Positions 1-64,000 of a stretch of DNA of 64,000 nucleotides are shown here, one piece after another (positions within the stretch are counted from its first letter, which is position 1; each line of letters opens with the position of its first letter). The position numbers and the translations under genes are program-made. Where the stretch lies: positions 5,865,001 through 5,929,000 of the forward strand of contig NZ_AP025667.1 of NCBI RefSeq assembly GCF_022846655.1, in the 5' to 3' direction. Below the pieces are notes generated by a model that was not told the origin of the DNA, searched no databases, and saw only the letters and a list, made by a program, of their open reading frames with translations. This stretch comes from Streptomyces seoulensis. GTDB taxonomy: Bacteria > Actinomycetota > Actinomycetes > Streptomycetales > Streptomycetaceae.

Positions 1-403
1 CGGCTTCGGCGGTCGCCCTTTCATGCAGCGTGGCAGCCTCCGCCTCGACCTGCTGCACGAGGCCCGCGACCCGAGCGGCATCCAGCCCCTGCGTCCTGGC
101 GATCCACGCCCGCAGCTCTTCGGCCTCGGACACGGCATTCGCACGGCGCCGCCCGAACAGCCCGCCCTTCCGCGGCGATGGCACCGCCGTCGTGCTGACG
201 GGAGCGGCCGCAGCCGGTACCCCAGAGCCTGCCGTAGGACCGGGCGCACTGGTGTCGGTAACGGAGCCGGCCTCAGGAACCCACAGCTGCCATCCCGGCG
301 GCAGCGGGGGCCACGAGGGGTCGGGGCGCCAGTCCGGTGGCGGCATCCATCCTGCGGGTGGCACAGGCCAACCCGGCGGCGGATTGAATCGGTAAGCACT
401 CAT
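1..403 (-). CDS. Pro/Trp-rich protein, N-terminal part, cut by left edge (possibly DUF4041 family)
   Basis: The reading frame starts with ATG at 403 and stays open to the left edge, so only about 134 N-terminal residues are visible. They begin MSAYRFNPPPGWPVPP and continue with repeated Pro-Pro-Gly-Trp and Pro-Asp-(Pro)-Ser-Trp units to about residue 43. An Ala/Pro/Thr-rich linker follows, then a basic patch (RKGGLFGRRR), then the start of an acidic, Ala/Glu-rich segment that looks helical or coiled coil. A G-rich stretch just upstream of the ATG (GGGGGTGGGG) can serve as ribosome binding site. From memory this N-terminus resembles streptomycete proteins carrying a DUF4041 domain and a GIY-YIG-like nuclease domain, but neither domain is inside the window, so function is open. 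Confidence 0.7.
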   Translation of the reverse strand, partial: MSAYRFNPPPGWPVPPAGWMPPPDWRPDPSWPPLPPGWQLWVPEAGSVTDTSAPGPTAGSGVPAAAAPVSTTAVPSPRKGGLFGRRRANAVSEAEELRAWIARTQGLDAARVAGLVQQVEAEAATLHERATAEA

Positions 404-644
404 TCCCCACCCCCTCGCCCCCTGAGGCTCCCCAGCACCCAGGGCGCCGGATAATCCCGGCAGACGTAGGGTGACATCTTCTTGGTGATCGGCCAACCGA
501 ACACCTGCATGCGGTTTCTCGAAGTGACAGCAACGGCCTGCAGGCATGGGTCAGTCCTGGCGCGCTCGTAGCACTGTGGGCGGACACCAGTGCGTTCCTC
601 GCGGATGGCAGAAAAGACAGAATCGGAGCTGGCCGAAGCAAGGC
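404..644. other. Gene-free spacer between the left-edge gene and the deoA terminators
   Basis: This stretch, together with the hairpins at 645-742 and the bases up to 767, forms a gene-free gap of about 360 bases. I see no convincing coding frame (frames here are short or shadows), no tRNA and no repeat. It is less GC-rich than its surroundings and presumably contains the promoter of the left-edge gene. Confidence 0.4.
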
Positions 645-705
645 CCGCAAAGCAGGTCAGACCCGATGCTGATCTCTCAGCGCCGGGCCTGACCTGGTCT
701 TGCGG
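645..705 (-). terminator. Imperfect inverted repeat downstream of deoA
   Basis: Arms 645-664 and 685-705 are complementary with a few mismatches (CCGCAA and AGGTCAG blocks pair with CTGACCT and TTGCGG). The hairpin lies 60-120 bases beyond the deoA stop, as expected for the terminator of the nucleoside operon. A second hairpin lies between the two. Confidence 0.5.
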
Positions 706-711
706 CTGTCG

Positions 712-742
712 ACGGGGGCGGGATACGAACCCACGCCCCCGT
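712..742 (-). terminator. 9-bp perfect hairpin just after deoA
   Basis: ACGGGGGCG at 712-720 pairs with CGCCCCCGT at 734-742 around a 13-base loop. It sits 25 bases past the deoA stop and is a likely intrinsic-type terminator without a U-tract, as is common in Streptomyces. On the minus strand the loop and inner stem read like a tRNA T-arm (GGTTCGTATCC), but no tRNA body is present. Confidence 0.5.
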
Positions 743-767
743 TCGTCCCGAAGGAAGAGTCCCCGGA

Positions 768-2045
768 TCAGTCCACCCGCCCCAGCACCACCGGCGAAGC
801 CGAGAACGCAGTGCCGGAAGGCGCGATGTCGAAGGACCCCTCCGTCGCCTCCAGCGCGTACCCGAAGCGCTCCGGCGTGTCCGTGTGGAGGGTCAGCAGT
901 GGCTGGCCGGCGACCACCGCGTCGCCCGGCTTGGCGTGCAGCTCGACGCCCGCGCCCGCCTGGACCGGGTCCTCCTTGCGGGCGCGGCCCGCGCCCAGGC
1001 GCCAGGCGGCGATGCCGATGTCGTAGGCGTCGAGGCGGGTGAGGACGCCGGAGGCGGGGGCCGTCACCACGTGCTGCTCGCGGGCGGTCGGGAGGGTCGC
1101 GTCCGGGTCGCCGCCCTGGGCCGCGATCATGCGGCGCCACACGTCCATCGCGGAGCCGTCGGCCAGGGCCTTCGCCGGGTCGGCGTCCTTCAGGCCGGCC
1201 GCGTCCAGCATCTCGCGGGCCAGCGCGAGGGTCAGCTCGACGACGTCCGCCGGGCCGCCGCCCGCGAGGACCTCGACGGACTCGCGGACCTCCAGGGCGT
1301 TGCCCGCGGTGAGGCCGAGCGGGGTGGACATGTCGGTGAGCAGGGCGACCGTCTTCACGCCGTGGTCGGTGCCGAGGCCCACCATGGTGGAGGCCAGCTC
1401 ACGGGCGTCGTCCAGGGTCTTCATGAAGGCGCCGGAGCCTACCTTCACGTCCAGGACCAGGGAGCCGGTCCCCTCGGCGATCTTCTTCGACATGATCGAG
1501 GACGCGATCAGCGGGATCGCCTCCACCGTGCCCGTCACGTCGCGCAGCGCGTACAGCTTCTTGTCGGCCGGGGCCAGGCCGTCACCGGCCGCGCAGATCA
1601 CCGCGCCGACGCCGTCCAGCACGGAGAGCATCTCCTCGTTGGACAGCAGCGCGCGCCAGCCGGGGATGGACTCCAGCTTGTCCAGCGTGCCGCCGGTGTG
1701 GCCGAGGCCGCGCCCGGAGAGCTGCGGCACGGCCGCGCCGCAGGCGGCGACCAGCGGGGCCAGGGGCAGCGTGATCTTGTCGCCGACGCCGCCCGTGGAG
1801 TGCTTGTCGGCGGTCGGGCGGGAGAGCGAGGAGAAGTCCATGCGCTCGCCGGAGGCGATCATGGCCGCGGTCCAGCGGGCGATCTCCCGGCGGTCCATGC
1901 CGTTGAGCAGGATGGCCATGTTGAGGGCGGCCATCTGGTAGTCGGCGACCTCGCCGCGGGTGTACGCGTCGATGACCCAGTCGATCTGCTCGTCGGTCAG
2001 TGCGGCGCGGTCCCGCTTGCTGCGGATGACGGAGATGGCGTCCAT
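768..2045 (-). CDS. deoA: Thymidine phosphorylase
   Basis: This 425-residue enzyme cleaves thymidine or deoxyuridine with phosphate to give the free base and deoxyribose-1-phosphate in the cytosolic pyrimidine salvage pathway. The phosphate-binding KHSTGGVGDK segment is at residues 81-90 and the family signature SGRGLGHTGGTLDKLE at about 110-125. Length fits the family. The ATG at 2045 (MDAISVIRSK) is chosen because it matches the usual N-terminus and has GGAAGGA upstream; the open frame extends further but without family similarity. It is the last gene of the nucleoside operon, 82 bases after cdd with a hairpin in the gap. Pyrimidine-nucleoside phosphorylase with wider specificity is possible. 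Confidence 0.93.
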   Translation of the reverse strand: MDAISVIRSKRDRAALTDEQIDWVIDAYTRGEVADYQMAALNMAILLNGMDRREIARWTAAMIASGERMDFSSLSRPTADKHSTGGVGDKITLPLAPLVAACGAAVPQLSGRGLGHTGGTLDKLESIPGWRALLSNEEMLSVLDGVGAVICAAGDGLAPADKKLYALRDVTGTVEAIPLIASSIMSKKIAEGTGSLVLDVKVGSGAFMKTLDDARELASTMVGLGTDHGVKTVALLTDMSTPLGLTAGNALEVRESVEVLAGGGPADVVELTLALAREMLDAAGLKDADPAKALADGSAMDVWRRMIAAQGGDPDATLPTAREQHVVTAPASGVLTRLDAYDIGIAAWRLGAGRARKEDPVQAGAGVELHAKPGDAVVAGQPLLTLHTDTPERFGYALEATEGSFDIAPSGTAFSASPVVLGRVD

Positions 2046-2077
2046 GGCCAGGGAGTTCCTTCCGGGGAGGTGCAGGT

Positions 2078-2123
2078 GTGCGGCCCCCCTGCTCGCGAAG
2101 CGACGCGGGCAAGGGGGCCGCAC
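2078..2123 (-). promoter_or_regulatory. Perfect 11-bp hairpin between cdd and deoA
   Basis: GTGCGGCCCCC at 2078-2088 pairs perfectly with GGGGGCCGCAC at 2113-2123. It lies inside the operon, between the cdd stop and the deoA start, so it may be a partial terminator, an mRNA-processing or stabilising element, or an attenuator reducing deoA expression relative to the upstream genes. Confidence 0.45.
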
Positions 2124-2127
2124 GGAC

Positions 2128-2550
2128 TTACTTGGTGAGATGGTCCGGGCCGAACGCCTGCGGCAGCATCTCGGAGAGCGGGAGGACGCCCTCGGGGGTG
2201 TCCAGCAGCAGCGAGGGACCGCCGAACTCGTAGAGGAGCTGGCGGCAGCGGCCGCACGGCACGAGGAGGGCGCCGGTGCCGTCCACACAGGTGAAGTGTG
2301 TCAGGCGCCCGCCGCCGGTGCGCTGGAGGTGGGAGACCATCCCGCACTCGGCGCACAGACCGAGCCCGTAGGAGGCGTTCTCCACGTTGCAGCCGGTGAC
2401 CGTCCGGCCGTCGTCGACCTGGGCGGCCACGCCGACCGGGTAGCCCGAGTAGGGGGCGTAGGCGTGCGCCATGGCCTCGCGGGCCTCGGCGCGCAGCTTC
2501 TCCCAGTCGAACGAGTCGAACGAGTCGAACCCGGTGGCCGCCTCGGTCAC
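2128..2550 (-). CDS. cdd: Cytidine deaminase
   Basis: This 140-residue zinc hydrolase converts cytidine or deoxycytidine to uridine or deoxyuridine. The zinc and catalytic motif is clear: Cys66-Ala-Glu68 within NVENASYGLGLCAE and the PCGRC ligand pair at Cys99 and Cys102. Size fits the homotetrameric class. Translation starts at GTG 2550, overlapping the TGA of the upstream permease (GTGA), so it is translationally coupled to the nucleoside importer. Its product deoxyuridine is a substrate of the DeoA encoded next. The N-terminus has an unusual FDSFDSFD repeat not expected to affect catalysis. Confidence 0.95.
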   Translation of the reverse strand: MTEAATGFDSFDSFDWEKLRAEAREAMAHAYAPYSGYPVGVAAQVDDGRTVTGCNVENASYGLGLCAECGMVSHLQRTGGGRLTHFTCVDGTGALLVPCGRCRQLLYEFGGPSLLLDTPEGVLPLSEMLPQAFGPDHLTK

Positions 2551-3833
2551 TTGCCCTGCCCCTTCCGGTACCGCATGCCGTCCGCCTTCGGCATCCGCAG
2601 CCGCTGCGCGGACAGCGACAGCACCAGCAGCGTGACGACGTACGGGGTGGCGCCGACGAAGTCGCTGGGGACCTCGTCGGTGAACAGGTACCAGGCCAGG
2701 ACCGCCACGGCCATGACCGCGCTGATCACGCCCTGCCAGAGCGCCTTGCGGTACAGCTTCCAGCCCGCGAGGGCGGCGAGCAGCACGACCAGCAGGAGCA
2801 GCAGGGCGTGCACGGTGACGCCGCCGTTGCGGAGCTGGAGGGCGTCGGAGTAGCCGAACAGGCCCGCGCCCATGGCGAGACCGCCCGGACGCCAGTTGCC
2901 GAAGATCATCGCGGCGAGACCGATGTAACCGCGGCCGCCGGTCTGGCCCTCCAGGTAGGTGTGCGAGGTGACCAGGGCGAGGAAGGCACCGCCGAGCCCG
3001 GCGAGACCACCGGAGACGGCGACGGCCGCGTACTTGTACCGGTACACGTTCACGCCGAGGGACTCCGCCGCGACCGGGTTCTCACCGCAGGAGCGCAGCC
3101 GGAGACCGAACGAGGTCCGCCACAGCACCCACCAACTGCCGACGAACAGCAGCACGGCGAGGATCGTGACCACGGACACGTCGGTGACGATACCGCCGAG
3201 GATGCCCGCGATGTCGGAGATGAGGAACCAGTGGTGTTGCTCGACCGAGTGCAGCGCGTCGGACAGTCCGGGCACCGTGACGTCGCCGAGCGACTCCACC
3301 GGCGGGGACTGCTTGGGGTTGCCGCCCGCCTCGGCGGCCGTCCCCTCGGCGAAGAACAGCTTGGCCAGGTACTGGGTGGCGCCCAGCGCGAGCAGGTTGA
3401 TCGCCACACCGGAGACGATGTGGTCGACCCCGAAGGTCACCGTGGCGACCGCGTGCACCAGACCGCCGAGGACGCCGAAGCCGACGCCGCACAGCAGGCC
3501 GAGCCAGGGGCTGGACTGCCAGCCGATCCAGCCGGCGCCGAAGGTGCCGAGGATCATCATGCCCTCGAGGCCGATGTTGACCACGCCGGCCCGCTCGGAC
3601 CACAGGCCCGCGAGACCGGCGAGGCCGATCGGCACGGCGAGCCCGAGGGCCGCGCTGACCTGGCCCTCGGAGGTGAGCTGGTTGGCCCCGGTGATGACCC
3701 GGACCACGGCGACGAGCAGCAGCGCACCGCCGACGATCATGAGGATCTTCGCGAGCGAACGGCCCGCGGGCCGGGCTGCGTCGTCCGCCTTGGGCGCCGC
3801 GGGCGGCGGCGCGTCCGTCATCGTGGCGGTCAT
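2547..3833 (-). CDS. Nucleoside ABC transporter permease (second permease)
   Basis: A 428-residue inner-membrane permease of the BPD_transp_2 (branched-chain/ribose-type) family, the second transmembrane subunit of the BmpA-type nucleoside importer. About ten hydrophobic segments are visible and the N-terminal 35 residues are Ala/Pro-rich and cytoplasmic. Conserved family stretches include GLAVPIGLAGLAGLWSERAG and VNIGLEGMMILG. The ATG at 3833 overlaps the TGA of the first permease (ATGA); a longer open frame reaches 3953 but would cover the coupled start. The product resembles YufQ/RnsD-type permeases. Substrate assignment rests on the cdd and deoA neighbours. Confidence 0.9.
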   Translation of the reverse strand: MTATMTDAPPPAAPKADDAARPAGRSLAKILMIVGGALLLVAVVRVITGANQLTSEGQVSAALGLAVPIGLAGLAGLWSERAGVVNIGLEGMMILGTFGAGWIGWQSSPWLGLLCGVGFGVLGGLVHAVATVTFGVDHIVSGVAINLLALGATQYLAKLFFAEGTAAEAGGNPKQSPPVESLGDVTVPGLSDALHSVEQHHWFLISDIAGILGGIVTDVSVVTILAVLLFVGSWWVLWRTSFGLRLRSCGENPVAAESLGVNVYRYKYAAVAVSGGLAGLGGAFLALVTSHTYLEGQTGGRGYIGLAAMIFGNWRPGGLAMGAGLFGYSDALQLRNGGVTVHALLLLLVVLLAALAGWKLYRKALWQGVISAVMAVAVLAWYLFTDEVPSDFVGATPYVVTLLVLSLSAQRLRMPKADGMRYRKGQGK

Positions 3834-4960
3834 CACGCCACCTCCTGCATCTCGGTCGGTGCGGCGGCGCGGGCGGCCAGCTCGGCGCCGACCCTCTGCT
3901 GCTGGCGCTTGAGGCCGTAGCGGCGCACGACCTCGTAGGCGATCACGACGCACAGGACGATGACGCCCTGGATCACGCCGAGGATCTCCTTGTCGTAGCC
4001 CTGGAACTCAAGGTGGTTGGTGGTGCGCTCCAGGAAGCCCCACAGGAGGGCGCCCAGTGCGATGCCGACGGGGTTGTTGCGGCCGAGCAGCGCGATGGCG
4101 ATGCCGGTGAAGCCGATGCCCGCCGGGAAGTCGTTGCTGAACTGGTGGCTGTCGTTCAGCAGGGTCGGCATGCCGATGAGACCGGCCACCGCACCCGAGA
4201 TGATCATGCTGGTGGCGATCATCTTCTTCACGCCGACACCGCTCGCGGCGGCGGCCGTCTCGGACTGGCCGACGGTGCGCAGGTCGAAGCCGAAGCGGGT
4301 ACGGCCGAGCACGAACCAGTAGCCGATGCCGACGATCACCGCGACGACGATGAAGCCCCACAGGATGCCCGCCGGGCCGGTGTCGATCTGGAAGAACCAG
4401 GAGGACTCCGGCAGCGGCTTGGTGGAGACCAGCGTGCCCGCCTTGTCGAGCTGGCCGAGCTGGCTGGGCTGGAGCAGGTAGCCGATGATCGCGGTGGCGA
4501 TCGAGTTCAGCATGATCGTGGCGATGACCTCGCTGACGCCGCGGGTCACCTTGAGGATGCCCGCGATGGCGGCCCACAGGGCACCGGTCACCATGGCAGC
4601 CAGGATGATCAACGGGATGGCGAGCCAGCCGGGCACGGTCAGCGCGCCGCCGAGAACGGCGGCGACGAACGCGGCGAGCCGGTACTGGCCGTCGACACCG
4701 ATGTTGAACAGGTTCATGCGGAAGCCGATGGCCACCGCGACGCCCGCGAGGTAGTACGTCGTCGCCTTGTTCAGGATGTAGACCTGGCTGTCGGCCGCGA
4801 AGCCGTACGTCCCCATGTCGCTGAACGCGGCGCCGGGGCTCTTGCCCGTCGCGAGGATCACCAGGGCGGTGACGAGGAGCGCCGCGACGATGGCCAGCAG
4901 CGGCGCCGCGATCCCGAGGAGCAGCCGCTCCTTGTCGATCCGTGAGGTCAGCTTCTTCAT
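3833..4960 (-). CDS. Nucleoside ABC transporter permease (first permease)
   Basis: A 375-residue inner-membrane permease of the YufP/RnsC type, partner of the following permease. The N-terminus MKKLTSRIDKERLLLG is followed by the first of eight to ten hydrophobic helices, and the family motif FRMNLFNIGVDGQYRLAAF is present at about residue 90. The ATG at 4960 overlaps the stop of the ATPase (ATGA), the same coupling as at the next junction. The extension of the open frame up to 5443 is antisense-type noise inside the ATPase gene and is discarded. Confidence 0.9.
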   Translation of the reverse strand: MKKLTSRIDKERLLLGIAAPLLAIVAALLVTALVILATGKSPGAAFSDMGTYGFAADSQVYILNKATTYYLAGVAVAIGFRMNLFNIGVDGQYRLAAFVAAVLGGALTVPGWLAIPLIILAAMVTGALWAAIAGILKVTRGVSEVIATIMLNSIATAIIGYLLQPSQLGQLDKAGTLVSTKPLPESSWFFQIDTGPAGILWGFIVVAVIVGIGYWFVLGRTRFGFDLRTVGQSETAAAASGVGVKKMIATSMIISGAVAGLIGMPTLLNDSHQFSNDFPAGIGFTGIAIALLGRNNPVGIALGALLWGFLERTTNHLEFQGYDKEILGVIQGVIVLCVVIAYEVVRRYGLKRQQQRVGAELAARAAAPTEMQEVA

Positions 4961-6516
4961 CGCGCGTCGTCCTCTATGTGCTCCAGGTGGCCGGAGGCCG
5001 CTCCCGTCATGGCGGAGCCCAGCTCCTCGGGCGTGATCGTGCAGGGGTCGGCGTCGGCGACCAGACGGCCGCGGTACATCACCCGCAGGGTGTCGGAGAG
5101 ACCGATCAGCTCGTCCAGGTCGGCGGAGATCAGCAGGACCGCGAGTCCGTCGCGGCGGGCCGCGCGGATGTAGTCCCAGATCGCGGCCTGCGCGCCGACG
5201 TCCACACCACGGGTGGGGTGGGCGGCGATGAGCAGCTTGGGGGCGTGGCTCATCTCGCGGCCGACGATCAGCTTCTGCTGGTTGCCGCCGGACAGCGAGG
5301 CCGCGGTGACGTCGATGCCGGGGGTGCGCACGTCGTAGTCGGCGACGATGCGCTCGGTGTCGGTGCGGGCGGCCTTCGGGTCCAGCAGGCCCCGGCGGGA
5401 GTTGGGGCGCTCGGTGACATGACCGAGGATGCGGTTCTCCCACAGCGGCGCTTCGAGCAGCAGGCCGTGGCGGTGGCGGTCCTCGGGGATGTAGCCGATG
5501 CCGGCCTCGCGGCGGCGGCGGGTGGGGACGTGGCTGACGTCGGCGCCATCGAGGGTGACCGTGCCGGCGTCCGGGTCGCGCATGCCCATGATCGCCTCGA
5601 CCAGTTCGGACTGGCCGTTGCCCTCCACACCGGCGATGCCCAGGACTTCGCCCTTGTGGATGGTGAAGGAGATCTCGTCGAGGATGACGCGCTCGATGCC
5701 GTCCAGGTCGGTCTGGGCCAGGTGCAGCCCGTCGATCTGGAGGAGGGCGACGTCCGTGACGGTGGACTCCTCCGTCTCGGGCGTGGGCAGTTCGCTGCCG
5801 ACCATCAGCTCGGCGAGCTGCTTGGGCGTGGTGGTGCTCGGCTCGGCGGTGCCGACGGTGGTGCCGCGCCGGATGACGGTGATCTCGTCGGCGACCGACA
5901 GCACCTCGCCCAGCTTGTGCGAGATGAAGATGACGGTCAGGCCCTCGGCCTTCAGCTCCCGCAGGTTGTCGAAGAGCGCGTCGACCTCCTGGGGCACCAG
6001 CACGGCCGTCGGCTCGTCCAGGATCAGGGTCTTGGCGCCTCGGTAGAGGACCTTGAGGATCTCCACGCGCTGGCGGTCGGCGACACCGAGGCGCTCCACG
6101 AGCACGTCGGGGCGGACGCCGAGGCCGTACGCGTCGGAGATCTCCTTGATCTTCGTGCGGGCCTTGGAGCCGATGCCGTGCAGCTTCTCCGCGCCGAGGA
6201 CGACGTTCTCCAGCACGGTGAGGTTGTCGGCGAGCATGAAGTGCTGGTGCACCATGCCGATGCCGCGTGCGATGGCGTCACCGGGGTTGCCGAAGGTGAC
6301 CTGTTCGCCGTGGATGGTGATGGTGCCCTCGTCCGGCTGCTGCATGCCGTAGAGGATCTTCATCAGGGTGGACTTGCCGGCGCCGTTCTCGCCACACAGG
6401 GCGTGGACGGTGCCCGCGCGGACGGTGATGTCGATGTCGCGGTTGGCGACGACGCCGGGGAAACGCTTGGTGATGCCGCGCAGTTCGACGGCAGCGGGAG
6501 GGCTGGACGCGTTGAT
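4957..6516 (-). CDS. Nucleoside ABC transporter ATPase (two cassettes), non-canonical start
   Basis: A 519-residue double-cassette ATPase (RbsA/YufO type) energising the importer. The first cassette has Walker A GENGAGKST at about residue 44 with signature and Walker B regions downstream (LILDEPTAVL). The second cassette has the degenerate GVEGNGQSEL P-loop typical of this class and the signature SGGNQQK. Family similarity starts with NASSPPAAVELRGITKRFPG, before any in-frame ATG; the first ATG (6363) lies after the P-loop. Upstream of that similarity there is no in-frame ATG, GTG, TTG or CTG before a stop at about 6609. A GGAG site lies 8 bases before ATC at 6514-6516, so I place the start there. 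A CTG at codon 12 or a one-base indel are alternatives. Confidence 0.85.
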   Translation of the reverse strand: MNASSPPAAVELRGITKRFPGVVANRDIDITVRAGTVHALCGENGAGKSTLMKILYGMQQPDEGTITIHGEQVTFGNPGDAIARGIGMVHQHFMLADNLTVLENVVLGAEKLHGIGSKARTKIKEISDAYGLGVRPDVLVERLGVADRQRVEILKVLYRGAKTLILDEPTAVLVPQEVDALFDNLRELKAEGLTVIFISHKLGEVLSVADEITVIRRGTTVGTAEPSTTTPKQLAELMVGSELPTPETEESTVTDVALLQIDGLHLAQTDLDGIERVILDEISFTIHKGEVLGIAGVEGNGQSELVEAIMGMRDPDAGTVTLDGADVSHVPTRRRREAGIGYIPEDRHRHGLLLEAPLWENRILGHVTERPNSRRGLLDPKAARTDTERIVADYDVRTPGIDVTAASLSGGNQQKLIVGREMSHAPKLLIAAHPTRGVDVGAQAAIWDYIRAARRDGLAVLLISADLDELIGLSDTLRVMYRGRLVADADPCTITPEELGSAMTGAASGHLEHIEDDAR

Positions 6517-6603
6517 GGCGCACTCTCCTCGGGGAAGGGGGATGCGGAGGATTACAGAGGGAGTGAGGGCAGGCGTCGGCGACGCTAGCGCGGCAACTCG
6601 GCA

Positions 6604-6616
6604 CTACACGCGTAGA
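6604..6616. promoter_or_regulatory. Candidate operator, copy 1 (CTACACGCGTAGA)
   Basis: In the gap between bmpA and the ATPase gene a motif sharing CGCGTAGA with the bmpA upstream region (copy 2 at 7857-7869) is present, followed in both places by a TGACA- or TGTCA-like run. It could be a regulator site of the nucleoside operon or part of an internal promoter; a TAGCGT hexamer on the minus strand lies at 6582-6587. Confidence 0.35.
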
Positions 6617-6696
6617 GTTGACACATTGTTACGGCCCGGCGGGGAGCACCTTCTGGCGCCCCCACGCCGAGCCGAGGTCCGGATGGACCCATCAGG

Positions 6697-7752
6697 TCAC
6701 GGAGTGGTCTTGACCTTGATGGAGCCGTCGACGATCTTCTTCTTCGCGGCGTCCAGCTTGGCCTGGATGTCACCGATGAAGCCGCCGCTGGTGGACAGCG
6801 AGACGCCGTCCTTGGCGAGGGAGTAGACGCTGTTGCCGGTCTGCGGCTTGCCGCCGTGGACGGACTTGATGAGGTCGTAGACACCCAGGTCGACGTTCTT
6901 GATGACCGAGGTCAGGATCGAGCTCTTGTACTTGGCGAGACCCGGGATGTTGTACTGGTCCGAGTCGACGCCGATCGCCCAGGCGCCCTTCTTGCCGTTG
7001 ACGGCCTCGATCGCGCCGTTGCCGGAGGAGCCGGCGGCGGAGTAGATGACGTCGGCGCCGTTGTCCAGCATGCCCTGCGCGGCTTCCTTGCCCTTGTCGG
7101 GGCTGGCGAAGCCGGAGGTGTCCGAGCCGTGGCTCAGGTACTGGGTCTCGACCTTGATCTTGGGGTTGGTGTCCTTGGCGCCCTGGACGAAGCCCGCCTC
7201 GAACTTCTTGATCAGGGGGACGTCGACACCGCCGATGAAGCCGACGTGCGTCTTCTTGGTCTTCAGCGCGGCGGCGACACCGGCCAGGTAGGAGCCCTGC
7301 TCCTCGGTGAAGGTGATGCTGTCGACGTTGGGCGCGTCCACGACCGAGTCGACGATGCCGAAGCTGGTCTTGGGGTACTTCTTGGCGACCTTGCCCATGG
7401 ACTGCGCGTACGCGTAGCCGACACCGATGATCGGGCTGTAGCCCGCGTCGGCCAGGTCGGAGAGGCGCTGCTCGCGGTCGGCCTCGGTGTCGGTGGTCTT
7501 GGCGGTCAGCTCCTTGACGGAACCGCCGAACTCGTCCTTCGCCTTGTCGGCACCGCGCGCGGCGGAGTCGTTGAAGGAGCGGTCACCACGGCCGCCGACG
7601 TCGAAGGCGAGGCCGATCTTGACGCCCTTGCCGTCACCGGAGGGGGAGGACGACTTGTCGTTCTCGGAGGAGGTGCTGCCACAGGCCGTGGCAGAAAGGG
7701 CGAGAGCTGCGGTGGCTATACACGCAGCGGAAAGCTTGGCTACCCGGCGCAC
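6697..7752 (-). CDS. BmpA/Med family nucleoside-binding lipoprotein
   Basis: A 351-residue extracytoplasmic solute-binding lipoprotein of the BMP (PnrA/BmpA) family that delivers nucleosides to the ABC permeases encoded downstream. The signal peptide ends in a lipobox LSATAC with the acylated cysteine at about residue 24, followed by a Ser/Asn-rich linker. Family stretches include GLAFDVGGRGDRSFN near the mature N-terminus and IGVDSDQYNIPG in the second half. GTG 7752 has AAGGAG seven bases upstream. It is the first gene of the operon, 180 bases before the ATPase. This gap and the high demand for binding proteins suggest differential expression within the operon. Confidence 0.93.
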   Translation of the reverse strand: MRRVAKLSAACIATAALALSATACGSTSSENDKSSSPSGDGKGVKIGLAFDVGGRGDRSFNDSAARGADKAKDEFGGSVKELTAKTTDTEADREQRLSDLADAGYSPIIGVGYAYAQSMGKVAKKYPKTSFGIVDSVVDAPNVDSITFTEEQGSYLAGVAAALKTKKTHVGFIGGVDVPLIKKFEAGFVQGAKDTNPKIKVETQYLSHGSDTSGFASPDKGKEAAQGMLDNGADVIYSAAGSSGNGAIEAVNGKKGAWAIGVDSDQYNIPGLAKYKSSILTSVIKNVDLGVYDLIKSVHGGKPQTGNSVYSLAKDGVSLSTSGGFIGDIQAKLDAAKKKIVDGSIKVKTTP

Positions 7753-7856
7753 GGGAAGGCTCCTTCACCTGACCTGAGCGCCACCATGGCGCTTGGTGGG
7801 AGCGTCTGACGACGCCCCGGCCGAGACGCCCCGTCGGCGTCGGCTTCGCGGCATCG

Positions 7857-7869
7857 TAACGCGCGTAGA
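7857..7869. promoter_or_regulatory. Candidate operator, copy 2 (TAACGCGCGTAGA)
   Basis: It lies about 105 bases upstream of bmpA, in the only promoter-sized gap of the operon. It is partly palindromic (TAACGCGCGTAGA) and shares CGCGTAGA with copy 1 at 6604-6616. Binding by a nucleoside- or sugar-responsive repressor is an inference. Confidence 0.35.
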
Positions 7870-7996
7870 TGTCAGAAAAACACCTCTCGGGCAGCCGTTA
7901 TCGAACCGAGGCAAACGGCACTTGAACTCGATCTTCCAAGCCCTGGGCCCCCGTGTTTCGGGGCGGATACGAATGGCCTGCGGATGTGTTGCGCGA

Positions 7997-8023
7997 ACGG
8001 CCCCCGCATGTGTGCGAGGGCCG
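7997..8023 (-). terminator. Terminator hairpin after the M20 gene
   Basis: ACGGCCC..CGCA and TGCG.GGGCCGT pair around TGTG with a single-base bulge on each side, 28 bases beyond the stop of the M20 amidohydrolase. It also insulates the upstream region of bmpA. Confidence 0.6.
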
Positions 8024-8050
8024 TCGCGGCATGACTTCAGCGGGCCGGGG

Positions 8051-9280
8051 TCACACCTCGGGCGACGCCATCAGGGCGGCCGCGGTGAAGAGTTCGACGC
8101 CGACCGTGATCGCGTTCTCGTCCGCGTCGAAGTCGCCCTGGTGCAGATCGCGTACGGTCCGCTCGCCGGGGCGGCGGACGCCGAGGCGGGCCATGGCGCC
8201 GGGCACGTGCTCCAGGTACCAGGAGAAGTCCTCGCCGCCGAGGCTCTGCTCGGTGCTCTCCACCGAGTCCAGCCCGCAGCGGGTGACCATCGCGCGGCGT
8301 AGCAGCTCGGCGGAGTCGCGGTCGTTGACGACCGGCGGCACTCCGCGCACGTAGGTGATCTCCGACTTGGCGCCGTGCAGGGTGGCGACCTCGTCGATCG
8401 CGGCGTGCACGACGTCGGGCGCGTCCCGCCAGGCGTCGAGGTCCAGGCAGCGGACGGTGCCGGAGAGTTCGGCGTGCTGCGGGATGACGTTGGGTGCGTG
8501 GCCCGACTCGATACGGCCCCAGGTCAGGGCGAGTCCGCTGCGGGTGTCGACGCGGCGGGCGATCAGCGCGGGCACGTCGGTGGCGACGCGGGCGGCGGCC
8601 GTGACCAGGTCGGTGGTCAGGTGCGGGCGGGCGGTGTGGCCGCCGGGGCCGTCCAGGGCGACGTCGAGGCGGTCGCAGGCGCTGGTGATGGGGCCGTGTC
8701 GGAGGCCGATCCTGCCGCACTCCACGCGGGGGTCGCAGTGCAGGGCGAGGATGCGGCCGACGCCTTCGAGCGCGCCGTCGGCGATGGCGGTCAGGGCGCC
8801 GCCGGGGAGCTGCTCCTCGGCGGGCTGGAAGATCAGCCGCACCGGGCGGGACAGCAGCCCCTTGGCGTGCAGGTCGGCGAGGACCAGGCCGGCGCCGAGC
8901 ACGACGGTGGTGTGCACGTCGTGGCCGCAGGCGTGGGCGCGGTCGGGCACGGTGGACCGGTACGGGCAGTCCTTGGTGTCCGGGATGGGCAGCGCGTCGA
9001 TGTCGGCGCGCAGGGCCAGCAGCGACACGTCGGAGCGCTGCTCGCCCTCGATGTGCCCGATGTCGCAGATGAGCCCGGTTCCGGTGACCAGGACGCGGGG
9101 CTTGAGCCCGGCCCGCTCCAGCCGCTCCTTGATGGCGGCGGTGGTACGGAACTCCTGGTTGCCCAGCTCGGGGTGCATGTGCAAGTCGCGCCGGAAGGCT
9201 ACGAGTTCAGCGTGCAGTGACTCGCTGAGCGCGCCGGGGAGCACAGCACCGGGGAGGTCGGCCACGGTCTCTCGGGTCAT
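8051..9280 (-). CDS. M20-family amidohydrolase (N-acyl amino acid / indole-acetyl-amino acid type)
   Basis: A 409-residue cytosolic metallopeptidase-fold amidohydrolase, most like the IAA-amino acid/hippurate hydrolase group of M20D. Metal-binding and catalytic motifs are visible: the HMHPELGNQE segment near the N-terminus, HACGHDVHTT, and the EEQLPGGA stretch containing the catalytic Glu. ATG 9280 (MTRETV) is preferred because GAGGGT lies 10 bases upstream; GTG 9292 is an alternative giving four more residues. The gene is single, with its own terminator, and faces away from the methyltransferase. The physiological substrate cannot be read from the sequence. Confidence 0.85.
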   Translation of the reverse strand: MTRETVADLPGAVLPGALSESLHAELVAFRRDLHMHPELGNQEFRTTAAIKERLERAGLKPRVLVTGTGLICDIGHIEGEQRSDVSLLALRADIDALPIPDTKDCPYRSTVPDRAHACGHDVHTTVVLGAGLVLADLHAKGLLSRPVRLIFQPAEEQLPGGALTAIADGALEGVGRILALHCDPRVECGRIGLRHGPITSACDRLDVALDGPGGHTARPHLTTDLVTAAARVATDVPALIARRVDTRSGLALTWGRIESGHAPNVIPQHAELSGTVRCLDLDAWRDAPDVVHAAIDEVATLHGAKSEITYVRGVPPVVNDRDSAELLRRAMVTRCGLDSVESTEQSLGGEDFSWYLEHVPGAMARLGVRRPGERTVRDLHQGDFDADENAITVGVELFTAAALMASPEV

Positions 9281-9512
9281 CAATCGGTTCACCCTCTGAA
9301 GGGTAGGACGCCCGGACGGTCAACTGACCCTCGATCAACAAAAGTTCAGCCCGTGAGGGGAAGAAAATCTGACCGGCGGACGCATGGCGGTGGACTGGTC
9401 TGGGTAAAACCTTTCTTTCTCCCTCCACGGATACCACGCCTCCCGCTCTCGCGCTCGGTTTGTCCATGGACCGGACCCGTGCGGCGCAGCGGCGCCGGTA
9501 GGGTGCGGCGGC

Positions 9513-10163
9513 GTGACCGACACCGACGCGGACTTCCTGCACACCACCCGCTCGTCCTACGACGCGATCGCCAAGGACTATGCCGAGCGGTTCCCCTCGG
9601 GCCTCCCCCACCCGCTGGACCGCTCCCTGATCAGCGCTTTCGCCGAGCTGGTCAAGGACAACGGCCCGGCCCCGGTGGCCGACCTGGGCAGCGGGCCGGG
9701 GTACGTCACGGCGCTGCTGGACGGTCTGGGCGTACCGGTGTTCGGGGTGGACCTCTCCCTCGCGATGGTGACCCTGGCCCGCGAGGCCCACCCGCACCTC
9801 CGCTTCCACGTCGGCTCGATGACCGCCCTGGACCTCCCGGACGCCACCCTGGGCGGCATCCTCGCCCTCTACTCCACGATCCACGTGCCGGACGAGTCCC
9901 TCCCCCGGGCCTTCGCCGAGTTCCACCGGACCCTGCGCCCCGGCGCACCCGTCCTGCTGGCCTTCCAGACCGGCGACGCCGACCACATGCACCTGACGGA
10001 ACGCTTCGGCCACGAGATCGACCTCGACTACTGGATGCGCTCCCCGGCGGCCATCGCCGCCCGCCTCACCGAGGCGGGGCTGACCCTGGTCGCCTCGATG
10101 GTCCGCGAGCCCCAGGGCGAGGAGGCCCGCCCACGGGGGTTCGTACTGGCGCGCAAGGACTGA
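9513..10163 (+). CDS. Class I SAM-dependent methyltransferase
   Basis: A 216-residue small-molecule-type methyltransferase. Motif I (VADLGSGPGYVTALL) is at about residues 55-69 and the acidic loop that holds the SAM ribose (VFGVDLS) follows. The downstream region LDLPDATLGGILALYSTIHV is the usual post-motif region. The GTG start at 9513 is preceded at 9499-9504 by TAGGGT, only eight bases away, and there is no ribosome binding site, so the mRNA is probably leaderless. The substrate is unknown. It ends four bases before the convergent transferase gene. Confidence 0.85.
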   Translation: MTDTDADFLHTTRSSYDAIAKDYAERFPSGLPHPLDRSLISAFAELVKDNGPAPVADLGSGPGYVTALLDGLGVPVFGVDLSLAMVTLAREAHPHLRFHVGSMTALDLPDATLGGILALYSTIHVPDESLPRAFAEFHRTLRPGAPVLLAFQTGDADHMHLTERFGHEIDLDYWMRSPAAIAARLTEAGLTLVASMVREPQGEEARPRGFVLARKD

Positions 10164-10167
10164 AGCC

Positions 10168-11259
10168 TCAGGTCCCCGGTGTCACCGTCGTCAGGTGGTG
10201 GGCCGTCCTGGCCGTGCCCGTCACGCCGGACAGGAAGCCCTGGGCGCGGGGGGAGGCGTGGGCGGTGAGCCAGGCGGGGTCGATGTCGCACACCGCCACG
10301 CGGACGCCGGTGCCCTTCAGGGCCAGGGGCAGGGTGTGGACGACCGTGGAGGGGAAGCTCAGCACGGTGCCGCCGATGGGGCCCCGGCGGGCGATCAGCT
10401 CCAGGGGGAGGTCGGGGCGGACGACCTCCAGGCCGGTCTCGGTGGCCAGGCGGTGCAGTTTCGGGGTGCTCTCGCGGCGGTGGGCGAAGTAGCGGGTGGC
10501 GCCGTGGGCCGTGGCCAGTGCCTGGACGGCCGCGAGATAGCGGTCGGCGTCGACCACGCCGGTCTCCACCAGGGACGTGCCGACGATGTCGGCGCTCCTC
10601 GTGACGCGCGGCGGCCCGAAGCGGGCGCGGGTCCAGGCGAAGTCGTTGGCGGTGACCGTGACGCCGTCCGGGGTCTCGGTCACCGGCATCGCGGAGAAGA
10701 CCTCCACGCGTCTGCCGCCGCTCGGGGTGAGGCGGCGCCGGGCGGTGCCGGCGACCGGGGCGAAGAGCAGGTCGCGGGGGCCGGGCCGCCCGCCCTTGCG
10801 GTGCCAGCGCACCAGGCGCTCGCCGCGGGCGAGCTGGGCGACGAACTCCATGGTGGCGGTGCCGTCGTCCACGACGACCAGCTCGGGCGCGCGGGTGATG
10901 GTGAGCAGGAGCTGTACGTAGCGGGAGAAGGGGTCGCCCATGACGATCCGGCCGGCCCGCCGCAGCGCCCCGGTCAGCGCGCCGACGGTGCGGAACGGCG
11001 CACTCGCCCCGCCCCGCGCCTCCTCCCAGCGCACGTCGTACCCCTCGTCCCGCGCGAGGTCGGCCATGCGGCGTAGCTGGCCCCGGGTCATGGGGTCGGT
11101 GGGGGCCAGCACGACGAGCGTCAGCTCCGCCCCGGCCCCCTCGCGCGCGGGCACCCCGCCCGCGTGGGCCCACTCCAGTACGTTCAGCAGTTGCACCGGG
11201 CTCTCCACGAAGGCGAGCGTGCGGGCAGCGGGGCCGGGGTGTCCGGCGCGAGGGCTCAT
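10168..11259 (-). CDS. Putative sialyltransferase-like glycosyltransferase (ulosonic-acid locus)
   Basis: A 363-residue protein with no signal peptide. It starts with a Rossmann-like strand (TLAFVESPVQLLNVLEWA), reminiscent of GT52 and related sialyltransferases. It has a mid-protein VVVDDGTATMEFV segment and a later stretch (YFAHRRESTPKLHRL) that could be the nucleotide-sugar contact, followed by LSFPSTVVHTL. These resemble the HP- and Ser/Thr-containing regions of bacterial sialyltransferases, but the similarity is by eye. Its position just after neuB- and neuA-type genes supports transfer of a CMP-activated nonulosonic acid. The gene lies 43 bases downstream of neuB and ends close to the convergent methyltransferase. 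Confidence 0.6.
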   Translation of the reverse strand: MSPRAGHPGPAARTLAFVESPVQLLNVLEWAHAGGVPAREGAGAELTLVVLAPTDPMTRGQLRRMADLARDEGYDVRWEEARGGASAPFRTVGALTGALRRAGRIVMGDPFSRYVQLLLTITRAPELVVVDDGTATMEFVAQLARGERLVRWHRKGGRPGPRDLLFAPVAGTARRRLTPSGGRRVEVFSAMPVTETPDGVTVTANDFAWTRARFGPPRVTRSADIVGTSLVETGVVDADRYLAAVQALATAHGATRYFAHRRESTPKLHRLATETGLEVVRPDLPLELIARRGPIGGTVLSFPSTVVHTLPLALKGTGVRVAVCDIDPAWLTAHASPRAQGFLSGVTGTARTAHHLTTVTPGT

Positions 11260-11302
11260 GGGGGTACGACCGTCCCGTCGTAGCGCAGTCGGGCGAGCGG
11301 GG

Positions 11303-12241
11303 TCAGACCGCGACCGGCTCGCCCGCGGCGGCGGCGATCTCCGCCTCGGCGACCACGCCGGAGACCCGGCGCAGCTTCTTCATCGGGCCCAGCTCGGAGT
11401 CGTAGACCTTCTTGACGCCGTCGCCGAGGGACGCCTCGATGGCGCGGATGTCGCGGACCAGGCGGACCAGGCCCTGCGGCTCGACCGAGGCGGCCTGGTC
11501 GGAGCCCCACATGGCGCGGTCGAGGGTGATGTGGCGCTCGACGAAGACGGCACCGAGGGCGACGGCGGCCAGCGTGGTCTGCAGGCCGGTCTCGTGGCCG
11601 GAGTAGCCGATCGGGACGTTCGGGAACTCCTTCTCCAGCGTGTTGATCACGCGGAGGTTCAGCTCCTCGGACTTGGCCGGGTAGGTGGAGGTGGCGTGGC
11701 ACATCAGGATGTTGTCGCTGCCCAGCACCTCGACGGCGTGGCGGATCTGGCGCGGGGTGGACATGCCGGTGGAGAGGATCACCGTGCGGCCGGTGGCGCG
11801 CAGGGCGCGCAGCAGCTCGTCGTCGGTGAGGGAGGCGGAGGCCACCTTGTGGGCGGGCACGTCGAACTTCTCCAGGAAGGCGACGGCCTCGGTGTCCCAC
11901 GGGGAGGCGAACCAGTCGATCCCCTTCTCCTTGCAGTACGCGTCGATCTGGCGGTACTCGTCCTCGCCGAACTCCACGCGGTGGCGGTAGTCGATGTAGG
12001 TCATCCGGCCCCAGGGGGTGTCGCGCTCGATGTCCCACTGGTCGCGCGGGGTGCAGATCTCCGGGGTGCGCTTCTGGAACTTCACGGCGTCGCAGCCGGC
12101 CTCGGCGGCCACGTCGATCAGCTTGAACGCGTTGTCCAGGTCGCCGTTGTGGTTGATGCCGATCTCGCCGGTGACGTAGACCGGGCGGCCGGGTCCGGCC
12201 TCGCGCGAACCGAAGCTGCGGATGCGGGAGTTGGTGCTCAT
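11303..12241 (-). CDS. NeuB-type nonulosonic acid (sialic acid/KDN) synthase, lacking SAF domain
   Basis: A 312-residue TIM-barrel enzyme that condenses phosphoenolpyruvate with a hexose (mannose or ManNAc, or the 6-phosphate) to form a nine-carbon ulosonic acid. NeuB features are clear: VTGEIGINHNGD near the N-terminus, DAVKFQKRTPE, FASPWD, IGYSGHETG and VERHITLDRAMWGSD. The protein stops just after the barrel and so lacks the C-terminal SAF (antifreeze-like) domain of typical 340-350 residue NeuB proteins. ATG 12241 is chosen with AAGGA upstream; the open frame continues into the cytidylyltransferase gene. It forms one unit with the neuA-HAD fusion 13 bases upstream. Confidence 0.88.
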   Translation of the reverse strand: MSTNSRIRSFGSREAGPGRPVYVTGEIGINHNGDLDNAFKLIDVAAEAGCDAVKFQKRTPEICTPRDQWDIERDTPWGRMTYIDYRHRVEFGEDEYRQIDAYCKEKGIDWFASPWDTEAVAFLEKFDVPAHKVASASLTDDELLRALRATGRTVILSTGMSTPRQIRHAVEVLGSDNILMCHATSTYPAKSEELNLRVINTLEKEFPNVPIGYSGHETGLQTTLAAVALGAVFVERHITLDRAMWGSDQAASVEPQGLVRLVRDIRAIEASLGDGVKKVYDSELGPMKKLRRVSGVVAEAEIAAAAGEPVAV

Positions 12242-12254
12242 GTCAGGGTGTTCC

Positions 12255-13517
12255 TTACTTGCCGGGGGAGGTGGGGAGGGGACCGGGAGGGGTGTCGAGG
12301 GAGGGCCCGAGGAGCCAGCCCGCGATCTCCCGGATGGCGCCGTATCCACCGGGGACGGTGGTGACGGCGCGGGCGGCGCCGCGTACGGCGTCATGGGCGT
12401 CGGCGACCGCGACGGGCCAGCCGACGAGGGCGAGGCAGGGCAGGTCGTTGACGTCGTTGCCGGCGTAGAGCACCCGCTCGGGGGCGATGCCCTGTTCCTC
12501 GCACCACTGTTTGAGGGCGACGTCCTTGCGGTCGATGCCGTGCAGCACCGGAAGGCGCAGCTTGCGGGCGCGGGCGGCGACGACGGGGTTCTGCTCGGTG
12601 GACAGGATCAGCGTCGGCAGCCCGGCGCGGCGCAGCGCGGCGATGCCGAGCCCGTCGCCCCGGTGCACCGAGACGAACTCCCGTCCGTCGGTGTCGATCA
12701 GCACCCGGTCGTCGGTCTGGGTGCCGTCGAAGTCGAGGACGACCGCGTCTACGTCGGCGAGCGTGGGCAGCGCGCCCGCCGGGGCGGTGTCCAGCAGCGG
12801 GGCCAGGGCGCGGGCGCGGACCAGGTCGTGCGGGTCGTCGATCTCCAGCACGCGGGCCGGGTCGGTGCGGACCAGCTCGGTGCGGCCGAAGAAGCGGTGC
12901 TCGTGGGCGCGGAAGCCGGTGGCGTCCATGGCGTAGGCGGCGCCGGTCTCCAGCAGGTCCTGCGGGCGGTCCTGGCGGCGGGGGCGCACGGCCTTGTCGT
13001 GGTTGACGCCATGGCCGCCGGGCTCGGCGGCGTCGTCGGGGGCTTCGTCGCGCCAGACGAAGCCGTGGAAGGGGGCGACGGTGACGGCGGTGTCCGCGCC
13101 GTCACGGGCGACCGCCTCGGCGACCCGGCCGATGTCGTCGGCGAGCAGGAAGGGGCTGGTGCACTGCACGAGCAGCACCACGTCGACGGCTGCCCCGGCC
13201 CGCTCCTCGAAGGCGTCGAGGGCGTGCAGGACGGCGGCCTCGGAGGTGGCGGTGTCCCCGGCGATGGCGGCGGGCCGGGTGACGACCTCGGCGCCGGCCG
13301 CGCGGGCCGCGGTGGCCACGGCCGCGTCGTCGGTGGAGACGACGACGTCGGTGACGGCGGGGGCGGCCAGGCAGGCGCGCACCGCGCGGGCCACCAGCGG
13401 GACGCCGCCCACGGGGGCGAGGTTCTTGGCGGGCACACCCTTGGAGCCGCCGCGCGCCGGGATCACGGCGAGCACCCGGCCGGGCGGGCCGCCTCGTTCG
13501 GCGGGCCAGTGGGTCAT
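12255..13517 (-). CDS. Fused CMP-nonulosonic acid synthetase and HAD-type ulosonic acid phosphatase
   Basis: A 420-residue fusion. Residues 1 to about 230 are a CMP-sialate/KDN cytidylyltransferase with the nucleotide-binding VIPARGGSKGVPAKNL motif. The C-terminal ~165 residues are a KdsC-type HAD phosphatase with LDFDGTQTDD (motif I aspartates), the IDRKDVAL lysine region and the GNDVNDLPCL aspartate motif. It would dephosphorylate KDN-9-P or Neu5Ac-9-P and activate the product with CTP. ATG 13517 has GGAG eight bases upstream; an alternative GTG at 13568 overlaps the TGA of the upstream gene but has a weaker site. The same domain order is known in vertebrate CMAS. The phosphatase suggests a phosphorylated-sugar route. 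Confidence 0.88.
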   Translation of the reverse strand: MTHWPAERGGPPGRVLAVIPARGGSKGVPAKNLAPVGGVPLVARAVRACLAAPAVTDVVVSTDDAAVATAARAAGAEVVTRPAAIAGDTATSEAAVLHALDAFEERAGAAVDVVLLVQCTSPFLLADDIGRVAEAVARDGADTAVTVAPFHGFVWRDEAPDDAAEPGGHGVNHDKAVRPRRQDRPQDLLETGAAYAMDATGFRAHEHRFFGRTELVRTDPARVLEIDDPHDLVRARALAPLLDTAPAGALPTLADVDAVVLDFDGTQTDDRVLIDTDGREFVSVHRGDGLGIAALRRAGLPTLILSTEQNPVVAARARKLRLPVLHGIDRKDVALKQWCEEQGIAPERVLYAGNDVNDLPCLALVGWPVAVADAHDAVRGAARAVTTVPGGYGAIREIAGWLLGPSLDTPPGPLPTSPGK

Positions 13518-13564
13518 GGGGTCAGCTCCTCGAAAGGCGTCGCAGACTTGGGAGTTCGGGGCGT

Positions 13565-14875
13565 TCACAGCTCGCCCATCCGCCGGATCACCGGGGCGAC
13601 CCGCTGGACGCCGTGGCGGTAGGCGCCGCGGGCGGCGCGGCGGACGATCTGCCGGACGGGGCCGGGTTCCGCGCGGGCGGCGGGGGTGCCGGGCAGCGGG
13701 GCACCGTCGGGGCCGAGGTGGTGGCGGGCGAGGAGGCCGGGCAGATAGCCGGGCGCGGTCTCGGGGGTGTAGTAGGGGTTCAGCGGCAGCAGCACGCCGG
13801 ACCGGTCCAGCAGGGCGGCGATGCGTGCGCGGGCGGCGTCGAAGGCGGAGGCGTACGAGCCCTCCCCGGCGGCGACGCCCTGCCGCTCCAGCCAGCCGGG
13901 GTCCGGTTCCGGGCGGTGCCCGGCGTCCAGGCGGTCCCAGGAGGTGAGGCAGCCGGAGCCGAGGAAGTGGTGGTTGCCGAGCGCCTCGCGCACCCCGAGG
14001 TCGGTCAGCACGGCGGTGGGGATGCGCCGGTGCAGGGACTCCAGGGCGGCGGTGGAGCTGATGGTGACCAGCAGGTCGGTCCGGTCCAGCACCTCGCCCA
14101 TGTGCCCGTACACCAGACGGAGGTTGGCGGGCAGCTCCCGCCCCCGTACGAGCTTCTGGTAGGGCAGCTCCTCGATGTGCGTGGTGTGTTCGCCGGGCTT
14201 GGAGCGCAGCTTGAGCAGCACCTCGCGCTCGGGGTGGCGCCGGGCGTGCCCGATGAGCCGGTCCAGCAGGTAGGTCCGGTCGGCGCGGCTCTCGGGCACG
14301 GAGGGCTGGGCCGCGAACGTCACGGTGCAGGGCGCCCGTTCACCCGCGTAAGCCGTCCCGCCGAGGAACGGCAGCGCGACCTCGGTGACCGCGCCGGCGT
14401 CCGCGCCGACCCCCTCGTACACGGCCCGGAACCGGTCCGCGTCCTCGGCCGAGTTGGCGAGGACGAGGTCGGCGCCGTGCCGTAGCAGCAGGCCGTCTGC
14501 GAGCTTCTCGTAGACGACGCCGACGTAGCCGGTGACGACCACCGGGCGCCGTCCGCCGCCCCAGGCGTGCCGCAGGCCGTGCAGCATCGCCTGCACACCG
14601 CCGCCGACCAGCGCGAGGACGAGGATGTCGTAGGACTCCTCCGTCATGGCGCGCAGGAACTCCGCGCCGGTGACCTCGCGGAGCGAGTCGGCGGTGGCGC
14701 CGGTCTCGGCGAGCTGGCGGGGCGTCGGGGTGGCCCGGCCCCGCAGGAGGTAGCCGTCGAGCCGTCCGGCGGCGGCGGGAGCGATACGGCGCGCGGTGAG
14801 CGCGCCCCACTTCCACCGGGTGTCGGAATCGGCGAGGACGGCGATCCGGGGGGACTTCGTTGCACTTGCTGGCAC
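13565..14875 (-). CDS. Putative glycosyltransferase, DUF6716-like
   Basis: A 436-residue cytosolic protein beginning RIAVLADSDTRWKWG, which resembles the DUF6716 putative glycosyltransferase group. It shows two Rossmann-like halves: an N-terminal RIAVLADSD strand with VVVTGYVGVVYEK, and a C-terminal half containing VLLKLRSKPGEHTTH and LLVTISSTAALESLHRRIP, the latter typical of GT-B sugar-nucleotide sites. GTG 14875 is preferred because a -10-like TAGCGT lies seven bases upstream (leaderless); TTG 14914 would be the longest reading. It is the first gene of the minus-strand half of the glycopolymer locus, divergent from the GT2 gene. The donor and acceptor are unknown. Confidence 0.65.
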   Translation of the reverse strand: MPASATKSPRIAVLADSDTRWKWGALTARRIAPAAAGRLDGYLLRGRATPTPRQLAETGATADSLREVTGAEFLRAMTEESYDILVLALVGGGVQAMLHGLRHAWGGGRRPVVVTGYVGVVYEKLADGLLLRHGADLVLANSAEDADRFRAVYEGVGADAGAVTEVALPFLGGTAYAGERAPCTVTFAAQPSVPESRADRTYLLDRLIGHARRHPEREVLLKLRSKPGEHTTHIEELPYQKLVRGRELPANLRLVYGHMGEVLDRTDLLVTISSTAALESLHRRIPTAVLTDLGVREALGNHHFLGSGCLTSWDRLDAGHRPEPDPGWLERQGVAAGEGSYASAFDAARARIAALLDRSGVLLPLNPYYTPETAPGYLPGLLARHHLGPDGAPLPGTPAARAEPGPVRQIVRRAARGAYRHGVQRVAPVIRRMGEL

Positions 14876-15073
14876 GCCGCAGACGCTAGGAAGCCTTTTG
14901 GAGGTCCCGCCCAACCCGAACGCAACAAACGGTTAACAGCACATCGACGAATGGGGATTCGGGCCCGGATCGGGGCCGGGGAAAGCCCGGTTCACTGCTT
15001 CGCCACGCGTCGTTCACCCGATATCAAGACGAGCGTCGACCCGAATGCCGGGCCCCGCCCTAACGTCCTCGGC

Positions 15074-16051
15074 GTGGTCAAGCTCTCGGTCATCGTGCCG
15101 TTCTACAACGTGCAGCAATACGCGCCGGACACATTGAGGAGTCTTCGTGCGAACGCGCGGGACGATTACGAGTTCATTCTCGTGGACGACTGTTCCCGCG
15201 ACGGGACACCGGGCATTCTCGAGCGTGCCGGGCGCGAGCTGCCCGGCGCGGTCCTGGTCCGGCACGAGCGCAACGGCGGGCTGGCGACCGCCCGCAACAC
15301 CGGTATCGACCGGGCGCGGGGCGAGTATCTGACGTTCCTCGACGGCGACGACTGGCTCGCCCCCGGCTACTACGACCAACTGGTCGCGCACATCGACGAG
15401 TTGGGCTGCGACTTCCTGCGCACCGACCATGTGCAGTGCACCGCGCGGGCGCGGGCCGTGCACCGGGTGCCGCACGGCCGGCGGGGTGTCGTGATGGACC
15501 CGAGGGCGGCGATCCTGCCCGCCGACCGGTCGACCTCGGTGGACTACGCGTACGCCTGGGCCGGGATCTATCACCGGCGCCTCGCGGAGCGGGGGCTGCT
15601 GCGCTTCACGGACGGGCTGCGCACGGCGGAGGACCGGCCGTGGATCTGGAAGCTGCACCGGGAGGCGGAGTCGTTCGCCGTCGTCGGACTGCTCGGGGTT
15701 TTCTACCGGCGCGGGGTCGCCTCCTCGCTGACCCAGATCGGTGATGTCCGTCAGCTCGATTTCCTGCGCGCGTTCGACCAGGTCATAGCGGAGACCGCCG
15801 CCGACCGGGATGCGGAAGCACTGCTGCCGAAAGCCGTGCGCACCTATTGCGCGATCATTTCCCACCATCTGGGAAGCATCGAAAGGTTCGAGCCCCCGGT
15901 GGCGCGAAAACTGAAATCCCTGAGCGCGGCCGCCCTCAGGCGCATGCCGCAGGACGTGCTGAACGAGGCGCTGGACTCCATGGACCTGGAGCGCGCCACC
16001 CGGCTACGCCGGCTGCGCCGCCGCCCCTCCCCCGCCGGGGCCGCCGCATGA
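15074..16051 (+). CDS. Family 2 glycosyltransferase
   Basis: A 325-residue GT-A inverting glycosyltransferase. The N-terminus KLSVIVPFYNVQQY and the donor-binding EFILVDDCSRDGT are the canonical GT2 beginning. The DxD-type metal site is in FLDGDDWL, and TAEDRPWIW supplies the later ED motif with the likely catalytic Asp. GTG 15074 follows a TAACGT hexamer by seven bases, so a leaderless mRNA is likely; the open frame upstream is noise. The product probably adds a neutral hexose or glycerol-type unit to the polymer made by this locus. It is translationally coupled (ATGA) to the next transferase gene. Confidence 0.88.
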   Translation: MVKLSVIVPFYNVQQYAPDTLRSLRANARDDYEFILVDDCSRDGTPGILERAGRELPGAVLVRHERNGGLATARNTGIDRARGEYLTFLDGDDWLAPGYYDQLVAHIDELGCDFLRTDHVQCTARARAVHRVPHGRRGVVMDPRAAILPADRSTSVDYAYAWAGIYHRRLAERGLLRFTDGLRTAEDRPWIWKLHREAESFAVVGLLGVFYRRGVASSLTQIGDVRQLDFLRAFDQVIAETAADRDAEALLPKAVRTYCAIISHHLGSIERFEPPVARKLKSLSAAALRRMPQDVLNEALDSMDLERATRLRRLRRRPSPAGAAA

Positions 16052-17382
16052 CCACCCAGATCTTCCAGGCGTCCACGCTGTACGGCGTGGCCACGCTGGC
16101 CGCCGCCCTGGACTCCGGCTGCTTCGCCCCCGCCGACCGGCGAATCCTGCTGGTCTGCAACAACGCGGCGACCCCGGAGACCACGCCCCCGCTGGACGAG
16201 ATGCCCGGCTTCGAGCGGCTGCGCGACCGCTTCGACGACGTGCTGTCGTACAACGAGACGATCCACCCCTTCCACCCCGGCGGCTGGCTGCCCCGCGTGG
16301 ACGACATGCCCCTGTGGCAGCGGTACCTGCGCCACGAGTGGGAACTGGGCAGTGCCGACGTCGAGTTGGCGGTCGAGTCGATCCAGGTCAACCCGTCGCT
16401 GGCGCTCGCCCAGATCTTCACCGGCGCCCCGGTCACGGTCTACGCCGACGGCCTGATGAGCTACGGCCCCACCCGCAACAAGATCGACCCGCTGGTCGGC
16501 ACCCGCGTGGACCGGCTGCTCCACCTCGACCTGGTGCCGGGCCTTCAGCCGCTGCTGCTCACCGAGTTCGGGGTCCCTGCCGAGATCGTGCCGTCGGCCG
16601 CCTTCACCAAGGTGCTGGCCGAACTCGCCTCCACGGGTGACGCGTTGCCCGCGATCGAGGAACCCGCACTGCTGCTGGGCCAGTACCTGTCCGCGCTGGA
16701 CATCCTCACCCCGGACGAGGAGGAGGCGCTGCACGTCCGGATGCTGCGCGGCGCGGTCGAACTGGGCCACACCCGCGTGGTGTTCAAGCCGCATCCCACC
16801 GCACCGGCCCGCTACGCGCGCAGCCTGGAGGAGGAGGCGGAGCGGCTCGGGGCCGACCTCACGGTGCTGGACACCCCGGTGCTGGCGGAGGTGCTGTACC
16901 AGCGGATGCGCCCGGCGCTGGTCGTCGGCTGCTTCTCCACCGCCCTGCTGACCGCCGCCACGCTGTACGGCCTGCCCGTGGCGCGGGTCGGCACCGGCAC
17001 CCTGCTGGAGCGGCTGGCCCCCTACGAGAACAGCAACCGGGTCCCGGTCACCGTGGTCGACGCGCTGCTGCCCGACCTGGGCGACCGGGCGGGGGTCACG
17101 GAGGGCCGGCGGGGGAGGGAGGTCGCCGAACTGGGCGAGCTGGTACGCGCGGTGGGCTTCGCCATGCAGCCGAAAATACTGCCCCGGCTGCGCGCCGAGG
17201 TCGAGGGCTTCCTCGCCCGGCACCTGGACCCGGCCACCCTGCGCTACTTCAAGCGCCGTCGGCTGACCGTGCTGGGGCTGCCCGGCGGGGTGCCCGCGCA
17301 GCTCGCGTTCATCCCGCGCAACGCCACCGTCCGCCGGGTGGCCCGCCGGGCGCGCGGCCTGCGCCGGGCAGCCCGCGGTTGA
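16048..17382 (+). CDS. Polysialyltransferase-like glycosyltransferase
   Basis: A 444-residue protein resembling the bacterial polysialyltransferase (POLYST/GT38) family, which uses CMP-sialate-type donors. The HP motif of that family is visible in VVFKPHPTAPARY and the following Ser/Thr motif in GCFSTALLTAATLYG, both in the second half. The N-terminus IFQASTLYGVATLAAALDSG is the first Rossmann strand. ATG 16048 overlaps the TGA of the GT2 gene. The C-terminus is strongly basic (many Arg), consistent with membrane-surface association. With the CMP-ulosonic synthetase encoded nearby, it is the best candidate for the KDN polymerising or linking transferase. Confidence 0.72.
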   Translation: MTTQIFQASTLYGVATLAAALDSGCFAPADRRILLVCNNAATPETTPPLDEMPGFERLRDRFDDVLSYNETIHPFHPGGWLPRVDDMPLWQRYLRHEWELGSADVELAVESIQVNPSLALAQIFTGAPVTVYADGLMSYGPTRNKIDPLVGTRVDRLLHLDLVPGLQPLLLTEFGVPAEIVPSAAFTKVLAELASTGDALPAIEEPALLLGQYLSALDILTPDEEEALHVRMLRGAVELGHTRVVFKPHPTAPARYARSLEEEAERLGADLTVLDTPVLAEVLYQRMRPALVVGCFSTALLTAATLYGLPVARVGTGTLLERLAPYENSNRVPVTVVDALLPDLGDRAGVTEGRRGREVAELGELVRAVGFAMQPKILPRLRAEVEGFLARHLDPATLRYFKRRRLTVLGLPGGVPAQLAFIPRNATVRRVARRARGLRRAARG

Positions 17383-17422
17383 ACCCCCTGTTGCCGACCG
17401 ACTCACGCCAAGGACTGCGCAC

Positions 17423-18535
17423 ATGACCGCCACGCCGCCGCTCGCCCCGGCCCCGCCCGCCGGCCTCTCCCAGCCGGTCGCCACCGGGACGCGGGGGCGG
17501 CTGCTCGCCCTGGACGGGCTCCGGCTCGTGGCCGCGCTGATGGTGTGCCTGTACCACTACGCCGGGCGCGGCGGCACGATCTCGGAGTCCTGGCACCAGA
17601 GCCCGTCCGAGGTCTTCCCCCGGCTCTCACAGGTGGCCCCGTACGGCTGTCTGGGCGTGCAGTTCTTCTTCGTGATCAGCGGCTTCGTCATCTGCATGAG
17701 CGGCTGGGGCCGCACGCTCGGCGACTTCTTCCGCTCCCGCGTGGCCCGGCTGTACCCCGCGTACTGGGTGGCGCTGGTGCTGGTGACCGGGGCGGCCTTC
17801 GTGCTGCCGGTCGTGGTGCACCCGGTGCGGGCGGACGAGTTCCTGGTCAACCTGACCATGCTCCAGCAGCCCATGGGCGCCTCACGGGTGCTGGGGGTGT
17901 GCTGGACGCTGTGGGCGGAGGTCCGGTTCTACGCGCTGTTCGCCCTGTTCGTGGTCTGGCGCGGGGCCACCTACCGGCGCGTGGTGCTGTTCGCCTGCCT
18001 CTGGACGCTGGCCGCCGCCATCTCCACCACCGCCGGGAACGCCCTCACCGACGCGCTGGTGATGCCGGAGTACGCGCCCTTCTTCATCGGCGGGCTCGCG
18101 CTCTACCTGGTCCACCGCTTCGGGAGCGGTCCGCTGCCGTGGGGCCTGGTGGCGATGTCCTGGCTGCTCGGACAGAGCGCGGCCGTGCGCGGGCTGTGGC
18201 ATCCGGGGGCACAGTCCGACTTCACCCGGCATCCCGAGGTGATCGTGCTGGTGGTCACGCTGGCCTTCGCCTCGGTGGCGGCCGTGGCGCTGGGGTGGAC
18301 CCGGTGGGCGTCCTGGCCCTGGCTGGTGACGGCGGGCGCGCTGACGTACCCGTTCTACCTGGTGCACGAGCACCTGGGCTGGTTCGCCGTCCGGGTGCTG
18401 CACCGGGGGCTGGGGCTCGCGCCCTGGCCGACGCTCGGGCTGACGGTGGCGGGGATGCTGGTGCTGGCGTGGCTGCTGCACCGGTTCGTGGAGAAGCCGT
18501 TCGGGCCCCGGCTGCGGCGGGCGCTCAAGAGTTGA
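17423..18535 (+). CDS. Acyltransferase 3 (OafA-type) membrane O-acyltransferase
   Basis: A 370-residue integral membrane protein with about ten hydrophobic segments. The N-terminal region LLALDGLRLVAALMVCLYHY contains the conserved Arg and the catalytic-type His of acyltransferase-3 proteins, and FFFVISGFVI and SRVARLYPAYW are hallmark motifs. It probably moves an acetyl group across the membrane to O-acetylate the surface glycopolymer built by its neighbours. ATG 17423 has AAGGA eight bases upstream and follows the transferase gene by 40 bases. It ends one base before the convergent TetR gene. Confidence 0.88.
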   Translation: MTATPPLAPAPPAGLSQPVATGTRGRLLALDGLRLVAALMVCLYHYAGRGGTISESWHQSPSEVFPRLSQVAPYGCLGVQFFFVISGFVICMSGWGRTLGDFFRSRVARLYPAYWVALVLVTGAAFVLPVVVHPVRADEFLVNLTMLQQPMGASRVLGVCWTLWAEVRFYALFALFVVWRGATYRRVVLFACLWTLAAAISTTAGNALTDALVMPEYAPFFIGGLALYLVHRFGSGPLPWGLVAMSWLLGQSAAVRGLWHPGAQSDFTRHPEVIVLVVTLAFASVAAVALGWTRWASWPWLVTAGALTYPFYLVHEHLGWFAVRVLHRGLGLAPWPTLGLTVAGMLVLAWLLHRFVEKPFGPRLRRALKS

Positions 18536-18536
18536 G

Positions 18537-19187
18537 CTACCGGATGCCGTACGCGGCCTCGATCCCGGCCACGATCAGCTTCAGACCGTCCTCGAACTGC
18601 TCGTCGTAGCCGTCGAAGAGCAGCTTCCCGGCCTCGGCCGCGAGCGGGAACTCGGCCAGGCGGCGGGCCCGTTCCTCCACGTCGTACCCCTCGCGCCGCT
18701 CCCCCGGCAGCGGCCGTACGCCCTGCTCCTCGGTGACGAAGCCGATCGTGTACATGTTCGCCGTGCGCATCGCCTGCACGGCCTGGGCCAGGGTGAAGCC
18801 GGCGCCGGTGAGGACGCGCAGGTGGGACTCCATCGCGGGGGCGTGCTCGGTGCCGGTGAAGCGGGAGCCGCTGAAGACCTTGGCTCCGTCGCGGTAGCCG
18901 GTCAGCGCGGCGCGCAGACCCCGGCAGGCCGCCAGCAGCCGTTCCTGCCAGGTGTCGGCGGGGTCGAGCACCGCGCCGGCCGTCATCCGGCGGTACATCT
19001 CGGTCGCCATCTCGTCCAGCAGCGCCTGCTTGTCCTTGAAGTGCCAGTACAGCGCGGGCGCCTTGACGTCCAGCTCCCTGGCGATGGCGCGCAGGGTCAG
19101 CCCGTCCAGGCCGGTCTCGTTCAGCAGCCGCAGCGCGGTGTCCGCGACCCGGCGGCGGTCCAGGGGGGCGCGTCGTTCCGTACTCAC
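18537..19187 (-). CDS. TetR-family repressor of the adjacent monooxygenase
   Basis: A 216-residue regulator. The helix-turn-helix covers about residues 29-52 (LTLRAIARELDVKAPALYWHF), and the rest matches the TetR C-terminal domain typical of TetR class proteins (TetR_C_1). It is transcribed divergently from a flavin monooxygenase gene. Two matching CTTAAC-n3-GTTAAG palindromes lie in the 71-base gap, so autoregulation and repression of the monooxygenase are likely. The start is GTG 19187, ten bases from the first operator. The inducing ligand is unknown; by analogy it may be a substrate of the oxygenase. Confidence 0.9.
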   Translation of the reverse strand: MSTERRAPLDRRRVADTALRLLNETGLDGLTLRAIARELDVKAPALYWHFKDKQALLDEMATEMYRRMTAGAVLDPADTWQERLLAACRGLRAALTGYRDGAKVFSGSRFTGTEHAPAMESHLRVLTGAGFTLAQAVQAMRTANMYTIGFVTEEQGVRPLPGERREGYDVEERARRLAEFPLAAEAGKLLFDGYDEQFEDGLKLIVAGIEAAYGIR

Positions 19188-19196
19188 GCTTGACAG

Positions 19197-19211
19197 CTTA
19201 ACAACGTTAAG
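19197..19211. promoter_or_regulatory. TetR operator, copy 1 (CTTAACAACGTTAAG)
   Basis: A perfect 6+3+6 palindrome ten bases upstream of the tetR start. Together with copy 2 it is the probable binding site of the repressor encoded at 18537-19187; at this position it would block the tetR promoter. Confidence 0.8.
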
Positions 19212-19233
19212 GGCAGTCTCATGAGCGACGGCA

Positions 19234-19248
19234 CTTAACGGCGTTAAG
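19234..19248. promoter_or_regulatory. TetR operator, copy 2 (CTTAACGGCGTTAAG)
   Basis: The same 6+3+6 palindrome, centred 37 bases from copy 1. Its right arm (GTTAAG) runs into the AAGGAGAG ribosome binding site of the monooxygenase, so a bound repressor would sit next to or over the transcription start. Confidence 0.8.
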
Positions 19249-19258
19249 GAGAGATGCC

Positions 19259-20635
19259 ATGAATGCCCCGATGGATGTGGATGTGCTGGTGGTGGGGGCC
19301 GGTCCGACCGGGCTGACCCTCGGGGCGGACCTCGCCCGGCGCGGGGTGGCGGCGCTGGTGGTGGAGCGGGCGGACACCCTGTTCCCCGGCTCGCGCGGCA
19401 AGGGCATCCAGCCGCGCACCCAGGAGGTCTTCCACGACCTCGGCGTGCTCGACGCGATCCGCGCGGCCGGTGGCCCGTACCCGCCCCGGATGCTCTGGCG
19501 GGACGGTGAACAGGCCGGTGTCCGCCCGATGTTCGAGCCGGTGGAGCCGACCGAGGGCGCCCCGTACACCGACCCGCTGATGGTCGCCCAGTGGCGCACC
19601 CAGGAGGTACTGCACGCCCGGCTGACCGAGCTGGGCGGCCGGGTCGCCTTCGGCCGCGAGCTGACCGGGCTGGAGCAGGGCGCCGAGGGCGTGACGGCGC
19701 GGTTCGCGGACGGTACGACGCTGCGCGCGCGGTACGTGGTGGCGGCCGACGGGGGCCGCTCGGCGGTGCGGCGCGCGGTGGGCGTCGGCATGACCGGGGA
19801 GACGGTCGACCCGAGCCCGTTCCTGGTCGCGGACGTGCGGGTGCGCGGGCTCGGCCGGGAGTACTGGCACACGTTCCCCGGCGAGGACGGCACCGGTCTG
19901 ATGCTGTGCCCGCTGGCCGGTACGGACGACTTCCAGTTGGCCGCGCGCCTGCCCGAGGGCGGGACCGCGGACCTGTCCCTGGAGGGCCTGCGCAAGCTGG
20001 TCGGCGCGTACACCCACCTCGACCCGGAGGACGTCACCGAGGTGCGCTGGGCGTCGGAGTTCCGGCCGAGGGCGGCGCTCGCGGACCGGTTCCGGGTGGG
20101 GCGGGTGTTCCTCGCCGGGGACGCGGCCCACGTCCACTCCCCGGCGGGCGGGCAGGGACTGAACACCAGCGTCCAGGACGCCTACAACCTGGGCTGGAAG
20201 CTGGGCGCGGTGCTGCGCGACGGCGCCCCGGACGCCCTGCTCGACACCTACGAGGAGGAGCGCCGCGCCAACGCCGCCGCCATGCTGGACCTCTCCACGG
20301 GGGTGCACCGGGGCGAGGTCCAGCGGGGAAAGGCGACGGTCCAACTCGACCTGGGATATCGGGAGTCGACCCTGAGCGAGGACACCCGGCCGGAGCCTAC
20401 GGAGATACGCGCGGGCGACCGCGCCCCGGACGGCACGGTGGACGGCGTCCGCCTCTTCGACGCCTTCCGGGGCCCGCACTGGACCCTGCTGGGCGCCGAA
20501 CTCCCCGGCACACGCTCCCTGCCCGCCGCGTACGGCCCCGGCATCTTCCTGATCCGCCCCGACGGCTACGTCGGCTGGGCGGGCGACTCGGCCGAGGGAC
20601 TCGGTGAATACGCCCGCCGTGTCGGCCTGGGCTGA
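19259..20635 (+). CDS. FAD-dependent aromatic monooxygenase (PHBH/TetX-like)
   Basis: A 458-residue flavoprotein hydroxylase. The FAD-binding GxGxxG motif (VVGAGPTGLTLGADL) is at residues 11-25, the DG motif is in VVAADGGRSAVRR and the GD motif in FLAGDAAHVHSPAGGQGLN near residue 287. The C-terminal ~60 residues are the thioredoxin-like tail seen in polyketide or drug-modifying hydroxylases. It likely hydroxylates an aromatic compound using NAD(P)H and O2, either self-made or toxic. Control by the divergent TetR through two operators suggests inducible detoxification. The RBS AAGGAGAG overlaps the second operator. A role in antibiotic inactivation is plausible but unproven. Confidence 0.88.
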   Translation: MNAPMDVDVLVVGAGPTGLTLGADLARRGVAALVVERADTLFPGSRGKGIQPRTQEVFHDLGVLDAIRAAGGPYPPRMLWRDGEQAGVRPMFEPVEPTEGAPYTDPLMVAQWRTQEVLHARLTELGGRVAFGRELTGLEQGAEGVTARFADGTTLRARYVVAADGGRSAVRRAVGVGMTGETVDPSPFLVADVRVRGLGREYWHTFPGEDGTGLMLCPLAGTDDFQLAARLPEGGTADLSLEGLRKLVGAYTHLDPEDVTEVRWASEFRPRAALADRFRVGRVFLAGDAAHVHSPAGGQGLNTSVQDAYNLGWKLGAVLRDGAPDALLDTYEEERRANAAAMLDLSTGVHRGEVQRGKATVQLDLGYRESTLSEDTRPEPTEIRAGDRAPDGTVDGVRLFDAFRGPHWTLLGAELPGTRSLPAAYGPGIFLIRPDGYVGWAGDSAEGLGEYARRVGLG

Positions 20636-20636
20636 A

Positions 20637-21290
20637 CTAGCCCGCGGCCAGCGACAGCTTCACCGCGAAGCCGAGGAAGAGCACCCCGGCCGCCGAGGTG
20701 GCCGTCGCCGAGAGCCGCCTGCGGCGGCGGAACGCGGCGGCCAGGCGGGTACCGCTGAAGATCAGGGCGGTGAGGTACAAGAAGCTGGCGGCCTGGGCGA
20801 AGGCGCCGAGGACGATGAAGGACAGCGCGGGATAGGCGTAGGCCGGGTCCACGAACTGGACGAAGAAGGCCACGAAGAACAGGATCGCCTTGGGGTTGAA
20901 CAGGCTGACCACCAGGGCACGCCGGAACGGCCGCTCGGCCTCCGGCTCCTCCTCGGCGGCGGCCTCGGCCACCACCGGCGAGCGCCGGGTGCGCCACATC
21001 TGCCAGGCGGCCCGCAGCATCCCGATCGCCAGCCAGGTCAGATAACCGGCCCCGGCGTACTTCACGATCCCGAACAGCACGGCGTTGGCCTGGAGCAGCG
21101 AGGCCACCCCGGCCGCGGACAACGTCATCAGCACGGTGTCCCCGCACCACACCCCGGCGGCCGCCGTGTACCCCGGCCTGATGCCCTTCCGGGCGGCGAC
21201 GGACAGCACGTACAGGGAGTTTGGCCCCGGCAACAACACGATGAGCACGAGTCCCGCGAGGTAGGCGGGTAGATCGATGACGCCGAACAT
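20637..21290 (-). CDS. LysE/LeuE-family amino acid exporter
   Basis: A 217-residue inner-membrane protein with five to six hydrophobic segments. The N-terminal VLIVLLPGPNSLYVLSVAARKGIRPG is the characteristic LysE/RhtB motif (PGPN), and SLFNPKAILFFVAFFVQFV is the second family motif. It exports a neutral or basic amino acid or a related metabolite; leucine-type export (LeuE) is possible. The central cytoplasmic loop (about residues 100-125) is Glu/Ala-rich. The gene ends one base from the convergent monooxygenase gene, so the two have no space for a terminator hairpin. Confidence 0.9.
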   Translation of the reverse strand: MFGVIDLPAYLAGLVLIVLLPGPNSLYVLSVAARKGIRPGYTAAAGVWCGDTVLMTLSAAGVASLLQANAVLFGIVKYAGAGYLTWLAIGMLRAAWQMWRTRRSPVVAEAAAEEEPEAERPFRRALVVSLFNPKAILFFVAFFVQFVDPAYAYPALSFIVLGAFAQAASFLYLTALIFSGTRLAAAFRRRRRLSATATSAAGVLFLGFAVKLSLAAG

Positions 21291-21323
21291 GAGAGCGAGT
21301 GTCGCACGGAGTCGCCGGAGGGT

Positions 21324-22904
<1,581 letters not shown>

Positions 22905-22985
22905 CGCCGCCTCCGGGAGGAGTTCGCTTCCCTCCCACGATGCCCTCTTGTTCAGCGGCGGGCGCGCGGGGGAAGCATCCCCGGC

Positions 22986-23786
22986 ATGAGGATTCCGGGG
23001 AGAACCGCCGCCCTGCTCGCCTCGGCCGCCGCCCTCGCCGTGGCGCTCGGGGGATGCAAGCCGCCTCCCGAGGGGGCCGACGGGAAGCCGCGCTACCCCG
23101 TCCACTTCGACACGCCGTCCACCGGCCCGCACACCCCGGCGCCCGCCACGGGCACGCGCGCGCTGTTCTCACGCGGGGACAGCGGGACGGGGGTGCGGGA
23201 GCTGCAGGCCCGGCTGCGTCAGGTGCAGTGGCTGTACGACGGGCCGACCGGGGAGTACGACGACCTCACCGAGAAGGCCGTCAGCGGGTTCCAGGGCAAG
23301 CGCGGGCTGCCGAGGACCGGGCGGACGGACACCGTCACCTGGCAGCGGCTGCTGGCGATGACGCACCGGCCGGGCAGGTGGGAGCTGTATCTGATGGGCG
23401 GCCAGCCCGCCGCCGCGCCCGACCCGCGCTGTCTGACCGGCCGCGTCCTGTGCGTGAGCAAGTCCAGCCGCACCCTGCGCTGGATGATCGACGGCCGTAC
23501 GCTCACCACCGTCTCGGTCCGCTTCGGCTCGCAGTACACCCCCACCCGCGAGGGTGTGTTCAGCATCTACTGGAAGTCCCGGCACCATGTGTCGACGCTC
23601 TACGACTCCCCGATGCCGTACGCCATGTTCTTCAGCGGCGGCCAGGCGATCCACTACTCGTACGACTTCGCGGCGCGCGGCTACGCGGGCGGTTCGCACG
23701 GCTGCGTGAACGTCCGGGACGAGACGGCGATCGCGGCGCTCTTCGCCCAGGTACGCAACGGCGACCGGGTCGTGGTGTACCGCTGA
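22986..23786 (+). CDS. L,D-transpeptidase lipoprotein with peptidoglycan-binding domain
   Basis: A 266-residue exported enzyme that forms 3-3 peptidoglycan cross-links or modifies the wall. The signal peptide ends in the lipobox ALGGC (Cys at about residue 24). A PG_binding_1 domain follows ([15 protein letters not shown] ... GFQGKRGLP). The YkuD catalytic domain contains the conserved HYSYDF stretch and the nucleophile motif [11 protein letters not shown] with Cys240. ATG 22986 is chosen for the signal peptide; no good ribosome binding site is evident, and AAGCAT seven bases upstream could be a -10. It is followed by a strong terminator. Confidence 0.92.
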
Positions 23787-23794
23787 CGAGGGAG

Positions 23795-23833
23795 GGCGCG
23801 GGCGGGACCGGGGGAACGTGTCCCGCCCGCGCC
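23795..23833. terminator. Strong bidirectional terminator
   Basis: A perfect 14-bp stem (23795-23808 with 23820-23833) around an 11-base loop lies between the L,D-transpeptidase stop and the end of the convergent anti-sigma gene. Confidence 0.8.
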
Positions 23834-23870
23834 GTGTGCACGAGCCTTGAGGTACGGGGGGAACCCCGGC

Positions 23871-24980
23871 TCAGTGCGACGGCCGATGACCAGTCGGCTC
23901 ACTCAGTACTGCGCCGCCGGCTCCAGAAACGTCACACCTTTCCGAAACAAATTTTCGGAAGTGACAAAGTCGCAGGTCAGAGGGGATCTGACGAACCGAG
24001 GGAAGGTTCAGGTGGGTCCGGGGGCGCAGCACGTGACCGCCGTCGCCGCCCCGGCCGCCGTCGCCGCTCCGGCCGTCGTCCTGACCGCCGTCGCCCTGAC
24101 CGCCGTCGTGCCGGCCCTCGCCCCGCGAGTCGCCCTTGCCGCCGCCGATCCCGCTGTCCGCACCCCGGTGGTCACGGTCTCGTACGTGACCGGAGGCGTC
24201 CGCCTCGACCGCCGCGAGCACGGCCCGGCAGTACGCCTTGACCCGCGTCGGGCCACCCGCCAGGCCCTCCAGGGCCCGCCTGTTCCCGGGCTCCGGTTCG
24301 CGTCCGCCCCGCAGGTCACGGCAGGCCAGCGTGGCCGCCCACCAGCGGGTGCCGGGCCGGCGGGAGGGCTCGCCGGGACCGGGCCGGTCCGCGCGGGCGG
24401 TGCCCTCGTCCGTGTCCCCGCCTCCGGCCTCGGCACGGGAGTCGTCCGGGGCCGGTGCGCGGGGAGTCACGTCCGGGGTGTCCGTGGTGCCCGGCGAGGG
24501 CGCCGGGGACGACGGGTCACCGGGCCGGGCCGGGGTCGCGGCGGCGGAGACGGAGGCGCCGGGCCGGGGGGTGCCGTGGCGGAACGGGCCGGGCAGCACC
24601 CCGCTGCCCGCGGCCACCGCGACCCCGCCCAGCGTGCCGGCGGCCAGCGCGGCGGCGAGTCCCAGCCGGACCGGGCGGCCCCAGCGGGAGCGGCGGGCCG
24701 GGGCGGGGGCGCCGATACGGATCACACCGGCGTCGGCGCCGTAGCCGTACGCCTTCTCGGCGGGGACGGACACGCGCGCCTCCCGGAAGGCGGCCAATGC
24801 GGCCTTCTCGCCGGGGAGTTCACCGAAAGCGGGCGCCGCCTGGGCGGCCAGGGTGCCGAGCAGTCCCGCGAGCCGGTCCGCCCGGAGCCGGGCGTCGGCG
24901 TCGACGGCTTCCAACGGCTCACCGCGCAGCAGACGTTCCGACGCCTCGCCGTCCAGCCACTTGTCGTGCTCGTCGGCCAT
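23871..24980 (-). CDS. Membrane-anchored anti-sigma factor (putative)
   Basis: A 369-residue protein with an N-terminal cytoplasmic segment (MADEHDKWLDGEASERLL, then Leu-rich helices) and a single hydrophobic stretch at about residues 107-125. Beyond it lies a long Pro/Asp/Gly-rich part with a short folded-looking core (GTRWWAATLACRDLRGG). ATG 24980 overlaps the TGA of the sigma gene (TGATG), with AAGGA upstream. Position and topology fit a regulator of the upstream ECF sigma factor, although no zinc-finger (HxxxCxxC) anti-sigma motif is visible. The last ~45 residues after a Gly/Asp-rich tract are atypical, and the DNA there has an AT-rich hairpin at about 23939-23960, so the true C-terminus may be shorter or frameshifted. 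Confidence 0.7.
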   Translation of the reverse strand: MADEHDKWLDGEASERLLRGEPLEAVDADARLRADRLAGLLGTLAAQAAPAFGELPGEKAALAAFREARVSVPAEKAYGYGADAGVIRIGAPAPARRSRWGRPVRLGLAAALAAGTLGGVAVAAGSGVLPGPFRHGTPRPGASVSAAATPARPGDPSSPAPSPGTTDTPDVTPRAPAPDDSRAEAGGGDTDEGTARADRPGPGEPSRRPGTRWWAATLACRDLRGGREPEPGNRRALEGLAGGPTRVKAYCRAVLAAVEADASGHVRDRDHRGADSGIGGGKGDSRGEGRHDGGQGDGGQDDGRSGDGGRGGDGGHVLRPRTHLNLPSVRQIPSDLRLCHFRKFVSERCDVSGAGGAVLSEPTGHRPSH

Positions 24981-25642
24981 CACATGTCCTTCTGCGTCCG
25001 CGTACGCGTATGCGTCACACTCACGGACCTCACCGCGCCACCGCGCGGCGTTCGCTGAGGCGGGAGCGCGTCGAGCCCTCCCGCCGATTCCTGGTCGGCG
25101 CCGAGCAGTTCGGCGAGCCGCTTCAGACCCCGGTGCGCGGCGGTGCGGACGGCGCCCGCGCGCTTGCCGAGCGTCTCGGCGGCGGTCTTGGCGTCCAGCC
25201 CGACCACCACGCGCAGCACGACGGCCTCGGCCTGGTCCTGCGGGAGCCGGGCGATGAGCGAGAGGGTGCCGTCGGTGCTCAGGGCCTCCATGGCCTCACC
25301 GGCGGTGTCCGACTCGGCCGCCCGGCCGGTCAGTTCGGTCTCGTCGCCGCCTATCAGGGGGCGGCGGCCGCGCATGCGTATGTGGTCCAGGGCGCGGTTG
25401 CGGGCTATCCGCGCGGCCCAGCCCCGGAACCGGTCGGCGTCGCCGTCGAACCGGTCGAGGTCGCGCGCGATCTGCAGCCACGCCTCGGACGTGACGTCCT
25501 CGGCGTCCAAGTCACCGACCAGCGTGCGTACATAGCCGAGCATGCGTGGATGCACCGCGCGGTACACCGTGCGGAACGCGGTCTCGTCCCCCGCCTGGGC
25601 CGCGCGCACCGCGGCCGTCAACTCCGCGTCGTCCCCCTGCAC
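24980..25642 (-). CDS. ECF-type RNA polymerase sigma factor
   Basis: A 220-residue group 4 sigma factor. Region 2 is at about residues 20-90 (YRAVHPRMLGYVRTLVGDLDAEDVTSEAWLQI, then FRGWAARIARNRALDHIR), and region 4 at about 140-190 (LPQDQAEAVVLRVVVGLDAKTAAETLG). The last 35 residues are a basic, Thr/Arg-rich tail. The start is placed at GTG 25642 with GGGAG just upstream; the longer frame to 25876 has no family similarity. It is coupled to the putative anti-sigma gene. The long upstream gap (25643-25903) holds its promoter. The target regulon cannot be seen here. Confidence 0.9.
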   Translation of the reverse strand: MQGDDAELTAAVRAAQAGDETAFRTVYRAVHPRMLGYVRTLVGDLDAEDVTSEAWLQIARDLDRFDGDADRFRGWAARIARNRALDHIRMRGRRPLIGGDETELTGRAAESDTAGEAMEALSTDGTLSLIARLPQDQAEAVVLRVVVGLDAKTAAETLGKRAGAVRTAAHRGLKRLAELLGADQESAGGLDALPPQRTPRGGAVRSVSVTHTRTRTQKDM

Positions 25643-25814
25643 CGCACTCCCTTTACGCCCGTCCTCGGTCGGCGCGAAAGGCACGTTACGGCCTGAAACC
25701 GCTGCTCGTCCATGTCTGTGGAAGATGCAACTGACTCGTGACACGGCCCAGGTGTGACACATGACGCGCCCACGGCGCAGAACAAGACACGGACCGCCCA
25801 GCGGCCCGCGACGC

Positions 25815-25858
25815 GACGGCCGGGGTCTCTCCTGTGGGGGGTGGCGGCCCCGGCCGTC
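25815..25858 (-). terminator. Inverted repeat upstream of the sigma gene
   Basis: A perfect 11-bp stem (GACGGCCGGGG at 25815-25825 with its complement at 25848-25858) lies 46 bases past the stop of the preceding minus-strand gene, so it is likely that gene's terminator. I see nothing else definite in the 260-base gap. Confidence 0.6.
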
Positions 25859-25903
25859 GCCTCGGCTGAGCGCCACGGATGAAGGGGACGCGCGGCCCGG
25901 CCG

Positions 25904-26320
25904 TCAGTGCGTCCCCGCCGCCTCCCGGCACAACAACCGCAGCGACCCGTGCCCACCGAACGCCCGGCGGGCCTCCTCCACCGGGTCCCAGAGGCGGCCG
26001 TCCGGGGTGCGGACCCAGTGGTCCTCGCCCGTGGCCCACCACTCGCCGCCGGTCTGGCGGACCACCACCTCGCCCGCGTAGGCGCCGAAGCCGCGCAGGG
26101 CGCGTTCGACCGCCTCCAGCGGGGGGCGGTCGCGGCGTATCTCCTCGATCACCCGGTCCACCCGCCACAGGCTCTGGGGCGAGTAGTCGAGGCGGAGACG
26201 GGCGCCCTCGCGCATGGTGGCCACCATGTCCGCGGCCCACCGCACGGGCCGCGCCGCGGCGGAGGGGCGGTGCTCCGTCTGTGCTGTCACGTACTGCGCT
26301 GTCGCAAACTGGGTCGTCAC
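25904..26320 (-). CDS. Uncharacterised actinobacterial protein
   Basis: I do not recognise a named family. The 138-residue frame has a long helix (LWRVDRVIEEIRRDR ... LEAVERALRGFGAYAGEVVVR) followed by a WWATGEDHWVRTPDGRLWDPVEEARRAF segment. This pattern of helix plus short beta strands is seen in small streptomycete proteins near sigma factors or kinases. Starts at GTG 26320 or GTG 26290 are possible; neither has a clear ribosome binding site. It probably ends at the terminator at 25815-25858. No signal peptide or membrane segment is seen. Confidence 0.65.
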   Translation of the reverse strand: MTTQFATAQYVTAQTEHRPSAAARPVRWAADMVATMREGARLRLDYSPQSLWRVDRVIEEIRRDRPPLEAVERALRGFGAYAGEVVVRQTGGEWWATGEDHWVRTPDGRLWDPVEEARRAFGGHGSLRLLCREAAGTH

Positions 26321-26460
26321 ATAAGGAAAAGCGGTCCTGACCGGCCTCGCGTAACAGGGTTCGGCGCCTCTTCCGGCAACCGGCGCAGGACCGCCCCACG
26401 GCACTCCCAGGACGGACACAGAACCCGCCCCGAGATCGGGTTTGAACCTCCTGCGGCCGC

Positions 26461-27036
26461 TCAGCCGCGTCCGCGCGCCCTCCGCGACACCACCGCGCGC
26501 AGCACCCGGCGCCCCTCCCCGGACACGTCCAGGGCGCGCCGCAGCCCCTGCGGGCCGTGCTCGGCGAGGAGTTGCAGGACGACGAGCTGCCGGCCCAGCT
26601 CGGCGGCGACCAGCGGCGGCGCCTCGTCCGCGCCGTCCTCGCCCCGGACCGCCTCGTCGTCCTCGGCCGTCGCCGCGCCCTCGGACGGCTCGGCGGGGTC
26701 GCCGGGGTCCAGCAGGCGGTGGACGCGCAGGGAGGCCAGCGAGCAGGCGTCGGCCCACGCCCGCAGCGCCTCACCGGTCCGCTCGGCCGGGGCCGACGCC
26801 AGCATCTCGCGGGCCAGCCCCGCCGCCTCGTCCTCGCCGGGGTCCGCCGGGCCGAGCGCGGCGCACGCCTTCAGCAGGCTCTCGGACCAGTCGGAGTCGT
26901 CCACGAGATGCGCCCACAGCGGGCGCAGCAACTCGTCGTCCTCGACGAGCAAGGACACGCACCGATCCGAACAAGCCAGCCCGCTCGCGGCAAGCCCGCG
27001 TGCGTCGGCCTGTGCGATCAGTTCCACCAGGCTCAT
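26461..27036 (-). CDS. Uncharacterised Leu/Ala-rich helical protein
   Basis: A 191-residue protein of unknown function. It is almost entirely helical, with an acidic middle (EPSEGAATAEDDEAVRGEDG, about residues 122-141) and a basic tail (RRVLRAVVSRRARGRG). Two Cys residues near the N-terminus (LACSDRC) could bind metal, but spacing gives no known motif. ATG 27036 has GGAGGAA upstream. It stands between a DUF4328 gene and the 25904 gene, all on the minus strand, with about 92 and 140 base gaps, so the three may be separately transcribed. Repeat-type protein-protein scaffolds are one possibility. Confidence 0.65.
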   Translation of the reverse strand: MSLVELIAQADARGLAASGLACSDRCVSLLVEDDELLRPLWAHLVDDSDWSESLLKACAALGPADPGEDEAAGLAREMLASAPAERTGEALRAWADACSLASLRVHRLLDPGDPAEPSEGAATAEDDEAVRGEDGADEAPPLVAAELGRQLVVLQLLAEHGPQGLRRALDVSGEGRRVLRAVVSRRARGRG

Positions 27037-27128
27037 GGAATTCCTCCCTCGCCTGGGCACCGCCTGTACGGAGCCCGCATTTCCCCTTACTGCGTGCGAC
27101 GGGCCCGGAGTGTCACAGTCACCGTTTT

Positions 27129-27797
27129 TCAGCCAAGAGCGGCGCTCGGCAGCAACGGCCCCCCAAGCGCCTTCTCGTGCTGCATCCGGGTCAGCTTCAG
27201 GACGACCACGGCGGCGAGGACCGCGGCGAGAAGGTCGAGGGAGTCGGCCAGGGCGAGCGCCCCCACCCCGCCCCCGCCGCGCAGCAACCGGTCGGCGAGC
27301 AGATCGGCCACCCACAGCGTCCACCACAGGTTGACCAGCGCGTGCCCGGCCGGCCGGCCCTGCGGTGCGCTGGCGTCCCATGCCTCGAGGACGATCCGGC
27401 GCGGGAACCAGAAGTTCACGATGGGGACGAACCAGCCGGCGATCGCCCACCAGCGCCCCAGACTCTGCGAACTCCCGTCGAACACGTCGGCGTTGTGCCG
27501 CACCCGCCACAGCCAGCACAGGTACACGACCGCGGTGGCGACCAGCAGGGCCACCTGCGTGCCGCTGACGACCGCCACGGTCAGGTCGGACGGCAGCCGC
27601 CAGTCGACCCAGAGCGCGGCCACGTCACCGACCGCGACCAGCCCGAGCAGCACGGCCGTGGCCCGCCCCAGCCCGACCGGCGAACGCAGCGGCGGCCCCG
27701 GCGGCACGAAGGGCGCGAAGGAGTCGGCCGGCGCGCAGCGGGCGCACCGCGTCTCCCCGGTGACGGCCTCGGTGCTGTGGCAACTGGCGCAGATCAT
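27129..27797 (-). CDS. DUF4328-type membrane protein with N-terminal zinc ribbon
   Basis: A 222-residue protein. The N-terminus MICASCHSTEAVTGETRCARC holds two CxxC pairs, a probable zinc ribbon. Four hydrophobic segments follow (around residues 50-70, 85-110, 125-150 and 175-205). The segment WWAIAGWFVPIVNFWFPRRIV is typical of DUF4328 membrane proteins. ATG 27797 is chosen because the Cys motif starts immediately and a G-rich site precedes it. Function is unknown; the zinc-ribbon plus four-helix layout suggests a membrane regulator. The next gene upstream (hexosaminidase) is 109 bases away. Confidence 0.75.
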   Translation of the reverse strand: MICASCHSTEAVTGETRCARCAPADSFAPFVPPGPPLRSPVGLGRATAVLLGLVAVGDVAALWVDWRLPSDLTVAVVSGTQVALLVATAVVYLCWLWRVRHNADVFDGSSQSLGRWWAIAGWFVPIVNFWFPRRIVLEAWDASAPQGRPAGHALVNLWWTLWVADLLADRLLRGGGGVGALALADSLDLLAAVLAAVVVLKLTRMQHEKALGGPLLPSAALG

Positions 27798-27906
27798 GGC
27801 GGTGTTCCCCCCCGGTACGGCTGAAACGGCGTACGCGGCCCTCCCCAGAGCCGCGTACACACGAGCGAACACGGAAACTTACGTGTTACGCCCACATTCC
27901 GTCCAC

Positions 27907-29538
27907 TCAGCCCAGCTTGTTCGACAGCTCCTTGAACTGCGGCCAGGACAGCGGTGGTTGACCCGAGTCCCAGAGCTTCTGCACCGTGGCCCGCAGCGGC
28001 ATCCGGATGCCGGACGCGACCTGGCTCTCGGTCTGCGCATTCGGGAAGTCGCACCACACGGCGAAGGAACCGCCGGGGATCTGACCGTCGTACCGCGCCG
28101 GGACCGCGCTCGTGCCCCGGATCACGCGCGGGGTCCACTGCTGGTAGATCCGCTGGCCGGTCGGGTAGGTGAAGTCGTTCGGCTCGCCGAGGACGTAGTA
28201 CAGGTACTCGTCGTTGTAGTTGTAGACCTCGCGGCCCGCGCTCAGGTAGTCCACCGGGGGCCGGGCGCCGATCTCCTTGCCGGTCCAGTAGGCGACCTGG
28301 ATGTCCTTGGCGGGCTGGATCGTGGAGTCGCGCAGGAAGCCGTCGTTCCACGCCCGCATGGTGCGGTCGTGGGCCCGGATGGTGTCCGCTCGGCCGTTCA
28401 GCCAGCCGGTGGTGAGGTCGGCGACGTTGCCGTTCGCGCCGTAGGCGTCACGGGCGGCCGCGGCGAGCTGCGGGTAGGACGCCTCGGGGTCGGAGACGAC
28501 CAGCGCCTGGTACTCGTCGCCGCCCAGGTTCCACTTGTCGCCCGGGAAGAGGTCCGCGTACTCGTCGAGCAGATCGTCGACGATCTTCGCGGACTCGGGC
28601 TTGGAGATGTCGATCGCGCCGCGCGTGGCCTTGCCGTTGACGTTGCGGAGCTGGAGATCGGGGTGGGCGGCGATGACGGCGCCCAGGTGCCCCGGCGAGT
28701 CGATCTCGGGCACGATCTGGATGTGCCGGGCGGCGGCCAGGTCGACGATCTTCTTGACCTGCGCCTTGGTGAGGTGGTCCTTGGAGACGATCTCGGGGTG
28801 GCTGGTGGACTGGATGCGGAACGCCTGGTCGTCGGAGAAGTGCAGGCCCAGCTCGTTGTACTTCAGGTCGCCCAGCTCGCGTATCCGGTCCTCGATCCAG
28901 GTCTCGGAGAACGGTTTGCGCGCGATGTCCAGCATGAAGCCGCGCGAGGGCTTGGCGGGCTCGTCCTTGACGACGCCCTCGGGGGCGGTGCCGCCGCCGT
29001 GGACCTCTTGTTTCAGGGTCCGGGTGCCGTAGAAGACGCCCGCGTCGGCGGGCCCCGTGATGTCGACGCGGCCGTCGCGCACGGTCATGGTGTACGACTC
29101 CGGGTTGCCGCTCCCGCCCAGGCCGAGCCGGACGTCGCCGGCCCGGGTGTCGTTCTTCTCGCCGCCGTAGTCGAGGCCCAGCTCACCGGCTATGAGCTTG
29201 CCCTCGTCGGCCAGCGCCGGGTCGGTCACCACCACCCGTGCGCCGTCCCGCGGCTTCCAGCCGGGCCCGCGCGCCGACGTGTGGTCGCGCACGGCCGGGA
29301 TCGTCTTCGGCGCCTGGGACATCGGGTACGAGCGGCTCGGCGACGGGGTCGGCGGGTCGGCCTGCCGGGAGGCACCGACCGCGCCCGCGTCCGAGCCTCC
29401 ACCGGAACCACCGCCTCCGGATGATGCCCACACTCCGACGCCCACCCCGGTCACCACGGTCCCGACGACCGCGGCGGCCATGATGGCCCGCTTCCGTTTG
29501 ACCTGCCGCGCCGTAGCACGGTGTCTGTGCTGGCTCAC
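27907..29538 (-). CDS. Beta-N-acetylhexosaminidase, GH20
   Basis: A 543-residue exported glycosidase that removes terminal GlcNAc/GalNAc from chito-oligosaccharides and related glycans. The N-terminus has a basic cluster and one hydrophobic segment, then a Ser/Pro-rich linker, the GH20b domain (RDGRVDITGPADAGVFYGTRTL), and the catalytic TIM barrel. The Asp-Glu pair is in WNLGGDEY (about residues 339-340), where many GH20 enzymes have His in place of Asn. GTG 29538 is preferred because TACGTT lies six bases upstream (leaderless); ATG 29619 would add 27 residues. The product supports chitin use and GlcNAc supply. Confidence 0.9.
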   Translation of the reverse strand: MSQHRHRATARQVKRKRAIMAAAVVGTVVTGVGVGVWASSGGGGSGGGSDAGAVGASRQADPPTPSPSRSYPMSQAPKTIPAVRDHTSARGPGWKPRDGARVVVTDPALADEGKLIAGELGLDYGGEKNDTRAGDVRLGLGGSGNPESYTMTVRDGRVDITGPADAGVFYGTRTLKQEVHGGGTAPEGVVKDEPAKPSRGFMLDIARKPFSETWIEDRIRELGDLKYNELGLHFSDDQAFRIQSTSHPEIVSKDHLTKAQVKKIVDLAAARHIQIVPEIDSPGHLGAVIAAHPDLQLRNVNGKATRGAIDISKPESAKIVDDLLDEYADLFPGDKWNLGGDEYQALVVSDPEASYPQLAAAARDAYGANGNVADLTTGWLNGRADTIRAHDRTMRAWNDGFLRDSTIQPAKDIQVAYWTGKEIGARPPVDYLSAGREVYNYNDEYLYYVLGEPNDFTYPTGQRIYQQWTPRVIRGTSAVPARYDGQIPGGSFAVWCDFPNAQTESQVASGIRMPLRATVQKLWDSGQPPLSWPQFKELSNKLG

Positions 29539-29695
29539 CCTCCCAACGTACGACCGAAACGCCGATCTTTCGTCATCGAGCCGCTCTGAAACTCTCCCGT
29601 CCGAGTGAAATTCGGGCATCCGTCGGACACACAGTGACCACTCTCGATAACGTGTCGGCACATCCTTCACAGCTCCCCCTGCCGCCCCTGCCACC

Positions 29696-30268
29696 ATGGC
29701 TCCCCCCATGCCGCATCCAGTGACGCGAGGACCCACGCTGCCTGCGCACCGTTCGCCGTATCTCCCCACCCCGCTGGACGCCTTCAATCTGGCGCCTGCC
29801 GAGGAGGCCCGCGCGCTGCTCCTGCGCTGTCTGCGCAACGCCCGCTGGGCGCACCGGCTCGCCGAGCACCGCCCCTATCCCGACCTGGGCGCCCTGCTGG
29901 CGGCGGCGGACGAGGCGGCCTACGACCTGCGGCCCGTCGACCTGGCCGACGCCCTGGCGAGCGAGTCCCTGCCCGAGCTGCCCGAGGACACCTACTCGGC
30001 GGCCCACACGGCCCTGAGCGCGGCACACGCCGCCTACGAGGCCCGCTTCGGCCATGTGTTCGTCATCGCGCCGGGCGGCGCCACCCCCGAGGAAGCACTC
30101 GACCGCGTCCTGGAAGGCATCCGGTCACGATTGGCGAACGATCCCGAGGACGAGCGGGTGGTCGCCGCCGAGGAACTCCGGGGTCTGGCCAGGCACCGCC
30201 TCGCGGCCCATCTGGGCTCCATGGGCACCCGCGCGACCAGCCACTACGCGCCCCGGCCGGGCGTATAG
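29696..30268 (+). CDS. OHCU decarboxylase-like protein, probably not catalytic
   Basis: A 190-residue protein whose C-terminal half follows the 2-oxo-4-hydroxy-4-carboxy-5-ureidoimidazoline (OHCU) decarboxylase pattern (YEARFGHVFVIAPGGATPEEALDRVLEGIRSRLAND). The catalytic His-Pro stretch expected in the middle of active enzymes is not visible: the region reads YDLRPVDLADALASESLP. It is not next to uricase or HIU hydrolase genes. The start is the ATG at 29696; the ribosome binding site is weak, and later in-frame starts are possible. It could be a repurposed paralog; function unknown. Confidence 0.7.
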   Translation: MAPPMPHPVTRGPTLPAHRSPYLPTPLDAFNLAPAEEARALLLRCLRNARWAHRLAEHRPYPDLGALLAAADEAAYDLRPVDLADALASESLPELPEDTYSAAHTALSAAHAAYEARFGHVFVIAPGGATPEEALDRVLEGIRSRLANDPEDERVVAAEELRGLARHRLAAHLGSMGTRATSHYAPRPGV

Positions 30269-30456
30269 CGGACGAACCCGCCCGGATGCGCCGAAGCGGG
30301 AATCACGGAACGGGCCGGATCACCCGAAACAGGCCCCCCGTCAGCCGCACCGCGCCTCATGGATACGATGCTGAGGGCCGGTGGACCGTACCCGGCCGGG
30401 CCCGACCGACAGTGAAGCCGGCGCGGCCCTAGTCCCCGCATCCGGAGGGTTCTTCC
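30269..30456 (+). promoter_or_regulatory. Upstream region of the sdh operon
   Basis: 188 bases between the OHCU-like gene and sdhC. TACGAT at 30364-30369 is the best -10 hexamer, with GTCAGC about 18 bases upstream as weak -35, predicting a leader of roughly 80 bases. No riboswitch-like fold was recognised. Confidence 0.4.
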
Positions 30457-30837
30457 GTGCCGGCTGGAACGCTGTACCGCGGCCGGGAAGGTATGTGGTC
30501 CTGGGTGGCTCATCGAGTCACCGGCGTCCTCATCTTCTTCTTCCTGTTCGTTCACGTGCTGGACACCGCCCTCGTGCGTGTCTCCCCCGAGGACTACGAC
30601 AAGGTCGTAGCCACGTACAAGACCCCGATCGTCGCGCTGCTGGAGTACGGCCTCGTGGCCGCAATCCTCTTCCACGCGCTCAACGGTCTGCGCGTCATCG
30701 CCGTCGACTTCTGGTCGAAGGGCCCGCGCTACCAGAAGCAGATGCTGTGGAGCGTCCTCGGCGTCTGGATCATCCTGATGGCCGGTGCCCTGTACCCGGT
30801 CCTCGGCCACGCCGCTCGTGTCCTGTTCGGGAGCTGA
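30457..30837 (+). CDS. sdhC: Succinate dehydrogenase cytochrome b556 subunit
   Basis: A 126-residue membrane anchor of complex II with three transmembrane segments (about residues 20-42, 60-82 and 95-118). The family segment MWSWVAHRVTGVLIFFFLFVHVLD carries the Arg and the heme-ligand type His positions. GTG 30457 has GGAGG upstream. It is the first gene of sdhCDAB, five bases before sdhD. It anchors the dehydrogenase and passes electrons to menaquinone. Confidence 0.95.
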   Translation: MPAGTLYRGREGMWSWVAHRVTGVLIFFFLFVHVLDTALVRVSPEDYDKVVATYKTPIVALLEYGLVAAILFHALNGLRVIAVDFWSKGPRYQKQMLWSVLGVWIILMAGALYPVLGHAARVLFGS

Positions 30838-30842
30838 CGCCG

Positions 30843-31316
30843 ATGTCCACCTCTGAGATCAACCTGACGGGCTCCTCCGCGGACGCCGCCGAGGACGCCT
30901 ACGCGCTGTCCCTCGACGCGCCCCGCGCGCGCACCCGCACCAAGAAGACCCCGAAGTCCACGCGGGGCAACTTCGAGATGGCCGCCTGGCTCTTCATGCG
31001 CCTGTCCGGCGTCGTGCTGGTCGTCCTGGTCCTCGGCCACCTGCTGATCCAGCTCGTGCTGGACGGCGGCGTCTCCAAGATCGGCTTCGCCTTCGTGGCC
31101 GGCCGCTGGGCGTCCCCGTTCTGGCAGGTCTGGGACCTGCTGATGCTGTGGCTGGCGATGCTCCACGGCGCCAACGGCCTGCGCACGGTCATCAACGACT
31201 ACGCGGAGCGCGTGAACACCCGCCTGTGGCTCAAGGGCCTGCTCTACACGGCCACGGTGTTCACCATCCTGCTGGGCACGCTGGTGATCTTCACCTTCGA
31301 CCCGAACATCCGCTAG
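30843..31316 (+). CDS. sdhD: Succinate dehydrogenase membrane anchor subunit
   Basis: A 157-residue membrane subunit. The N-terminal ~45 residues are soluble and basic (ARTRTKKTPKSTRGN), followed by three transmembrane segments. The conserved WLFMRLSGVVLVVLVLGHLL and MLWLAMLHGANGLRTVINDY carry the heme-coordinating His and quinone-site residues. ATG 30843 lies five bases after the sdhC stop. Length and layout fit actinobacterial SdhD. Confidence 0.94.
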   Translation: MSTSEINLTGSSADAAEDAYALSLDAPRARTRTKKTPKSTRGNFEMAAWLFMRLSGVVLVVLVLGHLLIQLVLDGGVSKIGFAFVAGRWASPFWQVWDLLMLWLAMLHGANGLRTVINDYAERVNTRLWLKGLLYTATVFTILLGTLVIFTFDPNIR

Positions 31317-31333
31317 GCGGGGCTGCGAGAATC

Positions 31334-33088
31334 ATGAAGATCCACAAGTACGACACCGTCATCGTCGGCGCCGGTGGCGCGGGCATGCGCGCGGCCATCG
31401 AGTCCACGAAGCGCAGCCGCACCGCCGTGCTGACCAAGCTCTACCCCACCCGCTCCCACACGGGCGCCGCGCAGGGCGGCATGGCCGCCGCGCTGGCGAA
31501 CGTGGAGGAGGACAACTGGGAGTGGCACACCTTCGACACGGTCAAGGGCGGTGACTACCTGGTCGACCAGGACGCCGCCGAGATCCTGGCGAAGGAGGCC
31601 ATCGACGCGGTCCTCGACCTGGAGAAGATGGGCCTGCCGTTCAACCGGACACCCAACGGCACCATCGACCAGCGGCGCTTCGGCGGTCACTCCCGCAACC
31701 ACGGCGAGGCCCCGGTCCGCCGGTCCTGCTACGCGGCCGACCGCACCGGCCACATGATCCTCCAGACGCTGTACCAGAACTGCGTCAAGGAGGGCGTGGA
31801 GTTCTTCAACGAGTTCTACGTGCTGGACCAGCTCATCACCGAGGTCGACGGCGTCAAGACGTCCTCCGGTGTGATCGCGTACGAGCTGGCCACCGGCGAG
31901 ATCCACGTCTTCCAGGCGAAGTCCGTGATCTACGCGTCCGGCGGCACCGGCAAGTTCTTCAAGGTGACCTCCAACGCGCACACCCTGACCGGTGACGGCC
32001 AGGCCGCGTGCTTCCGCCGGGGCATCCCGCTGGAGGACATGGAGTTCTTCCAGTTCCACCCGACCGGCATCTGGCGCATGGGCATCCTGCTGACGGAGGG
32101 CGCCCGCGGTGAGGGCGGCATCCTCCGCAACAAGGACGGCGAGCGCTTCATGGAGAAGTACGCGCCGGTCATGAAGGACCTCGCGTCCCGTGACGTCGTC
32201 TCGCGCTCCATCTACACGGAGATCCGTGAGGGCCGCGGCTGCGGTCCCGAGGGCGACCACGTCTACCTCGACCTCACGCACCTCCCGCCGGAGCAGCTCG
32301 ACGCCAAGCTGCCCGACATCACGGAGTTCGCGCGGACCTACCTCGGTATCGAGCCCTACACGGACCCGATCCCGATCCAGCCCACCGCGCACTACGCCAT
32401 GGGCGGCATCCCGACCAACGTCGAGGGTGAGGTCCTGTCGGACAACACCACCGTCGTGCCGGGTCTGTACGCGGCCGGCGAGGTCGCCTGTGTCTCCGTG
32501 CACGGCGCCAACCGCCTGGGCACCAACTCGCTGCTGGACATCAACGTGTTCGGCCGCCGCGCGGGCATCGCCGCCGCCGACTACGCCCACACCGTGGACT
32601 TCGTCGAGCTGCCGGAGAACCCCGAGGCGATGGTCGTCGCGCAGATCGAGCGACTGCGGGACGCCACGGGCACCGAGCGGGTGGCCGACATCCGCCGGGA
32701 GCTGCAGGAGACCATGGACGCCAACGTCATGGTGTTCCGCACCGAGCAGACGATCAAGACGGCGGTCGAGAAGATCGCCGAGCTGCGCGAGCGGTACCTC
32801 AACGTGTCGATCCAGGACAAGGGCAAGCGGTTCAACACCGACCTGCTGGAGGCCATCGAGCTGGGCAACCTGCTGGAGCTGGCCGAGGTCATGGCAATCT
32901 CCGCACTGGCCCGCAAGGAGTCCCGCGGCGGTCACTACCGCGAGGACTACCCGAACCGCGACGACGTCAACTTCATGCGCCACACGATGGCGTACCGCGA
33001 GGTGGGCGACGACGGCTCGGAGACCGTGCGTCTCGACTACAAGCCGGTCGTCCAGACCCGCTACCAGCCGATGGAGCGTAAGTACTGA
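31334..33088 (+). CDS. sdhA: Succinate dehydrogenase flavoprotein subunit
   Basis: A 584-residue FAD subunit that oxidises succinate to fumarate in the TCA cycle. The dinucleotide-binding GAGGAGMRAAIE is at residues 12-23. Covalent FAD attachment is expected at His42 in TRSHTGAAQGG. The substrate region HPTGIWRMGILLTEGARGEGG and the active-site Arg region GANRLGTNSLLDINVFGRRAG are intact. ATG 31334 is 17 bases after sdhD. The stop overlaps the sdhB start (TGATGG). Confidence 0.97.
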   Translation: MKIHKYDTVIVGAGGAGMRAAIESTKRSRTAVLTKLYPTRSHTGAAQGGMAAALANVEEDNWEWHTFDTVKGGDYLVDQDAAEILAKEAIDAVLDLEKMGLPFNRTPNGTIDQRRFGGHSRNHGEAPVRRSCYAADRTGHMILQTLYQNCVKEGVEFFNEFYVLDQLITEVDGVKTSSGVIAYELATGEIHVFQAKSVIYASGGTGKFFKVTSNAHTLTGDGQAACFRRGIPLEDMEFFQFHPTGIWRMGILLTEGARGEGGILRNKDGERFMEKYAPVMKDLASRDVVSRSIYTEIREGRGCGPEGDHVYLDLTHLPPEQLDAKLPDITEFARTYLGIEPYTDPIPIQPTAHYAMGGIPTNVEGEVLSDNTTVVPGLYAAGEVACVSVHGANRLGTNSLLDINVFGRRAGIAAADYAHTVDFVELPENPEAMVVAQIERLRDATGTERVADIRRELQETMDANVMVFRTEQTIKTAVEKIAELRERYLNVSIQDKGKRFNTDLLEAIELGNLLELAEVMAISALARKESRGGHYREDYPNRDDVNFMRHTMAYREVGDDGSETVRLDYKPVVQTRYQPMERKY

Positions 33089-33849
33089 TGGCTACCCCTG
33101 TTCTGGACAAGGTGGAGGCGGACTCCGCGGCGTCCCCCTACATCACGGTCACCCTGCGCATCCGCCGGTTCAACCCGGAGGTCTCGGCGGAGGTCCACTG
33201 GGAAGACTTCCAGTTGGAGATGGACCCCAAGGAGCGCGTCCTCGACGGGCTCAACAAGATCAAGTGGGACCTCGACGGCACGCTGACCTTCCGCCGTTCC
33301 TGCGCCCACGGCATCTGCGGGTCCGACGCGATGCGGATCAACGGCAAGAACCGTCTGGCCTGCAAGACGCTGATCAAGGACGTCAACCCCGAGAAGCCGA
33401 TCACGGTCGAGCCCATCAAGGGCCTGACCGCGCTCAAGGACCTCGTGGTCGACATGGACCCGTTCTTCCAGGCGTACCGGGACGTCATGCCGTTCCTGGT
33501 CACCAACGACACCAACGAGCCGACCCGTGAGCGGCTGCAGTCGGCGGAGGACCGCGAGCGCTTCGACGACACCACGAAGTGCATCCTGTGCGCCGCGTGC
33601 ACCTCGTCGTGCCCGGTGTTCTGGAACGACGGCCAGTACTTCGGCCCGGCCGCGATCGTGAACGCGCACCGCTTCATCTTCGACTCGCGCGACGATGCCG
33701 GTGAGCAGCGCCTGGAGATCCTCAACGACCGCGACGGCGTGTGGCGCTGCCGCACGACCTTCAACTGCACGGACGCCTGCCCGCGCGGTATCGAGGTCAC
33801 GAAGGCGATCCAGGAAGTCAAGCGCGCCCTGATCACGCGCCGCTTCTGA
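33088..33849 (+). CDS. sdhB: Succinate dehydrogenase iron-sulfur subunit
   Basis: A 253-residue subunit carrying the [2Fe-2S], [4Fe-4S] and [3Fe-4S] clusters. Ligand motifs are visible: SCAHGICGSDAM plus the later NRLAC for [2Fe-2S] (Asp replaces the third Cys, as in E. coli SdhB), CILCAACTSSCP for [4Fe-4S], and CRTTFNCTDACPRG for the others. It transfers electrons from FAD to the quinone site. ATG 33088 overlaps the sdhA stop. The operon ends at the 14-bp terminator after this gene. Confidence 0.97.
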   Translation: MATPVLDKVEADSAASPYITVTLRIRRFNPEVSAEVHWEDFQLEMDPKERVLDGLNKIKWDLDGTLTFRRSCAHGICGSDAMRINGKNRLACKTLIKDVNPEKPITVEPIKGLTALKDLVVDMDPFFQAYRDVMPFLVTNDTNEPTRERLQSAEDRERFDDTTKCILCAACTSSCPVFWNDGQYFGPAAIVNAHRFIFDSRDDAGEQRLEILNDRDGVWRCRTTFNCTDACPRGIEVTKAIQEVKRALITRRF

Positions 33850-33862
33850 GACCGACCCGCGA

Positions 33863-33893
33863 GGGCCCCGTTCCGGTTTCCGGAACGGGGCCC
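33863..33893 (+). terminator. Terminator of the sdh operon
   Basis: A perfect 14-bp stem (33863-33876 with 33880-33893) with a TTT loop, 13 bases after the sdhB stop. It is one of the strongest hairpins in the window. Confidence 0.88.
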
Positions 33894-33997
33894 TTCGTCG
33901 TCCGGAGACACCTTCGGGTGAAGGGGATCGTTCGGGACGTAGGGGGACGGCGCGGCCTACGATGATGCTCTCGGCACCGGTCCCTGGGAGGCACCTC

Positions 33998-34606
33998 ATG
34001 TCCGCAGCAGCCGTCGAGCAGCCTCACGGCGAGAGCGCGCTGATCGCGGAAGCCAACCGGCTCATGGAACGTAATCCGGGCTACCGCGTCGAGATCATCG
34101 GAGGCCAGCTCCTCGTGTCCCCGCCTCCTGACGGTCCGCACGGTGTCGCCATGACCGATGTGATGCTGCCCTTCGCGTCCGCCGGTCTTCACGGAACCGA
34201 GTCCAAGATCGTGGCGGGCATCGGCCTCTGGCTGCCGACGGGCGCCGACGACTACGCGATCCCCGACGTCTCCCTGGTCGACAGCGACTACCGGGACCAC
34301 TACGTGGGCAACAACTGCTACGCCCCCGTGTGCTTCCGCCTCGTCGTGGAGGTCACCTCCAGCAACTACCGCACCGACCTGCGCACCAAGGTCGCCGCCT
34401 ACGCCGAGGCGAAGGTTCCGGTGTACGTCATCGTGGACCGGAAGCACGAACGACTGCACGTGCTCTCCCGCCCCGTGGGGGACACCTACGAGAGCCATCG
34501 GCCCCACACCCCTGGCGAACTCGTCGTCCTCCCCGACTCCATCGGCGCGAAGGTAACCCTGGACGCGGCCGCGATCATCGAGGCGGGGCGCCCACAGCGT
34601 CCTTGA
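33998..34606 (+). CDS. Uma2/DUF820-family putative PD-(D/E)XK nuclease-fold protein
   Basis: A 202-residue protein of the Uma2 family (restriction-endonuclease-like fold, function unknown). Nuclease-type acidic residues sit in YAIPDVSLVD and VVEVTSSN, and the adjacent KVAAYAEAKVPVYVIVDRK matches the family's final motif. ATG 33998 has GGGAGG nine bases upstream. A TACGAT at 33958-33963 is a good -10. Uma2 genes are abundant in Streptomyces and often stand alone, as here. Whether it cuts DNA is unproven. Confidence 0.85.
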   Translation: MSAAAVEQPHGESALIAEANRLMERNPGYRVEIIGGQLLVSPPPDGPHGVAMTDVMLPFASAGLHGTESKIVAGIGLWLPTGADDYAIPDVSLVDSDYRDHYVGNNCYAPVCFRLVVEVTSSNYRTDLRTKVAAYAEAKVPVYVIVDRKHERLHVLSRPVGDTYESHRPHTPGELVVLPDSIGAKVTLDAAAIIEAGRPQRP

Positions 34607-34682
34607 TTCTTTCCGTGCCGTCGCAACCGGGCTGGCAGGATGGGCTCCGCCAGGACATCGCGTGACACAGGGGGCCACCAGC

Positions 34683-35174
34683 ATGAACAAGCCGTACCCG
34701 CAGCCCGGCGAGACCCCGCAGTGGGGCCCCGGGCAGCCCCCGGCGACGCCCGGCTACGGCTACCCGGCGTATCCGCCGCCGCAGCAGCCCGCCGGGTACG
34801 GCTTCCCGCAGCAGACCGCCCCTCCGGGAGCCCCGCTGCTGGCTCTCGGGGATATCACGGTGGTCGGCGACCAGATCATCACCCCGGCGGGGACGTTGCC
34901 CCTGCGGGGCGCGGTCTGGAACGCCACCGACCTCTCCCACACCGAGGAGAAGATCCCGTCGCACGCCATCGTGCTGGCGATCGTCTTCTTCATCTTCTGC
35001 CTGCTGGGACTGTTCTTCCTCCTGATGAAGGAGAAGAAGACCACGGGCTACATCCAGGTCAGTGTGACCAGCGCGGGCCGGCACCACTCCACGATGATCC
35101 CGGCCCACCGACAGGACGCCTTCCAGGCGGTCATGGCTCAGGTCGCCTACGCGCGGTCGCTGAGCGGGATGTGA
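34683..35174 (+). CDS. Membrane protein with Pro/Tyr-rich N-terminus
   Basis: A 163-residue protein with no family I can name. The first 60 residues are Pro/Gly/Tyr/Gln-rich (QPGETPQWGPGQPPATPGYG), followed by a small beta-rich cytoplasmic segment (ITVVGDQIITPAGTLPL). A single hydrophobic segment follows (HAIVLAIVFFIFCLLGLFFLL, about residues 98-118). The C-terminal ~45 residues are soluble. ATG 34683 has GGGGG upstream; GTG 34662 would add seven residues. The layout is typical of streptomycete DUF-type membrane proteins. Confidence 0.75.
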   Translation: MNKPYPQPGETPQWGPGQPPATPGYGYPAYPPPQQPAGYGFPQQTAPPGAPLLALGDITVVGDQIITPAGTLPLRGAVWNATDLSHTEEKIPSHAIVLAIVFFIFCLLGLFFLLMKEKKTTGYIQVSVTSAGRHHSTMIPAHRQDAFQAVMAQVAYARSLSGM

Positions 35175-35267
35175 TCCGCCGCGCCGTCTCGGCTCAACGA
35201 GTGATCAAGCAACCCCTGTACGGGCGGCCCGCCCCGCTGGGCCGGGAGACCCCCCTAGCCTGACGGA

Positions 35268-35678
35268 ATGTCAGACGACGAAGCGCATGAGCTGCTGGGG
35301 TTCGACAACGCGGTGCTGCCCGTAGGGGATGTCGGGGAGGCCGTCGGGTTCTACGAGCGGGCCGGTTTCACCGTGGGGTTCCGGTTCGACGAGGGCGGGA
35401 TCGCGCTGCTGAGGGTGGGCGGGGAGACGCCCGGCATCCTGTTGCGGTTCGAGGAGGGGCTCGGGCACCGGCCGCCCTCCTGGCCCTCGCCACGCCTGTG
35501 GCTGGAGGTGCCGGACGCGCGGGCGGCGGCGCGGCGGATGGCGGAGGGCGGCTTCGAGCCGCTGGACGAGGCGATGTCGACGGCGACCGGGCGGACCGTC
35601 GAGTTCGCCGACCCCTGGGGCAACATCTTCGGCTTCACCGACTACACCAAGCGCCCCGAACTCGCCCGCAGGGCTTGA
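35268..35678 (+). CDS. VOC (glyoxalase/bleomycin resistance) superfamily protein
   Basis: A 136-residue single-module VOC protein with the expected beta-alpha-beta-beta-beta pattern. The N-terminal FDNAVLPVGDVGEAVGFYERAGF and the final EFADPWGNIFGFTDY supply the fold's metal-ligand Glu and the conserved DPxGN turn. It could bind a drug, act as a dioxygenase or be an antidote. The ATG has no RBS and TAGCCT lies six bases upstream, so the mRNA is probably leaderless. Confidence 0.88.
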   Translation: MSDDEAHELLGFDNAVLPVGDVGEAVGFYERAGFTVGFRFDEGGIALLRVGGETPGILLRFEEGLGHRPPSWPSPRLWLEVPDARAAARRMAEGGFEPLDEAMSTATGRTVEFADPWGNIFGFTDYTKRPELARRA

Positions 35679-35701
35679 GATCCGGGCCTCACCTCTCTTG
35701 G

Positions 35702-35760
35702 TTGAACACGTTCAAAAACAGGGCTACAGTCATGCCTGTCAGCGTTTTGAACGCGTTCAA
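35702..35760 (+). promoter_or_regulatory. Promoter with two TTGAAC-n2-GTTCAA operators
   Basis: TTGAACACGTTCAA (35702-35715) and TTGAACGCGTTCAA (35747-35760) are perfect palindromes 45 bases apart. The first TTGAAC is also a -35 hexamer, with a 17-base spacer to the -10 TACAGT at 35725-35730. The second operator lies in the leader before the DUF gene. The likely repressor is the TetR regulator encoded at 36687-37415 in the same operon direction. Confidence 0.8.
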
Positions 35761-35773
35761 GAAGGGGTGGGGC

Positions 35774-36181
35774 ATGGACCGCACCGTCATCGCCTATGTG
35801 ATCTACCTGGCCGTCAGCATCGGGCTGACCGTCTGGGTGGCCCGGACGCTCAGCCGCAACGGCCGGGTCTTCCTGGCCGACGTGCTGCACGGCAACGAGA
35901 AGCTCGCCGACGCCGTCAACCACCTTCTGGTGGTGGGCTTCTACCTCGTCAACCTCGGCTTCGTGACGCTCTACCTGAGCGACGACGGCACCATCGACGA
36001 CACCCGGGGCGTCTTCGAGGCCCTGTCGGCCAAGCTCGGCGTGGTGCTGCTGGTGCTCGGCGCGATGCACCTGGGCAACGTCTTCGTGCTCAACAAGATC
36101 CGCCGGCGCGGCCTGATGGAGCGGGAGACGCAGCCGCCGGTCGCCCCGCAGGGCTGGGTGCCGCCGACGGCCGGGGCGTGA
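35774..36181 (+). CDS. Small membrane protein (four hydrophobic segments)
   Basis: A 135-residue membrane protein beginning MDRTVIAYVIYLAVSIGLTV, with hydrophobic stretches at about 5-25, 45-70, 85-105 and a shorter one. The family is not one I can name. It is the first gene of a small operon driven by a promoter with two TetR-type operators and coupled to a DCC/DUF393 protein by a GTGA overlap. It may be a partner or carrier of the DCC protein. Confidence 0.8.
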   Translation: MDRTVIAYVIYLAVSIGLTVWVARTLSRNGRVFLADVLHGNEKLADAVNHLLVVGFYLVNLGFVTLYLSDDGTIDDTRGVFEALSAKLGVVLLVLGAMHLGNVFVLNKIRRRGLMERETQPPVAPQGWVPPTAGA

Positions 36182-36675
36182 GCACCGTGGCCACCGCGGC
36201 GGACCGGGGCGTCACGAGCGCCCCGGTCCGGGGGCTGACGGTCCTCTACGACGCCGAGTGCGCCCTCTGCACCCACCTGCGCGACTGGCTCGTGAGGCAG
36301 TCGCAGTTGGTGCCGCTGGAGCTGGTGCCCGCCGGGTCGGCCGAGGCCCGCACGCGGTTCCCCGGCATCGACCCCGCCCGCACCCTGGAGGAGGTCACCG
36401 TGATCGGGGACTCCGGCCAGGTGTACCGGGGCACGGCGGCCTGGATCGTCGTGCTGTGGGCGCTGCGCGAGCACCGCCCGCTGGCACACCGCCTCAGCTC
36501 GCCGACCGGCGCGGTGCTGGCGCGGGGGGCGGTGCTGGCGGCGGCCAGGTACCGGGGAGCGCAGTGGGGCGGGCGCAGGACGTACAGCCGGGCGGACGGC
36601 TGGCGGTACGAGCCCGACGCGGGCTGGGTGTACGAGCCCCCGTCCTGCGCCGACGGCGCCTGCCCCACTGGTTAG
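36178..36675 (+). CDS. DCC family (DUF393) thiol-oxidoreductase-like protein
   Basis: A 165-residue DUF393/DCC protein with the hallmark DxxCxxC motif (YDAECALC) near residue 30 and the central LELVPAG segment. Members are suspected thiol-disulfide oxidoreductases. Its GTG 36178 overlaps the TGA of the preceding gene, so the two are co-translated. The C-terminal extension is rich in Arg/Tyr/Gly. It sits directly before a TetR gene with only 11 bases between, which suggests a three-gene regulated unit. Confidence 0.85.
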   Translation: MSTVATAADRGVTSAPVRGLTVLYDAECALCTHLRDWLVRQSQLVPLELVPAGSAEARTRFPGIDPARTLEEVTVIGDSGQVYRGTAAWIVVLWALREHRPLAHRLSSPTGAVLARGAVLAAARYRGAQWGGRRTYSRADGWRYEPDAGWVYEPPSCADGACPTG

Positions 36676-36686
36676 GCTCTCCTATC

Positions 36687-37415
36687 GTGCCCGCGAAGAA
36701 CGACGGCCCCGAGGCCGGACCACAGAGCAAGTCGGAGCAGACCCGTGCGCTGATCCTCGAGACCGCGATGCGGCTGTTCCAGGAGAACGGCTACGACAAG
36801 ACCACGATGCGGGCCATCGCCAAGGAGGCGGGAGTCTCCGTCGGCAACGCCTACTACTACTTCGCGGGCAAGGAGCACCTGATCCAGGGCTTCTACGACC
36901 GGATCGCCGCCGAGCACCAGGTGGCGGTCCGGTCGGTGCTGGACGAGGAGTCCGATCTGGAGGCCCGGCTCGCGGGCGTCCTGACCGCGTGGCTGGACAT
37001 CGCCGAGCCGTACCACGAGTTCGCCGTGCAGTTCTTCAAGAACGCGGCCGACCCGGACAGCCCGCTCAGCCCCTTCTCACCGGAGAGCGAGCACGCCCGC
37101 GAGCAGGCGATCAGCGTGCACCGGGAGGTGCTGGCGGGCTCGAAGTCCAAGGTCTCCCCCGAGCTCCGGGACGCCCTGCCCGAACTGATGTGGCTCTCCC
37201 AGATGGGCCTGGTCCTGTACTGGGTCTTCGACCGTACGGAGAACCGTGAGCGCAGCTACCGCCTGGCGCGACGCGGCGCCCGCCTGACCTCGCGGGGCGT
37301 GGCCCTGTCCCGCTTCCGGGTCCTGCGCCCGCTGGTCCTGGAGGTCCACGAGCTCTTCAACGACTTCCTGCCGGGCATGACGAAGGCCCTCCCTGCGCCG
37401 CGCGGCCGAAGCTGA
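36687..37415 (+). CDS. TetR-family regulator of the adjacent DUF/DCC operon
   Basis: A 242-residue regulator. The helix-turn-helix is at about residues 38-62 (TTMRAIAKEAGVSVGNAYYYF) and the rest is a ligand-binding domain with many acidic and Leu-rich helices. GTG 36687 follows TAGGCT by eight bases, giving a likely leaderless transcript of its own; it may also be read from the upstream promoter. The palindromes at 35702-35760 match a TetR-type site and lie upstream of the two genes just before it. Ligand is unknown. Confidence 0.88.
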   Translation: MPAKNDGPEAGPQSKSEQTRALILETAMRLFQENGYDKTTMRAIAKEAGVSVGNAYYYFAGKEHLIQGFYDRIAAEHQVAVRSVLDEESDLEARLAGVLTAWLDIAEPYHEFAVQFFKNAADPDSPLSPFSPESEHAREQAISVHREVLAGSKSKVSPELRDALPELMWLSQMGLVLYWVFDRTENRERSYRLARRGARLTSRGVALSRFRVLRPLVLEVHELFNDFLPGMTKALPAPRGRS

Positions 37416-37510
37416 TTCCGCCCCGCGCGGCAGGTCATCCCTGCGCAGGGCGGGGGTACACGGTGGGGGCCCGAACACTTCGCATACTTCGCACGAGAGT
37501 GGTGCCCCTC

Positions 37511-38008
37511 ATGGCCGAGACCCAGGACGTCGTCGAACTCATCCTCCTTGACCACCGCCGTATGGAGGACCTGTTCCGGCAGATGCGCAGCGTCGAGGCC
37601 GACCGGGCCGGGGCGCTCAAGGAGTTCGCCGATCTGCTGGTGGCGCACGCGCTGGCGGAGGAGGCGGAGGTCTACCCCGCCCTGAAGCGGTACCGGAACA
37701 TCGACGACGAAGAGGTCGAGCACGGCGAGCACGAGCACGACGAGGGGAACGAGGCCCTGCTGAACCTGCTGGAGGTGAAGGAGGTCGGCTCCGAGGACTG
37801 GAACTCCAAGCTGGAGGAGCTGGTGGAGGCCATCACCCACCACACCGACGAGGAGGAACGCACCATCCTCAACGGCGCCCGCGAGAACGTGCCGATGCCG
37901 CGTCGCGAGGAGCTGGGCGCGGCCTTCGTCGCGGACCGCGACCACCGCCTCAAGGACGAGCCGGGCTCGGTCGAGAACCTGCGCCGCATCGTCGGCTCCT
38001 CCGACTGA
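37511..38008 (+). CDS. Hemerythrin HHE-domain protein
   Basis: A 165-residue four-helix protein with a hemerythrin-type di-iron site. The spaced ligands are visible as DHRRMEDLF, HALAEEAEVYP, HGEHEHDEGNE and HHTDEEE. Such proteins bind oxygen or nitric oxide or repair iron-sulfur centres. ATG 37511 follows a GAGAGTGG site; GTG 37502 is possible. It stands alone with the convergent small gene three bases away. Confidence 0.9.
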   Translation: MAETQDVVELILLDHRRMEDLFRQMRSVEADRAGALKEFADLLVAHALAEEAEVYPALKRYRNIDDEEVEHGEHEHDEGNEALLNLLEVKEVGSEDWNSKLEELVEAITHHTDEEERTILNGARENVPMPRREELGAAFVADRDHRLKDEPGSVENLRRIVGSSD

Positions 38009-38010
38009 AG

Positions 38011-38340
38011 TCAGCCGTGCAGGAGGTCCCGCATCTCCCAGGAGTGGCCGGGGTCGTGGCCGTCGAAGAGCCGGCACACGTCGTCGTCCCCGGCCGGGGC
38101 CTCGCAGGGCCCCAGCCGGACGAACGTGTACCGGTCGCCGCCCCACCGCACCCATAGCTGCGCTGCCCTGTCGATCTCGGCCAGATGGTCGGCGTGGAGG
38201 CCCTCGTGGGTGGCTTCCAGCTCGCAGGTGGCGTGTGTCAGTTCGTGCGGGGGCAGGTCGGCCGGGTCCTCCCCCGCGTCCCGGAGGTGCCGGATCAACT
38301 CGTCGCGGGGTGGCCGGCCGGTCTGGTTGCAGTGCCTCAT
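38011..38340 (-). CDS. Small uncharacterised protein
   Basis: A 109-residue frame with ATG at 38340 (GAGG upstream), or GTG at 38382 overlapping the TGA of the next gene (GTGA). It contains MRHCNQTG, an Asp/Glu/His-rich centre (THATCELEATHEGLHADHLAEID) and a C-terminal acidic segment ending with a WEMRDLLHG tail. Four Cys/His clusters may bind metal. It has no family I recognise. The gene pair with 38379-38609 lies next to the XRE-DUF397 module. Confidence 0.6.
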   Translation of the reverse strand: MRHCNQTGRPPRDELIRHLRDAGEDPADLPPHELTHATCELEATHEGLHADHLAEIDRAAQLWVRWGGDRYTFVRLGPCEAPAGDDDVCRLFDGHDPGHSWEMRDLLHG

Positions 38341-38378
38341 GGCGTGAGGGCCTCCTCGAAGTCGTCGTCGGGTTCGCG

Positions 38379-38609
38379 TCACAGGTACTCACCCCTGCTC
38401 CGGGCGTTCGCGCGAGCGGTCAGGGCCCGTAATCGCTGCTCGGGGGTGGCCGGACGCGTGTCCTGGGGACGGACGGTCCATTCGGTCCCACCGGTGGCGG
38501 GCCGCAGCGACCAGAGCCCGGCCCACTCCCCGCGGAACTCCCCCACGCGGTCGTCCACGTCCACCAAGAGGGTTCCGACGGGCGGGGGTTGAGGGGGTTC
38601 GTCCAGCAC
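38379..38609 (-). CDS. Small uncharacterised protein (76 aa)
   Basis: A 76-residue frame with GTG at 38609 and a good GAGAGGAA site. It is Pro/Arg-rich with DDRVGEFRGEWAGLWSLRP in the middle and a basic C-terminus. Its stop overlaps the alternative start of the next small gene (GTGA), so the two may form an operon. It is divergent from the XRE regulator. It is supported by position and ribosome binding site but has no recognisable family. Confidence 0.55.
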   Translation of the reverse strand: MLDEPPQPPPVGTLLVDVDDRVGEFRGEWAGLWSLRPATGGTEWTVRPQDTRPATPEQRLRALTARANARSRGEYL

Positions 38610-38718
38610 GGGATCGTTCCTCTCCGTAGCGAATCCACTACCAAGGGAAGTCAGCGTGGCTTAGAGTTGGGCTGTCTTCAACTTGCGCTATTTGCACGGA
38701 TAGTTGGGATGGTGACTG

Positions 38719-39546
38719 TTGAACCGGAAAGAGCTGGAGCCCGATAGGTCGCCCGGAGCAGCCTTCGGACAGCGTCTGCGCAGCCTGCGGGACGAGCGAG
38801 GCTGGACGCAGGACGAACTGGCGGAGCGGATGGGGTATTCGGGCACTCACATCTCGGCCGTGGAAACTGGTCGCCGCTCCCCAACTCCCCACTTCGCGCA
38901 GAGCGTCGACAAGGCGTTCGGAACCGGTGATCGGTTCGAGCGCCAGGGGCGAGCCGTGCGCAACACCGGCCTGCTGGAGGGGTTTCCGGAGTACGTCCCG
39001 CACGAGAAGAGAGCAGTGGAAATCAGGCTCTTCGAACTGGGGATCATTCCTGGCCTGCTCCAGACGCCGGAGTATGCCGCTGCCATCACGACCGGAGCCG
39101 TCCGGCGTGGAGCGATCACGGAGCAACAGGCCGAGGAGCGGCTGGCGTTACTCGCACAACGGCGGGCAGCGCTGGAGCGCACTCCGCCACCGCTGGTGTT
39201 CGTGGTTCTCGACGAGAGTTGCCTCAGGAGGATCGTCGGCGGCCCCGAAGTCATGGAAGCGCAGCTCGCCAAGCTTCTCGACTTCGCCGAACTACCCACC
39301 AGCGTGCTCCAAGTGGCGCCGTTCGACCTCGGTGAGCGACGAGCGTTCGACCTGCCGGTCCACCTGCTGACCCTGGCCGACAGGGCCAACCTCGCCTACG
39401 CGGAGTCGGCCCAGCGAGGGCATCTGATGCGCGAAACCGCTCCGGTCGTGGCGATGCTGACGGCCTACCATCAACTGCAGGCTGAAGCGCTGTCGCAGGC
39501 GGCTTCCGTGGCCATGATCGAACAGATTCGAAAGGGCACACCGTGA
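38719..39546 (+). CDS. XRE-type regulator with DUF5753, containing a TTA codon
   Basis: A 275-residue regulator with an N-terminal helix-turn-helix (about residues 17-70, LRSLRDERGWTQDELAERM) and a C-terminal DUF5753-type effector domain. It is the partner of the downstream DUF397 protein, as in Scr1-BldB-like or Wbl-associated pairs in Streptomyces. The start is TTG 38719; the product MNRKELEPDRSPGAAF fits the family's usual N-terminus. Codon 144 is TTA (39148-39150), the rare bldA codon. The last four bases overlap the DUF397 start (GTGA). GC is lower than in neighbours, suggesting a mobile pair. Confidence 0.88.
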   Translation: MNRKELEPDRSPGAAFGQRLRSLRDERGWTQDELAERMGYSGTHISAVETGRRSPTPHFAQSVDKAFGTGDRFERQGRAVRNTGLLEGFPEYVPHEKRAVEIRLFELGIIPGLLQTPEYAAAITTGAVRRGAITEQQAEERLALLAQRRAALERTPPPLVFVVLDESCLRRIVGGPEVMEAQLAKLLDFAELPTSVLQVAPFDLGERRAFDLPVHLLTLADRANLAYAESAQRGHLMRETAPVVAMLTAYHQLQAEALSQAASVAMIEQIRKGTP

Positions 39547-39749
39547 GCGAGACCCCGAACTGGTTCAAGTCCTCCTACAGCAGCAACGGCGGCGCCTGCG
39601 TCGAGGTCGCCACCAACCTGCTCCCCACGCACGGCATCGTCCCCGTCCGTGACTCCAAGGTCCCCGCGGGCGCCGTACTGGAACTCCCCGCCGGTGCCTT
39701 CTCCGCCTTCGTGACCGGCGTCAAGGGCGGGGACTTCGGCACCGTCTGA
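39543..39749 (+). CDS. DUF397 domain protein, partner of the XRE regulator
   Basis: A 68-residue DUF397 protein (WFKSSYSSNGGACVEVAT near the start, and the VRDSKVPAGAVLELP middle). Such proteins pair with DUF5753 XRE proteins in actinomycetes and may antagonise or tune them. GTG 39543 overlaps the stop of the regulator. It is complete and of typical length. Confidence 0.9.
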   Translation: MSETPNWFKSSYSSNGGACVEVATNLLPTHGIVPVRDSKVPAGAVLELPAGAFSAFVTGVKGGDFGTV

Positions 39750-39882
39750 GACCGCCTCCGCGTAGGACGACAGAGCCTCGTCGCCCACGGGTGGCGAGGC
39801 TTCGCGGCGTGTCGGGGCGCACGGGCCGTACCGGGGCGTAAAGGTGTCCGCCTGGACGACCTACCACCTGGGAGAGCGAGCG

Positions 39883-40662
39883 ATGCCCGAAGTCACCACC
39901 CCCTACGCGACCGGCACACCCTGCTGGGTCGATCTGATGGCGCAGGACCAGCAGGCCGCGCTGGACTTCTACCGTGACCTGTTCGGCTGGCAGGGCGAAG
40001 CCGGTCCGCCCGAGTTCGGCGGCTACGCGGTCTGTGAGCTGGAGGACAGGGCCGTCGCCGGTATCGGCCCGACGATGGCCCCCGAGGGCTCGTCGGAACC
40101 CCCCACCGTGTGGACGAGCTATCTGGCCACCACGGACGCGGTGGCCACCCAGGACCAGATCGTCGCGGCGGGCGGCACGCTGCTGGCGCCGGTGATGGAG
40201 GTCGGCAGCCTGGGCCGGATGCTGGTCGCCGCCGACCCGCAGGGCGCGGTGTTCGGCGTATGGCAGCCGGGCGAGTTCTTCGGCGCGGGCGTGGTCAACG
40301 AGCCGGGCGCGCTGACCTGGAACGAGCTGCACACCAGCGACGTGGAGGCCGCCACCGCCTTCTACGGCGAGGCGTTCGGCATCGAGATCATGCCGGCCGA
40401 GGGCCACGACTCCTACTGGGAGCTGCACGTCGGCGGCCGTACGGTCGGCGGCGCCACCCTCCTCGCCAACGACCCGCCGGGCACCCCGGCCCACTGGCTG
40501 ACGTACTTCGCGGTCGACGACGTGGACTCCACGGTGGACGCCCTGGTCCGGCGCGACGGCAACGTCCTCGTGCCGCCGTTCGACATGGCGGCCGGCCGTA
40601 TGACCGTGGTCACCGACCCGCAGGGCGCCCCGTTCGCGATGATCCAGCCGAACATGCCCTGA
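39883..40662 (+). CDS. Two-module VOC (glyoxalase-like) protein
   Basis: A 259-residue protein with two tandem VOC modules (about residues 5-120 and 130-255). Each has the WxDL or WNELHTSDVEAATAFY start and a VTDPQGAPFAMIQ or AADPQGAVFGVWQ end. The arrangement is that of CFP32-like proteins. The start is ATG 39883 with GGGAG upstream. The substrate is unknown. Confidence 0.88.
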   Translation: MPEVTTPYATGTPCWVDLMAQDQQAALDFYRDLFGWQGEAGPPEFGGYAVCELEDRAVAGIGPTMAPEGSSEPPTVWTSYLATTDAVATQDQIVAAGGTLLAPVMEVGSLGRMLVAADPQGAVFGVWQPGEFFGAGVVNEPGALTWNELHTSDVEAATAFYGEAFGIEIMPAEGHDSYWELHVGGRTVGGATLLANDPPGTPAHWLTYFAVDDVDSTVDALVRRDGNVLVPPFDMAAGRMTVVTDPQGAPFAMIQPNMP

Positions 40663-40831
40663 TCCCCCGAGCCCCACAGCCCCGCCGGAACGCCCGGCCG
40701 GGGCCAGGGGCGCTCGGCCCGGCTTCAGCGGCCGGTCCGGGAACACGTGATCCGGTCTGCGGGGTTGCATCGACCGAGGGACGCGCCCGCCGCGTACTTC
40801 GACCACGACCTGATTCGCAGGAGGACTCTTC

Positions 40832-41665
40832 ATGGCTGACCGGCCCTTGACGCTCATGGCAGTGCACGCCCACCCCGACGACGAGGCCACCGGGACCGGA
40901 GGGGTCCTCGCGCTGTATGCGGCGGAGGGCATCCGGACGGTGCTGGTGACCTGTACCGACGGTGGGTGCGGGGACGGGCCGGGGGGTGTGAAGCCCGGCG
41001 AGGCCGGACATGACCCGGTGGCGGTCGCCCGGATGCGGCGGGACGAGCTCGAGGCGAGCTGCGAGGTCCTGAAGATCAGCGACCTGGAGATGCTGGACTA
41101 CGCCGACTCCGGGATGACGGGCTGGGCGAGCAACGACGCCCCCGACTCCTTCTGGCAGACCCCGGTGGAGGAAGGCGCGGCCCGCCTCGCGGAGCTGATG
41201 CGGCACTACCGCCCCGATGTGGTCGTCACCTATGACGAGAACGGTTTCTATGGGCACCCCGACCACATCCAGGCCCACCGCATCACCATGGCCGCGCTGG
41301 AGCTGACCGACCTGACCCCCAAGGTCTACTGGACCACCGTCCCCCGCTCGCAGATGGCCCGCTTCGGCGAGGTCATGCGCGAGTTCGCGGGCGACATGCC
41401 CGAGCCCGACCCCGCCGAGGCCGCCGCCCTGGCCGAGATCGGACTCCCCGACGACGAGATCACCACCTGGGTCGACACCACCCTCTACAGCGACCAGAAG
41501 TACGACGCCCTGGCCGCGCACGCCAGTCAGGGCGAGAACATCTTCTTCCTCAAGATGGGCAAGGAGAGGTTCGGCGAGCTGATGGGCACGGAGACCTTCG
41601 TACGGGTCCGGGACACCACCGGCGCCCCGACCCCGGAGGACGACCTCTTCGCCGGACTGCGCTGA
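40832..41665 (+). CDS. PIG-L (LmbE-like) family deacetylase
   Basis: A 277-residue zinc-dependent de-N-acetylase of the PIG-L family, which includes mycothiol biosynthesis MshB and amidase Mca. The metal-binding AHPDDE (residues 13-18) and the GHPDH motif (YGHPDHIQAHR) are intact. The missing MshB/Mca extra regions mean I do not assign either role. ATG 40832 is preceded by AGGAGG. It ends directly against the convergent metallophosphoesterase gene. Confidence 0.9.
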   Translation: MADRPLTLMAVHAHPDDEATGTGGVLALYAAEGIRTVLVTCTDGGCGDGPGGVKPGEAGHDPVAVARMRRDELEASCEVLKISDLEMLDYADSGMTGWASNDAPDSFWQTPVEEGAARLAELMRHYRPDVVVTYDENGFYGHPDHIQAHRITMAALELTDLTPKVYWTTVPRSQMARFGEVMREFAGDMPEPDPAEAAALAEIGLPDDEITTWVDTTLYSDQKYDALAAHASQGENIFFLKMGKERFGELMGTETFVRVRDTTGAPTPEDDLFAGLR

Positions 41666-42973
41666 CTACGCCTCGCGTGAGGCCAGTTCGATCACCGTGA
41701 TGTCCGACGGCGCGGCCACCCGCGTCGGCGGGCCCCACGCCCCCGCGCCCCGGCTGACGTAGAGCTGGGTGTCGCCGTAGCGCTCCAGGCCCGCCACCGT
41801 CGGGTTCGCCGCCTTCGCGATGAGGTTGCCGGGCCAGAGCTGGCCGCCGTGGGTGTGGCCGGAGAGCTGGAGGTCCACGTCGTAGCGGACGGCCTCGTGG
41901 ACCTGGACCGGCTGGTGGGCCATGAGGACGCAGGCCCGCGAGACGTCGCGGTCGCCGAGGGCCCTGGCGAAGTCCGGGCCGTGGCCCTCGCCCCGGCCCT
42001 GGAGGTCGTTCACCCCGGCCAGGTCGAAGTACGGCAGCTCGGTGCGGGCGTTCTCCAGTGGGCGCATGCCCAGGGTGCGGACCTCGTCCAGCCACTGCGC
42101 GGCGCCGGAGAAGTACTCGTGGTTGCCGGTGACGAAGTACGTGCCGAGCCGGGACTCCAGCCCCGCCAGCGGAGCCGCCGCCGGACCCAGGTTCTTGACG
42201 CTGCCGTCCACCAGGTCGCCGACGACCGCGATCATGTCCGGCTGGGTCGAGTTGATCGTGTCGACCACCGTCTGCGCGAAGTTCCGTCCCAGCACCGGGC
42301 CCAGGTGGATGTCGCTGACCACCGCGATGCGGAAGCCGTGCGCCGAGCGCGGGAGCTTGGCCAGCGGGACCGTCAGCCGCTTCACGCGCGGACCGCGCAG
42401 CACCCCGTACGTGCCCCAGCCGGTCGTACCCAGCGCCACCGCCGCGGCCGTGCCCCCGGCGACCCGGGAGACGAAGACGCGGCGGGAGAGGGCGGAGGCG
42501 GCGAGCGCCGTGGCCTCCGGGGCATCCTCGGCCGCGTCATCGGCCGCTGCTGAGGGTTCCGCCGGGGACGCCGTCCCCTCCCCCGCAGCCCGCCCCGCCG
42601 GAGGCGACAGCACCGGTACCCCCGCCAGCCCCGCGAGCACCGCCTCCCGCGTGGCGCGGCGCGCCCGCCGGGCCGCCCACACCCGCACCGGCTCGGTCGC
42701 GACCGTCGCCAGCAGCAGGTACAGGGCCAGGGCCATCCACAGGAACCCCGGCCAGGCCAGGGTCCGTTGGAGCCAGAAGGGGGCGCCGGAGCGTTCCGCG
42801 ACCAGGGCGGCGACCATCAGCACCGGGGCCGCGACGAAGAGCACCGTGCCCGCACGGCGGGCGGCCCCGCGCGGCCGGGTGGTGTCGCGGACCAGGCGGC
42901 GCCAGACGTACCAGTGGAGGCCCGCCACGAGGGCCAGTACGGCCAGGGCGACGAGCACGAAGACGATGACCAC
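41666..42973 (-). CDS. Membrane-anchored calcineurin-like metallophosphoesterase
   Basis: A 435-residue protein. The N-terminal ~115 residues form several hydrophobic segments, followed by an Ala/Glu/Pro-rich linker, another short hydrophobic stretch (a Tat-like RRVFVSRVAGG), and a metallophosphoesterase domain. Metal-ligand motifs are SDIHLGP, GDLVDG, GNHEYF and SGHTHGGQ. The layout is like YkuE-type metallophosphatases facing outside. GTG 42973 follows AGGGG. The physiological phosphoester is unknown; nothing in the neighbourhood fixes it. Confidence 0.88.
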   Translation of the reverse strand: MVIVFVLVALAVLALVAGLHWYVWRRLVRDTTRPRGAARRAGTVLFVAAPVLMVAALVAERSGAPFWLQRTLAWPGFLWMALALYLLLATVATEPVRVWAARRARRATREAVLAGLAGVPVLSPPAGRAAGEGTASPAEPSAAADDAAEDAPEATALAASALSRRVFVSRVAGGTAAAVALGTTGWGTYGVLRGPRVKRLTVPLAKLPRSAHGFRIAVVSDIHLGPVLGRNFAQTVVDTINSTQPDMIAVVGDLVDGSVKNLGPAAAPLAGLESRLGTYFVTGNHEYFSGAAQWLDEVRTLGMRPLENARTELPYFDLAGVNDLQGRGEGHGPDFARALGDRDVSRACVLMAHQPVQVHEAVRYDVDLQLSGHTHGGQLWPGNLIAKAANPTVAGLERYGDTQLYVSRGAGAWGPPTRVAAPSDITVIELASREA

Positions 42974-42985
42974 CCGACGTGTCCC

Positions 42986-43225
42986 CTATGACGTCCGACG
43001 CAATGCGCGCAGTCCGCGCAACCCGATGACCCCGACGACCGTCCCCAGTACGAAGGACACGACCGCCAGCAGCAGGTGCACCCAGAAGTAGGCCGTGGGA
43101 TGCCCGTCGTCGAAGGCGAGACCGCTGCCGTCCGCAACGAGATTCTTGACGAAAGTGACCCAGATGACCCAGCTCCACACCCCGAAGGCGAGCAGGAACC
43201 AGGAGACCGGGCGGCTGAGCTTCAT
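42986..43225 (-). CDS. SCO4848-family small membrane protein
   Basis: A 79-residue protein with two transmembrane segments and the conserved MKLSRPVSWFLLAFGVWSWV N-terminus of the streptomycete SCO4848 family. Its neighbour on the plus strand is the D-Ala-D-Ala carboxypeptidase, as recalled for S. coelicolor. ATG 43225. Function unknown. Confidence 0.85.
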   Translation of the reverse strand: MKLSRPVSWFLLAFGVWSWVIWVTFVKNLVADGSGLAFDDGHPTAYFWVHLLLAVVSFVLGTVVGVIGLRGLRALRRTS

Positions 43226-43316
43226 GAGTCCAGTATCGCCGCCCGCCGTCCGGTTCCGTGGCCGGGGTGGAGCGGGAGGCGGGACTTCACAGCCTGTGGC
43301 AGGTACGTTCTCGCTC

Positions 43317-44600
43317 GTGTCCGCACCGAAGAAGATCGCTCAGCGATCCCTGTTGATCACATCTGCCGCGCTGCTGTCCTTCTCCGTCACCGCACCGGCA
43401 GCCTTCGCCGCCCCCAAGCCCTCCACCAGCCCCACCACCGCGCCGCCCGCCCGGATGTCCCAGGTCGGCGGCGCCCGGCTGGGCGTGCCCGGTACGCAGG
43501 TGAACCTCGCCCAGGGCGTGCCGGTGCTGCCCAAGGGGCTGACCGCCCACTCCTGGATCGTCACCGACGCCGAGAGCGGCGAGGTGCTCGCCTCGCACAA
43601 CGCGCACTGGCGGCTGCCCCCGGCGAGCACGCTGAAGATGCTGTTCGCGGACACCGTGCTGCCCCGCTTCCCCAAGGAGCAGCGCCACCAGGTGCTGCCC
43701 AAGGACCTGGCCGGGATCGGCGCCGGTTCGAGCATGGTCGGGATAAAGGAGCAGGAGACCTACACCGTCCACGACCTGTGGCTCGGCGTCTTCCTGCGCT
43801 CCGGCAACGACGCCGTCCACGTGCTCTCCTCGATGAACGGCGGTGTCGCGCAGACGGTCCGGGACATGCAGGCCCACGCCGACGCCCTCCAGGCCCGCGA
43901 CACCCACGTCGTCAGTCCCGACGGCTACGACGCGAAGGAGCAGTACTCCTCGGCGTACGACCTCACCCTGTTCGCCCGCTCGGGGCTGCAGAAGAAGGAC
44001 TTCCGGGAGTACTGCTCCACCGTGCGGGCCAAGTTCCCCGGCGCCACCACGCACAAGGGCAAGGGCAAGCCGACCCGCGAGACCTTCGAGATCCAGAACA
44101 CCAACCGCCTGCTGAGCGGCGACGCGGACATCTCCGTCTACCCGGGCATCGCCGGGGTCAAGAACGGCAACACCACCAACGCGGGCGCCACCTTCACCGG
44201 TGTCGCCGAGCGCGGCGGCAAGGTGCTGCTGGTCACCGTGATGAACCCGGAGAAGCCCGAGCACAACGAGGTCTACAAGGAGACCGCCCGGCTCTTCGAC
44301 TGGGGCTTCAAGGCGGCGGGCAAGGTCCAGCCGGTCGGTACGCTCGTGCCGCCGCTGAACGCCACGCCGAGCGCGCGGCCGAGCGGTGCCCCCAGCGCCG
44401 CCGTCACCGGCGCCCCGCAGGGCACCGCGGGGGCCGGGTCGGAGCCGGTGAAGGGCGCTGCCGCCCAGGGCGGCTCGCGTGGCGCCGGGACCGCCCTGGC
44501 CGTCTCCGCGGGGCTGCTGGTGCTGCTCGCGGGCGCGGCCTTCCTGGTCAACCGCCGCTGGCCGCTGCCTGATCTGATGCGTCGTCGGACACGTCGGTGA
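43317..44600 (+). CDS. D-alanyl-D-alanine carboxypeptidase (type S11)
   Basis: A 427-residue penicillin-binding enzyme trimming pentapeptides of peptidoglycan. Signal peptide about residues 1-30 (AFAAPK cleavage), catalytic SxxK in ASTLK (Ser about 103), SGN in LRSGNDAV (about 162) and a third motif KNG (about 282) in place of KTG. A Pro/Ala-rich tail ends in one C-terminal hydrophobic anchor and RRRTRR. The start GTG 43317 lies seven bases after TACGTT with no RBS, so it is probably leaderless. The last 53 bases overlap the convergent YihY gene. Confidence 0.9.
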   Translation: MSAPKKIAQRSLLITSAALLSFSVTAPAAFAAPKPSTSPTTAPPARMSQVGGARLGVPGTQVNLAQGVPVLPKGLTAHSWIVTDAESGEVLASHNAHWRLPPASTLKMLFADTVLPRFPKEQRHQVLPKDLAGIGAGSSMVGIKEQETYTVHDLWLGVFLRSGNDAVHVLSSMNGGVAQTVRDMQAHADALQARDTHVVSPDGYDAKEQYSSAYDLTLFARSGLQKKDFREYCSTVRAKFPGATTHKGKGKPTRETFEIQNTNRLLSGDADISVYPGIAGVKNGNTTNAGATFTGVAERGGKVLLVTVMNPEKPEHNEVYKETARLFDWGFKAAGKVQPVGTLVPPLNATPSARPSGAPSAAVTGAPQGTAGAGSEPVKGAAAQGGSRGAGTALAVSAGLLVLLAGAAFLVNRRWPLPDLMRRRTRR

Positions 44601-45456
44601 CCTTCCCCTCCTCGCTGCGCGTCGCCGTCCAGGCGGCGCAGTACAGCACCAGCTTCGAGGTGAAGTTGATCCACAGCAGCAGGGCCACGGGGACACCGAA
44701 GGCGCCGTACATGCTCTTCGCGGCGACTCCCTGGATGTAGCCGCTCAGCAGCAGCTTGAGCAGTTCGAAACCGACCGCGCCGAGCAGGGCGGCCACCACC
44801 AGGCGGCGGCGCGGCGGTTCGACACCGGGCAGCAGGCTCAGGACGTACAACAGCACCAGGAAGTCGGCGAGCACGGCGACGGCGAAGGCGGCCACCCGCA
44901 GCAGCACGGTCCCCCAGCCGTGTTCGTCCAGGCCGATCGCGCCCGCCAGCCGGCCGATGGCGGCCGAGGCCAGGGTGGAGGCGGCAAGGGTCAGCAGCAG
45001 GGCGCCGCCGAGCCCGATCAGGACCCCGGCGTCCTTCAGCTTCAGCACGATCGGGTTGCCGTCCCGCTCGGGCAGCTCCCACACCGCGCGCAGGCAGTCC
45101 CGGACCTGGCCGACCCAGCCGATACCGGTGAACAGCAGCGCGGCACCGGCGATGATCCCGACGGTGCCGGCGTTCTGCACCAGCGCACCCAGGTCCAGTT
45201 GGTCGGAGAGGCCGGGGAACTGGTCGGCGATCTTGTGCTCGACGGTCTTCTGCCGGGCCGGGCTCATCGTGGCCGCCGTGATCGCCGCAGCGACGGTCAG
45301 CAGCGGGAACAGCGCCACGAAACTGACGAAGGTGATGGCGGCGGCCAGCCAGGTCCAGTTCACGCGGTCCAGGCGCGCGTACGAGCGCCACGCGTGCGTG
45401 GTCATCAGCCAGGTCACGATCGGCCCGATGCCGGGCAGCTTCTTCAGCCAGTCCAT
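44548..45456 (-). CDS. YihY/UPF0761-family inner membrane protein
   Basis: A 302-residue membrane protein of the YihY/virulence factor BrkB family with six hydrophobic segments. Family motifs include VSFVALFPLLTVAAAI near residue 60 and YGAFGVPVALLLWINFTSKLVLYCAA near the end. ATG 45456 has AGAGGCGG upstream; the open frame continues to 45489. Its 3' end overlaps the D-Ala-D-Ala carboxypeptidase by 53 bases tail to tail. Function unknown, possibly transport or RNase-independent membrane integrity. Confidence 0.87.
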   Translation of the reverse strand: MDWLKKLPGIGPIVTWLMTTHAWRSYARLDRVNWTWLAAAITFVSFVALFPLLTVAAAITAATMSPARQKTVEHKIADQFPGLSDQLDLGALVQNAGTVGIIAGAALLFTGIGWVGQVRDCLRAVWELPERDGNPIVLKLKDAGVLIGLGGALLLTLAASTLASAAIGRLAGAIGLDEHGWGTVLLRVAAFAVAVLADFLVLLYVLSLLPGVEPPRRRLVVAALLGAVGFELLKLLLSGYIQGVAAKSMYGAFGVPVALLLWINFTSKLVLYCAAWTATRSEEGKVTDVSDDASDQAAASGG

Positions 45457-45617
45457 GATCCGCCTCTGCCCTAGTCGCGGGAACTCCATGTGCCGATACC
45501 CCGGATACGCGGGAACCCGGCAGCCACCAGGGGCCGCGTCTCATTAATCACCCATTGCGGGGAGCCCGGCGGCGCCTTGCGACTCTTCCCCCATATGGGG
45601 ACGATACGGTCACCCGC

Positions 45618-46373
45618 ATGTCTGCTGTCTGCGGTCCTCCCCGGTCCCTCCTCGTCCTCGGCGGCACATCGGAGATCGCGCTGGCCACCGCGCGCCGCCT
45701 CGTCGCCCGCCGTACCCGCACCGTCTGGCTCGCGGGCCGCCCCGGCCCCGCCCTCGACCGCGCGGCCGGCAGCCTCGCCACGCTCGGCGCCGAGGTCCGC
45801 ACGGTCGACTTCGACGCGCTGGACCCGGAATCCCACGAGACCGTCCTCGGCAAGGTGTTCGCCGAGGGCGACGTCGACATGGTCCTCCTCGCCTTCGGGG
45901 TCCTCGGGGACCAGGCGCGGGACGAGCGGGAGCCGCTGCGCGCGGTGCGGGTCGCCGCGACCAACTACACCGGCGCGGTCTCGTCCGGCCTGGTCGCCGC
46001 CCGCGCACTCCAGGACCAGGGGCACGGCGCGCTGGTGGTGCTCTCCTCGGTGGCGGCCGAACGCGCCCGCCGCTCGGACTTCATCTACGGCTCCAGCAAG
46101 GCCGGCCTGGACACCTTCGCCCAGGGCCTCGGCGACGCGCTGTACGGCACGGGTGTGCAGGTCATGGTCGTGCGCCCCGGATTCGTGCGCACCGACAAGA
46201 CCGCCCATCTGGCGCCGGGACCGCTCTCCACCACTCCGGAACAGGTGGCCGCGGCCGTCGAGCTCGGGCTGCGCCGGGGCTCGGAGACGGTGTGGGTGCC
46301 CGGTGCGCTGCGCCCGGTGATGTCCGTACTGCGGCACGCGCCGCGCGCGCTCTTCCGCAGGCTGCCGGTCTGA
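45618..46373 (+). CDS. DprE2-like short-chain reductase
   Basis: A 251-residue NAD(P)-dependent short-chain dehydrogenase resembling decaprenylphosphoryl-keto-ribose reductase DprE2. The dinucleotide site LVLGGTSEIALATARRL, the catalytic Ser in LSSVAAERARRSD and the YGSSKAG (Tyr-x3-Lys) motif are intact. Whether it makes an arabinose donor cannot be shown because no dprE1 is in the window. ATG 45618 is seven bases after TACGGT and has no RBS, so a leaderless mRNA is likely. Confidence 0.8.
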   Translation: MSAVCGPPRSLLVLGGTSEIALATARRLVARRTRTVWLAGRPGPALDRAAGSLATLGAEVRTVDFDALDPESHETVLGKVFAEGDVDMVLLAFGVLGDQARDEREPLRAVRVAATNYTGAVSSGLVAARALQDQGHGALVVLSSVAAERARRSDFIYGSSKAGLDTFAQGLGDALYGTGVQVMVVRPGFVRTDKTAHLAPGPLSTTPEQVAAAVELGLRRGSETVWVPGALRPVMSVLRHAPRALFRRLPV

Positions 46374-46380
46374 GCGGAGC

Positions 46381-46959
46381 TCAGCGGCTGGCGATGGTGT
46401 CGCGCTCGGCCGCTCCGGCCTGGGGCGGCACCACGGGGCTGCCGAAGGGGTAGTCGCGCAGCTTGCGCCACACCCCGTCCGGGCCCTGCTCGTACAGCGC
46501 GAACCCGGTGCACGGCCAGGCGGCCTCGAACCCGGCCAGCTCCTCGAAGGCGCGGTCCATCGCCGCCTCGTCGATGCCGTGCGCCACGGTGACGTGCGGG
46601 TGGTACGGGAACTGCAGCTCGCGCGGCACCGGCCCGGAGGCGTCCCGCACGTGGGCCTGGAGTCCGGCGCATTCCTCGGCGCCCTGCTCGATCCGGACGT
46701 AGACGACCGGTGAGAGGGGGCGGAAGGTGCCGGTGCCGGACAGCCGCATCGGGAACGGGCGGCCGGCCGCCGCGACCTCGGCGAGATGGGCGTCGACGGC
46801 GGACAGGTCCGCCTCCTCCACCTCGGTGGGCGGCAGCAGGGTGACATGGGTGGGGATGCCGTGCGCGGCGGTGTCACCGAAGCCCGCGCGCCGCTCCTGG
46901 AGCAGGCTGCCGTGAGGCTCCGGGACCGCGATCGACACGCCGATCGTTACGATCCCCAC
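46381..46959 (-). CDS. 2'-5' RNA ligase (2H phosphoesterase) family protein
   Basis: A 192-residue 2H phosphoesterase with the two HxT motifs HVTLLP and HVTVAH. It may act on cyclic phosphates or 2'-5'-linked RNA or be a nucleotide phosphodiesterase. The start at GTG 46959 is preferred because AGGAG lies five bases upstream; ATG 46974 would place that site inside the gene. It ends seven bases from the convergent DprE2-like gene. Confidence 0.85.
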   Translation of the reverse strand: MGIVTIGVSIAVPEPHGSLLQERRAGFGDTAAHGIPTHVTLLPPTEVEEADLSAVDAHLAEVAAAGRPFPMRLSGTGTFRPLSPVVYVRIEQGAEECAGLQAHVRDASGPVPRELQFPYHPHVTVAHGIDEAAMDRAFEELAGFEAAWPCTGFALYEQGPDGVWRKLRDYPFGSPVVPPQAGAAERDTIASR

Positions 46960-47107
46960 GTCGTCTCCTGTCATCGCGTGCTGTCTTCTGGGCCGTCTTC
47001 ACGTACGGCCTTCGGCTATCGACTGTACGGCCACGGGTGTCCCGAGGGCAGGCGCAACGGAAGTGATGTACGGCGCTCTGCCCCATCGGACACGCGTGCG
47101 GTCGCAC

Positions 47108-47135
47108 GTCCGGGGGCGGCTGTGCGCCCCCGGAC
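47108..47135 (-). terminator. Terminator hairpin downstream of trpS
   Basis: A perfect 11-bp GC-rich stem (47108-47118 with 47125-47135) around a six-base loop, just past the trpS stop at 47141. Confidence 0.78.
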
Positions 47136-47140
47136 GCCGG

Positions 47141-48223
<1,083 letters not shown>

Positions 48224-49681
48224 TCAGCCGAGGTCGATCTCCGGGTACAGCGGGAAGCCCGCCACCAGGTCCGTGGCCCGCCGGGAGATCTCGTCCGACG
48301 TCTTCGGGTCCAGGACGTGCTGGGCCTTGGAGGGGGCGCCCGACTTGGTCGTGCCCGGCTCCGTGGCCGTCAGGACGCGGTCGATCAGGCCCGCCACCTC
48401 GTCCATCTCCGGCCGGCCGAGGCCGCGGGTGGTCAGGGCGGGGGTACCGATCCGGATGCCGGAGGTGTACCAGGCGCCGTTGGGGTCGGCCGGGATGGCG
48501 TTGCGGTTGGTGACGATGCCGGAGTCCAGCAGGGCGGACTCGGCCTGGCGGCCGGTGAGGCCGTAGGAGGCGGCGACGTCGATCAGGTTGAGGTGGTTGT
48601 CGGTGCCGCCGGTGACCAGGGTGGCGCCGCGCCGCATGAGGCCCTCGGCGAGCGCGCGGGAGTTGTCCACGACGCGCTGGGCGTAGTCCTGGAAGGACGG
48701 CTGCCGGGCCTCGGCCAGGGCGACCGCCTTGGCGGCCATGACGTGCGGCAGCGGGCCGCCGAGCACCATCGGGCAGCCCCGGTCGACCTGGTCCTTGAGG
48801 GAGTCGTCGCACAGCACCATGCCGCCGCGCGGGCCGCGCAGCGACTTGTGGGTGGTGGTCGTGACGATCTGGGCGTGCGGGACCGGGTCGAAGTCGCCGG
48901 TGAGCACCTTGCCCGCGACCAGACCGGCGAAGTGGGCCATGTCGACCATGAGGGTCGCGCCGACCTCGTCCGCGATTTCGCGCATGATCCGGAAGTTCAC
49001 CAGGCGCGGGTAGGCGGAGTACCCGGCGACCAGGATCAGCGGGCGGAACTCGCGGGCCTGGGCACGCAGCGCCTCGTAGTCGATCAGGCCGGTGGCCGGG
49101 TCGGTGCCGTAGGAGCGCTGGTCGAACATCTTGCCGCTGATGTTGGGCCGGAAGCCGTGGGTGAGGTGGCCGCCCGCGTCCAGGGACATGCCCAGCATGC
49201 GCTGGTTGCCGAACGCCTGGCGCAGCTCGGCCCAGTCGGCCTCGGACAGCTCGTTCATCTGGCGGACGCCCGCCTTCTCCAGGAAGGGGACCTCCACCCG
49301 GTCGGCGAGGACCGCCCAGAAGGCAACGAGGTTGGCGTCGATGCCGGAGTGCGGCTGGACGTAGGCGTGCCGGGCGCCGAACAGCTCGCGGGCGTGCTCG
49401 GCGGCGAGGGACTCGACCGTGTCGACGTTGCGGCAGCCGGCGTAGAAGCGGCGGCCCACGGTGCCCTCGGCGTACTTGTCGCTGAACCAGTTGCCCATCG
49501 CCAGCAGGGTGGCCGGGGAGGCGTAGTTCTCGGAGGCGATCAGCTTGAGCATGTCGCGCTGGTCGTGGACCTCCTGGCCGATCGCGTCGGCGACGCGGGG
49601 CTCGACCGCGCGGATGACGTCGAGTGCGGCGCGGTAGGCGGTGGACTCGGCGGAGTCGTACGGGGTGGGGTTCTCGGGCAT
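48224..49681 (-). CDS. glyA: Serine hydroxymethyltransferase, long form
   Basis: A 485-residue PLP enzyme interconverting serine and glycine with transfer of the one-carbon unit to tetrahydrofolate. The PLP lysine is K279 in [15 protein letters not shown]. An insertion (about residues 130-215, with QSYGTD-type strand) makes it longer than the ~420-residue class and marks the actinobacterial long form. ATG 49681 follows GGAGG by five bases. A ZTP riboswitch directly upstream ties expression to folate one-carbon stress. The downstream neighbour trpS has no functional link. Confidence 0.95.
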
Positions 49682-49722
49682 CGGGGCCTCCGGACAGGGC
49701 GTCAGTGTCGTCGTGTTCGGTT

Positions 49723-49805
49723 CGGCCCAGGCGCACGGCACTGTCTTCCCGGGCCGCTCCCCGATGGTCGGTCCCATCCCAGCGCGCCAGTCACGGCCCA
49801 CGACC
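49723..49805 (-). promoter_or_regulatory. ZTP (pfl) riboswitch controlling glyA
   Basis: The minus strand carries the hallmarks of the pfl motif in order: GGGCCGUGACUGGCG (P1 5' strand plus conserved loop, 49785-49799), a G-rich hairpin, CGGGGAGCGGCCC (49751-49763, whose GGCCC closes P1) and GCGCCUGGGC (49725-49734). A -10-like TAGTCT at 49806-49811 predicts a transcript starting just upstream of the aptamer. The class binds the folate-stress alarmone ZTP/ZMP and often controls glyA and purine genes. No clear rho-independent terminator follows; the start region is 44 bases downstream, so translational control of the GGAGG site is likely. Confidence 0.88.
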
Positions 49806-49892
49806 AGACTACCGGCCGTGGGTGACGGACGCGGGCCGGTCCGAGGGGCGGACGGGGGCAGGGGGTGTCCGGCCCGGCCGGCGGGACACTGC

Positions 49893-51080
49893 CTAGAGGA
49901 TCACGTGCGGCAGGAAGCGGGCGTAGGAGTCGGTGATCAGCCCGGAGGACTCACGGATGCCGAGGCCGGCCGCCTCGTCGCCGACGACCCAGGCGCCGAG
50001 GACGACGTGGTTGCCGTCGAAGGCGGGCAGCGGGGCGAGGGCCTGGTAGCAGCACGGTTCCTCGTGCGGCGGGGGCGGGGTGCTGCCGGGCGGGTGCAGG
50101 GTGACGCCCTCGCCCTCGCGGCCGAGCAGGGGCTTGGCGGCGTAGCCGGTGGTGGCGGCCAGCTCGCGGGGGCCGTCCAGGTAGGCCGGGAGGAGGTTCG
50201 GGTGGCCGGGGTAGAGCTCCCAGAGGACGGCCAGCAGGGCCTTGTTGCTGAGCAGCATCTTCCAGGCGGGCTCGATCCACAGGGTGCTGCCGGTGCCGCC
50301 GCCGTTGTCCAGGGTGTCCAGGACGTGGCCGGCGAACGCGTCGGTGGTGAGCCATTCCCAGGGGTACAGCTTGAAGATCGCGCGGATGAACCTCAGCCGG
50401 TTGTCCACGAAGCGGCCGGAGAGGGTGTCCCAGCCGATCTCCTCCATGGCGAGCCAGTCGGTGGTGAGCCCGGCCTGCTCGGCGGTCTCCTTGAGGTAGG
50501 CGACCGTCATCAGGTCCTCGCCGAGTTCGTCGGCCGAGGAGTGCGCGAAGTGCAGCGGGACGCCCGGCGGGAGCAGCCCGGCCTGCTTGCGCCAGGTGTC
50601 GATCAGCCGCTCGTGCAGCGAGTTCCACTGGTCGGCGCCGGGGAAGCGGTCCTCCATCCAGAACCACTGGGCGGACGCGGCCTCGACCAGGGAGGTCGGG
50701 GTGTCCGCGTTGTACTCCAGCATCTTCGCCGGGCCGGTGCCGTCGTAGTGGAAGTCGAACCTGCCGTACACGGACGGGAGTTCGGCGCGGCGGTGCCATG
50801 CCTCGGTGACGGCTGCGGCCACCCGCGGGTCGGTGATGCCGAGGTCGGCGAGGCGGTCGTGCTCCACCAGGTGCCCGGCTGCGGCCAGGCACATGGCGTG
50901 CAGTTCCTCGACGGTCTCCTCCAGCGCCTCGACCTCGGGCAGCGAGAAGACGTAGTAGGCGCTCTCGTCCCAGTAGGGGCGCAGGCTGCCGTCGGGGTGG
51001 CGGGTGAGCGGGTAGACGATCCCCTGCTCCTCGACGGTGCGCTGCCAGTCGGGGCGGGGCGTGATCGTACGGCGTTCCAT
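49893..51080 (-). CDS. Glutathionylspermidine synthase family (YgiC-like) ATP-grasp protein
   Basis: A 395-residue protein of the glutathionylspermidine synthase C-terminal (GSP_synth) family, an ATP-grasp-type amide ligase fold. Typical segments are [20 protein letters not shown] and [10 protein letters not shown], as well as [13 protein letters not shown] at the ATP site. Actinobacteria lack glutathione, so the substrate must differ. ATG 51080 is 18 bases after a lipoprotein gene, as in E. coli ygiB-ygiC, which suggests a membrane-linked role. Confidence 0.82.
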
Positions 51081-51098
51081 GCTGGCGTCCCGGTCCGG

Positions 51099-51455
51099 TC
51101 AGCCGCCGGAGCTGCCGTGGCCGCCGCCGAAGCCGCCCCGGTGCACGCTGTGGTTGTCGTCGTCGTAGTGCGAACCGCCCGAGGAGCCGCCGGACTTGCC
51201 GGGCCGGGTGAAGGAGCCGCCGCGGACCCAGGAGCCCTTCTTCTTGCCGCCGTAGTAGTAGGCGCCGTCGGCGCCCGTGGTGAACTTGCAGTTCTTGTCG
51301 GAGACGACGTGGTAGCCCTTGGCCACGTTGTAGCTGTCCCGGTCCACGCAGCGCTTGTCCGGGTCGGACGAGCACGCCGTGAGGGCGGCGGCGAGCAGCC
51401 CCATACCCCCCAGGACGACTGTGGTGGAGCGCAGTTGTGCGCGGGCGTCGGCCAT
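51099..51455 (-). CDS. YgiB/DUF1190-like small lipoprotein
   Basis: A 118-residue lipoprotein with a signal peptide and lipobox LTAC (Cys about residue 28), followed by SSDPDKRCVDRDSYNVAKGY and a Gly/Ser/His-rich C-terminus. The order lipoprotein then GSP synthase-like enzyme matches ygiB-ygiC operons of enterobacteria, though sequence similarity to YgiB was judged only by this context and by the Cys/Tyr/Gly composition. ATG 51455. Confidence 0.75.
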   Translation of the reverse strand: MADARAQLRSTTVVLGGMGLLAAALTACSSDPDKRCVDRDSYNVAKGYHVVSDKNCKFTTGADGAYYYGGKKKGSWVRGGSFTRPGKSGGSSGGSHYDDDNHSVHRGGFGGGHGSSGG

Positions 51456-51538
51456 GTTCTCTTCTCCCCCGTCGGTGTTGCGTTCGACCCAACCCTAGAG
51501 ACCGGCACGCTCCGACGCACCGGTACCCCTCCGGATTT

Positions 51539-52933
51539 CTACGGCAGCGCCCGGCACAGGGCCTCCAGGGCGGTGGGCCAGGTGCTGTCGGGCGGGGTGC
51601 CGTAGCCGACGACCAGGGCGTCCAGCGGTTCGGCGACGGCCTGCCGGTGGCGGTAGAAGGCCAGGCCGTGCAGGGCGAGTCCCTGCCAGACGGCGGCCCG
51701 CACGACCGCCTGCTCGGTGCCGGGCGGCAGCCGCAGCACCGCGTGCAGCCCGGCCGCGATCCCGGTGACCGTCACCTCGGGCGCCCGGTCGGCGACGGCC
51801 GTGGCGAGGGCGTCCCGGCGGCGCCGGTAGCGCTGCCGGGCGGCGCGCACATGGCGGTCGTAGGCGCCGGAGGTGAGGAACTCGGCCAGCGTCAACTGGT
51901 CCAGCACGCCGACGGTGTCGCTGTGCCCCTTGGCCGCGACCAGCTCCGCCATGAGCGCCGGGGGCACCACCATCCAGCCCAGGCGCAGACCGGGGGCGAG
52001 GGACTTGCTGGCGGTGCCCAGATAGACGACATGGCTGGGATCGAGGCCCTGGAGGGCGCCCACGGGCTGGCGGTCGTAGCGGAACTCGCCGTCGTAGTCG
52101 TCCTCCAGGATCAGCCCGCCGGTGCGCCGCGCCCAGTCGACGACGGCGGCCCGCCGGTCGGGGTGCAGCGGGGTGCCCATGGGGAACTGGTGGGCGGGGG
52201 TGAGGAGTACGGCGCCTTCGCTCCTCAATGCCTCTGTGTCGGTGCCGAGTTCGTCGTACGGCAGCGCGGTGGTCGTCAGGTTCGCCCGGGCGAGCAGGTC
52301 GTGGTGCACGTCGAGGCCGTAGGACTCGACGGCGACCGTGCGGGCGCCCCGTCCGCGCAGCACGGTGCCCAGCAGGCGCAGGGCGTGGGAGAAGCCGGCG
52401 GTGATCAGCACCGAGCCGGGGTCGGTGCGGACACCCCGGACGCGGGCGAGGTATCCGGCGACGGCGGTGCGCAGTTCGGGTCGGCCGCGTGGATCGCCGT
52501 AGCCGAGCGCGTCGTTGGGGGCGGCGGTGAGGGCGCGGCGGGCGGCCTTGAGCCACTCGGTGCGCGGGAAGGCGGCGAGGTCGGGGGTGCCGGGGACCAG
52601 GCTGTGCGTGGGGCGGCCCGGCGGGCGGCGCCGGACGGGTGCGCCCTCGGCCCCGGCCGGGGTCACGGCCCGGTCGGCGACGCGCGTGCCGGAGCCCTGG
52701 CGGGCGGTGAGCCAGCCCTCGGCGACCAGGTCGGCGTACGCCTCGGCGACGGTGTTGCGGGCCATGCCGAGGTCCGCCGCCAGGGTGCGGGAGGAGGGCA
52801 GACGGGTGCCGGGGGCGAGCCTGCCGGTGCGTACGGCGTCGCGCAGCGCGTCGGTCAGGCCCCGGCGCAGGCCGCTGCTCCCGGCCGGTTCGAGGTGGAG
52901 GTCGATGCCCAGATTGGCCCATGATTCCGCCAT
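51539..52933 (-). CDS. MocR/PdxR-type regulator (GntR HTH plus aminotransferase)
   Basis: A 464-residue fusion of a GntR-type winged helix (residues ~15-80, ALRDAVRTGRLAPGTRLPSSRTLAADLG) and a fold-type I aminotransferase-like domain. The PLP lysine is in YLGTASKSLAPGLRLGW (about residue 306). Such regulators sense PLP or amines and often control a divergent gene. Here the neighbour is the AhpD-like gene with 46 bases between the starts. ATG 52933 is eight bases after TATGGT, so the mRNA may be leaderless. Confidence 0.88.
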   Translation of the reverse strand: MAESWANLGIDLHLEPAGSSGLRRGLTDALRDAVRTGRLAPGTRLPSSRTLAADLGMARNTVAEAYADLVAEGWLTARQGSGTRVADRAVTPAGAEGAPVRRRPPGRPTHSLVPGTPDLAAFPRTEWLKAARRALTAAPNDALGYGDPRGRPELRTAVAGYLARVRGVRTDPGSVLITAGFSHALRLLGTVLRGRGARTVAVESYGLDVHHDLLARANLTTTALPYDELGTDTEALRSEGAVLLTPAHQFPMGTPLHPDRRAAVVDWARRTGGLILEDDYDGEFRYDRQPVGALQGLDPSHVVYLGTASKSLAPGLRLGWMVVPPALMAELVAAKGHSDTVGVLDQLTLAEFLTSGAYDRHVRAARQRYRRRRDALATAVADRAPEVTVTGIAAGLHAVLRLPPGTEQAVVRAAVWQGLALHGLAFYRHRQAVAEPLDALVVGYGTPPDSTWPTALEALCRALP

Positions 52934-52979
52934 GGGAATGGACCATACTCCTGGGCTGCTTCGCTCCTAGGCTTCCAGC

Positions 52980-53480
52980 ATGGACACCACGGAGAACACC
53001 ACCGAGTACGCCCCCGAGCACCCCGCCCGTATGGCCTGGACCGCGCACGCGCCGGAGGTCTACAAGGCGATGGTCCGCCTGGACACCGCCGCCCGGAAGG
53101 GGCTCGACCCGACGCTGCTGGAGCTGGTGAAGATCCGCGCCTCCCAGCTCAACCACTGCGCGTTCTGCCTCGACATGCACACCAAGGACGCGCTCGCGGC
53201 CGGGGAGAGCGTGGAGCGGATCGTGCAGCTCAGCGCCTGGCAGGAGTCGCTGCACTTCTACACCGAGAAGGAGCTGGCGGCGCTCGAACTGACCGAGGCG
53301 GTCACCGTGCTCACCGACGGCTTCGTGCCGGACGAGGTGTACGAGCGCGCCGCCAAGCAGTTCGAGGAGGCGGAGCTGGCGCAGTTGATCGCCGCGATCA
53401 CGGTGATCAACGCGTGGAACCGGTTCGCGGTGACGACGCGGATGGTGCCGGGGCACTACACGCCGGGGCAGCACAAGTAG
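52980..53480 (+). CDS. Carboxymuconolactone decarboxylase / AhpD-like protein
   Basis: A 166-residue CMD-family protein with the thiol-active motif HCAFCLDMHTKDA (CxxC at about residue 60), which suggests an alkylhydroperoxidase AhpD-like redox role. It is divergent from the MocR regulator. ATG 52980 is six bases after TAGGCT (52968-52973), with no RBS, so a leaderless transcript is likely. It ends at a very strong terminator. The substrate is unknown. Confidence 0.88.
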   Translation: MDTTENTTEYAPEHPARMAWTAHAPEVYKAMVRLDTAARKGLDPTLLELVKIRASQLNHCAFCLDMHTKDALAAGESVERIVQLSAWQESLHFYTEKELAALELTEAVTVLTDGFVPDEVYERAAKQFEEAELAQLIAAITVINAWNRFAVTTRMVPGHYTPGQHK

Positions 53481-53489
53481 CCGTACCCG

Positions 53490-53540
53490 GACGGCGGACG
53501 GCGGCGCGGGCCACAGGGGGCCGCGCCGCCGTCCGCCGTC
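53490..53540. terminator. 20-bp perfect bidirectional terminator
   Basis: Arms 53490-53509 and 53521-53540 are perfectly complementary with an 11-base loop. The hairpin separates the AhpD-like gene from the convergent betaine operon and is the longest perfect stem I see in the window. Confidence 0.9.
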
Positions 53541-53558
53541 AGGCACCGGGTCAGGGGG

Positions 53559-54521
53559 TCAGGGAAGCCAGCGCTTCCACTGGTCCGGGTGGGCGTCGAC
53601 CCACTTCTTCGCGGCCTCCTCGGGGCTGAGCTTCTGCTCGGCGATCATGAGGGAGACCTCGTTCTGGTCCTCCGTCGTCCACTGGAACTTCTTCAGGAAC
53701 GCAGCGCCCTTGCCGCCGGAGCGGGCGAAGTCGGCGTTGAGGAACTTGCGCAGCGGGGTCTTCGGGTACGCGCAGGTGATCTTCGCGGTGTCGGTGTCGC
53801 AGCCCTCCTTGTAGGGCGGGAGCTTCACCTCCGTCATGGGGACCTTCTTGAACAGCCACTGGGGGGTGTACCAGTAGGTCAGGAAGGGCTTCTTCTCCTT
53901 GGCGAACTGCTTGATCTGGGTGATCTGCGCGGCCTCGGAGCCGGCGAAGACGACCTGGTAGTTCAGCTTCAGGTTCTTCACCAGGGCCTTGTCATGGGTG
54001 ACGTAGGCCGGGGAGCCGTCCATGATCTGGCCCTTGCCGCCGGACTCGGCGGTGCGGAACCGGGAGGCGTACTTGTTCAGGTTCTTCCAGTTCGTGACGT
54101 CCGGGTGCTGCTTGGCGAAGTACGTCGGCACGAACCAGCCGATGTGCCCGGTGACGCCGAGCCCGCCCGCGTAGGAGACGGTCTTCTTGTCGTGGACGTA
54201 CCGCTTCTCCTGCTCGGGGTGGCTCCAGTCCTCCAGCAGGGCGTCGACGCGGCCCTGGCTGAGCGCGTCCCAGGCGGGGATCTCGTCGACCTGGACGGTG
54301 TCGACGCGGTAGCCCATCTTGTGTTCCAGCAGGTACTTGGCGACGGCCACGTTGGACTGCGCGCCGACCCAGGACTGCACGGACAGGGTCATGCTCTTGG
54401 CGCCGCCCGCGTTGGCGAACGGGCTGGCCTGCTTGGTCATGTCGGCGGCGCCGCAGCCGGTGAGCAGGGCGAGCGCGGACGCGGCCGCGACGCTCACCGA
54501 GAGGGTCGTACGGAATCGCAT
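53559..54521 (-). CDS. Glycine betaine/choline-binding lipoprotein (OpuAC-type)
   Basis: A 320-residue solute-binding lipoprotein with lipobox LLTGC (Cys about residue 23) and the OpuAC/ProX-type fold. Trp and acidic residues for quaternary ammonium binding are visible in VQSWVGAQS, EDWSHPEQE, and HIGWFVP. It is the last gene of the bet/opu operon, one base after the permease stop. Substrate may be glycine betaine or choline, given the betA/betB neighbours. Confidence 0.92.
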   Translation of the reverse strand: MRFRTTLSVSVAAASALALLTGCGAADMTKQASPFANAGGAKSMTLSVQSWVGAQSNVAVAKYLLEHKMGYRVDTVQVDEIPAWDALSQGRVDALLEDWSHPEQEKRYVHDKKTVSYAGGLGVTGHIGWFVPTYFAKQHPDVTNWKNLNKYASRFRTAESGGKGQIMDGSPAYVTHDKALVKNLKLNYQVVFAGSEAAQITQIKQFAKEKKPFLTYWYTPQWLFKKVPMTEVKLPPYKEGCDTDTAKITCAYPKTPLRKFLNADFARSGGKGAAFLKKFQWTTEDQNEVSLMIAEQKLSPEEAAKKWVDAHPDQWKRWLP

Positions 54522-54522
54522 G

Positions 54523-56469
54523 TCACGCTCCCTTCTTCGCGCGGCGGCCGGTGGGCTGGGTCACCCGGTCGAGCATCAGGCCGAGGCAGACGATCGCGGC
54601 ACCGGCCACCAGGCCGGTCGCCAGGTCGCCCTGGGCGAGGCCGAAGGCGACGTCGTAGCCGAGCGCGCCCGCGCCGACCAGACCGCCGATGATGACGACG
54701 GCGAGGACCAGGACCACGCCCTGGTTGACGGCGAGCAGCAGCGAGCGGCGGGCCAGCGGGAGCTGGACCTGCCAGAGCTGCTGGCGGCCGGTGGCGCCCA
54801 GCGAGCGGGCGGACTCCAGCGCGGCCGGGTCGACCTGGCGCAGGCCCTGCGCGGTGATCCGGACGACGGCCGGAAGGGCGTAGACCACGGCGGCGGCGAC
54901 GGCGGGGGCGCGGCCGACGCCGAACAGGGCGACGACCGGGATCAGGTACACGAACTGCGGCATGGTCTGGAACACGTCCAGCACCGGGCGCAGCATCCGG
55001 TCCACCCGGTCGCTGCGGGCGGCCGCGATGCCGGTGGCGATGCCGAGGACCAGGGTGACGGCGACCGCGGCCAGCACCTGGGAGAGGGTGTCGAGCGAGG
55101 AGTCCCACACACCGAGCACGCCGATCGCGGCCATGGCGAGGGTGGCGGTCAGCGCGGTGCGCCAGGTGCCGATCAGCCAGGCGAGCCCGGCCACCAGCAG
55201 CAGTACCGACCACCAGGGCAGCGCGCGCAGGCCGTCGCGGAGCGGGTCCAGCATCCAGGTGGTGAAGTGCGCGGCCCAGTCGGCGGTGCCGCCGATGACG
55301 GGGACGCCGGAGTAGAGGTGGGCGGTCATCCAGTTGACGGCGTGGTTGACCGGCTCCGCGATGTTCAGGGTCGCGCCCCCGGGCCACTCGGCGCGGCCCA
55401 GCAGCCGTGCGACGACGGCGGCGGCGACGGTGGCCGCGAGCGCGAGGAGCCACACCGTGCGGCGGGACTCGCCGGTGTCGTCGGCGGCGCGGCCGGCGGC
55501 GCCGGTCACCCGGTCCAGCACGACGGCGAGCAGCACGATCGGGATACCGGCCGCGAGGGCGGCGCCGACGTCGACGGAGGCGAGCGCCTGGTAGACGCGG
55601 TCACCGAGGCCGCCGGCGCCGATGACGGAGGCGATGACGGCCATGGACAGCGCCATCATGATCGTCTGGTTGAGGCCGAGCAGGAGTTCCTTGCGGGCCA
55701 GTGGGATGCGCGCGGTCAGCAGCCGCTGGCGCGGGGTGGCGCCGAGCGAGCGCACGGCCTCCAGCACCTCGGGGTCGGCTCCGCGCAGGCCGAGCGCGGT
55801 GAGACGCGCCATCGGCGGGGCGGCGTAGACCACGGTGGCGAGGACGGCGGCGGGGACGCCGATGCCGAAGACCAGCACCACGGGCAGCAGGTAGGCGAAG
55901 GCCGGGAGCACCTGCATGGTGTCCAGCACCGGGCGCAGGGCGCGGTCCAGCCGGTCCGAGAGCCCGGCGGCGAGGCCGAGCAGGACGCCGACGGCGACGG
56001 AGGCGAGGACGGCGGCCACCATGAGCGCGAGCGTCTGCATGGTGGGCACCCACATACCGAGCGCGCCGCAGGCGAGGAACGCGACCGTCGTCCCGGCGGC
56101 CAGCTTCAGCCCGGCCACCCGCCAGGCGACCAGCGCGCCGAGCGCGGTGACGCCGACCCAGCCCATGGCGAGCAGGGCGAGGTAGACGCCGCGTACGCAG
56201 AGCACGACCGCGTTGCTGATGTGGCCGAAGAAGTACAGGAACAGCGGGTGGCTGTCGCGGTTGTTCATCACCCAGTCGCTGGCGTCGCCGAGCGGGCCGG
56301 TGAGGCTCACGGTCAGCGCGTGCGGCCAGTGTCCGCTGCCCCAGCGGCTGTCGAGCAGGGGGACGAGGACCACGGCCGCGACGGCGAGCGTGAGGAGCTT
56401 GGCCACCGGGCGGGACCTGAGCAGGCCGGGCAGGGCGCGCCGGGCGGTGGGGGCGGTGATCGTGGCCAT
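54523..56469 (-). CDS. Fused double-permease for quaternary amine ABC transporter
   Basis: A 648-residue permease with two tandem BPD_transp_1 units, each with the EAA loop (EAVRSLGATPRQRLLTARIPLA and ESARSLGATGRQQLWQVQLPLA). Each half has several helices, so the protein probably works alone as a pseudo-dimer with two ATPases. ATG 56469 overlaps the ATPase stop (ATGA). It is longer than usual OpuAB proteins (about 280) because of the duplication. Confidence 0.9.
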   Translation of the reverse strand: MATITAPTARRALPGLLRSRPVAKLLTLAVAAVVLVPLLDSRWGSGHWPHALTVSLTGPLGDASDWVMNNRDSHPLFLYFFGHISNAVVLCVRGVYLALLAMGWVGVTALGALVAWRVAGLKLAAGTTVAFLACGALGMWVPTMQTLALMVAAVLASVAVGVLLGLAAGLSDRLDRALRPVLDTMQVLPAFAYLLPVVLVFGIGVPAAVLATVVYAAPPMARLTALGLRGADPEVLEAVRSLGATPRQRLLTARIPLARKELLLGLNQTIMMALSMAVIASVIGAGGLGDRVYQALASVDVGAALAAGIPIVLLAVVLDRVTGAAGRAADDTGESRRTVWLLALAATVAAAVVARLLGRAEWPGGATLNIAEPVNHAVNWMTAHLYSGVPVIGGTADWAAHFTTWMLDPLRDGLRALPWWSVLLLVAGLAWLIGTWRTALTATLAMAAIGVLGVWDSSLDTLSQVLAAVAVTLVLGIATGIAAARSDRVDRMLRPVLDVFQTMPQFVYLIPVVALFGVGRAPAVAAAVVYALPAVVRITAQGLRQVDPAALESARSLGATGRQQLWQVQLPLARRSLLLAVNQGVVLVLAVVIIGGLVGAGALGYDVAFGLAQGDLATGLVAGAAIVCLGLMLDRVTQPTGRRAKKGA

Positions 56470-57611
56470 CAGACCGCCTCGGGCTCAGGGGTGGCGGACA
56501 CGAGGGTGGGCTCGGCCTCCCGCTCGGCGGGGGCGGCCGTACCGGTGCCCGCGACCACGTTGAGCAGCGCGTCGGAGTCCACGACACCCATGCAGGTGCC
56601 GTCGTCCATCACGCGGGCCGGTTCACCGGCGCGGGCGACGGCCTCGATGGCCTCGGCAACCGGGGCCTCGGGGCGTACGGCGGGCCCGCTGCCGGCCTCC
56701 TCCAGGGAGGCGGGGCGCATGGCGGTGCGGCAGGTGACGACCTGCTCGCGGGGCACGTCCCGGACGAACTCGCGGACGTAGTCGTCGGCCGGGGAGTTGA
56801 CGATCTCCTCGGGGGTGCCGAGCTGGACCACGCGGCCGTCGCGCATCAGGGCGATGCGGTCACCGAGCTTGAGGGCCTCGGTCAGGTCGTGGGTGATGAA
56901 GACCATCGTGCGGCCCTCTTCGCTGTGCAGCCGGGCGACCTCGTCCTGCATGTCGCGCCGGATCAGCGGGTCGAGCGCGCTGAACGGCTCGTCGAAGAGC
57001 AGCACCTCGGGGTCGACGGCGAGGGCGCGGGCGAGACCGACGCGCTGGCGCTGACCGCCGGAGAGCTGGCCGGGACGGCGCTTCTCCATGCCCGCGAGAC
57101 CGACCTTGGCGACGACCTCGGCGGCCTTCTCGCGGCGCTCGGCGCGGCCCATGCCCTGGATCTCCAGGCCGTAGGCGACGTTGTCGAGGACCGTGCGGTG
57201 CGGCAGCAGACCGAAATGCTGGAAGACCATCGCGGCGCGGTGGCGGCGCAGTTCGCGCAGCCGGCCGCGGTCCATGGCGCGCACGTCCTCGCCGTCGATG
57301 GCTATGGTGCCGGCGGTGGGCTCGATGAGCCGGGTCAGGCAGCGCACCAGGGTGGACTTGCCGGAGCCGGACAGGCCCATGACGACGAAGACCTCGCCCT
57401 TGCGGACCTCGAAGGACACGTCCCGCACGGCGGCCGTGCAGCCGGTCTCGGCGCGCAGCTCGGCGGGGCTCAGCGCGGCCAGCTCCGGGTCGGCGGGGAC
57501 GCGCTCGGGCTTGGGGCCGAACACCTTCCACAGGCCGTCGACGGCGAAGACCGGCGCGCCGGTCCCCTCGGTGGCGGTGGGCGGCTTACGGGTGGGAACG
57601 GTGAGCGTCAT
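56469..57611 (-). CDS. Quaternary amine ABC transporter ATPase (OpuAA/ProV-type)
   Basis: A 380-residue ATPase of the glycine betaine importer class. Walker A is GLSGSGKST (about residue 79), the signature [15 protein letters not shown] and Walker [13 protein letters not shown] follow, and the H-loop is ITHDLTEAL. The C-terminal ~70 residues may be a partial CBS-type regulatory segment. ATG 57611 overlaps the betA stop (ATGA) and the stop overlaps the permease start, so it is coupled on both sides. Confidence 0.93.
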
Positions 57612-59140
57612 CGCGCGTCACCACCGATCAGTTCGACGGCCTTCTCCCCGACCATGAGCACTCCGATCATCGGGTTCACCGCGGTCATCGTCGGGAAGAC
57701 GGACGCGTCGGCGATACGGATGCCGTTCAGACCCCGGATACGCAACTCGGGGTCCACCACGGCGAGTTCGTCATCGGCGGCGCCCATCTTGCAGGTGCCG
57801 GCCGGGTGGTACACGGTGTGCGCGACCTTGCGCGCGTACTCGCTCAGCTCCTCGTCGCCCTGGACCTCGGGGCCGGGGCACACCTCGCGCTTGAGCCAGT
57901 GGGCCAGCGGCTCCGACTTCGCTATCTCGCGGGCGATGCGGATGCCGTCGACCAGGGTCTTGGCGTCGTAGTCGTCCTCGTCGGTGAAGTAGCGGAAGTC
58001 CAGGGCGGGCTTCACCTCGGGGTCGGCGCTAGTCAGGTAGAGGCGGCCGCGGCTCTTGGGCTTGGGGATGTTCGGGGTCATGGAGACGCCGAACTCGGGC
58101 CGCTCGTAACCGAGGCGCTCCGGGTTGTCCGTGAACGGGATCTGGTAGAAGTGGAACATCAGGTCCGGGCCCGCGTGTTCGGGGTCGCGGCGGACGAACA
58201 GACCCGCGTCGGAGTCCATCGCGGAGTTCTCCGGGATCGGTCCGTTCGTCTCCCAGACGATGACCGACTCCGGGTGGTCGAGCAGGTTCTCGCCGACGCC
58301 GGGCAGGTCGAGCACGACCGGGATGCCGAGGGCCTCCAGGTCGGCGCGCGGGCCGATCCCCGAGTGCATCAGCAGGCGCGGGGTGTCGACGGCGCCCGCG
58401 CAGAGCACCACCTCGTTGCGCGCCTTGACCAGCAGCTCCTGGCCGTCCTTGGTGCGCACGTGGACACCCTCGGCGCGGGTGCCGTCCAGCTCCAGCTTGT
58501 ACGCCCAGGTCTCCAGGAAGATGTGGAGGTTCGGGCGCTCGTCCATCACCGGGTGGAGGTAGGCGACGGACGCGGAGGAGCGCTTGTTGTTCTCGGGGTG
58601 GTACGAGAGGTCGAAGAAGCCGACGCCCTCGGTGAACGGCTTCTTGTTGAAGCCCTCGACGCGTGGCACGCCCAGCGTGGACTGCGCGGCGTCCACGAAG
58701 TCGCGCGCGATGGCGTTGCGGTCCTTCTCGTCCACCGAGACGATGTTGTTCTTCAGCCGGGCGAAGTACGCCTCCATCGGGACGGCGCCCCAGCCGGTCG
58801 CCCCCGCCCGCTCCCACTCGTCCCAGTCGGAGGGGAGCGGCTTGAAGGAGATCAGGGTGTTGTGCGAGGAGCAGCCGCCGAGGACACGGGCGCGGCTGTG
58901 CCGGATGTGGGAGTTGCCGCGCGGCTGCTCGGTGGTCGGGTAGTCGTAGTCGAGGTCGCCGCCGAGCAGGCCCATCCAGCGGCGCAGGGTCAGCACGTCG
59001 TCGCGGTCGACGTCGCTCGGGCCGCCCTCGATGACGGCGACGGTGACGTCCGGGTTCTCGGTCAGGCGGGAGGCGATGACGGAGCCCGCCGTGCCGCCGC
59101 CGACGACGACGTAGTCGTACTCGTGGGTGTGTTCGGGCAT
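57608..59140 (-). CDS. betA: Choline dehydrogenase-type GMC oxidoreductase
   Basis: A 510-residue FAD enzyme of the GMC family oxidising choline to betaine aldehyde. The N-terminal [19 protein letters not shown] holds the Rossmann FAD site, and the GMC motifs [11 protein letters not shown] and HPAGTCKMG (with active-site His region) follow; the C-terminus has [17 protein letters not shown] 59140 is the start of family similarity. It is 52 bases after betB. Betaine made here protects against osmotic stress. Confidence 0.93.
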
Positions 59141-59192
59141 GAGGTGTCTGACTCCTGGGGCAGGGAGGTCGTACGCGGAGGTCTGGAGGGGG

Positions 59193-60713
59193 TCAGCCGG
59201 CGAACCAGCGCACCGGGCTCGGGGCCAGGTTCTGGTACACGTGCTTGGTCTCGCGGTACTCGGCGAGGCCGGCGGGGCCCAGTTCGCGGCCGGTGCCGCT
59301 CTTGCCGAAGCCGCCCCACTCCGCCTGCGGCAGGTAGGGGTGGAAGTCGTTGATCCACACGGTGCCGTGGCGCAGCCGGGCGGCGACGCGCCGGGCGCGG
59401 CCGGGGTCGGTGGTCCACACGGCGCCCGCGAGGCCGTACTCGGTGTCGTTGGCGAGCGCGACGGCCTCGTCCTCGGTGCGGAAGGTCTCGACGGTGAGGA
59501 CCGGTCCGAAGACCTCCTCCCGCACGACGCGCATCTCGCGGTGGCAGTGGTCGAGGACGGTCGGCTCGTAGAAGTAGCCGGACTCGGGGCGGTCGGCGGT
59601 GGGCTCGGGGCGCTTGCCGCCGCAGACCAGAGTGGCACCCTCGGCGAGCGCGGAGGCGACGAATTCCTCCGTCTTGGCGCGCTGCTGCTCGGAGACGAGC
59701 GGGCCGCACTCGACGCCGGGCGCGGTGCCCCGGCCGAGCCTGATCTTCTGGGCGCGGCGGGCGAGTTCGGCGACGAAGCGGTCGCGGACCGACTCCTCGA
59801 CGATGAGCCGTCCACCCGCCGAGCAGACCTGGCCGCTGTGGATGAACGCGGCGTTGAGGGCCTGGTCGACGGCGGTGTCGAAGCCCTCCTCGGTGGCGCA
59901 GGCGTCGGCGAAGACGACGTTGGGGTTCTTGCCGCCGAGTTCCAGGGCGACCTTCTTCACGCTCGGCGCGGCGGCCTGGGCCACCTTGACGCCGCTGACC
60001 AGGCCGCCGGTGAAGGAGACGAGGTCGACGTCGGGGTGGTCGGCCATGCGGGCGCCGACGGTGTGACCGGGGCCGGTGACCAGGCCCGCGACGCCCTCGG
60101 GGAGGCCGGCCTCCACCAGCAGTTCGATCAGCGCGATGGTGGTCATCGGGGTGATCTCGCTGGGCTTGATCACGAAGGTGTTGCCCGCCGCGAGCGCCGG
60201 AGCGATCTTCCAGCTCGCCTGGAGCAGCGGGTAGTTCCAGGGGGTGATCAGCGAGCACACGCCGACCGGCTCGTGCACGACGACGCTGTGGATGTCGGGC
60301 GAGCCCGCGTCGACCACCCGGCCGGGCGTCTCGGCGGCCACCAGGTCGGCGAAGTAGCGGAAGGCGTCGGCGACGCAGTCGATGTCGACGCGGCCCTCTT
60401 CCACGGTCTTGCCCGCGTCCCTGCTCTCCAGCAGGCCCAGCTCCTCGCGGTCGCGCACGAGGAGGTCGGCGACGCGGCGCAGCAAGGCGGCTCGCTCGGC
60501 GACCGGGGTGTGCGGCCAGGGGCCCTCGTCGAAGGCGCGGCGGGCCGCGGCCACCGCACGGTCGACGTCCTTGGCGTCACCCTCCGCGACCACGGCGAAC
60601 GGCCGGCCGTCCGCGGGGTCGAGGATCTCGCGTGTCGCGCTGGAGTCAGCTTCCAGCCACTCGCTCCCCGCGTGGATGGTGGCCGTAGCCAGTCGTTCCG
60701 TTCTGTCCGCCAT
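59193..60713 (-). CDS. betB: Betaine-aldehyde dehydrogenase
   Basis: A 506-residue NAD(P)-dependent aldehyde dehydrogenase converting betaine aldehyde to glycine betaine. Catalytic Cys297 is in HSGQVCSAGG, Glu258 in VALELGGKNPN, and the NAD loop is SFTGGLVSG. ATG 60713 is preceded by GGAAGG 11 bases upstream; the frame extends to 60815 without similarity. It is the first gene of the betaine operon, so the gap 60714-60935 holds the promoter. Other aminoaldehydes could also be substrates. Confidence 0.93.
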   Translation of the reverse strand: MADRTERLATATIHAGSEWLEADSSATREILDPADGRPFAVVAEGDAKDVDRAVAAARRAFDEGPWPHTPVAERAALLRRVADLLVRDREELGLLESRDAGKTVEEGRVDIDCVADAFRYFADLVAAETPGRVVDAGSPDIHSVVVHEPVGVCSLITPWNYPLLQASWKIAPALAAGNTFVIKPSEITPMTTIALIELLVEAGLPEGVAGLVTGPGHTVGARMADHPDVDLVSFTGGLVSGVKVAQAAAPSVKKVALELGGKNPNVVFADACATEEGFDTAVDQALNAAFIHSGQVCSAGGRLIVEESVRDRFVAELARRAQKIRLGRGTAPGVECGPLVSEQQRAKTEEFVASALAEGATLVCGGKRPEPTADRPESGYFYEPTVLDHCHREMRVVREEVFGPVLTVETFRTEDEAVALANDTEYGLAGAVWTTDPGRARRVAARLRHGTVWINDFHPYLPQAEWGGFGKSGTGRELGPAGLAEYRETKHVYQNLAPSPVRWFAG

Positions 60714-60935
60714 GATCGGTTTTGCCTTCCGTTCCTGTTCAGCGGCCCTGCGTGACAGAGCTGCCACGTCCGGGCGGTTGACCGCATGCCCTCGGCCCGC
60801 GAAACGCATGCGCATTCAGTGGCCGAAAGTGTGCTGCGTCACGGAAATTACGGGAGAAAGGCGGAGGAATCGGACGCGTGAGGGTGGCATAGATCACGAC
60901 GGCGGTACGCACGGGAGCGAACCGGGTCGATTCGA
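60714..60935. promoter_or_regulatory. Upstream region of the betaine operon
   Basis: 222 bases between betB and the next minus-strand gene. Less GC-rich than surrounding genes, with a CGCATGCG palindrome at about 60806-60813 and a TCGATTCGATC repeat near 60926-60937. No terminator was recognised with certainty. It presumably holds the betB promoter and any osmotic or choline-sensing operator. Confidence 0.4.
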
Positions 60936-62258
60936 TCAGTCCAGCGCCGCGTTCCCGTCGTCGTCACAGTTCATGCCGGGCGGGCAGAACCAGGCGAGCG
61001 CGGTGGTGAGGAGCTCCAGCTCGTCGTCCCGGCCGTCGGCGTCGGCGCCGTACGCGGCGAGTGCGTAGATCTTGCCGTCGGAGGCGACGAACCGCTCGTC
61101 GTAGACGTGCCAGGTGCCGACCTCGGGCTCGTCCCGGATCGTGTCGGCCAGGTACTCCAGGCGCGATCCGGTGAAGTCGCCCTCGTCGAGGTTGCGCAGC
61201 GACAGTTGCTCGAAGCCGCGGGGCTTGGCCGTCTCGGGCGACAGGTACAGCTCGAAGGAGGCGTCCGGGGAGGCTTCCGACACCTCGTACACCTGGAGCC
61301 TGCGCTCACGGTCGGGGCTGCGGAAGTTGACCACGGAGATGCCGTGCTCGGAGGGGACCGAGGCACGCGTCCACCCCTCGGGCACGGCGGTCCGGAACCC
61401 CTCGGAGTCGTCGCGCACCGCGTATCCGGCGGGCGGGCCGCTGGGCGAGGGGGAGGGGGAGGGGCTCGGGTCCGCGGAGGTCTCCTGGGCGGACGTCGCC
61501 GGGGCGGAGGGGGTGCGCCGGGCGACGGGGCCCCGGTCGTCGGAGTCGTCCTTGCCGACGACCAGCGCCAGGACGAGGCTCACCGCGACCCCGGCCGCCG
61601 CCGCACCGACGATCACCGACCAGAGGACACGGCGGCTCGGGCCCTTGGCGGGGGGCTCGGAGGGCTCGGAGAGATCGACGGGGGGCCAGTCGGCGGTGGT
61701 CGAGGCCGGGTCGGTCGACGGCCAGGGGGCGGTCGGGGGCGCGGGGTGATCCGCGGGCGGCCAGGCGGCGGTCGGGGACTGACCGGCGGGGGGCCAGGGG
61801 GCGGCCGGGGGCGCCGGGGAGTCGTCGGCGGGGGGCCAAGCGGGGGCCGGGAGCCCCTGGGACTCACCGGCGGGGGGCCAGGCAGGGGCCGGAGGCGCCG
61901 AGGACTCACCGGCGGGCGGCCAGGCAGGGGCCGGAGGCGCGGAGGACTCACCGGCGGGGGGCCAGGCGGGGGCCGGAGGCGCGGTGGGCCGGTCGACCGA
62001 CGGCCTCTCGGCGGCCGGAGACTCCCCGGAGTCTCCGGCGCGCGGCCAGTCGGAGGCCGGAGGCGTCGGGGCCGGGTCGGCGGGCGACTGCTCGGAGGCG
62101 GCGGGCTCCCGCGGCTCGCCGGCCGGCGGCCACGCGGGGCGCGTCGGCGGGGCGTGGTCCGGCCGGGGCGGCGGCGTGGCCCCCGCCGCGCCGCCCGCTC
62201 CCGCGCCTTCCTCCCAGCGCTGAGTGTCCTCGTTCCAGTACCGCTCTCCCCCGCTCAT
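60936..62258 (-). CDS. Pro-rich membrane protein with extracellular domain (unknown)
   Basis: A 440-residue protein. The first ~205 residues are a Pro/Ala/Trp-rich cytoplasmic arm containing tandem PAWPPAGES-type units (see the repeat feature), followed by a basic GPSRRVLWS segment and one transmembrane helix (about residues 207-235). A Ser/Pro linker and an extracellular ~150-residue domain (GYAVRDDSEGFRTAVPEGW ... WFCPPGMNCDDDG) follow. The layout is like Ser/Thr-kinase sensors without kinase. ATG 62258 has GGAGGGGGG upstream. Function unknown. Confidence 0.78.
   Translation of the reverse strand: MSGGERYWNEDTQRWEEGAGAGGAAGATPPPRPDHAPPTRPAWPPAGEPREPAASEQSPADPAPTPPASDWPRAGDSGESPAAERPSVDRPTAPPAPAWPPAGESSAPPAPAWPPAGESSAPPAPAWPPAGESQGLPAPAWPPADDSPAPPAAPWPPAGQSPTAAWPPADHPAPPTAPWPSTDPASTTADWPPVDLSEPSEPPAKGPSRRVLWSVIVGAAAAGVAVSLVLALVVGKDDSDDRGPVARRTPSAPATSAQETSADPSPSPSPSPSGPPAGYAVRDDSEGFRTAVPEGWTRASVPSEHGISVVNFRSPDRERRLQVYEVSEASPDASFELYLSPETAKPRGFEQLSLRNLDEGDFTGSRLEYLADTIRDEPEVGTWHVYDERFVASDGKIYALAAYGADADGRDDELELLTTALAWFCPPGMNCDDDGNAALD
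61861..61986 (-). repeat. Three 42-bp tandem repeats coding PPAPAWPPAGESSA-like units
   Basis: Units start at 61861, 61903 and 61945 with GACTCACCGG and differ by few bases; degenerate copies extend leftwards to about 61700. They encode 14-residue Pro/Ala/Trp repeats in the cytoplasmic arm of the 440-residue protein. Copy number probably varies between strains. Confidence 0.85.
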
Positions 62259-62283
62259 CGCGGCCCCCCTCCTGGTCTTCCGG

Positions 62284-62631
62284 TCACATTCCGAGCAGTC
62301 CGGCCACGGCACCCGCCGAGGCGAGCACGCTGAGCAGGGCCTGGGAGTCGTCCAGCGACTGACGCAGGCGCTCCCGGCGGGTGGGGCCCGCCTGGCCGGT
62401 ACGGGCGATCTCGGCCTCGGTCTCGGCGAGCGCCTCGTCCAGCGCGGCCGTCTGCTCGGTGCTCCGCACCCGCTCCAGGTCGGCCCGCAACTCCTTCACC
62501 GCTTGGAGGAGTTCCCGGTCGGCCGGTGCGCCCGTGCCGTGGTGGTGGCTCTCGGCGCGGGCGTGGCTGCCGATGGCGAAGGTGCTCCCCGACACGTCCC
62601 CGATGCGTACGTTCGGCTCCTCACCGGTCAT
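62284..62631 (-). CDS. Small coiled-coil protein with N-terminal IGxVxGSTFA motif
   Basis: A 115-residue protein of unknown function. The N-terminus carries VRIGDVSGSTFAIGSHA (residues 8-24), followed by a His-rich spot (ESHHHG). A long helical stretch likely to form a coiled coil spans about residues 38-95. The last ~17 residues (LLSVLASAGAVAGLLGM) are hydrophobic and Gly/Ala-rich, possibly membrane-interacting. ATG 62631 overlaps the TGA of the upstream gene, and the two share the motif. Confidence 0.75.
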   Translation of the reverse strand: MTGEEPNVRIGDVSGSTFAIGSHARAESHHHGTGAPADRELLQAVKELRADLERVRSTEQTAALDEALAETEAEIARTGQAGPTRRERLRQSLDDSQALLSVLASAGAVAGLLGM

Positions 62632-64000
62632 GTCCCGGCTCCCTTCTGCGGCGCGGGCGCGGGCGCGCCCGTCGCGGATGCGTGGCTGCCGACCGCGAAG
62701 GTGCTGCCCTCGACCCGGCCGATGTGCACGTCACCGTTGCTGATGTTGACGACCTTGCGGACGAACTCGCCCGTCTCGTAACCGGATTCGGCGAGCGCGG
62801 ACCGTACGCCGTCGGCCACCCGGTCCTGCACGCCCCGCAGATAGCGGGCGACGTCCATCTCCTGGAACAGCGAGCCGACGGGCGTGGAGCCCAGTTCGCG
62901 CACCGAGAGGGCGGGGCCGTCCGGGAGGGCGCCCGCGTAGCCGCCGGTCAGCAGCCGCCACCCGTACACCAGGCCCCGGCCGAGCTGGGCGAGGGCGCGG
63001 CCCGCCGAGCCCGGTACCAGGACGAGGGCGGTGACGGCCTTGCCGAGGGCGTTGTTGTTGCGGAACCGGTGGGCCGTCCGGTCGGCGTCCTTGAAGTCCT
63101 CGCGCACCGGCGTCAGCACGTGCGGGGCGATCTCCAGCATCAGCATGCCGCCCTGGGTGTGGACCCGGACGTACACGGTGACGACCAGTTCCTCCTCCCA
63201 GCCGCCGACCCGCACGCGCAGGAAGTGCCGCCGCTTCTCGGCGCCCTCCTCCACCGCCCGCGCCCGGTGCTCCTCGAACGCCTGCGGGGTGTACGGGGCC
63301 TGGTCACGGGTGAGCAGCCCCTCCACCGGGAGGAACACGCACTCGTCGATCTCCAGCCGGCGCAGCCGGTCCCGGACGCCGGGGCCCGCGTACTCGGCCG
63401 GGACCCGCAACTGCTCCAGCCGGGGCCGGATCTTCTCCAGGATCGCCCGGTTGCTGAGCGGCTGCCGCTCCTTCCTCAGCTCGTCCGGCTTGAGTTCGAC
63501 GGCCAGCACCCAGGTGTCGTACGCGTCTCCGGCGCCGCAGAACGGGCGTGCCTCGTGGTACATGACCAGCGGGGCGTGCTGCTCCAGCCGGACGCGCCGG
63601 CCCAGCCGCTGGAAGCGGGGGCCCGGTGCCTGCTCGGCGGGGTCGGAGGCGACGTCCGGGAAGCGCCGCGGGGAGAGCTCGGCCGCCAGGGCCCGGCTGA
63701 ACTGGGTGCGCTGGGCATGGACGCACACCGCGATCAGCGCGAGCACGACCAGCGCGAACCACGCCTGCCAGACCTCCACGGCGGGGCTGAGCGAGTCGGA
63801 GAAGTCCTCGGGGCTGCCGTACCCGTACGGGTCGTACGCCGGCTCGTCGGACGCGCCCCCGCCGAACGCGGAGAAGACGGTGAGGACGAACAGCGCGGCG
63901 AACCACGCGCGGCCCCACCACCGCGCCAGGAAGGCGAGGACCAGGCGGTACAGCGGCGGCCGTTCGGCCCGCCCGCGCAGCCACGGGGCGAGCGCGAGCC
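62628..64000 (-). CDS. Membrane protein with C-terminal IGxVxGSTFA motif, cut by right edge
   Basis: The frame is open to the right edge; the ATG-like GTG at 63779 is internal because LALAPWLRGRAERPPLYRLV and further residues precede it in frame. At least two transmembrane segments (WGRAWFAALFVLTVFSAF and WFALVVLALIAVCVHA) are followed by a ~380-residue cytosolic part with mixed helices and strands. The last 35 residues contain VHIGRVEGSTFAVGSHA (about 62679-62729) and a Pro/Ala tail. The stop overlaps the start of the small gene. No known domain was recognised. Confidence 0.75.
   Translation of the reverse strand, partial: LALAPWLRGRAERPPLYRLVLAFLARWWGRAWFAALFVLTVFSAFGGGASDEPAYDPYGYGSPEDFSDSLSPAVEVWQAWFALVVLALIAVCVHAQRTQFSRALAAELSPRRFPDVASDPAEQAPGPRFQRLGRRVRLEQHAPLVMYHEARPFCGAGDAYDTWVLAVELKPDELRKERQPLSNRAILEKIRPRLEQLRVPAEYAGPGVRDRLRRLEIDECVFLPVEGLLTRDQAPYTPQAFEEHRARAVEEGAEKRRHFLRVRVGGWEEELVVTVYVRVHTQGGMLMLEIAPHVLTPVREDFKDADRTAHRFRNNNALGKAVTALVLVPGSAGRALAQLGRGLVYGWRLLTGGYAGALPDGPALSVRELGSTPVGSLFQEMDVARYLRGVQDRVADGVRSALAESGYETGEFVRKVVNISNGDVHIGRVEGSTFAVGSHASATGAPAPAPQKGAGT

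Follow-up and report, generated by a model that had tools for sequence, protein, structure and literature searches.

Two overlapping genes at the right end of the window (the whole stretch of 64,000 nucleotides of Streptomyces seoulensis DNA that was analysed) encode a membrane protein, M, and a small protein, S, which carry one and the same short motif at the C-terminus of M and at the N-terminus of S. By comparing the sequences of homologous pairs, we have shown that the two motifs of a pair match each other and that they diverge jointly from one pair to the next. We consider it very probable that M and S assemble through this motif.

A Motif Common to Two Overlapping Genes

M, S and a third gene, T, lie next to each other on the minus strand, close to the window's right end. 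The M gene extends about 343 nt beyond the window end and encodes 571 aa in the genome. The features are as follows:

62628..64000, minus strand: M, gene of the membrane protein (456 C-terminal aa in the window; full gene 571 aa), with a core that is conserved in relatives
62679..62729, minus strand: M copy of the motif, VHIGRVEGSTFAVGSHA, near the M C-terminus, matched to S over 184 tested pairs
62628..62631, minus strand: ATGA overlap of the M stop and the S start
62284..62631, minus strand: S, 115 aa, motif and helical body, from homologues and a structure model
62560..62610, minus strand: S copy of the motif, VRIGDVSGSTFAIGSHA, residues 8–24
62287..62526, minus strand: S helical body, residues 36–115, putative remote relative of DUF5955 (PF19380)
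62287..62343, minus strand: hydrophobic C-terminal segment of S, residues 97–115, mean Kyte-Doolittle hydropathy 1.68
60936..62258, minus strand: T, third gene of the cluster, 440 aa, proline-rich, with one hydrophobic segment read from sequence

The two copies of the motif are identical at 13 of 17 residues, and the common stretch consists of these 17 residues and weaker flanks. Local alignment of the M tail with S gave a score of 80, while 20,000 shuffles had a mean of 26.6 and a maximum of 59; a Gumbel fit to the shuffles gives a chance probability of about 5e-7. Other same-strand successive gene pairs called in the window, 56 in number, scored 39 at most. The likeness is restricted to the motif, with a slight excess at most in the control comparison of the M core with the S body. 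Thus, the motif that a sequence-only reading of this DNA had reported in two overlapping neighbours, together with the ATGA overlap, was reproduced from the sequence. Its position in M was also given correctly; the start of the S copy, placed at about 62554, was approximate and is actually 62560.

Covariation of the Motif within Pairs

We collected 231 M proteins with a tail; S was found by profile for 211 of them and by codon composition for 18, and two stood at contig ends. After removal of duplicates, 184 of 191 distinct rows were tested as pairs. The rows left out were L198, L203, L222, L147 and L228, which have no S, the spurious frame of L019, and L242, set aside for a wrong frame by the GC3 rule, though its match is visible.

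The mean own-pair score was 71.3, compared with 43.3 for shuffled partners (170 clusters), and none of 2000 shuffles reached the own-pair mean at any of six clustering levels. The shuffles ignore relatedness, and the safer figure is that of the 10 deepest clusters (M core below 45% identity), in which own pairs scored 72.1 and shuffled ones 35.5. In this deepest set, the own M was the best match for 9 of 10 S, and the own S for 8 of 10 M. At the finest clustering, the own M was the best match for only 31 of 170 S, because relatives have motif types in common. Over the 184 pairs, the own-pair score was at least 60 in 147, 45–59 in 31 and below 45 in six. The match is visible in five of these six pairs, which include L080; the sixth, L112, is a wrong frame.

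The pairwise distances of the M motifs were correlated with those of the S motifs, with r = 0.85. When M-core and S-body distances were taken out, the partial r was 0.71 in 182 pairs (the 184 without L080 and without L112, a wrong frame at a contig end), although the own-pair alignment helped to place the motif windows, a possible slight bias towards agreement. The permutation maximum of this partial correlation was 0.12, and the window's own clade alone gave a partial r of 0.67 (113 pairs). Both the scores and the distances therefore bear out what had been proposed as a check on the sequence-only reading, namely a motif that co-varies within pairs and diverges between them.

In distant pairs, the motif is wholly different from one pair to another and still matched within each. 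L246 has NVQNQPGA in both M and S, and L301 has DVQNQPGA in one partner and NIQNQPHA in the other. The matched motifs are MTGPVQATPFS/MTAPAQVAPFS in L247 and SGGSIQAESLAVG/SGGRIEAGALAVG in L293, and L041 has ISGNNTFAVG on both sides. GRADNSSFAFG is found in both partners of L052, and L013 has GRADNSSFAFG and GRADNSAFAFG. M carries GNVTLG and S carries GNVTIG in L018 and L020, and a GN(V/A/I)QTGD-like type is present in both partners of L237, L238 and L240. In L016, a one-residue deletion in the motif occurs on the M and S sides alike. The motifs of L043 and L010 are partly diverged. In the SGGAVA motif type, two copies of the motif are found in one protein (the S head of L199 and the M tail of L021), which recalls the two pseudo-repeats of HET-s.

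Homologues in which one partner alone has the motif, named in advance as evidence against a shared role, do occur and are rare. At least five M loci are without S. At L198, L203, L222 and L228, M has a motif-like tail and no adjacent S, with T directly behind M at L203; at L147, both S and a clear motif are missing. At L340 (genome G499), no S was found in the approximately 320 nt up to the contig end.

Structure of M and S

For M, we used the AlphaFold2 model of P0176, a protein 98% identical to the window M over a 411-aa query. Its mean pLDDT is 61 overall, with the hydrophobic helices mostly confident. The model contains four long hydrophobic helices (approximately residues 68–101, 107–123, 131–159 and 191–222), where at least two had been read from the sequence, and then an alpha/beta core followed by the motif. 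The loop between helices 3 and 4 contains no K/R and seven D/E, and the loop between helices 2 and 3 contains two K/R and one D/E. There are eight K/R and six D/E in the stretch past helix 4, and five K/R and eight D/E in the first 67 residues. This charge distribution weakly suggests that both ends of M are cytosolic. M gave no match of note in Pfam, NCBIfam or PADLOC. A search of the scanned M and S proteins for NB-ARC and NACHT domains gave no match, and M is thus not an NLR.

In the model of S, pLDDT is below 50 at residues 1–5 and 7–32, and the chain is helical thereafter. No sequence resembling a signal peptide was seen at the S start. The helical body ends in a hydrophobic stretch, in which the top 19-mer coincides in hydropathy with the C-terminal segment listed above, so that the model and the hydropathy agree with the hydrophobic tail described earlier. 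S bodies differ in this property, and 84 of 184 reach 1.6. The M motif also lies in a segment with pLDDT below 50, from model residue 532 onward. Judging by the two models, the motif segments are probably flexible ends of M and S. Neither model places the motif with confidence in a buried strand of a known fold, the other finding that had been expected to speak against the sequence-only reading.

The window S matches PF19380 with 11 bits, where the Pfam cut-off is 27.1 bits. Ten further S proteins were scanned; the S of L237 (47 bits) and the S of L150 (32.3 bits) lie above this cut-off, and through these distant homologues the body of the window S may be taken for a remote DUF5955 relative. 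At the 24 canonical DUF5955 loci (L249–L272), we found no motif and no M within 1.5 kb on either side; one motif-profile match at E = 0.0094 is at chance level. In the database protein P0273 of Streptomyces pratensis, the C-terminal part of an M is followed by a single copy of the motif and then by a DUF5955 body. This fusion may be an assembly or gene-call artefact.

Distribution and Gene Neighbourhood

Many genomes of the genus contain the M-S pair, and it recurs in further actinobacterial families. With an M profile (A1, 17 rows), matches at E ≤ 1e-5 were obtained in 215 of the 295 genomes sampled from the genus; 131 were stronger than 1e-30, and part of the 84 weaker ones may be M paralogues without the motif. 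Over the phylum, A1 matched in 7 of 296 genomes at E ≤ 0.001. A profile of distant M proteins (A4) matched in 15 of 346 phylum genomes and 6 of 218 genera, two of these matches being marginal and several loci having a motif-less paralogue only. Matched pairs outside the genus are L244 (g15), L273–L276 (family f86) and L293 (G344, outside the class). All 17 strong S matches (E < 1e-5) sit behind an M.

A conserved M paralogue without the motif tail and without an adjacent S was seen at seven inspected loci, one of them in the window's own genome (L309/L346, G000:C1:2197013-2198404; the others are L295, L296, L303, L304, L305 and L310). Since both families have solo relatives that lack the motif, the M-S pair may have arisen by addition of the motif. 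A motif profile (A5, 14 motif pieces of the commoner motif types only) gave 26 matches at E ≤ 0.05 in 15 genomes when 61 relatives were searched, and 25 of them were in M or S. The remaining match was in L325. There and in L339 (G021; 8336–9376 of L339), a different membrane protein carries a motif type, VHINRVDSSALSIGDHGSATHH, at its C-terminus, and its gene adjoins that of an Mrr-type restriction endonuclease. No successive gene pair with a common motif was found in the 19 kb analysed there.

T, whose C-terminal domain has a sub-threshold match to TIGR03931, stands behind S in all 90 close loci, in 49 of 55 intermediate loci and in none of the 5 distant loci. Its absence from the distant modules makes M-S the core and T an accessory. 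The 5 kb upstream contain a malate dehydrogenase gene in 69 of 89 close loci and 29 of 43 intermediate ones, but in none of 4 distant loci. From this neighbourhood, the main M-S copy looks vertically inherited and the distant copies do not.

The own genome contains a second, divergent M-S pair at about 6.398 Mb, with NNIQIYGDNNAPIQNVVGNGNSNVGQ in M and SGISIGGNNIAPLQNVVGQNISRVYQ in S. This pair (L347, 103–2498) is about 8 kb from genes for MobC-like and MobA/VirD2-type relaxase proteins, which suggests that it is on a mobile element. At L343 (2–9757), a divergent pair lies between a DruE-type helicase match (E = 1.5e-87) and HEC-01A/B candidate defence genes, and at L342 (9887–12797) another has a set of kinase, PP2C phosphatase and VWA genes nearby. 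These neighbours, like the relaxase genes, are single observations without a background rate, with 10 neighbours picked by hand; defence neighbours were seen at only a few of the distant loci. A search of M, S and T against PADLOC-DB 2.0.0 (8 proteins scanned, E up to 1) gave no match.

Proposed Mechanism and Alternatives

We propose that M and S form a two-gene module with a homotypic motif, which would work like BASS and signal to a membrane or cell-fate response; the chances of this reading and of its contrary seem to us about equal. M would sit in the membrane and display the motif on its flexible C-terminal tail, and S would carry the match on its flexible N-terminus. A signal at the acidic, glycine-rich loop or at the cytosolic core might be the trigger on M. 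The tails of triggered M would then cluster and nucleate an ordered beta assembly, which would recruit S via the same motif, so that M would act upstream of S. In this way, the helical S bodies, of which many end in a hydrophobic helix, would be gathered at the membrane. If BASS and amyloid signalling of the HET-S type are a guide, the likeliest outcome would be a membrane or cell-fate response. The motif type would insulate one pair from another. We give cross-beta templating between M and S an even chance. It is possible, and rather doubtful, that S is the membrane-acting executor. Also tentative is the broadest form of the proposal, a large and rapidly diversifying actinomycete family of NLR-independent amyloid signalosomes, in which M would template a DUF5955-type S via a private motif, with new types arising repeatedly and the partners changing together.

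The alternative that survives best is stoichiometric docking without amyloid. Here, a small defined beta interface (a hairpin or arch pairing) would make S a permanent subunit of an M complex, and the covariation is compatible with this as with any homotypic contact. The overlap of the M stop with the S start would perhaps be helpful to such a complex, and T accompanies the pair in close loci. However, self-templating needs matching sequences on both partners, and an ordinary interface would not be expected to be self-similar over at least 17 residues across many unrelated motif types. We hold docking to be a serious possibility, if not a likely one.

It is improbable that M and S are a toxin-antitoxin-like pair, with S as a small toxin that acts on membranes and that M would keep inactive via the motif. 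S is small, is encoded by an overlapping gene and has a hydrophobic tail, the matching is pair-specific, and M without S exists, while S among its strong matches is always accompanied by M. Yet all antitoxins known to us are far smaller than M, which counts against this explanation. The motif-less solo relatives, at the 24 DUF5955 loci and the seven M-paralogue loci, are not expected of a toxin family, and neither M nor S has a PADLOC match.

Codon usage bears on whether the match is maintained in the protein or in the DNA. At identical residues, codon identity was 0.637 within pairs and 0.610 between loci, with 0.575 expected from codon usage. Per pair, the median at identical residues of the motif window was 0.67 (171 pairs). 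In most pairs, the residues are kept while the silent sites drift, which points to selection on the protein; recent copying of DNA does not account for most of the matches. A few pairs look recently homogenised at the DNA level, with codon identity of at least 85% in 16 of 171 pairs and at least 95% in 6 of 171, and DNA exchange may at times renew the match. Concerted evolution only, in which the gene ends would be a duplicated repeat of little function kept alike by DNA exchange, would account for these few pairs and for the P0273 fusion, joined within the motif as expected from recombination of copies, and is very improbable given the codon identities and the drifted silent sites of the others.

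Comparison with Known Systems

No description of the M-S pair was found in the literature searched, which did not include the founding BASS study (Dyrka et al. 2020), whose unclassified pairs may overlap with ours; DUF5955 is not mentioned in the literature searched. S resembles DUF5955, a family of unknown function, in its helical body, with the S of L237 and L150 above the cut-off. The differences are that the canonical loci lack both the motif and M, and that the window S is below the cut-off.

According to the review PMC7889193, BASS signalosomes consist of a BELL effector and an NLR receptor in filamentous bacteria. The M-S pair resembles them in that neighbouring or overlapping genes encode two proteins with a common short motif, of about 20–40 aa in BASS, at the C-terminus of one and at the N-terminus of the other. 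In both systems there are several families of motifs that match inside pairs, both occur in actinobacteria, and one partner is helical with a hydrophobic helix. In BASS, the effector is a BELL domain with a C-terminal motif and the receptor is an NLR with an N-terminal motif, in contrast to M and S, which have neither NB-ARC nor NACHT; here, the N-terminal motif is on the small S, and the C-terminal motif is on a membrane protein of about 570 aa. Because the NLR receptor is lacking, we class M-S as working like BASS and not as BASS. The BASS3 peptide of PMC8086366 was no closer to the M-S motifs than shuffled sequences (102 of 300 shuffles were as good, in a comparison on a third of the pairs). 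Of BASS1–10, the comparison covered this peptide and, in addition, a BASS3-like one of archaeal origin; neither did better than shuffled sequences.

According to PMC7885112, the RHIM core is G-(I/V)-Q-(I/V)-G, and it is absent from the window motifs GSTFAVG and GSTFAIG. In HET-S/NWD2, HELLP/PNT1 and the RHIM of RIPK1/RIPK3, assembly passes by way of a homotypic motif from a receptor to an executor that acts on the membrane, and the genes of the fungal amyloid-signalling partners are neighbours (PMC7889193 and PMC7885112). M-S differs from HET-S, HELLP and RHIM systems in that the window motif has no RHIM core and no match to an NLR, kinase or HeLo domain was obtained. The earlier suggestion of BASS- or RHIM-like signalling is partly supported, by matched motifs that co-vary within pairs; an amyloid state of the motif, M as an activated receptor and S as a membrane-disrupting effector are putative.

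The 2021 review, PMC7889193, lists NLR-independent signalling amyloids in bacteria and fungi as an open question, and the M-S module is a direct, testable candidate for such signalling. In the collected pairs, numerous natural motif types come with a known partner, and seeding specificity could be learned from this set. The finding is also an initial clue to the function of M and of DUF5955, both uncharacterised families, in industrially relevant bacteria. If the proposal is true, a family of NLR-independent signalosomes would be the bacterial counterpart to RHIM and HET-S signalling, built from parts not previously linked to it.
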